Source: a virus. Taken from it: a stretch of DNA of 34,160 bases. The position numbers were made by a program, and so were the translations under genes. This document shows, piece after piece, positions 1 to 34,160 of the stretch. The stretch spans positions 1 through 34,160 of IMG/VR virus record IMGVR_UViG_3300012920_008291. One strand, given 5' to 3'. A model generated the notes under the pieces. The model was not told the DNA's origin. It searched no databases and saw nothing but the letters and a program-made list of their open reading frames with translations. How positions within the stretch are numbered: the first letter of the stretch is position 1; the number at the start of each line of letters is the position of its first letter.

Positions 1-665
1 CGTCCGCTCGCCGTGATCGCGCGCGCCCAATACTCACCCTGAGCGCGTAACTCCGCCTCGTCGAGACCCAACTCGCGCGCAGTGTGCTCGATCGCGCTCT
101 CGAGCGTCGTATGCACGACGACCTCCTGACTCTCACGTTTGACCTCGTGACGTTGCGCCGGTGGTTGATACTCGCGACCCCCTCGACGCTCGAGCATCCA
201 GAGCGCAGCGCTCGATCCCTTCCCGCCCTCCTCGGCGAGCGATTGCCACCTCATACGACGAATCGCGAGCGCGCGCTCCACCGTATACGCGCAAGCGCTA
301 GCCCACGCTCCGACGCGCTCCCCTCCTCGATCACTCGCGCGTTGGCGCTTGATCCATTTCCTAAGCGCGCCCCTCGCGAGACCGCAGAGGACCTCGGCGT
401 CTCCCAACGTCGCCCCCCTGATCAGCGCCTCACCCGCTGCGAGCACCTGATCAGGCGTATAGCTCGTCGTTGGTGGTGGTTCGATGTTCGTGAACTGTCC
501 GACGTCCACACTCGGCAACGCGTCCTCGATGACCTGAGCGCGTAGCTCGGCGCGTTGCGCTTTTGTCATCGAGCGCTCGCGCTCTTGTTGGAGTCGCTCC
601 GCGTGTCTCTTACGATTCTCTGCGCGACGCGCCTCGCGTCGCTCCGCTCGTGTCTGCTCTGTCAT
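1..665 (-). CDS. terS: Probable phage terminase small subunit (3' end cut by window edge)
   Basis: The reading frame is open from an ATG at 665 to the window edge (221 codons seen), with GGAGGTGCGT just before the ATG. The N-terminus (residues 1-45) is very basic and charged. Residues about 81-108 look like a helix-turn-helix ending in ALRKWIKRQR. Residues 151-166, SSAALWMLERRGGREY, match the conserved 'aaWlLERR-P-eY/W' block of phage terminase small subunits. Such proteins recognise the packaging site (pac or cos) and load the large subunit. The large subunit is about 10 kb away on the other strand (11074-12735), an unusual separation. A promoter lies at 684-712. Another DNA-binding role is possible; the call rests on the helix-turn-helix plus the C-terminal block. 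Confidence 0.6.
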   Translation of the reverse strand, partial: MTEQTRAERREARRAENRKRHAERLQQERERSMTKAQRAELRAQVIEDALPSVDVGQFTNIEPPPTTSYTPDQVLAAGEALIRGATLGDAEVLCGLARGALRKWIKRQRASDRGGERVGAWASACAYTVERALAIRRMRWQSLAEEGGKGSSAALWMLERRGGREYQPPAQRHEVKRESQEVVVHTTLESAIEHTARELGLDEAELRAQGEYWARAITASG

Positions 666-683
666 ACGCACCTCCTCGGCGCG

Positions 684-712
684 ATGATAGTGCGCTACGC
701 TTAACGCGTCAA
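684..712 (-). promoter_or_regulatory. Sigma70-like promoter for terS
   Basis: On the minus strand the sequence reads TTGACG, 17 bases, then TATCAT, followed about 19 bases later by the terS start with its GGAGG ribosome site. The -35 box overlaps the stop codon of the 77-aa gene at 709. The spacing is canonical and the -10 has 5 of 6 consensus bases. No experimental support is available. Confidence 0.55.
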
Positions 713-942
713 CGCTCCACGCGACCCCAACACGCATAGACGCCCCGTCGAGCGAGTCTGGACGCCGAGAGGCGAGCGTCATATTCCGACGACGCGCAGC
801 GGACGCCGTCGCGCGTGATGATGATGTAGCGTGACCGGCGAGGGAGCTCCGCGACGTACCCGCCGACGCTCGCGCGCTCTGTGAGCTCGACGCACTCCCC
901 CTCGCCTCCGCTCACGCCGAGCCGATACGCGACGCGCATCAT
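709..942 (-). CDS. Hypothetical 77-aa protein
   Basis: A small basic protein whose ATGA start overlaps the stop of the upstream ribbon-helix-helix gene (939-1307), so the two are probably translationally coupled. It has many Arg, Ser and Gly residues, no membrane segment and no motif that I recognise. The middle, around VAELPRRSRYIIITRDGVR, looks like alternating beta strands. Position suggests a partner or accessory of the neighbouring DNA-binding protein, but that is inference from location only. The terS promoter overlaps its 3' end. Confidence 0.55.
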   Translation of the reverse strand: MMRVAYRLGVSGGEGECVELTERASVGGYVAELPRRSRYIIITRDGVRCASSEYDARLSASRLARRGVYACWGRVER

Positions 943-1307
943 GACGACGCACCCGCGACGATGAGCGCGCGGAGCGTCGCGTGGATCGAGAGGCCATATG
1001 TTTGAGCGATCTTGGTGAGCGCGCTCTCGATCGGACCACGAGGGAGCGCGACTTTGATCGTGCGCGTCGTCGTTCCGGTGATCGCCCTGAGCTCTGGGGG
1101 AGCGACGCTTCTATCAACCATGTGTTGATCAATCCGGCTGAGCGTCTCCCCGATCAGGTAACGAATCGCGTAAACCGTCGTCACGCCGTCTGGGTTTTGG
1201 ATCATGTCAGAGATAGTCCGCGCCAACTCTGCGCGATGTGTCTCGATGAGTTCCTCGAGCTCTACAGTCAAACGTATTGTGTAACGCTTCGATGTGTGTG
1301 TCGTCAT
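939..1307 (-). CDS. Tandem ribbon-helix-helix DNA-binding protein (122 aa)
   Basis: I chose the ATG at 1307 because GGAGACACAC precedes it; the frame stays open to 1388, but that extension has no ribosome site. Residues 8-55 fit a ribbon-helix-helix fold: strand RYTIRLT, a first helix, then a helix containing TTVYAIRYLIGETL, like the AIRxLI helix of CopG-type proteins. Residues 82-122 repeat the pattern: strand RTIKVALP, helix IESALTKIAQTYG, turn LSIH, helix ATLRALIVAGA. Ribbon-helix-helix proteins normally carry one module and dimerise; two in one chain is known for TraY of the F plasmid. It lies directly downstream of an array of 16-bp repeats (1395-1555), its likely binding sites. Role could be autoregulation, partition or origin control. 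The fold assignment is by eye. Confidence 0.6.
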   Translation of the reverse strand: MTTHTSKRYTIRLTVELEELIETHRAELARTISDMIQNPDGVTTVYAIRYLIGETLSRIDQHMVDRSVAPPELRAITGTTTRTIKVALPRGPIESALTKIAQTYGLSIHATLRALIVAGASS

Positions 1308-1394
1308 GTGTGTCTCCGTTGGGTGAACTATCGACCAGAGTGATCGACGTAGCGCGATCACCTCAACACGTCCCGACGCGCGAGTCAACGGGTG

Positions 1395-1555
1395 TGTACA
1401 GCGCGATCACAAATTGACGTGTACAGCGTGATCACACATAGACTAATGTGTGTACAGCGTGATCACGTATTAAGCTAATGTGTGTACAGCGTGATCACGT
1501 ATTAAGCTAATGTGTGTACAGCGTGATCACACATAAGTGTGTACAGTCTGATCAC
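1395..1555. repeat. Array of six 16-bp iterons
   Basis: Consensus TGTACAGCGTGATCAC. Copies are at 1395-1410 (one change), 1420-1435, 1451-1466, 1483-1498, 1515-1530 and 1540-1555 (two changes). Start-to-start spacings are 25, 31, 32, 32 and 25 bases. Each unit contains two palindromic cores, TGTACA and GTGATCAC. A degenerate seventh site, GCGCGATCAC, occurs at 1352-1361. Copies 3 to 5 are followed or separated by AT-rich GTATTAAGCTAAT spacers. The array lies just upstream of the tandem ribbon-helix-helix gene. It could be that protein's operator, a centromere-like or origin iteron set, or the terminase binding site. Confidence 0.85.
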
Positions 1556-1677
1556 ACCTAAACCCGCAAAAAACGAGCCCGAATCGACCTAAGTACGCGT
1601 AAACGTTGGAGATATTTTCGTAGAATCCTAACCTTCGGTAATGATCGAATATCGAATGTTAGAACGTCGGAAATGTT

Positions 1678-1960
1678 TCTCGACCACCTAGACCACCTAG
1701 CCCCCCCTCTCGCCCCCCCTCTTAAGTGTCCGTTTTATAACGATTATTTTAATCGGGGGGCTAGGTGGTCGAGATTGTGGAGTTCTAGGGAAACATTGTC
1801 CGGAGTAAACAGGAAAAGCGACCATCGAAAAAACGTTCTCTCCGCTCAACTCCACAATCTCGACCACCTAGCCCCCCGAACATCGAAAACACCGAACGCG
1901 TGGGCGTTTCGGCGGGGTGTCTAGCGCGGGGGCGAGGGGGGCGAGAAAGTCTAGCCCCCC
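1678..1960. repeat. CTAGCCCCCC boxes with tandem GACCACCTA units
   Basis: CTAGCCCCCC occurs on the plus strand at 1697-1706, 1868-1877 and 1951-1960 and inverted at 1755-1764. At 1682-1699 the 9-base unit GACCACCTA is repeated in tandem. The longer context TCTCGACCACCTAG is shared by the copies at 1678 and 1858. CTAG is generally rare in bacterial and phage DNA, so clustering is notable. Confidence 0.7.
1755..1877. repeat. Perfect 30-bp inverted repeat
   Basis: Positions 1755-1784 and 1848-1877 are exact reverse complements (30 of 30) with a 63-base spacer. The arms start with GGGGGGCTAGGTGG and end with ATTGTGGAGTT. Immediately to the left, and sharing one base, is a short AT-rich palindrome, CGATTA-TTT-TAATCG (1741-1755). 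This could form a large cruciform or RNA hairpin, or serve as a two-sided protein binding site at an origin. Confidence 0.85.
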
Positions 1961-1963
1961 TAA

Positions 1964-2197
1964 ACGCACAAATCGCGAAACGCGAAGCGCGACCTCGATG
2001 AGCTGCGCGAAGCGCTCCAGAGCGAACGCGAAACGCGTCTCCGGAGATCTCGACGAGGCGTCGATCCCTGTATCGCGTGAGCGCTTGATGAGCTACGCGA
2101 CGAGCTCCACGAAGCCTAAATCGACGCCCTCGGAGAGCTGCGGATCGCAGAGGCGAGGGTGAGCGCGCGTGGGCGCGTGTGCGAGACCGGAGCGTGA
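1964..2197 (+). pseudogene. Possible decayed coiled-coil coding remnant
   Basis: One plus-strand frame, broken by TGA at 2078-2080 and TAA at 2117-2119 and ended by TGA at 2195-2197, encodes charged helical segments: RDLDELREALQSERE, then ALDELRDELHEA, then a third piece. The codon choice resembles that of the real genes, and the first two segments repeat each other. There is no start codon with a ribosome site and the frame opens after a TAA at 1961. This may be a remnant of a gene, or only compositional chance. Confidence 0.25.
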
Positions 2198-2227
2198 GAT
2201 CGCAAGAATTTAGACCTCTGCGAGCGC

Positions 2228-2351
2228 GTCGTCGCTCGTCGTGTGTGAGCTCTTCGGTCGTCGCTCTTCGCTCTTCGCTCGACGGCGCGTCGGTCGTCGG
2301 TCGTCGCTCGTCGTGTGTGAGCTCGTCGCTTCATCGCTCGACGGCGCGTCG
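2228..2351. repeat. Imperfect direct repeats in the control region
   Basis: A 25-base unit beginning GTCGTCGCTCGTCG and ending GTGAGCTC occurs at 2228-2252 and 2300-2324. A second unit, CGCTCGACGGCGCGTCG, occurs at 2276-2292 and 2335-2351. The stretch is built of TCGTCGCTC/TCTTCGCTC variants, so it reads as a decayed tandem duplication. No plausible protein is encoded. Confidence 0.7.
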
Positions 2352-2361
2352 TAAATAACTA

Positions 2362-2417
2362 ACTCCGACCACGCCCCCGAATTGTTTTTAGCGGGACAAG
2401 AAGGGCGTGGTCAGAGT
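2362..2417 (-). terminator. Hairpin downstream of the methyltransferase gene
   Basis: GACCACGCCC (2367-2376) pairs with GGGCGTGGTC (2403-2412), and the stem extends outward to 2362 and 2417 with one mismatch, about 15 pairs in all around a 26-base loop. It lies about 170 bases past the stop of the minus-strand methyltransferase gene and could end leftward transcripts, but there is no clear U-run. It may instead be part of the control region. Confidence 0.35.
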
Positions 2418-2586
2418 CAACGCACGAGGCGCGGTTCGTTGTGTCGACCGTCTCACGAATCGACGCGCGAGTCAAGTGAGAGACTGCGCCCCTCCGCAGC
2501 GGGGGTTAGGATCTGACTCTAAGTAAAACAGCGGAGCGCAGCCTCGCGGATACGCTCGCACGTTTCGCGACGCGCGTCAACCCTCA

Positions 2587-4068
2587 TCAATCGAACAGCG
2601 TCGGCTCGCGCTCCATCGCCTCTCGCTCGCGCTCTGCGGTCCAGTGCGCGACTCTCGCGCGCGCGATGGCGGCGTACTCCTCCTCGCGCTCGACCCCGAT
2701 GTGCTCGAAGCCCTCGAGCGCAGCTGCGCAGAGCGTCGAACCGGACCCCGCGAACGGGTCGAGCACCGTCCCAGAGGGGGGCGTGACCATCCGGACGAGA
2801 TACCTCATAAGCGCGATCGGCTTCACGGTGGGGTGTGTGTTCGCGCGCGGTTGACTCTTGCGCCCTCCGTCACGCATCGCGCCGACTCCGGCGCGATGCG
2901 TATCCCACCCCTCGAGCCCCGCCTCGCGCTCCGCTTTGGACGCCTTGGGCGTGTAGAAGTAGCGCGCGCGCTCGCCGAGCTCGTGGGCGACGTGCTCGTT
3001 GATTACAACGTTCGCGGGGAAGCGTCCCGCGGGCATACATGACTCGCTGTGAGGCATCTTTTCAGATGCCCCTTGTAACGTGCCTCCACCGTGACGGGAT
3101 CGTCCCTCGGGGGCGTCTGCGCTAGCGATGCGCGACGCGTCCACATTGATCGCGCCCGTCCCATGCTCGAGGACACACCGCGCGACAGTCCCTCGCAACG
3201 GCTTCCGCGCGAGGATCGCGGGCTCGTAAGCGGGCTTGAGCGCCGTTCCCCACCCCTCCCATGTACGCGCCTCATCGGTCGCGCTCGCTGTGAGGTCGAA
3301 CGTCATACACTCTCCCCCGACGCTAACTCCCCCCTTCCCCCCGATCCCGCTTTTACCCTCCCCGATCACCTCGCGCTCGAACCACGTCGGCGCGGGTTGC
3401 CCCTTGCGTGAGTTGAGCTCGACGAGTAGGTGTTGCACGCGCGCGGGGACCGCGCTCCACTGTACGCCGAGCACCTCGAGGAGCTTCGGGACCTGATCGA
3501 GCGGGGGAACGGTGGGTTGTTTTCCGTTCGGGGGGACGTCCGTCCAATGTCTCGCCATATCGCCGACCCCGAAGCGCTCGTTAATCATACGATTCGTGAG
3601 CCCCATCTTATCCCGCGTCGCCCTGATCCACGACGTGACCTCGTACACCTCGCTCTGGTCGTCCCGTTGTTTATCGATCGCCTTGCTCACGTTCAACGAC
3701 TTAGGGAACCCTGAACCATAGAGCCACATGACCACGTCCCGCACCTCGAAACCGGCGAGCCGGAGCGCGACGCTCATCAGGTCCTGAGTCCGACTCCCCG
3801 CGAATACGATCGCGTGTCCTCCGGGCTTGAGGACGCGGAGCACCTCGCGCCATAACTCAGGAGGCGGGACCCACGCATCCCACTCGCGCCCCATGAATCC
3901 GCGTCCGGTCGGCTGCCACGTCTCCCCCTCTGACCACGCGCGCAGGCACTCGGCGACGTGCTTCGGGCTCGTGTTGCCGAGTCCGTAAGGGGGGTCCGTG
4001 ACAACCGCGTCGACGCTCTCGGCGTCCATGTCGCGCAATACCTCGATCGAGTCTCCGTGTATGATCAT
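2587..4068 (-). CDS. Orphan DNA methyltransferase (N4-cytosine/N6-adenine type)
   Basis: This 493-aa protein begins with the phage DNA-methylase pattern: catalytic motif IV DPPYGL at 25-30 and, near the C-terminus, motif X-like TVKP (about 414) followed by the S-adenosylmethionine-binding motif DPFAGSGS (about 437-444). The order IV then I is that of beta-class amino-methyltransferases. Between them, after residue about 145, is an inserted segment with RDKMGLTNRMINERFGV that looks like a helix-turn-helix, then GWGTALKPAYEP and ARKPL blocks seen in phage members of this family. No restriction endonuclease is adjacent, so it probably protects phage DNA from host enzymes or marks it. The ATG at 4068 follows GAGAGGACGAC. 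The recognition site cannot be told from sequence. Confidence 0.9.
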   Translation of the reverse strand: MIIHGDSIEVLRDMDAESVDAVVTDPPYGLGNTSPKHVAECLRAWSEGETWQPTGRGFMGREWDAWVPPPELWREVLRVLKPGGHAIVFAGSRTQDLMSVALRLAGFEVRDVVMWLYGSGFPKSLNVSKAIDKQRDDQSEVYEVTSWIRATRDKMGLTNRMINERFGVGDMARHWTDVPPNGKQPTVPPLDQVPKLLEVLGVQWSAVPARVQHLLVELNSRKGQPAPTWFEREVIGEGKSGIGGKGGVSVGGECMTFDLTASATDEARTWEGWGTALKPAYEPAILARKPLRGTVARCVLEHGTGAINVDASRIASADAPEGRSRHGGGTLQGASEKMPHSESCMPAGRFPANVVINEHVAHELGERARYFYTPKASKAEREAGLEGWDTHRAGVGAMRDGGRKSQPRANTHPTVKPIALMRYLVRMVTPPSGTVLDPFAGSGSTLCAAALEGFEHIGVEREEEYAAIARARVAHWTAEREREAMEREPTLFD

Positions 4069-4098
4069 GTCGTCCTCTCGTGTGTGTATGATCCCAAC

Positions 4099-4127
4099 AC
4101 AGCACCACGAACGGCGCGACGCGTCAA
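4099..4127 (-). promoter_or_regulatory. Weak promoter candidate for the methyltransferase
   Basis: On the minus strand TTGACG, 17 bases, then TGCTGT. The -35 is good but the -10 is poor. It lies in the only gap between dCMP deaminase and the methyltransferase, so read-through from the thyX unit may also supply transcription. Confidence 0.25.
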
Positions 4128-4582
4128 CCCTCGAACGTGAGCACCTCGACCTTGTGTCGTCGTAAGTATTTCACCCCGTCCCCTTCTCCGACGTCCTCAT
4201 CCTCTGGCGGACAATAGACGCGCGTGATCCCCGCGTGATGTAGTGCCTTCGCACACATGAGACACGGGGGGCGCGTCGTCACGATCCAAGCGCCCATTGT
4301 AGCTGCGCCATGCCTTAAAGCGTTCATGAGCGCGTTGGTTTCGGCGTGGTGACACCCGACCTCGCAACGCTGACCACTCGCGACGCCCCGCTCGGTCCGG
4401 TGACACACGTCACCCCCGCACAGATGCCCCCCACCCCTCGGCGGTCCATTGTAGCCGTCGGACACAATCGCCCACGACTCGGGATGGAAAATCACCGCGC
4501 CGACCTGCGCGCGTGGGCAGGGTGACGAGCGAGCGATGAGGTGAGCGATCGCGATCCTCTGCCCGACGTGCTTATTACTCAT
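4124..4582 (-). CDS. Deoxycytidylate (dCMP) deaminase
   Basis: This 152-aa zinc-dependent deaminase converts dCMP to dUMP, the substrate of the ThyX encoded just upstream in the same unit. The zinc-binding and catalytic signature is complete: HAE at 79-81 (His ligand and catalytic Glu) and PCLMC at 106-110 (two Cys ligands). The early segment VGAVIFHPE and the GYNGPPRGG loop fit dCMP deaminases rather than tRNA or cytidine deaminases. Additional Cys/His residues at 55-78 (CGGDVCH, C73, C77, H78) may bind a second structural zinc, as in T4-like enzymes. The ATG overlaps the thyX 3' end by 8 bases and is preceded by GGGGGCG, so the two genes are coupled. Confidence 0.9.
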   Translation of the reverse strand: MSNKHVGQRIAIAHLIARSSPCPRAQVGAVIFHPESWAIVSDGYNGPPRGGGHLCGGDVCHRTERGVASGQRCEVGCHHAETNALMNALRHGAATMGAWIVTTRPPCLMCAKALHHAGITRVYCPPEDEDVGEGDGVKYLRRHKVEVLTFEG

Positions 4583-5258
4583 GATCGCCCCCGAGGAGCG
4601 CGTCGAGCGACACGGGATAGAGCGAGCGGAGAATCGACGCGACGCCCCTCGCGAGCTCTTGCGCTTCGGGCTGCGCGTGTGAGTCGAGCCGGAGCATGAG
4701 AAAGTGCGACCAATTACGGAGCGACCCGCTCATCCAGAACGTCGTTAACATCGACTGAGGGAGCACCGCGCGCGCTTGTTCGCGGGCGACGCCCTTCTCG
4801 ATGAGCGCATGATACGCGCTCAACGCGATCCGGTTAACGCCCTCGACGAGCTCCGCGAGTTCATCATCCTCGATCGTCTCATCCGTCGAGCACTGTAAGC
4901 GGGTGTCGTGTTGCTTGCGTAATACATCCGCGCACCAGAGCTCGACGCGCTCGTCCGTATAGCGCCTCGAGATCTCGTTAAATGCGAAAGTGCGGTGACG
5001 CATAATCTGCCGAGCGATGAACAAGGGGCATTTAACGCGCAACGTCGCGACGCAGTGCTCGAAGGGGGAGAGGTGCTCATGTTGGGCGAGATATCGCACG
5101 AGCCTCGCGTCCCTCTCCGGTGTCGAGTCTGCGGTGTCGTTATCGAGCGAAACCCGAGCGCTCCGCGCGGGGGTTGAGTCGCTCCCCATCGACGAGACGA
5201 GCTCGACGAATCCTTGTCCAGAGTAGAGATCAACTTTCGTCGTCATCAACTTACCCAT
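4575..5258 (-). CDS. thyX: FAD-dependent thymidylate synthase ThyX
   Basis: ThyX makes dTMP from dUMP using methylene-tetrahydrofolate, NADPH and FAD. The diagnostic motif RHRx7S is present as RHRTFAFNEIS at 87-97, followed by RRY. The length of 227 aa is normal. The C-terminal half holds LRNWSHFLMLRLDSHAQPE, the conserved block that binds substrate. Two starts are possible: ATG at 5258, which overlaps the stop of the 28-aa membrane peptide by 8 bases, or ATG at 5246 (MTTKVDLY), 4 bases after that stop; neither has a strong ribosome site. It is co-transcribed with dCMP deaminase, which supplies dUMP. Phages use ThyX to sustain dTMP supply during replication. Confidence 0.93.
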   Translation of the reverse strand: MGKLMTTKVDLYSGQGFVELVSSMGSDSTPARSARVSLDNDTADSTPERDARLVRYLAQHEHLSPFEHCVATLRVKCPLFIARQIMRHRTFAFNEISRRYTDERVELWCADVLRKQHDTRLQCSTDETIEDDELAELVEGVNRIALSAYHALIEKGVAREQARAVLPQSMLTTFWMSGSLRNWSHFLMLRLDSHAQPEAQELARGVASILRSLYPVSLDALLGGDHE

Positions 5259-5337
5259 CGAGCCCGCGTACGAGATACGCGATGACGACGAGCGTGATCG
5301 CGGTGAGGACCATGTGTTCGAGTATGACGTCGCTCAC
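5251..5337 (-). CDS. 28-aa single-span membrane peptide
   Basis: This short frame starts with GTG at 5337, overlapping the stop of the upstream gene as GTGA, and is preceded by GAGG at a good distance. It ends with TAA at 5251-5253. The peptide is acidic at the N-terminus, then has one hydrophobic stretch, MVLTAITLVVIAYLV (residues 9-23), then RGLDG. The coupling at both ends (GTGA upstream, overlap or near-overlap with thyX downstream) argues that it is real. The function is unknown; a small holin or lysis accessory is possible because the upstream gene also encodes a membrane/coiled-coil protein. Confidence 0.55.
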   Translation of the reverse strand: MSDVILEHMVLTAITLVVIAYLVRGLDG

Positions 5338-5726
5338 TTGATCAAATCCTCGAGCATCGTCAGCGCGACGCGCGCCTCTTTCAACTCTGCGCGCAGCTCC
5401 TCGAGCTCGCGCTTCGTGGCGTGGAGTTCGACGAGCTCGGCTCTCGTGGCGCGGATCTCCTCGACCTCACACCGGAGCGAGTTCACTTGCGCGAGGAGCT
5501 CGATGTCACTGTTCTCGTCGTCGGCGATCATCTGGAGAACGACCTCCAAATCTTCCGAGTTCGTAGCGATGTTCGCGTCGCGCTTCAGCTCTGCGCGTTG
5601 CGCGAGCCACTTGTTGACGAGCTTATACGCGCCGAATCCCGCTCCGATCGCGAGCGTCCCCCAAACGCCGAACAGCTGCACCAACGGCGCGAGCTGATCG
5701 GGGGGGAGTGTGAGTTGGTCTTCCAT
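5334..5726 (-). CDS. Membrane-anchored coiled-coil protein (130 aa)
   Basis: One transmembrane segment lies at about residues 15-37 (LVQLFGVWGTLAIGAGFGAY), followed by a long highly charged helix to the C-terminus with heptad-like LEEVEEL patterns (about 60-128). This layout is that of phage holin-like or inner-membrane spanin-like proteins. The ATG at 5726 is preceded by AGGAGGCTCCGAAC and a promoter lies at 5761-5789. It is the first gene of a unit with the 28-aa peptide, thyX, dCMP deaminase and perhaps the methyltransferase. A scaffold or membrane-anchoring role is also possible. Confidence 0.65.
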   Translation of the reverse strand: MEDQLTLPPDQLAPLVQLFGVWGTLAIGAGFGAYKLVNKWLAQRAELKRDANIATNSEDLEVVLQMIADDENSDIELLAQVNSLRCEVEEIRATRAELVELHATKRELEELRAELKEARVALTMLEDLIK

Positions 5727-5760
5727 GTTCGGAGCCTCCTGTGTGTGTGTTCAGGGGCTC

Positions 5761-5789
5761 ACTATACTCGCCGACCGCGCGAGTCTCAA
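5761..5789 (-). promoter_or_regulatory. Sigma70-like promoter for the thyX unit
   Basis: On the minus strand TTGAGA, 17 bases, then TATAGT (5 of 6 for the -10). It sits 35 bases upstream of the ATG at 5726, with AGGAGG between. A second TTGACG lies slightly upstream at 5798-5803. Confidence 0.6.
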
Positions 5790-5799
5790 GCGTCGAGCG

Positions 5800-6204
5800 T
5801 CAAGCGTCGAGGTGTGTGATCTCGTTCTCGTAGCTGTAGACGATGGAGACGAGCACACTCACGCCGATGAGCTCGACGCTGAAGCTCTGGAGATACGCGT
5901 GACTCGTGATCGTGACCTTGTGGAATGACGCGTCATACTCACCGGACTCGTCATCCCACGCCCACGTAACATACGCGGGGAGCTGCGTCAGCCACTCGCG
6001 CCACTCGGGGCGATCGGTGACTACGAGATCGAGCGTTACAGAGTGAGCGCGCGCAGAGGCGAAGTCATACTCGACGCGTCGCTCGGTCCCGAACGCGTGG
6101 TCGAAGCTTGCGTCGTATTCCAAGATCGAGGAGCGTCGGAGCAGATGCGTCCAGAGCGTAGAGTCTGCGATGTCGCGTTGAATGTTCTCGGGTGTCGTGT
6201 GCAT
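5800..6204 (-). CDS. Hypothetical 134-aa protein
   Basis: I place the start at the ATG at 6204 (MHTTPENIQ), after GGAGCGCTGATC and 2 bases past the stop of the upstream gene. The frame continues upstream to 6480, but that part is an Arg-rich shadow of the gene at 6207-6443. The protein is rich in aromatic and acidic residues, with alternating beta-type segments (SVTLDLVVTD, AYVTWAWDDESGEYDASFHK, VELIGVSVLVSIVYSYE). No family is recognised and it has no catalytic motif. It is the last gene of a small minus-strand unit of early-type genes. Confidence 0.65.
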   Translation of the reverse strand: MHTTPENIQRDIADSTLWTHLLRRSSILEYDASFDHAFGTERRVEYDFASARAHSVTLDLVVTDRPEWREWLTQLPAYVTWAWDDESGEYDASFHKVTITSHAYLQSFSVELIGVSVLVSIVYSYENEITHLDA

Positions 6205-6206
6205 GA

Positions 6207-6443
6207 TCAGCGCTCCGCGTCCACGGGTACAGCCCACCATCCGTTGACGTCCGCTACAAGCCACGCGCGCCCGTTCCAGATGACCAAGTGATGATCGTGT
6301 CCGACCTCCTCGAGGAGCGTCGCGCCGACCTCGTCGCACGCGTCCTCGATGTCCTGTGGATCGTCTTCGCCGAAGCCGACGCCCATCCCCGCGCGGTTCC
6401 CGTTCTTGAATTGCTCGATGAGCTCGTTGTCTCGTTGATACAT
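6207..6443 (-). CDS. Hypothetical 78-aa acidic protein
   Basis: A small acidic protein with an ATG at 6443 preceded by GGAGGCAATC. The centre is strongly acidic (GEDDPQDIEDACDEVG) and the C-terminal half has a compact beta-like pattern with several Trp residues (HHLVIWNGRAWLVADVNGWW). It is closely packed with its neighbours (2 and 14 bases) and so belongs to the same unit. No family is recognised. Small acidic early phage proteins often inhibit host functions, but nothing here proves that. Confidence 0.65.
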   Translation of the reverse strand: MYQRDNELIEQFKNGNRAGMGVGFGEDDPQDIEDACDEVGATLLEEVGHDHHLVIWNGRAWLVADVNGWWAVPVDAER

Positions 6444-6457
6444 GATTGCCTCCGTTC

Positions 6458-6733
6458 TTACTTAGCGTGGCGAGCGTCAATCCGCTCCGCTGCCTCGAGG
6501 ATGCGTCCGTTCACCTTCGAGCGCCACGTGTCCGCGTGATCTTCACACCACGCGACGCCGTGGTCGACGCTCTTAAATGAGATGTGAGCGTAGTTCGCGT
6601 CGACGTGGGCTTGATAGCACCGACCCGCCTCGCTCTCGTTGTAGCGATCGAGCTGAGCTGCCATGTGAGCGATAAATGCCACGCATCCGGCGCAGAATGT
6701 CGCGACGATGAGGATGTCTCGTAAAGTGTTCAT
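6458..6733 (-). CDS. Hypothetical 91-aa protein with N-terminal membrane anchor
   Basis: The N-terminus has a hydrophobic segment (residues about 7-26, ILIVATFCAGCVAFIAHMAA) that could be a signal anchor or signal peptide. The remaining part is polar with two Cys (CYQAH, WCEDH) and may be periplasmic. The sequence before the ATG at 6733 has no clear Shine-Dalgarno site; instead the leader contains three tandem ACGAAACA-type repeats (6754-6777). It is in one unit with the genes at 5800-6443. Function unknown. Confidence 0.6.
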   Translation of the reverse strand: MNTLRDILIVATFCAGCVAFIAHMAAQLDRYNESEAGRCYQAHVDANYAHISFKSVDHGVAWCEDHADTWRSKVNGRILEAAERIDARHAK

Positions 6734-6753
6734 TGAAAGGTCCGTTCGTTGTT

Positions 6754-6777
6754 CGTTGTTTCGTTGTTTCGTTGTTT
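6754..6777 (-). repeat. Three tandem 8-bp repeats in a 5' leader
   Basis: CGTTGTTT occurs three times head to tail (6754-6761, 6762-6769, 6770-6777) between the genes at 6458-6733 and 6785-7000. In the transcript this is AAACAACG repeated, a purine/C-rich unstructured leader. The same unit recurs at 7014-7029 and in the ssb leader at 22021-22028. Confidence 0.7.
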
Positions 6778-6784
6778 GTTGTTT

Positions 6785-7000
6785 TCAGCGGTCCGCTTTT
6801 ACGATGATTGTGGCGCAAGCGTAACGGGCGAGGCATTTCATACGCTGAGCGTCGAGCGCTTTGTAGTAATCGGTGTGACATGAGATCACCTCGTTCGCGT
6901 CAATGCTCACAACGGCGTGAGTGTATGGCTTGCGTCCGCGGGTCTTGTTAACGGTGTGCGTCTTATCGTTTGCGAGGGTGAATGTTGAGATCATGCTCAT
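6785..7000 (-). CDS. Hypothetical 71-aa protein
   Basis: A small basic protein beginning MSMISTFTLANDK, with beta-like segments (AVVSIDANEVISCHT) and an Ala/Cys-rich C-terminal part ending ATIIVKADR. No family is recognised. A promoter lies at 7070-7098, making it the first gene of the unit 5800-7000. The bases before the ATG (GGGCAACACA) contain no Shine-Dalgarno site, and the leader has a motif shared with the ssb leader, so expression may be controlled post-transcriptionally. Confidence 0.6.
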   Translation of the reverse strand: MSMISTFTLANDKTHTVNKTRGRKPYTHAVVSIDANEVISCHTDYYKALDAQRMKCLARYACATIIVKADR

Positions 7001-7001
7001 T

Positions 7002-7038
7002 GTGTTGCCCGTTCGTTGTTTCGTTGTTTCGTGTTGCC
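7002..7038 (-). promoter_or_regulatory. Leader element shared with ssb
   Basis: The 17-base sequence CGTTGTTTCGTGTTGCC at 7022-7038 is identical to 22021-22037 in front of ssb. Here GTGTTGCC also occurs at 7002-7009, so the leader is bracketed by direct repeats with AAACAACG units between. Both copies lie downstream of a predicted promoter and upstream of the first start codon. Confidence 0.55.
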
Positions 7039-7069
7039 GGTGATCCCTGTGATCTGCGACCTTGTTAAA

Positions 7070-7098
7070 TAGATAATACAGATCGACGAATCAATCAA
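7070..7098 (-). promoter_or_regulatory. Sigma70-like promoter for the small early genes
   Basis: On the minus strand TTGATT, 17 bases, then TATCTA, in an AT-rich stretch. A TTGTTAAA motif follows at 7062-7069 (read on the plus strand) and a palindrome with the same core lies just upstream at 7104-7123. Confidence 0.5.
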
Positions 7099-7103
7099 GT
7101 ACT

Positions 7104-7123
7104 TTGTTAAAACTTTTTAACAA
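7104..7123. repeat. AT-rich palindrome next to the promoter
   Basis: TTGTTAAAA (7104-7112) and TTTTAACAA (7115-7123) form a perfect 9-bp inverted repeat with a 2-base centre. It lies between the kinase stop at 7153 and the promoter at 7070-7098. It could be an operator, an upstream promoter element or a weak terminator for the kinase transcript. Confidence 0.7.
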
Positions 7124-7152
7124 GACCCAAGAACACCAACGAAACCGCGTAC

Positions 7153-7809
7153 TTACTCGCCCCCTACGATCGCGCCGTCGTACTCTTTCATGATACGCGA
7201 GAGCAGATTATCGGCGTGGATGTGGTATTCATGCAACGGATACGCGCCCCATTTTATACGCGTGACGTGTACGCCGTACGAGCGGACATGCTCGAGCGCG
7301 TCGTCGTGCGCGCGTGAGAGCTCCTCGAGATACTCGAGGTCATGTCGTCGCCGGTCTCTCTGCTCTGCGCGCTCGTGCGCGAGCTTAACGTCCGTGTCTA
7401 GGTATACGACGATGTCGGGCGCGGGCGTCGATTTCATGAGCTCGTCGTGTAGATTCTCCCAGAGCGTGTATTCGATCGCGGATATTCGACCGAGCGCCCA
7501 ATTCGCACGAGCGAACGCGCGGTCGCCCACGATCGAGCGATCCAGAATCACGGGACCGTCGCTGATCATCGCGCGCCGATGCGCGAGTCGTAGAGCGGTC
7601 GCGCGCTGCGTGAGGAGATCAACTTGTACGAGCGCGCCCCATCGCTCAGGGTTGAGAGAGTACGCGCTCATCAACGCGCTCTCCGCCTCGTCGACGACGT
7701 GACACGAGGGATAATATCGGCGCACGTATTTCGCGAGCGTGCTCTTCCCCGCGCCGATATTCCCCTCGAGCGCGATGACGGGGGACCGCGTGTCGTATTC
7801 GTGGATCAT
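7153..7809 (-). CDS. Deoxynucleoside kinase
   Basis: This 218-aa enzyme phosphorylates deoxynucleosides (or a deoxynucleoside monophosphate) with ATP. The P-loop GNIGAGKS is at 16-23, the DRS motif that contacts phosphate and substrate at 90-92, and a basic lid, EQRDRRRHD, near residue 150. EGNIGAGKST and the DRS motif are typical of the dCK/dGK/Drosophila dNK family, which also occurs in phages. It salvages nucleosides from degraded host DNA for the dNTP pool, alongside ThyX, dCMP deaminase and NrdJ encoded here. The start at 7809 has a GAGAGAG-type ribosome site; a weak TTGCGT-17-TACGCT promoter precedes it. Substrate preference cannot be told. Confidence 0.9.
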   Translation of the reverse strand: MIHEYDTRSPVIALEGNIGAGKSTLAKYVRRYYPSCHVVDEAESALMSAYSLNPERWGALVQVDLLTQRATALRLAHRRAMISDGPVILDRSIVGDRAFARANWALGRISAIEYTLWENLHDELMKSTPAPDIVVYLDTDVKLAHERAEQRDRRRHDLEYLEELSRAHDDALEHVRSYGVHVTRIKWGAYPLHEYHIHADNLLSRIMKEYDGAIVGGE

Positions 7810-7873
7810 GTGCTACTCTCTCTCTCATGCTCGTTTTTTGCGAGCGTAGAACAACCCACGGCGAGACGCAACG

Positions 7874-8509
7874 ATGACACGACGCAGACGCAGAGAGTAC
7901 GCCCCCTACATGAGACGACGACCGCCATCACGAAACAACAGAACGAGCGCAGTAAACCGCGAAGCGCAGCGCAGCGGGGCGAACGCCGAGTATTTAGTCG
8001 AGCAGATCGGCGTTCACTACGAAGCGCGTTTACGAGCGCGCGTGCGTAAGCGATACGAGCCTTATAAACGCGTCGGCGGAGCGGGTAAAAACGGACTATT
8101 CAAAGCGGTGAACATCGGAGCGAGTGGGCCGGACTTCGAGCTCTGGTTAAGCGACGGGCGCGCCGGTCTCCTCGAGGTGAAGAGCCGGAAAGGAAACCGC
8201 GTTACGTTGTCGTGTGTCGGCGAGGCGCAGGCGATGGACCTCACCCGCATGTCGTATTGGGGCCACCTCGCGCTCGTCCTTGTCAGACTCGTCGGCGAGT
8301 GGTATTTAATCGATTATCGTGCGTGGACCCACGAGACGAAACGGAGTCTCAACGCGCACGATCTCGAGATTCAGGGCGTTCACGTGCCGTTAAACGAGCA
8401 TGCGCTCCCTGATTTCCTCGCGGTACTAGATGACGCGATACGCGCAGCGGATAGGTATCTCGCGACGCGAGACGATGATGATACGGAAGAGATGAGAGAT
8501 GACGATTGA
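7874..8509 (+). CDS. RecU-like PD-(D/E)XK Holliday junction resolvase
   Basis: The N-terminal 35 residues are very basic and probably disordered or DNA-binding. The nuclease core follows: GANAEYLVEQI (Glu39), then GPDFELWLSDGRAGLLEVKS, giving D87, E101 and K103 as the metal-binding and catalytic residues, then a GEAQAMDLTRMSYWGHLALVLV block like the hQ helix and strand of RecU. These enzymes cut four-way junctions and resolve recombination intermediates before packaging. The start at 7874 has a weak ribosome site; ATG at 7910 is an alternative. The gene's 3' end overlaps the start of nrdJ by 11 bases, and it is the first gene of the plus-strand block. A general PD-(D/E)XK nuclease is the other possibility. 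Confidence 0.7.
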   Translation: MTRRRRREYAPYMRRRPPSRNNRTSAVNREAQRSGANAEYLVEQIGVHYEARLRARVRKRYEPYKRVGGAGKNGLFKAVNIGASGPDFELWLSDGRAGLLEVKSRKGNRVTLSCVGEAQAMDLTRMSYWGHLALVLVRLVGEWYLIDYRAWTHETKRSLNAHDLEIQGVHVPLNEHALPDFLAVLDDAIRAADRYLATRDDDDTEEMRDDD

Positions 8510-10589
8510 CAACCCCCAACGCGTAGCGCTCGCTGAGTTCAACTTTTCGCAGAAATACGCGCGCTATTTACCAGAGCACAAGCGTCGCGAGACGTGGAGC
8601 GAGGCGACGCGTCGAGTGATGACGATGCACCGGATCAAGCTCGGCGAGCGCGCCGAGGAGCTGAGCGTCGAGCTCGAGGAGATCGAGCTCCTCATCAACG
8701 AGCGTCGCATCCTCGGCTCTCAACGCTCGCTTCAATTCGGCGGGGACGCTGTTTTAAAGAAGCACGCGCGCTCGTATAACTGTACGTCGTGTTATGTGGA
8801 CCACGTGGACCGATTCGCGCAAGCGCTCTATTTGCTCCTCTGCGGGGCGGGCGTCGGCTACAGCGTACAGAGGCATCACGTCGCCAAGCTCCCCCCGATC
8901 CTCGACGGCGATACGCTGATCAGTAAAGCGCGCGCCGAGCACGTCATCCCCGACACGATCGAGGGATGGGCGGACGCGTTCAAGGCGCTGATGCGCGCAT
9001 ACACAGAGCTCGAGACCGCGCTCCCGCTCTTCGACTTCTCGGAGATCCGCGAGAAGGGTGCGCCGATCTCGTCGTGTGGGGGTAAAGCTCCCGGTCCTGA
9101 GCCTCTCCGCGTCGCTCTAGCGCGCGCTGAGACGCTACTCAAAGAGCGCGCGGGCTCTGCGTTGCGACCGATCGATGCGAGCGATATCATGTGTATACTC
9201 GCGGACTGTGTTCTCGCGGGGGGCGTGCGTCGCTCTGCGCTGCTCTGCATGTTCTCGGCGGACGACGAGGAGATGATCGCGTACAAGAGCGAGCCGAATT
9301 GGTGGGACGCGTACTCATATCGCGCGCGCGCGAACATCTCCGCGATGATCCTACGCAGCGACCCCGACGCGCGCGAGCATTTCGAGAGGATCTTCCGCGC
9401 GACGCGCGCATACGGCGAGCCCGCGGTGATCTGGTGCGACTCCCTCGAGGTCGCTTATAATCCGTGTGTCGAGATCGGGATGTGTCCGACTCTCATCACG
9501 AACCCCGACGGCGAGATCGTCGACGCGTACACGATCGATATGCTCGAGGACTCACGCCGTTCCGCGTGGGAGCTCGACGGCTACACCTACGAGACCGCGT
9601 TTCAATTCTGTAACCTCTGCGAGATCAACGCGAGCGCGTGGCGCACGATCGAGGACGCCGAGCGCGCGGTGTACCTCGCGACGATCCTCGGCATGATACA
9701 AGCGACATACACGGGGACCGACGGCGACTATCTCGCAGACACAGCGACGCGCGCGATCCTTGAGCGCGAGTGTTTGCTCGGCGTCTCCCTGACCGGCCTC
9801 GGCAGCGCTCCAGAGTGGGCGCGCGAGTCTACGATGCTCGAGCACCTGAGCACGATCGCGCGACGCACCGCCGAGCAGTCGTGGGAGCGCGTCGGTCTAC
9901 CCAAAGCGCCCGCTCGGGTGACGTGCGTTAAACCGTCGGGTAACGCTGCGGTGAATCTCGGATGCGCGAGCGGAGTACATCCGGAGCACTCGCGACGCTA
10001 TATCCGACGCGTCCAAGTACCCGCTAACTCGCCGATCGTGCAAGCGTTCGCAGAGGCGAACCCCCAAGCGGTCGAGCGCTCAGTTTGGAGCGCATCGGGT
10101 GAGGATCTGTGTCTCGCGTTCGCGATCACTGCCCCCGAGGACGCGCTGACGCGGGACGATCTCAGCGCGGTCGAGTTCCTCTCGTGGGTGCGTCAGGTGC
10201 AAGGAACATGGGTTAAGCGAGGCACGCTGAGAGCGGGGAGCGTCGAGGGGCTCACGCACAACGTCTCGAACACATGCACCGTGAACGCGGACGAGTGGGA
10301 CGACGTCGCGGACACGCTGTTAAACGGTCGCGCGGAGTTTGGGGGCGTCTCGCTCCTCGGTGCGTCTGGCGACTACGACTATCCTCAAGCCCCGTTTCAA
10401 GCGATCCGCTTCCCCCACGAGATCGCGGACGACGACCCACATCGCGACGCGAAGATCGCAGCGTATAATCTGTTCTGTCAACTCGAGGCGCAGTACGTGG
10501 ACGTCGATTACTCGACGATCGTCGAGGACGACGACAACACGACTATGATGCTCGAGCCGTCGTGTGCCGGTGGAGCGTGCGAGATCTAA
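8499..10589 (+). CDS. nrdJ: Class II (B12-dependent) ribonucleoside-triphosphate reductase
   Basis: This 696-aa enzyme reduces ribonucleotides to deoxyribonucleotides using adenosylcobalamin and so needs no oxygen and no small radical subunit. It resembles the monomeric NrdJ of Lactobacillus leichmannii. The radical cysteine is in NPCVEI (C323), one redox cysteine in SCYV (about C98), its partner probably in FCNL (C371), and the C-terminal swinging pair in CAGGAC (C689, C694). GGVRRSALLC (241-250), VKPSGN (477-482) and ASGVHPEHSRRYIRR (490-504) are conserved family blocks. Cobalamin must come from the host. The gap between C323 and C371 is longer than in the Lactobacillus enzyme, suggesting an insertion. 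Its stop overlaps that of the convergent transglycosylase gene. Confidence 0.93.
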   Translation: MTIDNPQRVALAEFNFSQKYARYLPEHKRRETWSEATRRVMTMHRIKLGERAEELSVELEEIELLINERRILGSQRSLQFGGDAVLKKHARSYNCTSCYVDHVDRFAQALYLLLCGAGVGYSVQRHHVAKLPPILDGDTLISKARAEHVIPDTIEGWADAFKALMRAYTELETALPLFDFSEIREKGAPISSCGGKAPGPEPLRVALARAETLLKERAGSALRPIDASDIMCILADCVLAGGVRRSALLCMFSADDEEMIAYKSEPNWWDAYSYRARANISAMILRSDPDAREHFERIFRATRAYGEPAVIWCDSLEVAYNPCVEIGMCPTLITNPDGEIVDAYTIDMLEDSRRSAWELDGYTYETAFQFCNLCEINASAWRTIEDAERAVYLATILGMIQATYTGTDGDYLADTATRAILERECLLGVSLTGLGSAPEWARESTMLEHLSTIARRTAEQSWERVGLPKAPARVTCVKPSGNAAVNLGCASGVHPEHSRRYIRRVQVPANSPIVQAFAEANPQAVERSVWSASGEDLCLAFAITAPEDALTRDDLSAVEFLSWVRQVQGTWVKRGTLRAGSVEGLTHNVSNTCTVNADEWDDVADTLLNGRAEFGGVSLLGASGDYDYPQAPFQAIRFPHEIADDDPHRDAKIAAYNLFCQLEAQYVDVDYSTIVEDDDNTTMMLEPSCAGGACEI

Positions 10590-11014
10590 TCGTCCGCGAG
10601 CTCGACCGCGACGCGTAGCGCTTTAACGCGCCGGAGCACGCGTCGCCCGTATTTCTGAGCGCGAGGCCCCGCTCCCGCGTACGCTGTGAGCGCGCGGAGC
10701 TCGTCGCCACGCTCTCGCCTCACGTAGTATTTCAACGCGCGCAGACCCGCGTCGATCTCGTTGCACTCCCCCTCGCGTGGACACCAGTACGTCGGCATCG
10801 CTTGGAGGGGTCCGACTGCGCCGGACGGCGACTCGAGGTCTCGTTGAAAGCGCGTCTCCTCATACGCGACGCTCACGGCGAGAACGGGATCGACGCCCAT
10901 GTCCTCGGCGCGCGCGACGACTTCCTTACACACGAGAATCGCCTCGTGAGCTACGTGTCTGTGTTTGTGCGCGGTGGGTGCGTAGATCATCATTACAGCG
11001 ATCAAGCAAAGCAT
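10586..11014 (-). CDS. Lytic transglycosylase (SLT fold), exported
   Basis: I start the gene at ATG 11014 after AGGATGAATAC, giving 142 aa; the open frame runs to 11098 but that part overlaps the terL ribosome site and start. Residues 1-13 are hydrophobic and may be a signal peptide or anchor. The SLT signature follows: catalytic Glu53 in YEETRF (like the ESGF motif), then SGAVGPLQAMP, then AGLRALKYYVRR and LTAYAGAG. The enzyme cleaves peptidoglycan without hydrolysis, either for host lysis or for wall passage at infection. It is the only minus-strand gene within the plus-strand block, tail to tail with nrdJ and divergent from terL, so it may be separately controlled. Confidence 0.8.
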   Translation of the reverse strand: MLCLIAVMMIYAPTAHKHRHVAHEAILVCKEVVARAEDMGVDPVLAVSVAYEETRFQRDLESPSGAVGPLQAMPTYWCPREGECNEIDAGLRALKYYVRRERGDELRALTAYAGAGPRAQKYGRRVLRRVKALRVAVELADD

Positions 11015-11026
11015 GTATTCATCCTG

Positions 11027-11035
11027 TGGTACGAT
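11027..11035 (+). promoter_or_regulatory. Weak extended -10 promoter candidate for terL
   Basis: TGG followed by TACGAT fits an extended -10 (TGnTAnnAT) without a good -35. It lies 39 bases before the terL ATG in the gap between the divergent transglycosylase and terL genes. Confidence 0.3.
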
Positions 11036-11073
11036 GTTAAAAACCGCGCAACGCATATCACGAGGAGCGCACG

Positions 11074-12735
11074 ATGTCACGACCCGTTTTACCCGCATCA
11101 GCGATCGAGCGTCGAGCGCTCAGCTCCGTGTCGCCCGTATTCTTTGATACGTACTATTGCGGGATGCGTTACGCGTCTCACCGCTCGAACTGGTTCGATC
11201 AACTCGACCGGACATGGGAGGGAGCGCGCGAACAGGGAGACAAGGGGAGGCAACTCGTGCTCGCTCCGCGTGATCACGGTAAAACGGAGGCTGCGATCAC
11301 GTACGCAGTCCGCGCGATCTGTCTAAATCGAGACGTCCGTATCCTCTGGATCTGCGAGAGCGCGTCACAAGCCGAGAAGCGTATGCGACGCGTTAAGGCG
11401 CTCCTGAGATCCGAGCGCATCGTCGCGGATTGGGCGAGCGATCCCGCGCGCGGTTGCACCCCGTTTGAGGACGAGGCGACGCCGTGGACACAAACACAAG
11501 TTTATGTACCGCGTAAGCTCGAGAGCGTCGATCCTACGATCACGGCGATCGGTAGTGGGGGCGCTGTGACCGGAGCCCACTTCGATCTCATCCTCGCGGA
11601 TGACTTGGAAAGTGACATGTCGTGTCACACGTCCGCGCAACGCGCAAAGACTAAAAGGTGGTTCAAGGCGACGGTGCTCCCGATGTTGTCGCGCGGTGGG
11701 CTGATCGCTGTCATCGGGACACGAAAACATTATGATGACCTCTACGGGGACATGATTAACGACCCCTCGTGGGCGCTGATCGAGGACCCCGCGGTCGCGC
11801 AGATGCCGGAGAGCTACGCGTATGAGACCGAGACGCGCGACGGGCGCGAGGTGATCTGCGGAGTCTCGATCGAGGGAGAGGCGCGCGTGCTCTGGCCCGA
11901 GGAGCGCCCGATCGAGTACCTCTTAAGAGAGCGTCGCTCGATGGGGGCGCAGCTCTTCGCGCGTGAGTTTCAGCACCAAGTACAAGACGACAGCGCGAGC
12001 GCGTTTCGGTTTGAATGGCTGAGCGACGCGAAGGCTCGAGGGAGCGAGCTCTCGATGTACGAGATCCCGCCATACGTAGAGCGCCTCGAGATCGTTCAGG
12101 GGTGGGACTTCTCGCTCGTGCAATCGGTACGCGACGCGGAAGCGCGCGACACCGACTTCACGGTCGGGACGACGTGGGCGCGCGACCTCGACACTGGCGA
12201 TCACTATCTCCTCGGGATGTTTCGACGACGAGGACTCACGCCCGCGCAGCTCCGGACCGCTGTGATCGAGGAGTTCCACCGCTTCAGGGGGCGCGTCTCT
12301 TCGATCGCGGTCGAGCGAAACGCGTTCGGCGAGATGCACTACGTCGGGCTCAGGCAATCGACAGACCTCCCGATCGTGCCACACCTGACCACGGGGGCGA
12401 AAAAAGCCGACCCGTGGAGCGGTGTCGCGTCGCTCTCTGTGCTGTTCGAGAACGGGAAGGTGATTCTTCCAAGTCGGACGGAGCACGACCGCCGAATGAT
12501 CGAGCCCTTAATCTCGGAGCTCTGGGGGCTTGGGCGCGAGAAGCACGACGACACGGTCCTCTCGTTGTGGATCGCTCACAGTGTGTTAAGACGCGACCGA
12601 TTTTGTCACAGCTACGTCGATTCGACGGGCGCTATTTATGACGAGCGGGGCGACGTGCTCAACGCGGACGAGGTGGACGACGGCCTCGATATTTGGTGGG
12701 GCGAGGCGTTGAGCGGCAATTACACGACTCACTAA
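11074..12735 (+). CDS. terL: Terminase large subunit
   Basis: This 553-aa protein has the two terminase domains: an ATPase that drives DNA into the procapsid and an RNase H-like nuclease that cuts concatemers. ATPase: variant Walker A APRDHGKT at 64-71, Walker B LILADD at 172-177 followed by Glu179, coupling motif GTRKHYDD at 215-222. Nuclease: D345 in GWDFS, E414 in VERNAF, D492/D493 in KHDDT, the three expected acidic clusters. The start at 11074 follows GAGGAGCGCACG. Normally terS and portal genes adjoin it; here its neighbours are a transglycosylase and tail genes, and the probable terS is near the left window edge. The packaging mode cannot be told from sequence alone. Confidence 0.95.
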   Translation: MSRPVLPASAIERRALSSVSPVFFDTYYCGMRYASHRSNWFDQLDRTWEGAREQGDKGRQLVLAPRDHGKTEAAITYAVRAICLNRDVRILWICESASQAEKRMRRVKALLRSERIVADWASDPARGCTPFEDEATPWTQTQVYVPRKLESVDPTITAIGSGGAVTGAHFDLILADDLESDMSCHTSAQRAKTKRWFKATVLPMLSRGGLIAVIGTRKHYDDLYGDMINDPSWALIEDPAVAQMPESYAYETETRDGREVICGVSIEGEARVLWPEERPIEYLLRERRSMGAQLFAREFQHQVQDDSASAFRFEWLSDAKARGSELSMYEIPPYVERLEIVQGWDFSLVQSVRDAEARDTDFTVGTTWARDLDTGDHYLLGMFRRRGLTPAQLRTAVIEEFHRFRGRVSSIAVERNAFGEMHYVGLRQSTDLPIVPHLTTGAKKADPWSGVASLSVLFENGKVILPSRTEHDRRMIEPLISELWGLGREKHDDTVLSLWIAHSVLRRDRFCHSYVDSTGAIYDERGDVLNADEVDDGLDIWWGEALSGNYTTH

Positions 12736-12741
12736 CGCGTG

Positions 12742-12750
12742 TGATATACT
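12742..12750 (+). promoter_or_regulatory. Extended -10 promoter for the tail-fibre unit
   Basis: TGATATACT matches an extended -10 (TGn then TATACT, 5 of 6). No good -35 is present at the usual distance. It is followed by AGGAGG and the ATG at 12772, and lies in the short gap after terL, so it may add late expression of the fibre genes. Confidence 0.5.
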
Positions 12751-12771
12751 ACGCGCGAGGAGGACTCATCG

Positions 12772-13101
12772 ATGAGCACATACAAAACAATCTCGATCGA
12801 GCGGACGGGCGACGGCTCTGTTACGTTCGATCACAGCGTGACAAAATGGCGCATGGATTCATACCCCGCGAACGCGCAGATCAGCGTCGAGGATCTGCCC
12901 AACGGCGCGACGTTCGACGTCGACATACGCCCCGCGGGTCACATCGAATTTAAGCGTCACATTAGCGACGCGACGCCCGACGATCTCGTCATGCTCGCGG
13001 GTAAAGAAGCCCCGTTATTCTCGGCGATTCGCGTCACCGTCGCGACTACGGGGGGCGCGACCATTACTGCACACATCACACTCTGGGAGCGAGGGATCTA
13101 A
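12772..13101 (+). CDS. Hypothetical 109-aa beta-rich virion-type protein
   Basis: The ATG follows AGGAGGACTCATCG. The sequence is dominated by alternating hydrophobic/polar strands (YKTISIERTGDGSVTF, IRVTVATTGGATITAHITLW) with no enzyme motif, and resembles a small beta-sandwich. It is followed after 2 bases by the 1206-aa tail-fibre gene, so a role in fibre attachment, a tail tip or head decoration is plausible. No specific family is recognised. Confidence 0.65.
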   Translation: MSTYKTISIERTGDGSVTFDHSVTKWRMDSYPANAQISVEDLPNGATFDVDIRPAGHIEFKRHISDATPDDLVMLAGKEAPLFSAIRVTVATTGGATITAHITLWERGI

Positions 13102-13103
13102 AA

Positions 13104-16100
13104 ATGAGCGTAATCTATACACAAGGGGGCGCAGCGAGCGTCGCCGATGCTACGACCACGAGCTCGGGGAAGGTTCGCCTCGCGACGATCGCCGAGGCGG
13201 GAGGCACGAGCGAAGCGATCGCGGTCACGCCCGCGGGTCTACAAGCCGAGATCTCAGGGCTCACGAGCGGGATCATCTATCGAGGATCGATCGCCGTCGC
13301 AGATTTCGGGACGACGCTCGCATCGGCGTCGCTCGGCGACTACTACAAGATCTCGACCGGTGGGACGAGCGGGGGCGTCGTGTACAGCGTCGGCGACTCG
13401 ATCATCGTCAACGCGGACATGGGCGGGACGTTCGCCGACGCGAAGCTCGACAAGATCGACAACGTCGACCCCTCGACGAGCGACGAGCTGATCGGAAATC
13501 ACAACGCGACGAACTACACCGCGACGAACAGCGACACGCTCACGACTCACCTGAGCGGGCTCGACGCGAAGCTCGGCACGTTCGCGACTGTGGCGACCTC
13601 TGGTGCGTACTCGGATCTCTCAGGGACCCCAACGATCACGGCAGCGGGTCTCGCGTTACTCGACGACGCCGACGCAGCAGCTCAGCGGACGACGCTCGGT
13701 TTGAACGCGGTCGCGTCGTCTGGGGCGTACTCGGACCTCACAGGGACTCCAACGCTCGCGACCGTGGCGACGAGCGGAGACTACGACGATCTCTCGAACA
13801 AGCCCACGCTCGCGACTGTAGCGACGAGCGGAGACTACGACGATCTCACGAACAAGCCAACGCTCGCGACCGTGGCGACGTCCGGATCGTACGCGGATCT
13901 CTCGAACAAGCCGAGCGCGGACGACATCAACGCAGATCACGCGACGCCCTCGAACTACACAGCCGCGGACGTTAATGTTGATGACCACCTCGTCGGTATT
14001 GATAACGCGCTCGGGCTGAGAGCTCCGCTCGCGTCTCCCACGTTCTCGGGAACGCCCGAGGCTCCCACCGCGACGGCGGGAACCAACACGCAACAAATCG
14101 CGACGACCGCATTCGTCACCGCAGCAGTAGCGAGCGGGGGCGGGTCATATCAACCACTCGACACGGGTTTAACGTCGATCGCGAACTTATCAACGTCGGG
14201 CGACGAGATCATCTACACGACCGCGTCGGACACCTACGCGACCGCGTCGATCACGGCAGCGGGTCTCGCGTTACTCGACGACGCTGACGCAACAGCTCAG
14301 CGCACGACGCTTGGCCTGAGCGCGGTCGCGTCGTCGGGAGCATACTCGGATCTCACAGGGACTCCAACGCTCGCGACTGTGGCGACGAGCGGAGACTATG
14401 ACGATCTCTCGAACAAGCCCACGCTCGCGACCGTCGCGACGAGCGGAGCATACGCGGATCTCTCAGGGACTCCAACGCTCGCGACTGTAGCGACGTCCGG
14501 AGACTACGACGATCTCTCGAACAAACCGAGCGCGGACGACCTTGCAGCGGATCACACGGCGCAGAACTACACCGCATCGAACGCGAACATCGACGGACAT
14601 CTCTCGGGGATCGATGCGAAGCTCGCGACGCTCGGGGGCTCAACGAATCCGAACATCTACGCGACCACGAGCAGCTCGTACTCTCCATCGGCGAGCGACG
14701 CGCCAGACTTAAACGTGTGGTACGGCGCAGCGAGTACGGGAAATTTCACGCTTACGCTTCCCTCGATCACATCGGTACTTACGGGGACCGGAGCGACCGG
14801 TAGCGTCGTCGAGACGTTCGAGATGTGGGTCGGTCGCGCGGTCGATGGCGACATCATCATCAACGCGACGGACGGGATCGACGGCATCGGAGGCGCGAGT
14901 AATACGAACGTGACGACGCTCACTGTGAGCGCGGGCCAATGGCTCAAGATCATCGGTTGGAAGAGCTCGAGCACAAACGGGAAATATCTCATCGGCGACC
15001 CACAGAGCGCACCCGTCGACAGCGTCAACGGCGCGACGGGGCCGGTCGTTCTCAGCGCGGACGACATCAACGCAGATCACGCGAACCCCTCGAACTACAC
15101 AGCGGGGGACGTTAATATCGATGACCACCTCGTCGGCATTGATAACGCGCTCGGGTTGAGAGCTCCGCTCGCGTCTCCCGCATTCTCGGGAACGCCGACC
15201 TCGACTACGCCAAGTCAGGGCGACAACTCGACGAAGCTCGCGACGACCGCATACGTAGACACAGCGACCGCGGGAGCCGGTGGGATCTCGAACGTCGTCG
15301 AGGACACCACCCCGCAGCTCGGAGGCGACCTCGACCCGAACGGGAACGCGATCAGCGGTGCGTTGATCCCGAGCGCTGCGAACACTCACGCGCTCGGTTC
15401 AGCGTCGGCAGAGTGGAGCGACCTGTTCCTCGGTGATGGGGCTGTGATCAACTTCGGCGACGATCAGGACATCAAACTGAGTCACGTCGGCGATCAGGGA
15501 CTCGTCCTCGAGAAGGATCCTGGAGGGGCGTTCTATCCGCGTTTCACGATACGTAATCACGACTCGGGCTCTCTCTCATACGGCGAGCTTCAGTTCGAGA
15601 GCCTGAGTTCGACACCCGCCAACAACGATTTTATCTCGCGTATCCTCGCGCGAGGCAAGAACAGCGCGGGCTCGGGTTTCGACTACACGAAGACCGTGAC
15701 GCGCATCGGGGACGTAACCGACGGCACAGAGGCGGGCCGGATGCTGTTCCAAGTCGCGACCGGTGGCACTGTCGCGGGCAACTCTAACACGACGGCGCTC
15801 GAGCTCTACGGCGACTCGTCGGGTGAGATGATAGTTAAGATCGCAGAACACGACGGCGCGAGCTCTGGGCTCATGCTCGGGAGTACGCTTGTTACGTCGA
15901 CCGCTGCGGAGCTCAACAAGCTCGATGGCGCTACAGTCACCACCGCAGAGCTCAACCTCCTCGACGGTGGTGCGACTGTGGGCTCGTCGATCACGATCGC
16001 GGATTCGGACGGATTCATCGTTAACGACAACGGCGTCTCGAAGCTCATCCCCGCGAGTGATTTGAAGACCTACGCAGCGTCGAGCGGGGGGATCTCGAAC

Positions 16101-16724
16101 GTCGTCGAGGACTCCTCCCCGCAGCTCGGCGCGAACCTCGACCTCAACGGGAACGACATCGTCACGACGTCGAACGCGAACCTTGAACTCGCCCCCCACG
16201 GGACCGGCGTCGTCAACATCCTCGGTAACACGACAGGCGGGAACAATCAGGGCGCGATCCGACTCAACTGCGAACACAACAGTCACCACATCACAATCAA
16301 GAGTCCGACGCACTCCGCGCTCCAGACGGGGGGCTCGTACTCGCTCACGCTTCCCGCGAACGACGGGAACGCGAATGACGTGCTCCAAACCGACGGCTCG
16401 GGCGCGCTATCATGGGTCGCTCAGTCGGGGGGCGGTGGCGGTACGAGCTACACGTACAGCGCGATCACTGCGACGACGACCGCCCAAGCGTGGTATCACT
16501 ACAGCGTTAATACGAGCGGGGGCGCGGTGACGCTGAATCTTCCCGCGCTCTCAACGCTGACCGACGGCGACGAGATCCGCGTTAAGCTGCGCGTCGCCGG
16601 TAACACGCTCACGATCGACGCGAACTCGACGGAGACGATCGACGGCTCGCAGACCTACACGCTCGACGTCGCGTATCAAGCGATCACGCTGATCGCGGGC
16701 TCGACAGAATGGGAGGTCGTTTGA
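13104..16724 (+). CDS. Large repeat-rich tail fibre protein (1206 aa)
   Basis: The N-terminal region is followed by nine copies of a 14-residue unit, consensus ATSGxYxDLSNKPT, at about residues 164-476, interrupted by APLASPTFSGTP / TTAFVTAAV blocks, both typical of phage tail fibres. The middle part contains a glycine/threonine-rich region with WLKIIGWKSSSTNGK. Towards the C-terminus are AELNKLDGATVTTAELNLLDG-type repeats (split here across two blocks), SLTLPANDG and a last domain ending STEWEVV, all familiar from marine and enterobacterial phage fibres. These proteins are trimeric and bind the host surface through the C-terminus. The next gene starts on its stop codon (TGATG), so this is the first long gene of a coupled unit. 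Confidence 0.85.
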   Translation: MSVIYTQGGAASVADATTTSSGKVRLATIAEAGGTSEAIAVTPAGLQAEISGLTSGIIYRGSIAVADFGTTLASASLGDYYKISTGGTSGGVVYSVGDSIIVNADMGGTFADAKLDKIDNVDPSTSDELIGNHNATNYTATNSDTLTTHLSGLDAKLGTFATVATSGAYSDLSGTPTITAAGLALLDDADAAAQRTTLGLNAVASSGAYSDLTGTPTLATVATSGDYDDLSNKPTLATVATSGDYDDLTNKPTLATVATSGSYADLSNKPSADDINADHATPSNYTAADVNVDDHLVGIDNALGLRAPLASPTFSGTPEAPTATAGTNTQQIATTAFVTAAVASGGGSYQPLDTGLTSIANLSTSGDEIIYTTASDTYATASITAAGLALLDDADATAQRTTLGLSAVASSGAYSDLTGTPTLATVATSGDYDDLSNKPTLATVATSGAYADLSGTPTLATVATSGDYDDLSNKPSADDLAADHTAQNYTASNANIDGHLSGIDAKLATLGGSTNPNIYATTSSSYSPSASDAPDLNVWYGAASTGNFTLTLPSITSVLTGTGATGSVVETFEMWVGRAVDGDIIINATDGIDGIGGASNTNVTTLTVSAGQWLKIIGWKSSSTNGKYLIGDPQSAPVDSVNGATGPVVLSADDINADHANPSNYTAGDVNIDDHLVGIDNALGLRAPLASPAFSGTPTSTTPSQGDNSTKLATTAYVDTATAGAGGISNVVEDTTPQLGGDLDPNGNAISGALIPSAANTHALGSASAEWSDLFLGDGAVINFGDDQDIKLSHVGDQGLVLEKDPGGAFYPRFTIRNHDSGSLSYGELQFESLSSTPANNDFISRILARGKNSAGSGFDYTKTVTRIGDVTDGTEAGRMLFQVATGGTVAGNSNTTALELYGDSSGEMIVKIAEHDGASSGLMLGSTLVTSTAAELNKLDGATVTTAELNLLDGGATVGSSITIADSDGFIVNDNGVSKLIPASDLKTYAASSGGISNVVEDSSPQLGANLDLNGNDIVTTSNANLELAPHGTGVVNILGNTTGGNNQGAIRLNCEHNSHHITIKSPTHSALQTGGSYSLTLPANDGNANDVLQTDGSGALSWVAQSGGGGGTSYTYSAITATTTAQAWYHYSVNTSGGAVTLNLPALSTLTDGDEIRVKLRVAGNTLTIDANSTETIDGSQTYTLDVAYQAITLIAGSTEWEVV
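13593..14531 (+). repeat. Repeat block in the tail-fibre gene
   Basis: Nine copies of a 42-base coding unit, four of them reading ATSGDYDDL(S/T)NKP and the others close variants ending SGTPT or TGTPT or NKPS. The DNA copies are nearly identical in places (for example around 13770 and 14390), making this a hotspot for copy-number change by recombination. Confidence 0.85.
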
Positions 16725-17068
16725 TGATTGCAGCACTAGAAACACTCCGCGCGTTGTTTAGCGCGCGACGAAACGAGCTCATCTGGGGCGCTGTCAGCGT
16801 GCTCGCGTTCGCGTTGCTCCTCGGCGCGTACCTCGTGGGCGTTCGCCAAGGAGTCAACGCTCAGCGTGTGATCTGCGCGGAGTTACGCGAGCCACTCCTC
16901 GAGGAGGTTCGGAAGCTCACGAAGCAGCGCGACGAGCTGAGCGAGCAACTCACCAGAGCGCGCGCGCAGTGTGCTGCAAATTGTGCGATCGACTGCGAGA
17001 GCGTCTGCGCGCAAGAGGTCGCCGACGCGCTGAGTGAGGCGAGCGCGTGGGGATGCGTGTCGCCATGA
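16724..17068 (+). CDS. Membrane/coiled-coil protein with Cys cluster (114 aa), spanin-like
   Basis: I start at ATG 16724, which overlaps the fibre stop as TGATG and follows GGGAGGTCGTTTG. A transmembrane segment occupies residues about 20-40 (IWGAVSVLAFALLLGAYLVG), followed by a coiled coil (about 56-85) and a Cys-rich stretch C-AAN-C-AID-C-ESV-C. An inner-membrane anchor plus periplasmic coiled coil is the layout of i-spanins, which often carry cysteines for dimerisation. The next gene starts within its stop (ATGA). A spanin pair with the following gene is possible but unproved. Confidence 0.6.
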   Translation: MIAALETLRALFSARRNELIWGAVSVLAFALLLGAYLVGVRQGVNAQRVICAELREPLLEEVRKLTKQRDELSEQLTRARAQCAANCAIDCESVCAQEVADALSEASAWGCVSP

Positions 17069-17547
17069 TCTCGCAACTCCTCGCCCTCACGCTCACGTTA
17101 CAACCGGCGACGCCCCTCCTCGTGATCGACCTCGGGTACGAGATCGAGCCGATCACCGCGACGCGCCTCACACTTAGCGAGCCCGCGCCGAGCGACGGGG
17201 CGTTTGTCACTCCGCGCGATTGGGTGCGGATCCGCTCAGCGTTGCGGACCTCGCGCTCCGTGTGTCAATGGGCGATCAACGAGACGCTTGACGAGTGTAT
17301 CCGCGGACTCGAGAGAGACCGCGAGCTCATCCACGCGGAGCGGTCGACGCTCCTCGAGGTCGCGGACACGTACGCGCTAAGGCTACAGGACACCGAGAGC
17401 GCGCTGAATGACGCGCTCAAACTAAACGACGAGCTCACGGCTCAACGTGATCTCTACATGTGGACGACGATCGGCGTGCTCGGATCGGTCACGCTCGTCG
17501 TCGTCGGCTCGCTACTTATGAAGGGAGGCTCGCTTGAGTCACAATAA
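17065..17547 (+). CDS. Exported protein with C-terminal membrane segment (160 aa)
   Basis: The ATG at 17065 overlaps the preceding stop as ATGA; starts at 17053 (ATG) and 17047 (GTG) are alternatives. The N-terminus, MISQLLALTLTLQPATPLLV, looks like a signal peptide. The central part is a charged helix (LDECIRGLERDRELIHAE, then SALNDALKLNDELTAQRD), and a transmembrane segment lies near the end (WTTIGVLGSVTLVVVGSLLM). A signal peptide with a C-terminal anchor and periplasmic coiled coil fits a unimolecular spanin or other envelope protein. Together with the previous gene and the holin-like gene at 19183-19440 it suggests a lysis cassette embedded among fibre genes. Confidence 0.6.
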   Translation: MISQLLALTLTLQPATPLLVIDLGYEIEPITATRLTLSEPAPSDGAFVTPRDWVRIRSALRTSRSVCQWAINETLDECIRGLERDRELIHAERSTLLEVADTYALRLQDTESALNDALKLNDELTAQRDLYMWTTIGVLGSVTLVVVGSLLMKGGSLESQ

Positions 17548-18136
17548 GATAACCATTGGGACAGCGTCACCCAACTCCGCGGGCGCGCTTAGTGTTGGAC
17601 TAAATGACCTGAGCGACGTAAATGCGTCATCCCCGTCGAGTGGGCAGACACTCCGATACACGGGTAGCGCGTGGCAACTCGGGAACACGACGACCGCGCT
17701 CTCCCTCTTTGGCGTCGGCGCGTCTCAAGCTTATCCTTCTGGGGGTAACGAGATCGCGGTCGGGGAGGACCTGCACTTCTACGGATCAGCGCACAACGGC
17801 GCGGGAGTGACGGGGACTTATTCCGGATGGTTTAATGAGATCACACTACCCGCGGGAGAGTACGTACTCACCGCCGTGTCTGGCGTCTCGATGAGCTCTT
17901 CGACGGGTTCGGTGTCTTATCGTTGGTATGATCACACAGCCACGGCGCATACAGGGACGACGGGGATCGCGGGATACGATGATATCGACGTCGGCTCCCC
18001 CGCGATCACGTATGTCTCACCGACCTCGTCGACTGTCTACAGCGTCCGCGCGACATCGGTGAGTAATGTGAACACACTCGCGTCGCAGGGCAACCGCGCA
18101 GCCGAGCGCGGATGGATTGAGGTTCGCGCGTTATGA
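17534..18136 (+). CDS. Receptor-binding-type tail protein A (200 aa)
   Basis: The start is TTG at 17534, preceded by GGAGG at 5 bases and overlapping the previous gene by 14 bases. The N-terminal part has the block LNDLSDVNA...LRYTGSAWQL, a linker found at the start of many phage distal-tail proteins. Residues about 60-200 are all beta strands (SGWFNEITLPAGEYVLTAVS, GSVSYRWYDH, RGWIEVRAL), resembling a C1q/TNF-like jelly roll that binds ligands. The next gene has the same N-terminal block with a different C-terminal domain, so the two look like paralogues that differ in specificity. Confidence 0.7.
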   Translation: MSHNKITIGTASPNSAGALSVGLNDLSDVNASSPSSGQTLRYTGSAWQLGNTTTALSLFGVGASQAYPSGGNEIAVGEDLHFYGSAHNGAGVTGTYSGWFNEITLPAGEYVLTAVSGVSMSSSTGSVSYRWYDHTATAHTGTTGIAGYDDIDVGSPAITYVSPTSSTVYSVRATSVSNVNTLASQGNRAAERGWIEVRAL

Positions 18137-18810
18137 GTCATTTAATCATAGAGGTAAATAACCAAGACCCCAACGCACAGGGAGAGATCAATACACTCAC
18201 ACTCGAGGGATTGAGCGATGTGAACGCGGGGTCGACGTCTACCGATGAAATGATCACATGGTCAGGCTCAGCATGGTCTCCTAGCGCAGACAGTATCAAC
18301 CCACCAAGCGCCCTCGGGAACGGCGGGAACGTGACCTCTGAATCGGGAACGTTGCATACGTTCCCGAATCCGAACCTAGGCTCCTCAGACGTTAACCGCA
18401 TGTTTTGGGAATTTGCCGCCCGAAGAATCAGCAATAACCCCTACTTTAGCCTACAGACGACAGGGGATTTAAGCTATCGATATAATGCGTACGCAGGGGG
18501 CGGGACGCGTTGGGTTTGCGGTTTTACTTTTGCGACTGCGGGGGTTTATGCGATGCGCGCTGCCCTGCATGTCGGCGGTTTAAGCGCGACGACCGCTTAT
18601 GTCGATTGTGTTTGGGCGGATGCGTCTTATCAGTTTTTAGGACCGATCACACGCTTCTCAAAAGTTGGCAATAAGCGGAACACAATGCGAGGGATCATCG
18701 ACGCAAGCTCTGGAGATGTCGCGGGTCTCTACGTCACAGACTACTCAGGCGCGCGTTATAATAGAGCGTCTTACAGCACCATATTTATAGAAGTGGAAAG
18801 AATCGCATGA
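18133..18810 (+). CDS. Receptor-binding-type tail protein B (225 aa)
   Basis: The ATG overlaps the previous stop (ATGA) and follows GAGG. The N-terminal LEGLSDVNAGS...ITWSGSAWSPS block matches protein A, whereas the C-terminal half (RWVCGFTFATAGVYAMRAAL, FIEVERIA at the end) is a different beta domain of jelly-roll type. Around 18440-18800 the DNA is clearly richer in A and T than its neighbours and uses codons such as TTT, TAT and TTA more freely, which suggests that this receptor-binding domain was acquired recently. Function as a second adsorption specificity is inference. Confidence 0.7.
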   Translation: MSHLIIEVNNQDPNAQGEINTLTLEGLSDVNAGSTSTDEMITWSGSAWSPSADSINPPSALGNGGNVTSESGTLHTFPNPNLGSSDVNRMFWEFAARRISNNPYFSLQTTGDLSYRYNAYAGGGTRWVCGFTFATAGVYAMRAALHVGGLSATTAYVDCVWADASYQFLGPITRFSKVGNKRNTMRGIIDASSGDVAGLYVTDYSGARYNRASYSTIFIEVERIA

Positions 18811-19181
18811 AAATCCTATTAAAGCGTAACGCATCCGTAAACGACGGCGCACTCGTAGAGCTCGACGCGTCGAACATCGTCCAGAGACACACAACCGGCG
18901 AGGCGTTGGGCGTCGCGTCAGCCTGTCGCGCGATCACAGTACAAGAGGGGGACGAGGACGTCGAGCTCCTCGTGTGCGACGTCACGATCGACGGGGATGC
19001 GCTCGCGGTCCTGAGTGGCACAGCTCCCGCGAGCGGTGGACTCGTGTATCCGTCGGGCGACGGTAGAGTGAGCGCCACCGTAAACGGCGAATCTGTGGGA
19101 CGCCTCGCCCCTCGCGCGTTGAGCGCGCTCGAGGGATACGTCGACGGCGAACTCGTCAACGTCTCACTCTGCGGGCGTTGA
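18807..19181 (+). CDS. Hypothetical 124-aa virion-associated protein
   Basis: The ATG overlaps the stop of protein B (ATGA). The sequence is beta-rich and acidic: VNDGALVELD, AITVQEGDEDVELLVCDVTID, GDGRVSATVNGESVGRL. No family or catalytic motif is recognised. Because it sits in a coupled fibre unit, an accessory or chaperone for the receptor-binding proteins is plausible; a small structural protein is equally possible. Confidence 0.6.
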   Translation: MKILLKRNASVNDGALVELDASNIVQRHTTGEALGVASACRAITVQEGDEDVELLVCDVTIDGDALAVLSGTAPASGGLVYPSGDGRVSATVNGESVGRLAPRALSALEGYVDGELVNVSLCGR

Positions 19182-19182
19182 T

Positions 19183-19440
19183 ATGAACGAGCTCACGATC
19201 ACACAGCTCACGGGACTCGTCGGGATCGCTTATTCGCTCTGGCAGATCAGCGGAGCGCGCGCGTCTCACGCTGCCGAGATCGCGGAGCTCCGCACGAAGG
19301 TCTCCGCGCTAGAGAGCGGAGCGGGTGACACCGCGCGCACGCTCACGCGCATCGAGGCGAACATCACCGACATCTCGACAACGCTCGCTCGACTCGAGGA
19401 GCGCTTAACCGCGCTCGACCAAAAAATCGAGCGACGCTAA
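19183..19440 (+). CDS. Holin-like or membrane-associated coiled-coil protein (85 aa)
   Basis: A short hydrophobic segment (LTGLVGIAYSLWQISGA, about residues 9-25) is followed by a long amphipathic helix with clear heptads (AAEIAELRTKVSALE..., TLTRIEANITDISTTLARLEERL). The layout resembles haemolysin XhlA-like or holin-associated phage proteins, although the hydrophobic part is N-terminal here. It starts one base after the previous stop and is the last plus-strand gene; it meets the polymerase gene tail to tail with no space between. Confidence 0.6.
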   Translation: MNELTITQLTGLVGIAYSLWQISGARASHAAEIAELRTKVSALESGAGDTARTLTRIEANITDISTTLARLEERLTALDQKIERR

Positions 19441-21300
19441 TCACCCCCACGGGATGAGGCGACCCGTCTCGTCGTACTTTGGCTCGGCTCCCTTGAGCCA
19501 ACGCGTCGCGAGCGCGGGCGTCGCGGACGCGGGGACGTTGGGAGTACATACCATCATCTCGCGCTCCATGATCTCGCGCACGCGCATCGCTGCCTCGTGA
19601 GCGCGCTCGCTCGGGGATTCGACGAGCACCTCATCATGAATAAACGCGACCGGACGACACCCGAACAGCGGAGACTCTGGAGCGGTCCAACACTCACGAG
19701 CGAGCTCAAACAGCGCGCGCTTCGCTCCGTCCGCTGCCATACCTTGGAACGGCATGTTAGCCGACTCCGTGTAACTCGGATTTCCGCGGATGCGTTGCGA
19801 CGATGGACAGAGCACGCGCCCGTCGTTGTGCGCGCTCTCCGCAGCTTTGAACCAAGGCCTCATCTTATACGTCGAGATCCATGTGTCGCGCAGATCGCTC
19901 GCCTCCTCCTCACTCAAGTTGACGCCGTACCCTCGCGCGTAGTTGATGAACGCGCTCGCGCCCATGCCTCCGGCGTATCCGAAATTCGCCGGCTTCGCTC
20001 GTTGGCGCATCCCCTTCGCTTCGGCGTCACCCTCCGCGACGCGCCTTAACATCTCCTCGTATTCGATCCCAAGGATACGCGCGCCGAGATACGAGTGCGG
20101 GTCGAACTGCGGATCCTGTGCGTACATCTCGCCGAGTGGAGAGTGTTCTCCGGTGACATGGAGATAACACTCGGCGAGCGTCCGCATCTCCGCGGCGTCG
20201 TAGTCGCAGAGGATGAACACGCGACCGTCGCGCGGGATGAAGCAGTCGCGGATCCCTCCACGTCGCGGGAGGTTCTGGAGGTTCGGGCGCTTGCACGACG
20301 TCCGCCCCGTCCGCATTAATACGCTGTACTCTGCGCGCAGGATCCCGCCGTAGTGGGCAGCGCTCTCGAGCTCTCCGACGTACGTCGAGCCAAGCTTCAC
20401 CGCGCGACGATACTGATCGAGGAGCGCGAGATCTGGATCCCCCGTCGCGAGGAGCGCTTCGCGTGAGGTGCTGATCTCTCCGCTTGCCGTCTTGGGGACC
20501 TCGTCGCCCCGCGTCGAGAGGATGAGGTCGATCCGGTCTTTGATGAGCGCGGTGTTCGCTTTGCCTCGTGCGTCGAGTAGACCGACGCGTCGAAGCTCTC
20601 GCTTGAGCTCCTCGGCTTCCGCATCGATCGCAACGCGAACACCCCCCACGGCGTCCGGATCGACGCGCATCCCCTCCGCTCCGATCAACCCGAGCGCGAA
20701 ATCGGCGCGCACCTGAGCGCACTCGTCGAGGAGCTCCTCGCGTGGGATCTCGCTCTCCTGTGAGAAGAACACGAGACCCGTTAACAGGGCATCTTGTGTG
20801 GCGTAGTTAATCGCTTGATCTCCCCACTCCTCGAGCGGAGTGTCTGCGAGTTCGTCGTACGTGTACCGGACGCCCCCACGCTTCGACTCTCGGATGTCGA
20901 GCCCGAGGTATTTATACGCGAGACCCCCGAGGCTCAGCTTCGCGCCGACGCTCTGGCCCTCGTCGTCGAGGATCACGCCGTCGCCCGTTCCACCGCGCGC
21001 GATCTTGTGCAGCTTCTCGCGGATCCGCGTATCATGCACGCGCCCCTCGTCTAACGCCGTGAACATGATCGGCATCAACGAGGGAAACGTACGCGCGATC
21101 ACGCAGAGGTCAAAGCGCGCGTTATGGAGGATCGTCGTCTCCGTAGTGAACGCGCGCTCCAGATACGCGCGAGCGTCCTCTCCGCGCATCACACCCGCGC
21201 GCCACTCCGCGCCGACGAGCTCCGCGTAACTGAGGCACACGAACGGCGGGACGTTTCGCCCCTTGATTAAATAGGTCTCTGTGTCAATGGCTACGAGCAT
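19441..21300 (-). CDS. polA: Family A DNA polymerase with 3'-5' exonuclease
   Basis: The replicative polymerase, 619 aa from ATG 21300 (AGGAGAGAGTG before it). Positions below count from the GTG one codon earlier. The exonuclease has its DEDD residues: D7 and E9 in AIDTET, D65 in HNARFD, Y167/D171 in NYATQDALL. Polymerase: TGRTSCKRPNLQNLP (332-346), motif A LCDYDAAE (D367), O helix RQRAKPANFGYAGG (433-446), motif C IHDEV (D557). There is no 5' nuclease domain, and the length matches T7-like and other phage polymerases. It lies downstream of ssb after a 134-base gap with two hairpins. A phage primase-helicase is encoded in the same block. Confidence 0.95.
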   Translation of the reverse strand: MLVAIDTETYLIKGRNVPPFVCLSYAELVGAEWRAGVMRGEDARAYLERAFTTETTILHNARFDLCVIARTFPSLMPIMFTALDEGRVHDTRIREKLHKIARGGTGDGVILDDEGQSVGAKLSLGGLAYKYLGLDIRESKRGGVRYTYDELADTPLEEWGDQAINYATQDALLTGLVFFSQESEIPREELLDECAQVRADFALGLIGAEGMRVDPDAVGGVRVAIDAEAEELKRELRRVGLLDARGKANTALIKDRIDLILSTRGDEVPKTASGEISTSREALLATGDPDLALLDQYRRAVKLGSTYVGELESAAHYGGILRAEYSVLMRTGRTSCKRPNLQNLPRRGGIRDCFIPRDGRVFILCDYDAAEMRTLAECYLHVTGEHSPLGEMYAQDPQFDPHSYLGARILGIEYEEMLRRVAEGDAEAKGMRQRAKPANFGYAGGMGASAFINYARGYGVNLSEEEASDLRDTWISTYKMRPWFKAAESAHNDGRVLCPSSQRIRGNPSYTESANMPFQGMAADGAKRALFELARECWTAPESPLFGCRPVAFIHDEVLVESPSERAHEAAMRVREIMEREMMVCTPNVPASATPALATRWLKGAEPKYDETGRLIPWG

Positions 21301-21330
21301 CACTCTCTCCTATGCCGTAGACAAACGAAA

Positions 21331-21357
21331 CCCTCGACCGGTGTTGACGATCGAGGG
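21331..21357 (-). terminator. Hairpin between ssb and polA
   Basis: CCCTCGA (21331-21337) pairs with TCGAGGG (21351-21357) around a 13-base loop; on the minus strand it is followed by TTTCGTTTGT. It could be a weak intrinsic terminator that reduces polA expression relative to ssb. Confidence 0.45.
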
Positions 21358-21378
21358 CCACGTTTGCTATGTTCAAGC

Positions 21379-21405
21379 CCAACGGAGAGAGCTCTCTCGC
21401 GTTGG
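21379..21405. repeat. Long palindromic hairpin after ssb
   Basis: CCAACGGAGAGAG (21379-21391) and CTCTCTC-G-CGTTGG (21392-21405) form a 13-bp stem with one bulged base. It lies 30 bases past the ssb stop and has no U-run, so it more likely stabilises the ssb mRNA end or binds a protein than ends transcription. Confidence 0.6.
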
Positions 21406-21434
21406 ATAACATGTCGCTACTCTCGAGTCAACGA

Positions 21435-21989
21435 TTAAAACGGTACGTCTGCATCGTCGTCGTCGCTCGCGTCTGCGCTCTCGCTCACGTTCCAATTGTT
21501 ACCAGAGGGAGCGGTGTCGGGCGCGTCGCCTCGGTTGAGCTCGTCGGGACCCGCGAGGAACGAGTAAGCGAGATAGTCCGCGCCGTTTTTCGAGGTCTTC
21601 TTTTTCACGATGACCTTGATCACCGCGCCGACGCATAAGCCCTCATTGAACGCCTTGTTTACGATGTCCGCGGTCACGAGGTGACGCACTTCAGCGGGAA
21701 GCGTAGCAGACACGACCGACTTGAGTTGTGAAAGGTTGCGTTGAACCTTCCATTTATCGACCCCGCTCAGTTGAAACAGGTGTTTAACGTGTGTCTCTGG
21801 TGCGTGATAATCCGACGAGACGATCTGCGCCTCGAGGATTACAATGTTATTCCCTGTGTTCGCGGACGTGATCGCGGGAACTCCCTCGATTCGGATGAGG
21901 TGCGTCCCCTCTTCCATGAACTCGCGATCCACGCGGTCGAATTCCGCATTCGCGATGTCTTCGCTGTATTGTCCGATATCAAAAGTCAT
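21435..21989 (-). CDS. ssb: Single-stranded DNA-binding protein
   Basis: A 184-aa protein with a probable OB-fold region (THLIRIEGVPAITSANTGNN, IVILEAQIVSSDYHAPETH) and an acidic, flexible C-terminus with a terminal DDDDADVPF. The acidic tail ending in Pro-Phe is the hallmark by which SSBs recruit other replication proteins. A DUF669-like phage SSB is the closest type I can suggest. It covers single strands at the fork for the polymerase and primase-helicase encoded nearby. The ATG at 21989 follows AAGGAGTCACAC, and the strongest promoter of the window is upstream (22061-22089), consistent with high protein demand. Confidence 0.82.
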   Translation of the reverse strand: MTFDIGQYSEDIANAEFDRVDREFMEEGTHLIRIEGVPAITSANTGNNIVILEAQIVSSDYHAPETHVKHLFQLSGVDKWKVQRNLSQLKSVVSATLPAEVRHLVTADIVNKAFNEGLCVGAVIKVIVKKKTSKNGADYLAYSFLAGPDELNRGDAPDTAPSGNNWNVSESADASDDDDADVPF

Positions 21990-22020
21990 GTGTGACTCCT
22001 TGTGTCTTTGATCGTGCGAT

Positions 22021-22037
22021 CGTTGTTTCGTGTTGCC
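22021..22037 (-). promoter_or_regulatory. Leader element shared with the 71-aa gene
   Basis: CGTTGTTTCGTGTTGCC is identical to 7022-7038. It lies in the ssb 5' leader, about 25 bases after the promoter -10 box and 31 bases before the ATG. Identical 17-base leaders in two non-homologous genes suggest common control by a protein or RNA. Confidence 0.55.
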
Positions 22038-22060
22038 TCGCTCGATTTGCGAGGATCCTC

Positions 22061-22089
22061 AAAATAAGACACGCTCACACACGTGTCAA
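22061..22089 (-). promoter_or_regulatory. Strong sigma70-like promoter for ssb
   Basis: On the minus strand a perfect -35 TTGACA, 17 bases, then TATTTT (4 of 6). It is in the only long gap of the replication block, between the helicase stop and the ssb start, and an AT-rich stretch upstream may help. Confidence 0.7.
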
Positions 22090-22097
22090 GATACAAT

Positions 22098-22113
22098 GTT
22101 AAAAAAGTTTAAC
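22098..22113. repeat. AT-rich inverted repeat at the helicase 3' end
   Basis: GTTAAA (22098-22103) and TTTAAC (22108-22113) with a 4-base centre, next to the ssb promoter. The core resembles the palindrome at 7104-7123, which also lies just upstream of a promoter. Confidence 0.5.
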
Positions 22114-23779
22114 GCACCTCATCGGCGTAGATGAGACGCTGCTCTTGTCCCGTCGTGTCGACGATGTATTGAGCGTCTCTCCGCGCTTTACCAAGCGCGC
22201 GACCGAAAAGTCCGTGGCGATACACGGTCACGCTCACAGAGTCGGCGAGCTGTCCGTGTCGGTGTGTGCGCGCGATCATCTGCTCCCACCTCGCCGGATG
22301 CGAGAGGGGATGCGCGACGATCTGAGAGCGCCACGCTTGGAGGTTCTTCCCCGTACCATGTGACGCGATCGACATGATACACGGGTGGGCGGTGTGTCGA
22401 TGTGAGTCGAGTCGCGCGCTCGCCTCGCTCCCGCTCCCATACATCGCCCACCCCGTGAGCTCGTGTAATTTACGCGCGACCTCTTGAAGCTGTACCCAGA
22501 TGATCGGCGGGTGTGACTGCGCGCGAGCCCACGCGACGACGTCCTCGACCCACGACGTATCGACCCAAATCGCGCGCGTCGCCGGTGGTTCTCGGTCCCT
22601 CACAGCGTCCCACGCCTCAAGCGCGTCGCGCGCGCGCTGATCTTTGAACGCCCCGCTTTTCAAGTCACGCTTTAAGAGCGCTTCGGAGTCGTAGCGCCCG
22701 ACATCTAAAATACGCCGAGCGGTCGAGCCCCAACCGCGACGCGCCTCGACCCATTGATAATCGGGAGCGCGGTCTCCCCAATCCCATATATAGACGCAAC
22801 CCATCGCGAGTTGAGCCCACACGCGCGAGTAGATCGCATCCCTCGGACTCCAGAGATCCGAGCTACGCAACATAAGCTCGACGGTCTCCTCATCGAGCGC
22901 GTCGTGTGTCGCGCTCACGACGTTCTGATCTGCTAGCAGACGCACGAGCGCAGAGCGTAGCGTCTGCGATTGTTTGTATCGACGCGTCTCGATAACGAGG
23001 GAAGACGCGACACGCTGATCGCTCGAGATCACGACACCCCGCGATCGACGGAGCCGGACGTGCAGACGATCCTCGAGCGTGTCACCTAGAGGGAGCGCGC
23101 CGTCAACGTACTCGCTCATCTGTCGCGTCGCGTCGCCGTCCTCGATGACGCGCGCGAACACGTCGATCATGCTGTTATGTCGAGGGAGTGGGGACCACAC
23201 GCGGAGCGCCCAGTTCATCACATGAGCGTAGTCTCGCAGACTGCGAGAGACGAGTGTCCCGCTCAGCGCGCAGAGCTTCGCGCGACTCGCTCGGATGTAC
23301 GACTCGAGGCGTCTCACGCGCGCGCTCTTGAGGTTCCTTAACGCGTGCGCCTCGTCGCAGATGATCAGGTCGGGCGCGAGCTCCTCGAGTCGCGCGCGCT
23401 GACTCGGTGAGCTTAGTCCCTCGTAGCTCATGACCTCGACGGGGATGAGTCGCCAATGTTGCGCGTAGTCGCGTTGGTCGCTCGCGTTCTGCGCGCGCAT
23501 CGCTGCGGGGAGCAATAACAGTGGACGCTCCGCGCCGAGCACGAGGGGGAGCAAGAGCGACGTGAGCGTCTTACCCGATCCGCAACCCGCGAGCGCGACG
23601 AGCCCGTCTCCGCGTATCGCTTGCACGAGCATCGCGGCTTGGAGCGGTCTCAGCGTCTGCGTCGGCGCGTCTGGATCGCGCGCATATAAGCGAGTCAACT
23701 GATCGACATACTCCTCGCCCGTGACCTCGACGTCGAGGGGGAGCGCGCGGAGTCGGCGCACGTCCTCCGGCTCACTCAT
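22109..23779 (-). CDS. SF2 (SNF2-like) DNA helicase
   Basis: This 556-aa protein has the superfamily 2 motifs: Q-like LRPLQAAM (43-50), Walker A GCGSGKT (65-71), DEAH (142-145), SGT (173-175), motif V SHGTGKNLQAW (about 473-483) and motif VI RTHRHGQ (504-510), which is closest to SNF2/Rad54-type RxHRxGQ. It probably unwinds or translocates on double-stranded DNA during replication or recombination. The start overlaps the upstream nuclease stop as ATGA. Phage genomes commonly place such a helicase beside a RecB-like nuclease, as here. The substrate cannot be told from sequence. Confidence 0.9.
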   Translation of the reverse strand: MSEPEDVRRLRALPLDVEVTGEEYVDQLTRLYARDPDAPTQTLRPLQAAMLVQAIRGDGLVALAGCGSGKTLTSLLLPLVLGAERPLLLLPAAMRAQNASDQRDYAQHWRLIPVEVMSYEGLSSPSQRARLEELAPDLIICDEAHALRNLKSARVRRLESYIRASRAKLCALSGTLVSRSLRDYAHVMNWALRVWSPLPRHNSMIDVFARVIEDGDATRQMSEYVDGALPLGDTLEDRLHVRLRRSRGVVISSDQRVASSLVIETRRYKQSQTLRSALVRLLADQNVVSATHDALDEETVELMLRSSDLWSPRDAIYSRVWAQLAMGCVYIWDWGDRAPDYQWVEARRGWGSTARRILDVGRYDSEALLKRDLKSGAFKDQRARDALEAWDAVRDREPPATRAIWVDTSWVEDVVAWARAQSHPPIIWVQLQEVARKLHELTGWAMYGSGSEASARLDSHRHTAHPCIMSIASHGTGKNLQAWRSQIVAHPLSHPARWEQMIARTHRHGQLADSVSVTVYRHGLFGRALGKARRDAQYIVDTTGQEQRLIYADEVR

Positions 23780-24903
23780 AGACGACGGATGATCACGTCC
23801 GCGAGCTCAGAGAGCGGAGAGACGAGGCGCTCGTACTCTTGACACAGTGGGTCGAGATACAGCGCGCTCACGTTAGAGGGCCACCCCGCCGACGCGATCG
23901 CTCCAGAGTACGCGGACCATCCGCGCCCGTAGTCGACGAGCCCGAGGTGTGGAACTTTGAACTCGGCGCAGAGCTTAGCGCGCACCTCTGCGAACGCCTC
24001 GACCGCGTTCGTCGGTGGATTGCTCGCGCCCTTGATCGGCGTACACCCGATATACAGGATACGCGTTTTCGGCGCTGCGCTCGGCTTCGCTGTCGGCTTC
24101 GGTGCTGTTGGTTTCGCCGTTGGCTCTGCGAGCCCTAACGTTTTGAGTCGCTCTGATGGTGTCATGTCGTTCTCCGTTTCGTTGTTCTCTGTTTGTGTTT
24201 GTGGGGGGCGTTGTTTGTCAGCGTGGAAACACTCGCCCGCATACGGACAGCCTCCATACTTGTCACACGAGTCGTAATTCGGGGGAGTCTCGGCAGCGTT
24301 GCGCGCGCGAGATACGTCGATCATCTGCTCGATTGTCTCTTTGATCTGCGCCCACTGCGTCTCGATGTGGTCGCGCGTCACGATCGAGTCGACGCGCTTA
24401 CTCCACGGAGCCCCGCGCGTCCCATAATATACGTGTGTCAACGTGACCTCGCGCACGTTTGGCGCGTGATCAAGGTACGCTTTCGCGTATAGCACGAGCT
24501 GCACGTCGTGCGCTAGCTCTCGCGCGGTCTTCGTGTATCGTTTATTCGAGCTTGTCTTGTGGTCGAGGATCATCGCGGGCTCGTATGGATAAAGCGCGTC
24601 GATGAAACCGACCACTTTAACGGGCGAGTCGTGGATCGGGATACGCTCAGCGAGGCTCAACTCGATCTCGACAGGTCGATCCGTGGGGACGTGATGCGCG
24701 CCACTCTTCGCGATCTCTCCGGCGAGCGTCGCGCTGAACTCAGTCCCGTCTCGCAACCACGCCTCGAGCTCCGCGTGGACCTTCCCGCCGAGCTCCGTCG
24801 CAGCGGTCGACGGCGAGGGGAGCTTCACGATCTTCTGCAGATACCACTTCCGCGGGCAGTCTCTAAACGTCTTGATTTGAGACGCGGAGACGTGCTTAAT
24901 CAT
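23776..24903 (-). CDS. Cas4/RecB-like Fe-S exonuclease with extra C-terminal domain
   Basis: I start at ATG 24903 (MIKHVSASQIKTF), which overlaps the primase stop as ATGA; an upstream extension to 25092 lies inside that gene. The nuclease core is complete: ASQIKTFRDCPRKW (C16), D102 in GFIDAL, DHK (114-116) and Q135 in the QLVLYAKAY helix, the PD-(D/E)XK and motif-III set of RecB-type nucleases. C16 with C213, C219 and C225 (CDKYGGCPYAGEC) forms a likely 4Fe-4S cluster, as in Cas4 and AddB. A Gln/Asn-rich linker (about 231-246) leads to a 129-residue domain of unknown function with KTRILYIGCTPIKG. That domain could be translated separately from ATG 24165, which has GGAGAACGAC before it. Confidence 0.88.
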   Translation of the reverse strand: MIKHVSASQIKTFRDCPRKWYLQKIVKLPSPSTAATELGGKVHAELEAWLRDGTEFSATLAGEIAKSGAHHVPTDRPVEIELSLAERIPIHDSPVKVVGFIDALYPYEPAMILDHKTSSNKRYTKTARELAHDVQLVLYAKAYLDHAPNVREVTLTHVYYGTRGAPWSKRVDSIVTRDHIETQWAQIKETIEQMIDVSRARNAAETPPNYDSCDKYGGCPYAGECFHADKQRPPQTQTENNETENDMTPSERLKTLGLAEPTAKPTAPKPTAKPSAAPKTRILYIGCTPIKGASNPPTNAVEAFAEVRAKLCAEFKVPHLGLVDYGRGWSAYSGAIASAGWPSNVSALYLDPLCQEYERLVSPLSELADVIIRRL

Positions 24904-27900
24904 GCGGGCGACTCTTCGTCGAATGTGACCCGCGCGAGATACGCGTCTCGGCAGTTCATCACGCGACCGTAGAGCTCGGAGAGGATCGACGTCGCGCTCG
25001 CTGTACGCGTCCCGCTGTGCGCTTGTGGCACAGAGGGAGCGTCGCTCGACGGTGTCGTGAGGGGGTGCTCGGGGCTCCAATATCCGGACCAATGACCATC
25101 TCTCTCGAGTACGCGATCCGCTTTAGGCGCTTCGACCTTCTTCGGGCGCGTGATCTGGTTGCGCTTTGCGATCACACCAACTTTCGCGGACGTCCATTTC
25201 CTCCCGTTCGGTGGGGGGACGTTCTCGCGGTTCAATCGATCGGCGATCGCCTTCTGCGTCGCTTTGACCTCGAACTCTGCGCGGATGATCTCGATCGCGC
25301 GCGGGTGATCCGTCGAGTCGAGGGGGATGAGAGGGGGCGCTTCGATGCGTTCGATATCGTCGCTCATGGTGCTCCGTAATGCGTCGGTAAGTTGTTGAGT
25401 GATCCCGCCGTCCGCGCCTCCGTCGATCGCGCTCATGTACTCGCATGGGATCCGGTCGCGCGCGCACATGTCCTCGCGTAGAAACGAACACCGGCGCGTG
25501 AGCGGTTCATAGTGTGGACGCTCCTCGATGAGTCGCGCGTCGACGTCATACGCTGAACCCTGATCGCATGCGCTCGTCCAATTGATCACGGGTAACGATT
25601 CGCCCCTCGGCTTCGGGGGAGGGGGCGTCGGTGTCGTCGGTGTCGTGGGAGGCGTCCCCCACGGATCGGGCTTCGGTGGTGGTGGGGGTGGCTCGCTCCC
25701 GTCGACCGCGGTGAGCTTGTACCCTAGAGTCCCGCGACTCTTCTGCGCGTCGAGTCTGTATCCCGCGCTCACTTGGTCGCGCCGTTGACCGATCAGGAGA
25801 GACACGCTCCGGAGTGTACATCGATACATCCCCTCACCGATACCGGCTAGCGGTGAGTCGGGCTCGTCTTCCATCGCGGAAGAGATCGCGCGGAACAAGT
25901 CGCGAGAGGTCCAACGATCAGAGCTACGTCGCGACGCTTGCCAATCTGCGAGGATCGAGAAGAGCTCCGTCCGGTCGTCCTCTCTCGCGACGTCGACCTC
26001 TTCGCGTGACAGCGCGACGACGTCCTGAGCCTCGCCGTGAGCGAGCCCAGAGATCCACATGAGGGGGTCGCGGACGATCTCACTCCATCGCTCATACGAC
26101 CCGAACGGGCGAGCCTCGTCGAGGATCGCGCGACGCTCTGCCTCGGGAGCTGATCGCCACGCGCGCAGGATCTCGAGGATCGCACACCACGTATCAGTCA
26201 CACGCGACCGCGCGGTCGCGAGGAGGTCCGCGTGACGGAATCCGCGACGCTGCTCAGGGTGCTCGAGGTCCGTCACGAGACGAATCATAATCGCGCGTCG
26301 ATCGGTGTCTCCGCTCAGCGTCGCGTTGTTACCGGTCGCGCCGAGAAATACGCGATTCGGCGCGACGCGCGTATCGGTCACACCGAGCGGGCGATATGTG
26401 TGTAGAGGCGACGTGAGGAACGCGTCGAGCGTCGCTCCACCGATGCGCCCCGCGACGTTATCCGCGATAAAAATATCCGAGTCGCTGTGGACCAACGAGT
26501 CGAGGACCTTTTTCAATTCTTCCTCACGCGACGGAAGCGACGCCAGAGGGGGCGTCGTACCGTATACGCTCGCGGTCGCTGCGCTGATCAGCTTCGTCTT
26601 TCCTACGCCTTTATTATTCGCAGAGACGAACATCATCGGGGCGACGTCCATCGAGCGACGCAGAGCCACCGTAAACGCGATCGACGCGCCGAGGACCTGA
26701 TGCGCTCGATCTCTCCACGGGAAATCGTGATAGATGTCGATGAGTCTCATGTACGCGTTTAGCGCGGTTAACGGTGACGCGGGGCGATCGTACACGCGAC
26801 GCAACTGCGCGAGGTCCAACTGCGGACACGGTAGAAAATAGGACTGTGTCACCTCACAATAACCCTCACTGAACCGCGTCGGCTCGAGCGTCTCCGGATC
26901 GAGTGGGGGGAGCGTCGTACACGTCTCACACAACGGGAGCTCGTCAGCGATCGCGACGAGATGGATCTTGATCATCCGCTCGGGGACCGAGGTTCGTCGC
27001 GTCTCCCCCTCTCGCGTGACTGCGCTCCATCGCCCAACGCGATTCAGGAGACCCGTGAGATCCGCGACGCTCCAGACCTTCCACCGCGCGCCACCATGAA
27101 TATCACGCTCGACGGTCGCGACGTTGTCGTGACGCCTAAATATACGATTCGGGAACGCTGCCTCGAGGATCTCGACGGCTTGCTCTACGAAGCGCCAATG
27201 ATCGTTCGGGTCGTACACATAATCGAGCTCATCACGCCCGATACACTCGCGCCACTCGTCCGGATATTTCGCTTGTAGATACGCGCGCCACCCCCCGCCC
27301 TCGGCGTAAACTTGGCTACATGAGTTATGTAAACAGTGGAACACATATCCGCCGTCGGGCGTCGCGTGGATGATAGTCGACGACTCGTTCTCTGAGCTGT
27401 GGAGGTGCTCGAGTGGACACTGTACGAGATACGCCGGAGCCCCGTTGATCTCCTTAAACTCGCCCTTCATTAAACCGATACGCTCGAAAAAACGAGGGAG
27501 CCCGTCACCGCTCACCGCGTCACGGCGAGACGTTGAGCGCGTGAGCGCGCCGACCATCACGGCGACATCAGCAGCGTTGAGCGTATACGCGCGCACGTCA
27601 CGCGGGATAAAGAGCTCGCCTCTCTGGTCCTCGTCGTCCCGTCTTACGTAAGGCATCCGCATTAAGCGCGAGGCGTCCTTACATGCGAGATCCCACCGCT
27701 CCGCGTGAGGGAGCGAGGCGACGACATGAGTATAGAACGCGGTCCAATCCGCGCCCCTCGCAGAGGGATCGAGCGCGAATGGTTCGGCGAGTCGCACGAC
27801 CGCGCGCATCCCTCCGCGCGTCGAGTACCACACCGCGCCCGCGAGCATCGGATGAGCGGAGAGCTCACCGACGAGACGACGGAACAGAGGGGGCGTCATC

Positions 27901-28340
27901 CTCGCCCCCCCGTGATCCTCGAGGTCGTAATCTAACACGATGTACGAGAGCGAGACATCACCCGTCTGGATCGCGTCGATCCGCGCGCGTGGCGCTTTGC
28001 CGTGTTTCGTGAGCTTTGGTGCGAGACACATCTGCATGTGAGCGTCGACGCTGTGGGTAGACGTGAGCGCGTCGCTCATCGAAACCACAGGGAAGCGCTT
28101 CGCGTTGCTCGCAGCGTCGCTCGCTCCGGTGACTCGTGGGGAGGGTAGTACGAGCACCGAAGCGTCGAACACATGCTCGAGCTTCGCGCGCGCGTCGTCG
28201 AGCTCGCTGTGTGAGTAGAACGCGCCGTCGTGTATCACAGGAGCCGAGCTCGTCGGCTTCGATGTTTTGCTCGTCCGCTTTACGGCGTCCTCGCCGAACA
28301 GTGAGCCGAGGCGCTGAAGTGGGGATAAAACGGGGGACAT
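24900..28340 (-). CDS. Primase-helicase with zinc motif and C-terminal HTH (1146 aa)
   Basis: A multi-domain replication protein. Residues about 116-260 resemble an archaeo-eukaryotic primase core (YIVLDYDLEDHGG with acidic D137/D139, STRGGMRAVVRL, SRLMRMPYVRR). Residues 308-341 (CPLEH ... FHCLHNSC) form a likely zinc ribbon. Residues 540-700 are a D5/SF3-like AAA+ helicase: Walker A NKGVGKT (576-582), Walker B DIFIADN (622-628), sensor GATGNN (667-672), DTDRR (678-682). A proline-rich linker (883-912) leads to a region with C925, C951, C959 and C966, possibly a second metal site, and a HTH with IADRLNRENVPPPNGRKW (1032-1049), as in serine-recombinase DNA-binding domains. It would prime and unwind at the fork. 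The ATG at 28340 follows GGAGACCT. Confidence 0.88.
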   Translation of the reverse strand: MSPVLSPLQRLGSLFGEDAVKRTSKTSKPTSSAPVIHDGAFYSHSELDDARAKLEHVFDASVLVLPSPRVTGASDAASNAKRFPVVSMSDALTSTHSVDAHMQMCLAPKLTKHGKAPRARIDAIQTGDVSLSYIVLDYDLEDHGGARMTPPLFRRLVGELSAHPMLAGAVWYSTRGGMRAVVRLAEPFALDPSARGADWTAFYTHVVASLPHAERWDLACKDASRLMRMPYVRRDDEDQRGELFIPRDVRAYTLNAADVAVMVGALTRSTSRRDAVSGDGLPRFFERIGLMKGEFKEINGAPAYLVQCPLEHLHSSENESSTIIHATPDGGYVFHCLHNSCSQVYAEGGGWRAYLQAKYPDEWRECIGRDELDYVYDPNDHWRFVEQAVEILEAAFPNRIFRRHDNVATVERDIHGGARWKVWSVADLTGLLNRVGRWSAVTREGETRRTSVPERMIKIHLVAIADELPLCETCTTLPPLDPETLEPTRFSEGYCEVTQSYFLPCPQLDLAQLRRVYDRPASPLTALNAYMRLIDIYHDFPWRDRAHQVLGASIAFTVALRRSMDVAPMMFVSANNKGVGKTKLISAATASVYGTTPPLASLPSREEELKKVLDSLVHSDSDIFIADNVAGRIGGATLDAFLTSPLHTYRPLGVTDTRVAPNRVFLGATGNNATLSGDTDRRAIMIRLVTDLEHPEQRRGFRHADLLATARSRVTDTWCAILEILRAWRSAPEAERRAILDEARPFGSYERWSEIVRDPLMWISGLAHGEAQDVVALSREEVDVAREDDRTELFSILADWQASRRSSDRWTSRDLFRAISSAMEDEPDSPLAGIGEGMYRCTLRSVSLLIGQRRDQVSAGYRLDAQKSRGTLGYKLTAVDGSEPPPPPPKPDPWGTPPTTPTTPTPPPPKPRGESLPVINWTSACDQGSAYDVDARLIEERPHYEPLTRRCSFLREDMCARDRIPCEYMSAIDGGADGGITQQLTDALRSTMSDDIERIEAPPLIPLDSTDHPRAIEIIRAEFEVKATQKAIADRLNRENVPPPNGRKWTSAKVGVIAKRNQITRPKKVEAPKADRVLERDGHWSGYWSPEHPLTTPSSDAPSVPQAHSGTRTASATSILSELYGRVMNCRDAYLARVTFDEESPA

Positions 28341-28347
28341 AGGTCTC

Positions 28348-28398
28348 CGATCTCGGTTGAGGGGTTGAACTTAGCGCCGACACTCTAAACCGAGATCG
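28348..28398. promoter_or_regulatory. Dyad operator across the primase-helicase promoter
   Basis: CGATCTCGGTT (28348-28358) and AACCGAGATCG (28388-28398) are perfect 11-bp inverted repeats with a 29-base spacer, centre to centre 40 bp. One half lies wholly in the promoter spacer between -35 and -10; the other lies in the leader just before the ribosome site. This is the geometry expected of a repressor that loops or covers the promoter, and only one half is transcribed, so an mRNA hairpin is unlikely. Confidence 0.6.
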
Positions 28399-28411
28399 AC
28401 GCATCCGTCAA
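28382..28411 (-). promoter_or_regulatory. Sigma70-like promoter for the replication unit
   Basis: On the minus strand TTGACG, 18 bases, then TAGAGT (4 of 6). It lies in the 74-base gap between the tail-gene stop and the primase-helicase start, and would drive the primase-helicase, nuclease and helicase genes, which are joined by ATGA overlaps. Confidence 0.5.
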
Positions 28412-28414
28412 CGC

Positions 28415-29200
28415 TTATAACTCTGAGATGCTCGGATATCCTAGAGACCCGTTAAACGAAACACCCACTAAGTCGACGCGCACACCCGCGACGATAATGC
28501 GATTTAACACGTCACCCAACACGCCCGACGCCTCGTCGCCTCGCAGATAGAGAGGGAACGGTCCGTTTACCTGGTCGCCATAATCCAACGTGTCAGGATC
28601 TAAGTCGAGGAGGTTCAGGAGATGCCCGCCGTACGGCTGCCCGTTGGGGCGTGTCGCTGCGGTCTCTTGTAGATACGTCGGTGGGACCGAGAGGAGATCG
28701 AGATCGATATAAACGCGGATTCGCGCGTCGCTCTCGACGAAATAGAACGGGAGGAACGCGACCTCGACTCCGGCGCGCTCAGTGCTCCACGCGTCCCAAT
28801 ACGAAGAGCTCACTGTGTTGAGTTGCGCGGTCGTCGTCGCTGTGTCGACCTCATCGACCCACTGATACGAGTCACCGCCGATCCGGATCCACCGATGCGC
28901 GTACGCGGTCGAGGTGAGGCTCGCGTGAGTGAACTCGCCGTCCGCGTTGATTGTGGTCGTGATCGCGGTGATATCGGTCCACGGTTTAAAGAGTGCGTTG
29001 AGCGCAGAGAACAGCGAGCCCACCGTCCCACGAGGTCGATACACAACCGCGCGGAGCACCTCACGCCAAGCGCTCACAGGATACGCGCTCGGTCTCACGA
29101 GCCCGTAGTATTCCCCGAGCGCGTCGAGCTCGTCATCCGCTGCGCGCGTGAAGATCGTCGAGCGTCGAGCGCTCTCAGTCTGTGATAGAGTGCGGATCAT
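28415..29200 (-). CDS. Tail/baseplate protein (261 aa)
   Basis: The last gene of the rightmost tail unit. The N-terminus is helical (DDELDALGEYYGLVR, SAWREVLRAVVYRPRGTVGSLFSALN), resembling distal-baseplate proteins of the P2 gpI neighbourhood, and the rest is beta-rich with aromatic residues. The start at 29200 overlaps the upstream gene by 26 bases and follows GAGGGTGACAC. Its place after baseplate J and fibre-like genes fits a baseplate or tail-tip component. No catalytic motif is present, and the family assignment is weak. Confidence 0.55.
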   Translation of the reverse strand: MIRTLSQTESARRSTIFTRAADDELDALGEYYGLVRPSAYPVSAWREVLRAVVYRPRGTVGSLFSALNALFKPWTDITAITTTINADGEFTHASLTSTAYAHRWIRIGGDSYQWVDEVDTATTTAQLNTVSSSYWDAWSTERAGVEVAFLPFYFVESDARIRVYIDLDLLSVPPTYLQETAATRPNGQPYGGHLLNLLDLDPDTLDYGDQVNGPFPLYLRGDEASGVLGDVLNRIIVAGVRVDLVGVSFNGSLGYPSISEL

Positions 29201-30032
29201 GTGTCACCCTCGCCCCTCGTGCAGCGGTTAAGCGTGGCGCGTCAACGCCGTTTAAAGTGGTCGCGCTCTTTGAGGCGTACGCGACGCGCTCGCCCTCCAT
29301 CCAGACCGCGCCCGCGTCGGCGAATCCGAGCGTCGACTCGACGTGTAGCGTAGCGCCTCCCGTGTATGCCGTCGTGAGACGCGTGATCGCTCCGCTCGCG
29401 TTGAGCTCCGCGAGTGACTGCGCGACGACTCTCGTGAGCGTCGCGAGCGTCGTCTCGGGCTCGTCGGTCGCAGAGGAGTCGAGTACGCGATCGAGCTCCA
29501 TCCGCCGAACTCCGGTCGCATAAGCGCTCGGCAGAGCTGCGCGGAGCTCGTACTCGTGAGCGGTGCGCGTGCGTCGCCTCGCGTTGATCGTGCCGACGTT
29601 CTGCTCTGTGCCGTCGTATCGGATGATAACATCATACGCGCCGACGTCCAACGAGGGAGAGTACGCTCTGAGGATCCGCGCGGGGATGTTCGTCGAGCAT
29701 TGCTCCCCTTGACCGAATAAACCAGAGTGACACGGATACTCGACGCTCTGCGCGTCGACGAGCACCACCTCGAAGCCGGTCGGACGTTGAAAGCGCGACG
29801 CCCCTCGGCGTGGGAAATCACCGACGACCGAGATCGCGTATCCCCCATCGTCACCGATCGCTCGCGTCTCGAGCTCGAGGTATGAAGGAAACGCGGCCCC
29901 GTGATCAGATCCCCACCCATAATCGAGCGTTGACGCGTCCCACGAGGTCGGAGCGTCATCACCCCATCCCCAATCTGGACGTGTGAGCGACTCGGTCGCG
30001 GTCTCGTGACTCGGCGCGCCCCACCCTCTCAC
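29175..30032 (-). CDS. Putative tail protein (285 aa)
   Basis: The gene starts with GTG at 30032, overlapping the previous stop as GTGA. The N-terminus is rich in Trp, Gly and Asp (RPDWGWGDD, YGWGSDHGA). The middle contains beta-type segments (GFEVVLVDAQSVEYPCH, YDVIIRYDGTEQNVGTI). The C-terminal part (VWMEGERVAYASKSATTLNGV, LTAARGARVTHDP) resembles short repeat-like modules of phage tail or fibre proteins. No enzyme motif is seen. Function in tail or baseplate is inferred from the unit it belongs to. Confidence 0.55.
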   Translation of the reverse strand: MRGWGAPSHETATESLTRPDWGWGDDAPTSWDASTLDYGWGSDHGAAFPSYLELETRAIGDDGGYAISVVGDFPRRGASRFQRPTGFEVVLVDAQSVEYPCHSGLFGQGEQCSTNIPARILRAYSPSLDVGAYDVIIRYDGTEQNVGTINARRRTRTAHEYELRAALPSAYATGVRRMELDRVLDSSATDEPETTLATLTRVVAQSLAELNASGAITRLTTAYTGGATLHVESTLGFADAGAVWMEGERVAYASKSATTLNGVDAPRLTAARGARVTHDPHSITD

Positions 30033-31114
30033 GTTACGCTCCTCGTCGCCTCGATCGTGAGGCTCAGCGAGCCCCCACCGCTACCCGCTGCGGGAGACGA
30101 TGAGATGAACAGACCAACGACCGCTCCCGCGCTCACCTCTACAGCGGGTGAGAGCGTGCGCGTCTCTAGGATCGGCGCGTTCGCTGCGGACGGTGTCGCG
30201 GTGAATCCGTCGAGCTGCTCGGGCATCGTGGACGCTCTAAACTGTGTCGCGTTTGCTCCCATCAAGTTAAACGTATACGAGCCACCCGCGCCACTCTCGG
30301 TCATCGCGACCGTATACGCGTTAATCTTGATGTCGTATTTCGTGATCGCGAAATAGATGTGAGGGATCTGTTCGCCACCCCCCGAGATGTCGATGATCTC
30401 ATCGTGTCGCGTGCCGTCGCTCTCGGTGGACGTAGTGACCACCCCCGAGAGGATGATGCGCTCCTGAGTGATGACGCGAGGCGTCCCCGTTGCGTCGCTC
30501 GCCTCCTCGAGTTGAACGACGCCCGCGGTCGTCGTGGTCGCGTCTGCGATATGAGATCCGGCGTGAGTGTGTAGCGCGCTCCCGCTCACCTCTGCGAGCG
30601 CTCCCCCTCGTAGGACCTCCAACTCTGCGCCGGTCGCGTTGGTGACGTCGTTCAACGCGTTGAGGTTCGGCGCGGTCTCGATCGCGTCGGCCCAGAGCTC
30701 AAGCGCGGGATGCCACGAGCGCGAACCCTTCGCGATCTTCTGAATCCCTCGATTCTCGCTGAGCACGCGCACCTCGACGAACGACGCGGACGGCGCGAGT
30801 AAAACATCGGTCTCGCTCGTCGCGCTCGTCGCTGTGTTCGTGGCGACGAGATGCAGTCGTAGATTATGCCACGCGGTGATATTGGTGATCGTGATGTTTT
30901 GTGTCGTCGTGCTCGACAAAACCGCGCCCGAGTTGGTGGGGTCTAACAGCGTCCACGCGAACGAGAACGACGCGCCCCCATCCTCGGTGTCGACCGCGTC
31001 GCCGTACAGCGTGATCGAGGCGGGCGTCGCTACGCTCGCGAGATCGATCTCACCATCTTCGAGGGGATTGTTAATCGGGTCGACGTTCGCCGACGCGTAA
31101 GCGATGATACTCAT
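30029..31114 (-). CDS. Fibre-like tail protein with Ig-like N-terminal domain (361 aa)
   Basis: I start at ATG 31114 (MSIIAYASANVDP), one base after the upstream stop and with AGGA ahead; ATG 31138 lies inside the previous gene and has no ribosome site. Residues 20-115 read as an Ig/PKD-like beta sandwich (SFSFAWTLLDPTNSGAVLSS ending in LRLHLVATNTATSATSE). A linker of fibre type follows (LNALNDVTNATGAELEVLRGG, then HTHAGSHIADATTTTAGVVQL), and the C-terminus is a beta domain ending LTIEATRSVT. The linker resembles that in the receptor-binding-type proteins A and B. A side fibre or baseplate-attached adhesin is likely. Confidence 0.65.
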   Translation of the reverse strand: MSIIAYASANVDPINNPLEDGEIDLASVATPASITLYGDAVDTEDGGASFSFAWTLLDPTNSGAVLSSTTTQNITITNITAWHNLRLHLVATNTATSATSETDVLLAPSASFVEVRVLSENRGIQKIAKGSRSWHPALELWADAIETAPNLNALNDVTNATGAELEVLRGGALAEVSGSALHTHAGSHIADATTTTAGVVQLEEASDATGTPRVITQERIILSGVVTTSTESDGTRHDEIIDISGGGEQIPHIYFAITKYDIKINAYTVAMTESGAGGSYTFNLMGANATQFRASTMPEQLDGFTATPSAANAPILETRTLSPAVEVSAGAVVGLFISSSPAAGSGGGSLSLTIEATRSVT

Positions 31115-31115
31115 A

Positions 31116-32567
31116 TCAATAATTATCCTGATCGTCATGTATCGCGTAAATCGCGAGCGTGAGGTTAATGATCTCGTTCACCGTGGGAGCGCCCCCGATG
31201 ACGTCCGGATGCCCAGAGCTCCCGAAGTCCTCCGCGATCGACTCCTCGCTCGATTGCTCGAGCGCTAAGAGCTCAATGTTGACGCCCCGCCCCGAGCTCG
31301 TCGAGAAGTCGTCGAGTCGATAGCTGTTCGAGTCGCTGAGTAACCCGCTCAGGATGTCGCCGATCTGCGCGTGTACGCGATTATAGTCGTGTGTGTTATC
31401 GCCGTTGTCGACGCGCGTCGCGACTTGGCTCACGTCCACATGTAACAAGCGCCAATCCTCGGCGAGTAGCTCCGCGCTCAGCTCGACACACATACGATTA
31501 CCCCGCGTCGGCGAGGTGCGTATCGCGCTGATCCCTTCGTTCGTGAGTAAGTTGTAACTGATCACGCGCGCGTTGTTCACGTTCACTTGAACGAGCCCCG
31601 CTGCGATGCAGACGATCGGCGAGGTCCTCTGCGACTCGATCGTGTTGATTCGCGTGTCGAGCGTGTTGAGTCGCGCGTCGACGCCGTTCGCAGAAACGAG
31701 GGGGCTCGTGTACCACGCTCTCGCCTGCGTGTCGCTTGGATCATTAACGCCGTGTCCTTGAAGTTGTGCGACCTTGTACCGCAGTAGTGCGAGTTGATCG
31801 GCGACACCTAACACTCGATGAGACTCACCCGACTCCATAGGGTACACCGTCAAAGAGTCCATTACAGCATCAAGCGACACATTTGAGCGCGTTAATAAGT
31901 CCCCGCTTAATGTAACCCCCGCGAGCTGACGCGCGGTGTCGTGCTCGAAAGCGCTTTCAACTTGCCACTGAGCGAGCGAGCCTGTGTTGTCCGCGTCCGT
32001 CCATCCGGTAATTCTAGCGATTGGAGCCCACGTTGCCTCGCCGTCCGCGTAGGGTGGCGCGTTGCGCTGAATTGAGAACTCGACGCGTTGCGATGATCTC
32101 GTCTCATCCGAGAACGTGATCTCGTCACCCTGCGCGACGCTCCACTGCGCGCGCGTCGCTGTGTCTGTGTCGCGCTGAATCGGGCGAGCCCAGAGATACG
32201 CGTCGACGAAATCTTGAAAATACGCGCGAGGCGTATCGATTGAAATCTGTGTCGACGTCTCCTCGGTCGGGTCATACGTGACGACGATCGTTTTCATTTG
32301 AGAATAAGCAACCCCCGAAGAGGGGAAGCTCGTGCTCTTCGCGCTCGCCGAGATTGGCGCGGTCGTCACGAACTGAAACGCACTAAGCTCAATGAATGGC
32401 GCTCCGTTGTTCTCGGTCTGCGTGATTGTGGGGGCCGAGAGCGCGCCGCGGATGTGGCCGAACAGTCCGCCGAGCGCCTCTTGCACATAGTCATATATGA
32501 GACTCTGGAGCGCGTTCGCGTCGTCGAGGTCGAGTCGTTCTTGTGCGTAGAGTTTTACGCGATCCAT
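31116..32567 (-). CDS. Baseplate/tail protein of unknown family (483 aa)
   Basis: The start at 32567 lies 2 bases after the stop of baseplate J. The protein has an N-terminal helical part (MDRVKLYAQERLDLDDANAL), beta-rich central segments with Trp (YLWARPIQRDTDTATRAQW, ARITGWTDADNTGSLAQWQ), a short coiled coil (DARLNTLDTRINTIESQ, about 300-316) and a mixed C-terminus. I recognise no specific family. In P2-like order, J is followed by I, but this protein is longer than gpI and has a fibre-like pattern, so it may be a wedge-fibre connector. Function is inferred from context only. Confidence 0.6.
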   Translation of the reverse strand: MDRVKLYAQERLDLDDANALQSLIYDYVQEALGGLFGHIRGALSAPTITQTENNGAPFIELSAFQFVTTAPISASAKSTSFPSSGVAYSQMKTIVVTYDPTEETSTQISIDTPRAYFQDFVDAYLWARPIQRDTDTATRAQWSVAQGDEITFSDETRSSQRVEFSIQRNAPPYADGEATWAPIARITGWTDADNTGSLAQWQVESAFEHDTARQLAGVTLSGDLLTRSNVSLDAVMDSLTVYPMESGESHRVLGVADQLALLRYKVAQLQGHGVNDPSDTQARAWYTSPLVSANGVDARLNTLDTRINTIESQRTSPIVCIAAGLVQVNVNNARVISYNLLTNEGISAIRTSPTRGNRMCVELSAELLAEDWRLLHVDVSQVATRVDNGDNTHDYNRVHAQIGDILSGLLSDSNSYRLDDFSTSSGRGVNIELLALEQSSEESIAEDFGSSGHPDVIGGAPTVNEIINLTLAIYAIHDDQDNY

Positions 32568-32569
32568 GT

Positions 32570-33934
32570 TTAACCGCCTGTCGTCGATGTGATCGCGCGC
32601 ACGTCACCCGCTCGGAGTACGTGACGCGCTGAGTTTGGATAGAGGTCGGGCGTCTCGTTCGCGGTCCCGCTCGTGAGGATCGTCGCGTTCACGACTCCGC
32701 TCACGCCCATCACCACGGAGACCAACGCGGAGCGATACGCCGGAGCGCCCGCTCCGAGCGCTGAGAAATACGCGCTTATCGCGCTCTCTACGCTCGTCTT
32801 AACGGTGGTCAACGTTGAGCCCGCTTCGATGACGATGAGCACGTCGAGCGGTATGCGTTGAACGGGAGCGGGGAGCACCCTTAGCGCGACACCCGCTGCG
32901 CGGTGTCCGGATGTGACGTCGCTCGGGTCGCCGTTCATGAGCGCTTGTAACTCCGCGATAAGCCCCGTGTATACGCTGTATGTATCGACCGTGATCGTAT
33001 CACCAATCGACACGGTCGCAGCGGAGCGCAACGTGATCACGCCCCTCGATCTCGAGATGTCGTAGTCGCGCCCCTCGATGAGCACGTTCGCGCCAGAGCG
33101 AACGCGGATCGAGTCGACGACCGGAGCCTCGACGCTGATGAGCTGACCTAAAACGGCGTTAAGCGTGACGCTCACCGCTTCACCCGCGCGCGTCGGAGCG
33201 TGGTCTCCTAGACCGGAGCCGTCGTCGATGAGTAGCTCCACGTAACCGAGACGCGTCTCGGGCTCGTAGATCGTCGCCGTCGTCGCGCGTGTCCCGTCGG
33301 ACGCTGTGAATGTGCGCGCGGTGTACTCGAGCGCGATCGGTTGAGCGCGCGCGATACTATTGAGCGCGAGCGTCGCACGAGAGCGGAGCGCGAGGTCCGT
33401 CTCGATCGACAACGCATTCGCGAGCGCTTCGCCCTGTGTCACGCTCACCAGAGCCGAGGGAGCGTCGAGGATCGTGTTGATCGACCGCGCGGGGGCGTTC
33501 CCGCTTGTCCCGCGTGTGTTCGCGACGATCGAGATCTCTTTCGTGAGCTCGCCGATCGAGAGCGTCGAGGACGTGGTCGTCGAGTAGGTCACGTCGCTAT
33601 CACCGCGCCCGAACACGCTCCCCGCGGGGATCGTGAGCGGTGCGCTCGCGTCGGTGCGTGTGACGACTACGGTCCCAGAGGCAGCGGTTGAAGCGAGACG
33701 ACTCACGCCGATCTCCTCGGCGCGCTCGTCGAGATCCACGCCTCGCGCTCCCTCGAGGGTGAACTGCGAGCGGATCTGCGCGAGTCTGACGTCCGCCTCC
33801 GCGATCTGCTCAGCGATCGAGCGCATCAACACGCCGAGCGTTGAGCTCTCCGCGAGGTCCGTTAACGATGTGCGCGCGACCGTCCTCGCGATTAAATCGC
33901 GTGTGATCTCTGCGCTTGACCTTGGTTCGTACAT
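32570..33934 (-). CDS. Baseplate J / gp47-like protein
   Basis: This 454-aa protein has the gpJ/Mu gp47 organisation: an N-terminal helix with TLGVLMRSIAEQIAEADVRL, then GVDLDERAEEIGVSRL (the hallmark 'LD..a...G..R' block), a beta domain with GSVFGR and ANTRGTSGNAPA, and a C-terminal part with LDVLIVIEAGSTLTTVKTSV and VNATILTSGTANE. Such proteins form the outer ring of the baseplate wedge in contractile and some other tails. It starts 2 bases after the gp25-like gene, with GGGGAG ahead, the classical W-J order. It is longer than P2 J (about 300 aa), suggesting added domains. Confidence 0.85.
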   Translation of the reverse strand: MYEPRSSAEITRDLIARTVARTSLTDLAESSTLGVLMRSIAEQIAEADVRLAQIRSQFTLEGARGVDLDERAEEIGVSRLASTAASGTVVVTRTDASAPLTIPAGSVFGRGDSDVTYSTTTSSTLSIGELTKEISIVANTRGTSGNAPARSINTILDAPSALVSVTQGEALANALSIETDLALRSRATLALNSIARAQPIALEYTARTFTASDGTRATTATIYEPETRLGYVELLIDDGSGLGDHAPTRAGEAVSVTLNAVLGQLISVEAPVVDSIRVRSGANVLIEGRDYDISRSRGVITLRSAATVSIGDTITVDTYSVYTGLIAELQALMNGDPSDVTSGHRAAGVALRVLPAPVQRIPLDVLIVIEAGSTLTTVKTSVESAISAYFSALGAGAPAYRSALVSVVMGVSGVVNATILTSGTANETPDLYPNSARHVLRAGDVRAITSTTGG

Positions 33935-33936
33935 AC

Positions 33937-34160
33937 TCAGCTCCCCATCGGCACGATGAGCGACATCGACGCTCCGTTTAGCGGTGCGACCCTCGCGCTC
34001 ACTGTGAGCGCGTCGCCCTCGTCAGATACTACCACATTATCGACGCGATCGACTCTCGCGTCTGCGGCGAGTTGTTGTGTCACATGACTCGCGCAATACG
34101 CAGCGACGCGCTCGGTGAGCGGTGCGCCTACTTGGACGGGGAGACCGTACGCCGGAAGAA
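33937..34160 (-). CDS. gp25/W-like baseplate wedge protein, 3' part only
   Basis: The frame is open from the right window edge to TGA at 33937-33939, giving 73 residues. The visible part, LTERVAAYCASHVTQQLAAD followed by ARVDRVDNVVVSDEGDALTV, has the pattern of the C-terminal half of gp25/GPW wedge proteins (a helix ending in aL..D.RV, then v...v...d.....l.v.v). The position just before baseplate J supports this. The start and N-terminal half are outside the window, so the family call is tentative. Confidence 0.5.
   Translation of the reverse strand, partial: LPAYGLPVQVGAPLTERVAAYCASHVTQQLAADARVDRVDNVVVSDEGDALTVSARVAPLNGASMSLIVPMGS

Follow-up and report, generated by a model that had tools for sequence, protein, structure and literature searches.

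In the stretch of DNA analysed here (the window, a whole linear IMG/VR virus record of 34,160 bp), a gene for a 122-residue protein and a six-copy repeat array directly upstream of it behave as one unit, as seen in three alleles and one absence: the array keeps a constant position, is present or absent jointly with the gene, and diverges jointly with it against a conserved background. We postulate that the protein is a sequence-specific DNA-binding protein and that the six repeats together form the multi-site operator cognate to it, through which it would autoregulate its operon, the two forming a pair private to each phage lineage. We put the probability of this reading at about 55%.

Genomic setting of the array

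The record is a fragment of a tailed phage and encodes, besides the large terminase (TerL), baseplate J, a DNA polymerase, a helicase and a primase-like protein, together with nucleotide-metabolism genes (ribonucleotide reductase, dCMP deaminase and a thymidylate-kinase-like protein). A contractile tail is suggested by the baseplate genes and by a sheath-like gene in a relative (L066 5555-7519, from our reading of the ORF). No close cultivated phage was found in the phage collection, where the best TerL match was ~26% identical and neither the small terminase subunit (TerS) nor the 122-residue protein had a match; Rfam and tRNA searches were empty. The operon of interest runs leftward from the 122-residue gene through a 77-residue ORF to the small terminase gene (Table 1). 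The small and large terminase genes lie ~10 kb apart on opposite strands, in the relatives too, an arrangement unusual for tailed phages.

Table 1. Features at and around the repeat array, in window coordinates
Feature	Position	Strand	Remarks
Small terminase subunit (TerS)	about 1-665	minus	runs off window start; phrog_4102, E=2.7e-5; 94% identical in close relatives
77-aa ORF	709-942	minus	function not assigned; overlaps end of the 122-aa gene; 88-89% identical in relatives
122-aa probable tandem ribbon-helix-helix DNA-binding protein	939-1307	minus	first gene of the operon; three alleles aligned
Inverted repeat TGATCG-N8-CGATCA	1341-1360	none	between promoter and start codon; invariant columns in all three phages
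Putative operon promoter	1360-1388	minus	TTGACT at 1388-1383, 17-nt spacer, weak -10 TGAGGT/TGAGAT
Six-copy array of TGTACAGCGTGATCAC	1395-1555	none	directly upstream of the 122-aa gene
Array cores	1395-1410, 1420-1435, 1451-1466, 1483-1498, 1515-1530, 1540-1555
Spacer stretch with inverted repeat CTAACCTTCGGTAATGATCGAATATCGAATGTTAG	1624-1663	none	core invariant in all three phages
Origin-like element	1679-1960	none	ten 10-bp iterons CT(A/C)G(A/C)CC(A/C)CC, order ++++ -- ++ - +
Inverted-repeat arms	1753-1784 / 1848-1879		perfect, 32 nt
Large terminase (TerL)	11074-12735

The array and the putative promoter

The sequence-only reading had described six repeats spaced 25, 31, 32, 32 and 25 bases apart, each with the palindromic cores TGTACA and TGATCA, and our analysis agrees. 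Four copies match the 16-mer exactly, one has a single mismatch and one has two; the centres of the two cores lie 9 bp apart in the consensus copy, and the first copy reads CGATCA. Taken as a whole, the unit also forms a single imperfect palindrome, GTGTGtaCAgcgTGatCACAC. With up to three mismatches allowed, eight sites occur in the window against 0.26 expected from shuffles, and none of 100 shuffles reaches eight. No dispersed copies were found, each array word occurring at this threshold only in its own array, bar one or two weak sites in the window. The proposed alignment of the copies along a single helix face does not extend to the sister arrays, which use spacings of 23-24 and 33-34 bp, and on that ground we reject such phasing.

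Thirteen other viral contigs contain the exact 16-mer, each as a single copy, which we judged close to chance for a collection of this size. TGATCA is itself frequent over the whole window (27 observed, 11.3 expected; few of these within the array) and is found 25 times in the relative G002 (19.1 expected). A link between GATC and the methyltransferase encoded only in the window was set aside, GATC being not markedly over-represented (390 against 350 expected), and remains a lead.

On its promoter side the array abuts TTGACT, which is conserved in all three phages and is a candidate -35 box for the operon promoter; a consensus promoter scan did not find this putative promoter, and its -10 box is poor. 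The inverted repeat downstream of it may be an operator; it stays constant where the array varies, and for that reason a second regulator may bind there.

Co-occurrence of gene and array in related phages

Searches of IMG/VR with TerS and TerL gave the close relatives G002 (3300035145_002598, 52,785 bp), G001 (3300042731_004716, identical to G002 over the 16.5 kb compared) and G003 (3300020054_000719). Their TerS is 94% identical to that of the window in each case, and TerL is 98% identical in G001 and G002. The gene is thus carried by four IMG/VR contigs of three kinds, and in all four the array stands at the same place. Its word differs by kind, being TGTACAGCGTGATCAC in six copies, GTGGTACCGCGCGCCCC in eight (spaced 23-24 and 34 bp) or GTGTCACCACAGTGACAC in eight (spaced 24 and 33 bp). 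No related phage was found to carry the gene without repeats upstream, and the more distant G004 (TerL 72%, TerS ~42% identical) has neither gene nor array, its iteron element lying directly beside TerS. The earlier view of protein and repeats as a dedicated cis-acting module is therefore well supported, since gene and same-place array co-occur, are co-absent and change together.

This comparison covers three alleles in the collections searched, plus one absence. No further carrier turned up when viral contigs were scanned with TerS and with two conserved stretches, the spacer DNA and the C-terminal peptide, or when species genomes were scanned with the RHH alignment and the C-terminal peptide. 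Two sets of repeats were rejected as matching arrays: those of L064 (79-166) read as coding Thr/Glu repeats, and those of L058 lie in frame inside a coding gene. The latter (483-589), from a distant TerL relative, are six 21-bp repeats with GGGACACAGTGTCCC in frame (GGDTVSL repeated), possibly an in-gene iteron array of a replication protein.

A probable tandem ribbon-helix-helix protein

The open reading frame is as first read, with 122 codons on the minus strand from an ATG at 1307, and a Shine-Dalgarno-like AACGGAG upstream. That its product holds two ribbon-helix-helix (RHH) modules in one chain is plausible as an interpretation of the residue pattern and of weak profile matches. A strand-helix-helix pattern fits each half, and there is a borderline Arc-like PHROG match (phrog_582, E=0.03); searches against Pfam, NCBIfam, plasmid and PDB sequences gave nothing significant. 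We also aligned the protein to a profile of ten Arc/Mnt-type proteins, judging significance by 200 column shuffles. The N-terminal module fell in register with the Arc beta strand (QFNLRWP against RYTIRLT), a fit matched by 1 of 200 shuffles; the C-terminal module aligned on Arc helix A and the turn, a fit matched by 14 of 200. The mutual similarity of the two halves was not significant, and AlphaFold (AF2, three-sequence alignment) returned four to five helices and no strand at a pLDDT of 45-46, too poor to judge the fold.

Arc and Mnt of phage P22 (immI region) are RHH proteins, likewise small and phage-encoded; the 122-residue protein would share with them DNA binding, the Arc-like beta strand and an operator beside its own promoter. 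They differ in that each chain has a single RHH module and each protein a single annotated operator, against six to eight sites and probably two modules here, and the homology is borderline. TraY and VirC2 are tandem RHH proteins, the layout proposed here, but show no sequence match to the 122-residue protein, and their conjugation or T-DNA context is absent here.

In the three-allele alignment the N-terminal residues and the C-terminal 17 residues are conserved, and the middle and the second strand are variable. Should the predicted register hold, R8, T10 and R12 point outward from strand 1 and are invariant in the three phages, and the outward, predicted DNA-facing residues of strand 2 are T/K/A in the window, T/K/H in locus L018 and T/A/H in locus L017.

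Joint divergence of protein and array

Between L017 and L018, the loci of the two closest relatives, the divergence has sharp limits. Identity is 99.7% over the origin-like region, 92.7% over the leader and 90.6% over the spacer, against only 50-61% for the arrays (60-bp windows). The 122-residue protein is 87% identical and is the most diverged small gene at the locus, part of its divergence falling outside the predicted reading strand. The predicted second strand has two replacements, L77T and K78A (L018 numbering), and 4 of 20.5 non-synonymous changes fall in these eight codons, with none in the last 34.

Between the window and G002 the protein is 55% identical, whereas the other fully shared proteins are 75-98% identical, the exceptions being the tail fibre (70%) and a transglycosylase (32%). 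Over the least conserved 30 residues of the 122-residue protein identity falls to 20%, whereas in replication and packaging proteins the corresponding minimum is at least 60%. The dN/dS ratio is 0.35-0.48 for this gene and 0.08-0.22 for the next two; as it stays below 1, it indicates relaxed or diversifying change and is no proof of positive selection. The transglycosylase (10586-11098 in the window) lies at the same place in G002 between neighbours that are 90-98% identical, a gene replacement.

The left part of the repeat units, TTGACGTG, is common to the L017 and L018 units and to one copy in the window, and the remainder differs. From this the arrays would seem to descend, with divergence, from a single array and not to be unrelated elements. 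A constant strand 1 and a variable strand 2 in the protein would parallel this constant left and variable right part of the unit, a testable idea.

An origin-like iteron element beside the array

At 124 bp from the array lies an origin-like element whose iterons surround segments of low GC content (37-47%; the window as a whole has 61.5%). The inverted repeats noted earlier as adjoining the array are borne out here as a perfect pair (Table 1). In L018 the element (1279-1561) has nearly the same order, with TCGACACC as its word (++++ -- ++ --- +) and one copy reading TCGCCACC; the word TCGACACC is common to L017 and L018. G004 has a similar order (L064 2348-2614; +++ -- ++ ----) with the word AACTACAT. 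The element thus repeats the theme of a fixed layout with changing words, up to a phage with TerS only ~42% identical. It adjoins TerS or the TerS operon in all three phages and is a likely origin or packaging site; GC skew marked no origin. No comparable cluster of 11 iteron copies was found in the other loci compared. Array and iteron modules vary independently, because the arrays of L017 and L018 differ and the iteron element is common to both.

A larger relative (L052 and L053, 549-800) has CCGCTACC seven times in the order --- ++++, possibly another element of this iteron type. The flank of the origin-like element is an exchange hotspot, with a DNA methyltransferase in the window (2587-4068) and a serine recombinase in L018/G002 (L018 about 2006-2995), the recombinase being present in G001 and G002 only.

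Functional interpretation of the array

We infer that the 122-residue protein, probably with two RHH modules per chain, binds the array beside its own promoter. Binding would coat this stretch co-operatively at the head of the operon that contains the small terminase gene, array occupancy would set expression of the protein itself and of the operon, and the bound array might also act on the iteron element 124 bp away. Between close relatives the DNA word would have diverged together with the reading surface of the protein, presumably for a selective reason, which would leave each phage lineage with a private protein/array pair. We prefer a multi-site operator because the array abuts the conserved TTGACT, a possible -35 box; six to eight sites are, against this, many for simple autoregulation.

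By analogy, such private pairs resemble phage immunity repressors or satellite replicons. In Cluster A mycobacteriophages, immunity specificity is set by a repressor and its stoperators, which diverge jointly from one related phage to another (PMC6550527). Protein and operator-like sites diverge together between relatives here as well, although stoperators are dispersed over the genome and all sites here lie in one array.

The sequence-only reading had offered origin, partition or packaging control as functions of the module. Control of replication is unlikely, though the most probable of the three: the complex of RHH protein and array would form an accessory part of the origin that helps or blocks initiation, and would diverge since co-infecting relatives or satellites exploit the origin. 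The proximity is real, because an iteron-rich, low-GC element of conserved layout lies 124 bp away, and a precedent exists in PLE satellites, where the DNA-binding part of RepA covaries with the local origin iterons and the rest of RepA is conserved (PMC8263062). RepA is, however, a replication initiator, whereas the 122-residue protein has no recognisable replication function. Further, L017 and L018 have different arrays with the same origin-like iterons, G004 has the iteron element with neither array nor protein, and the identity of the element as an origin is putative.

A more speculative proposal, to which we give somewhat less weight, is an ATPase-free compatibility module in a lytic phage. 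The tandem RHH protein and its private array would mark the genome beside the origin and the terminase operon, and a matching co-infecting sibling alone would be properly expressed, replicated or packaged.

Partition or segregation seems slightly more doubtful still. In this reading the array would act as a centromere to which the protein binds, either in the manner of ParG/ParR systems or alone, as StbA of plasmid R388 does with the stbDRs. A direct-repeat array upstream of a small RHH-type gene, whose product may regulate its own operon, is the layout described for plasmid centromeres and their binding proteins (ParG, omega, ParR/parC; PMC5016525), and the position of our array would fit a repeat array of this kind near its own promoter. 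R388 supplies the precedent for a single DNA-binding protein on an array at its own promoter, with an ATPase that is not needed for stability (PMC3098194), and in two relatives a serine recombinase adjoins. Unlike the ParG, omega and ParR systems, the phage locus has a terminase operon, a lytic-type gene content and no motor ATPase that we could find. No ParA (AAA_31) match was obtained in five records, with positive controls at 14/14; StbA_N (StbA/ParM-type) and ALP_N were negative in the window and the 52.8-kb relative, with weak controls, that for StbA matching nowhere. No tyrosine integrase was found in the five records either, and the phage encodes a polymerase and a primase-like protein of its own, along with nucleotide-metabolism genes, as is frequent in lytic phages. 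StbA, for its part, is a plasmid protein with no shown relation to the 122-residue protein, 9-bp repeats and no terminase. Partition is therefore less likely, with no ParA or actin-like ATPase detected, although StbA does stabilise R388 with no help from the ATPase.

It is very unlikely that the repeats are not bound by the protein at all, forming a neutral, fast-turning-over tandem array beside a protein that diverged through a coincidence of recombination. The near-identical units within an array do show recent homogenisation, but arrays here are always found with the gene and never without it, at the same position and with operator-like units, and the joint divergence is confined to gene and array. 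Least probable is direct recognition of the array by the small terminase as a pac-type site: TerS lies in the same operon, ~730 bp away, but it is nearly identical where the arrays differ most (dN 0.016 between L017 and L018, whose arrays differ throughout), G004 has TerS and no array, and the iteron element, present in all, is the better candidate TerS site.

Implications for related phages

A multi-site operator private to each lineage remains our preferred reading, and the locus supplies, from phages otherwise closely related, three naturally matched pairs, each a small DNA-binding protein with a repeat array. Should binding be confirmed, these pairs could show which residues read which bases, and could test whether competition among related phages drives private specificities. 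A compatibility module, if true, would drive rapid lock-and-key diversification.
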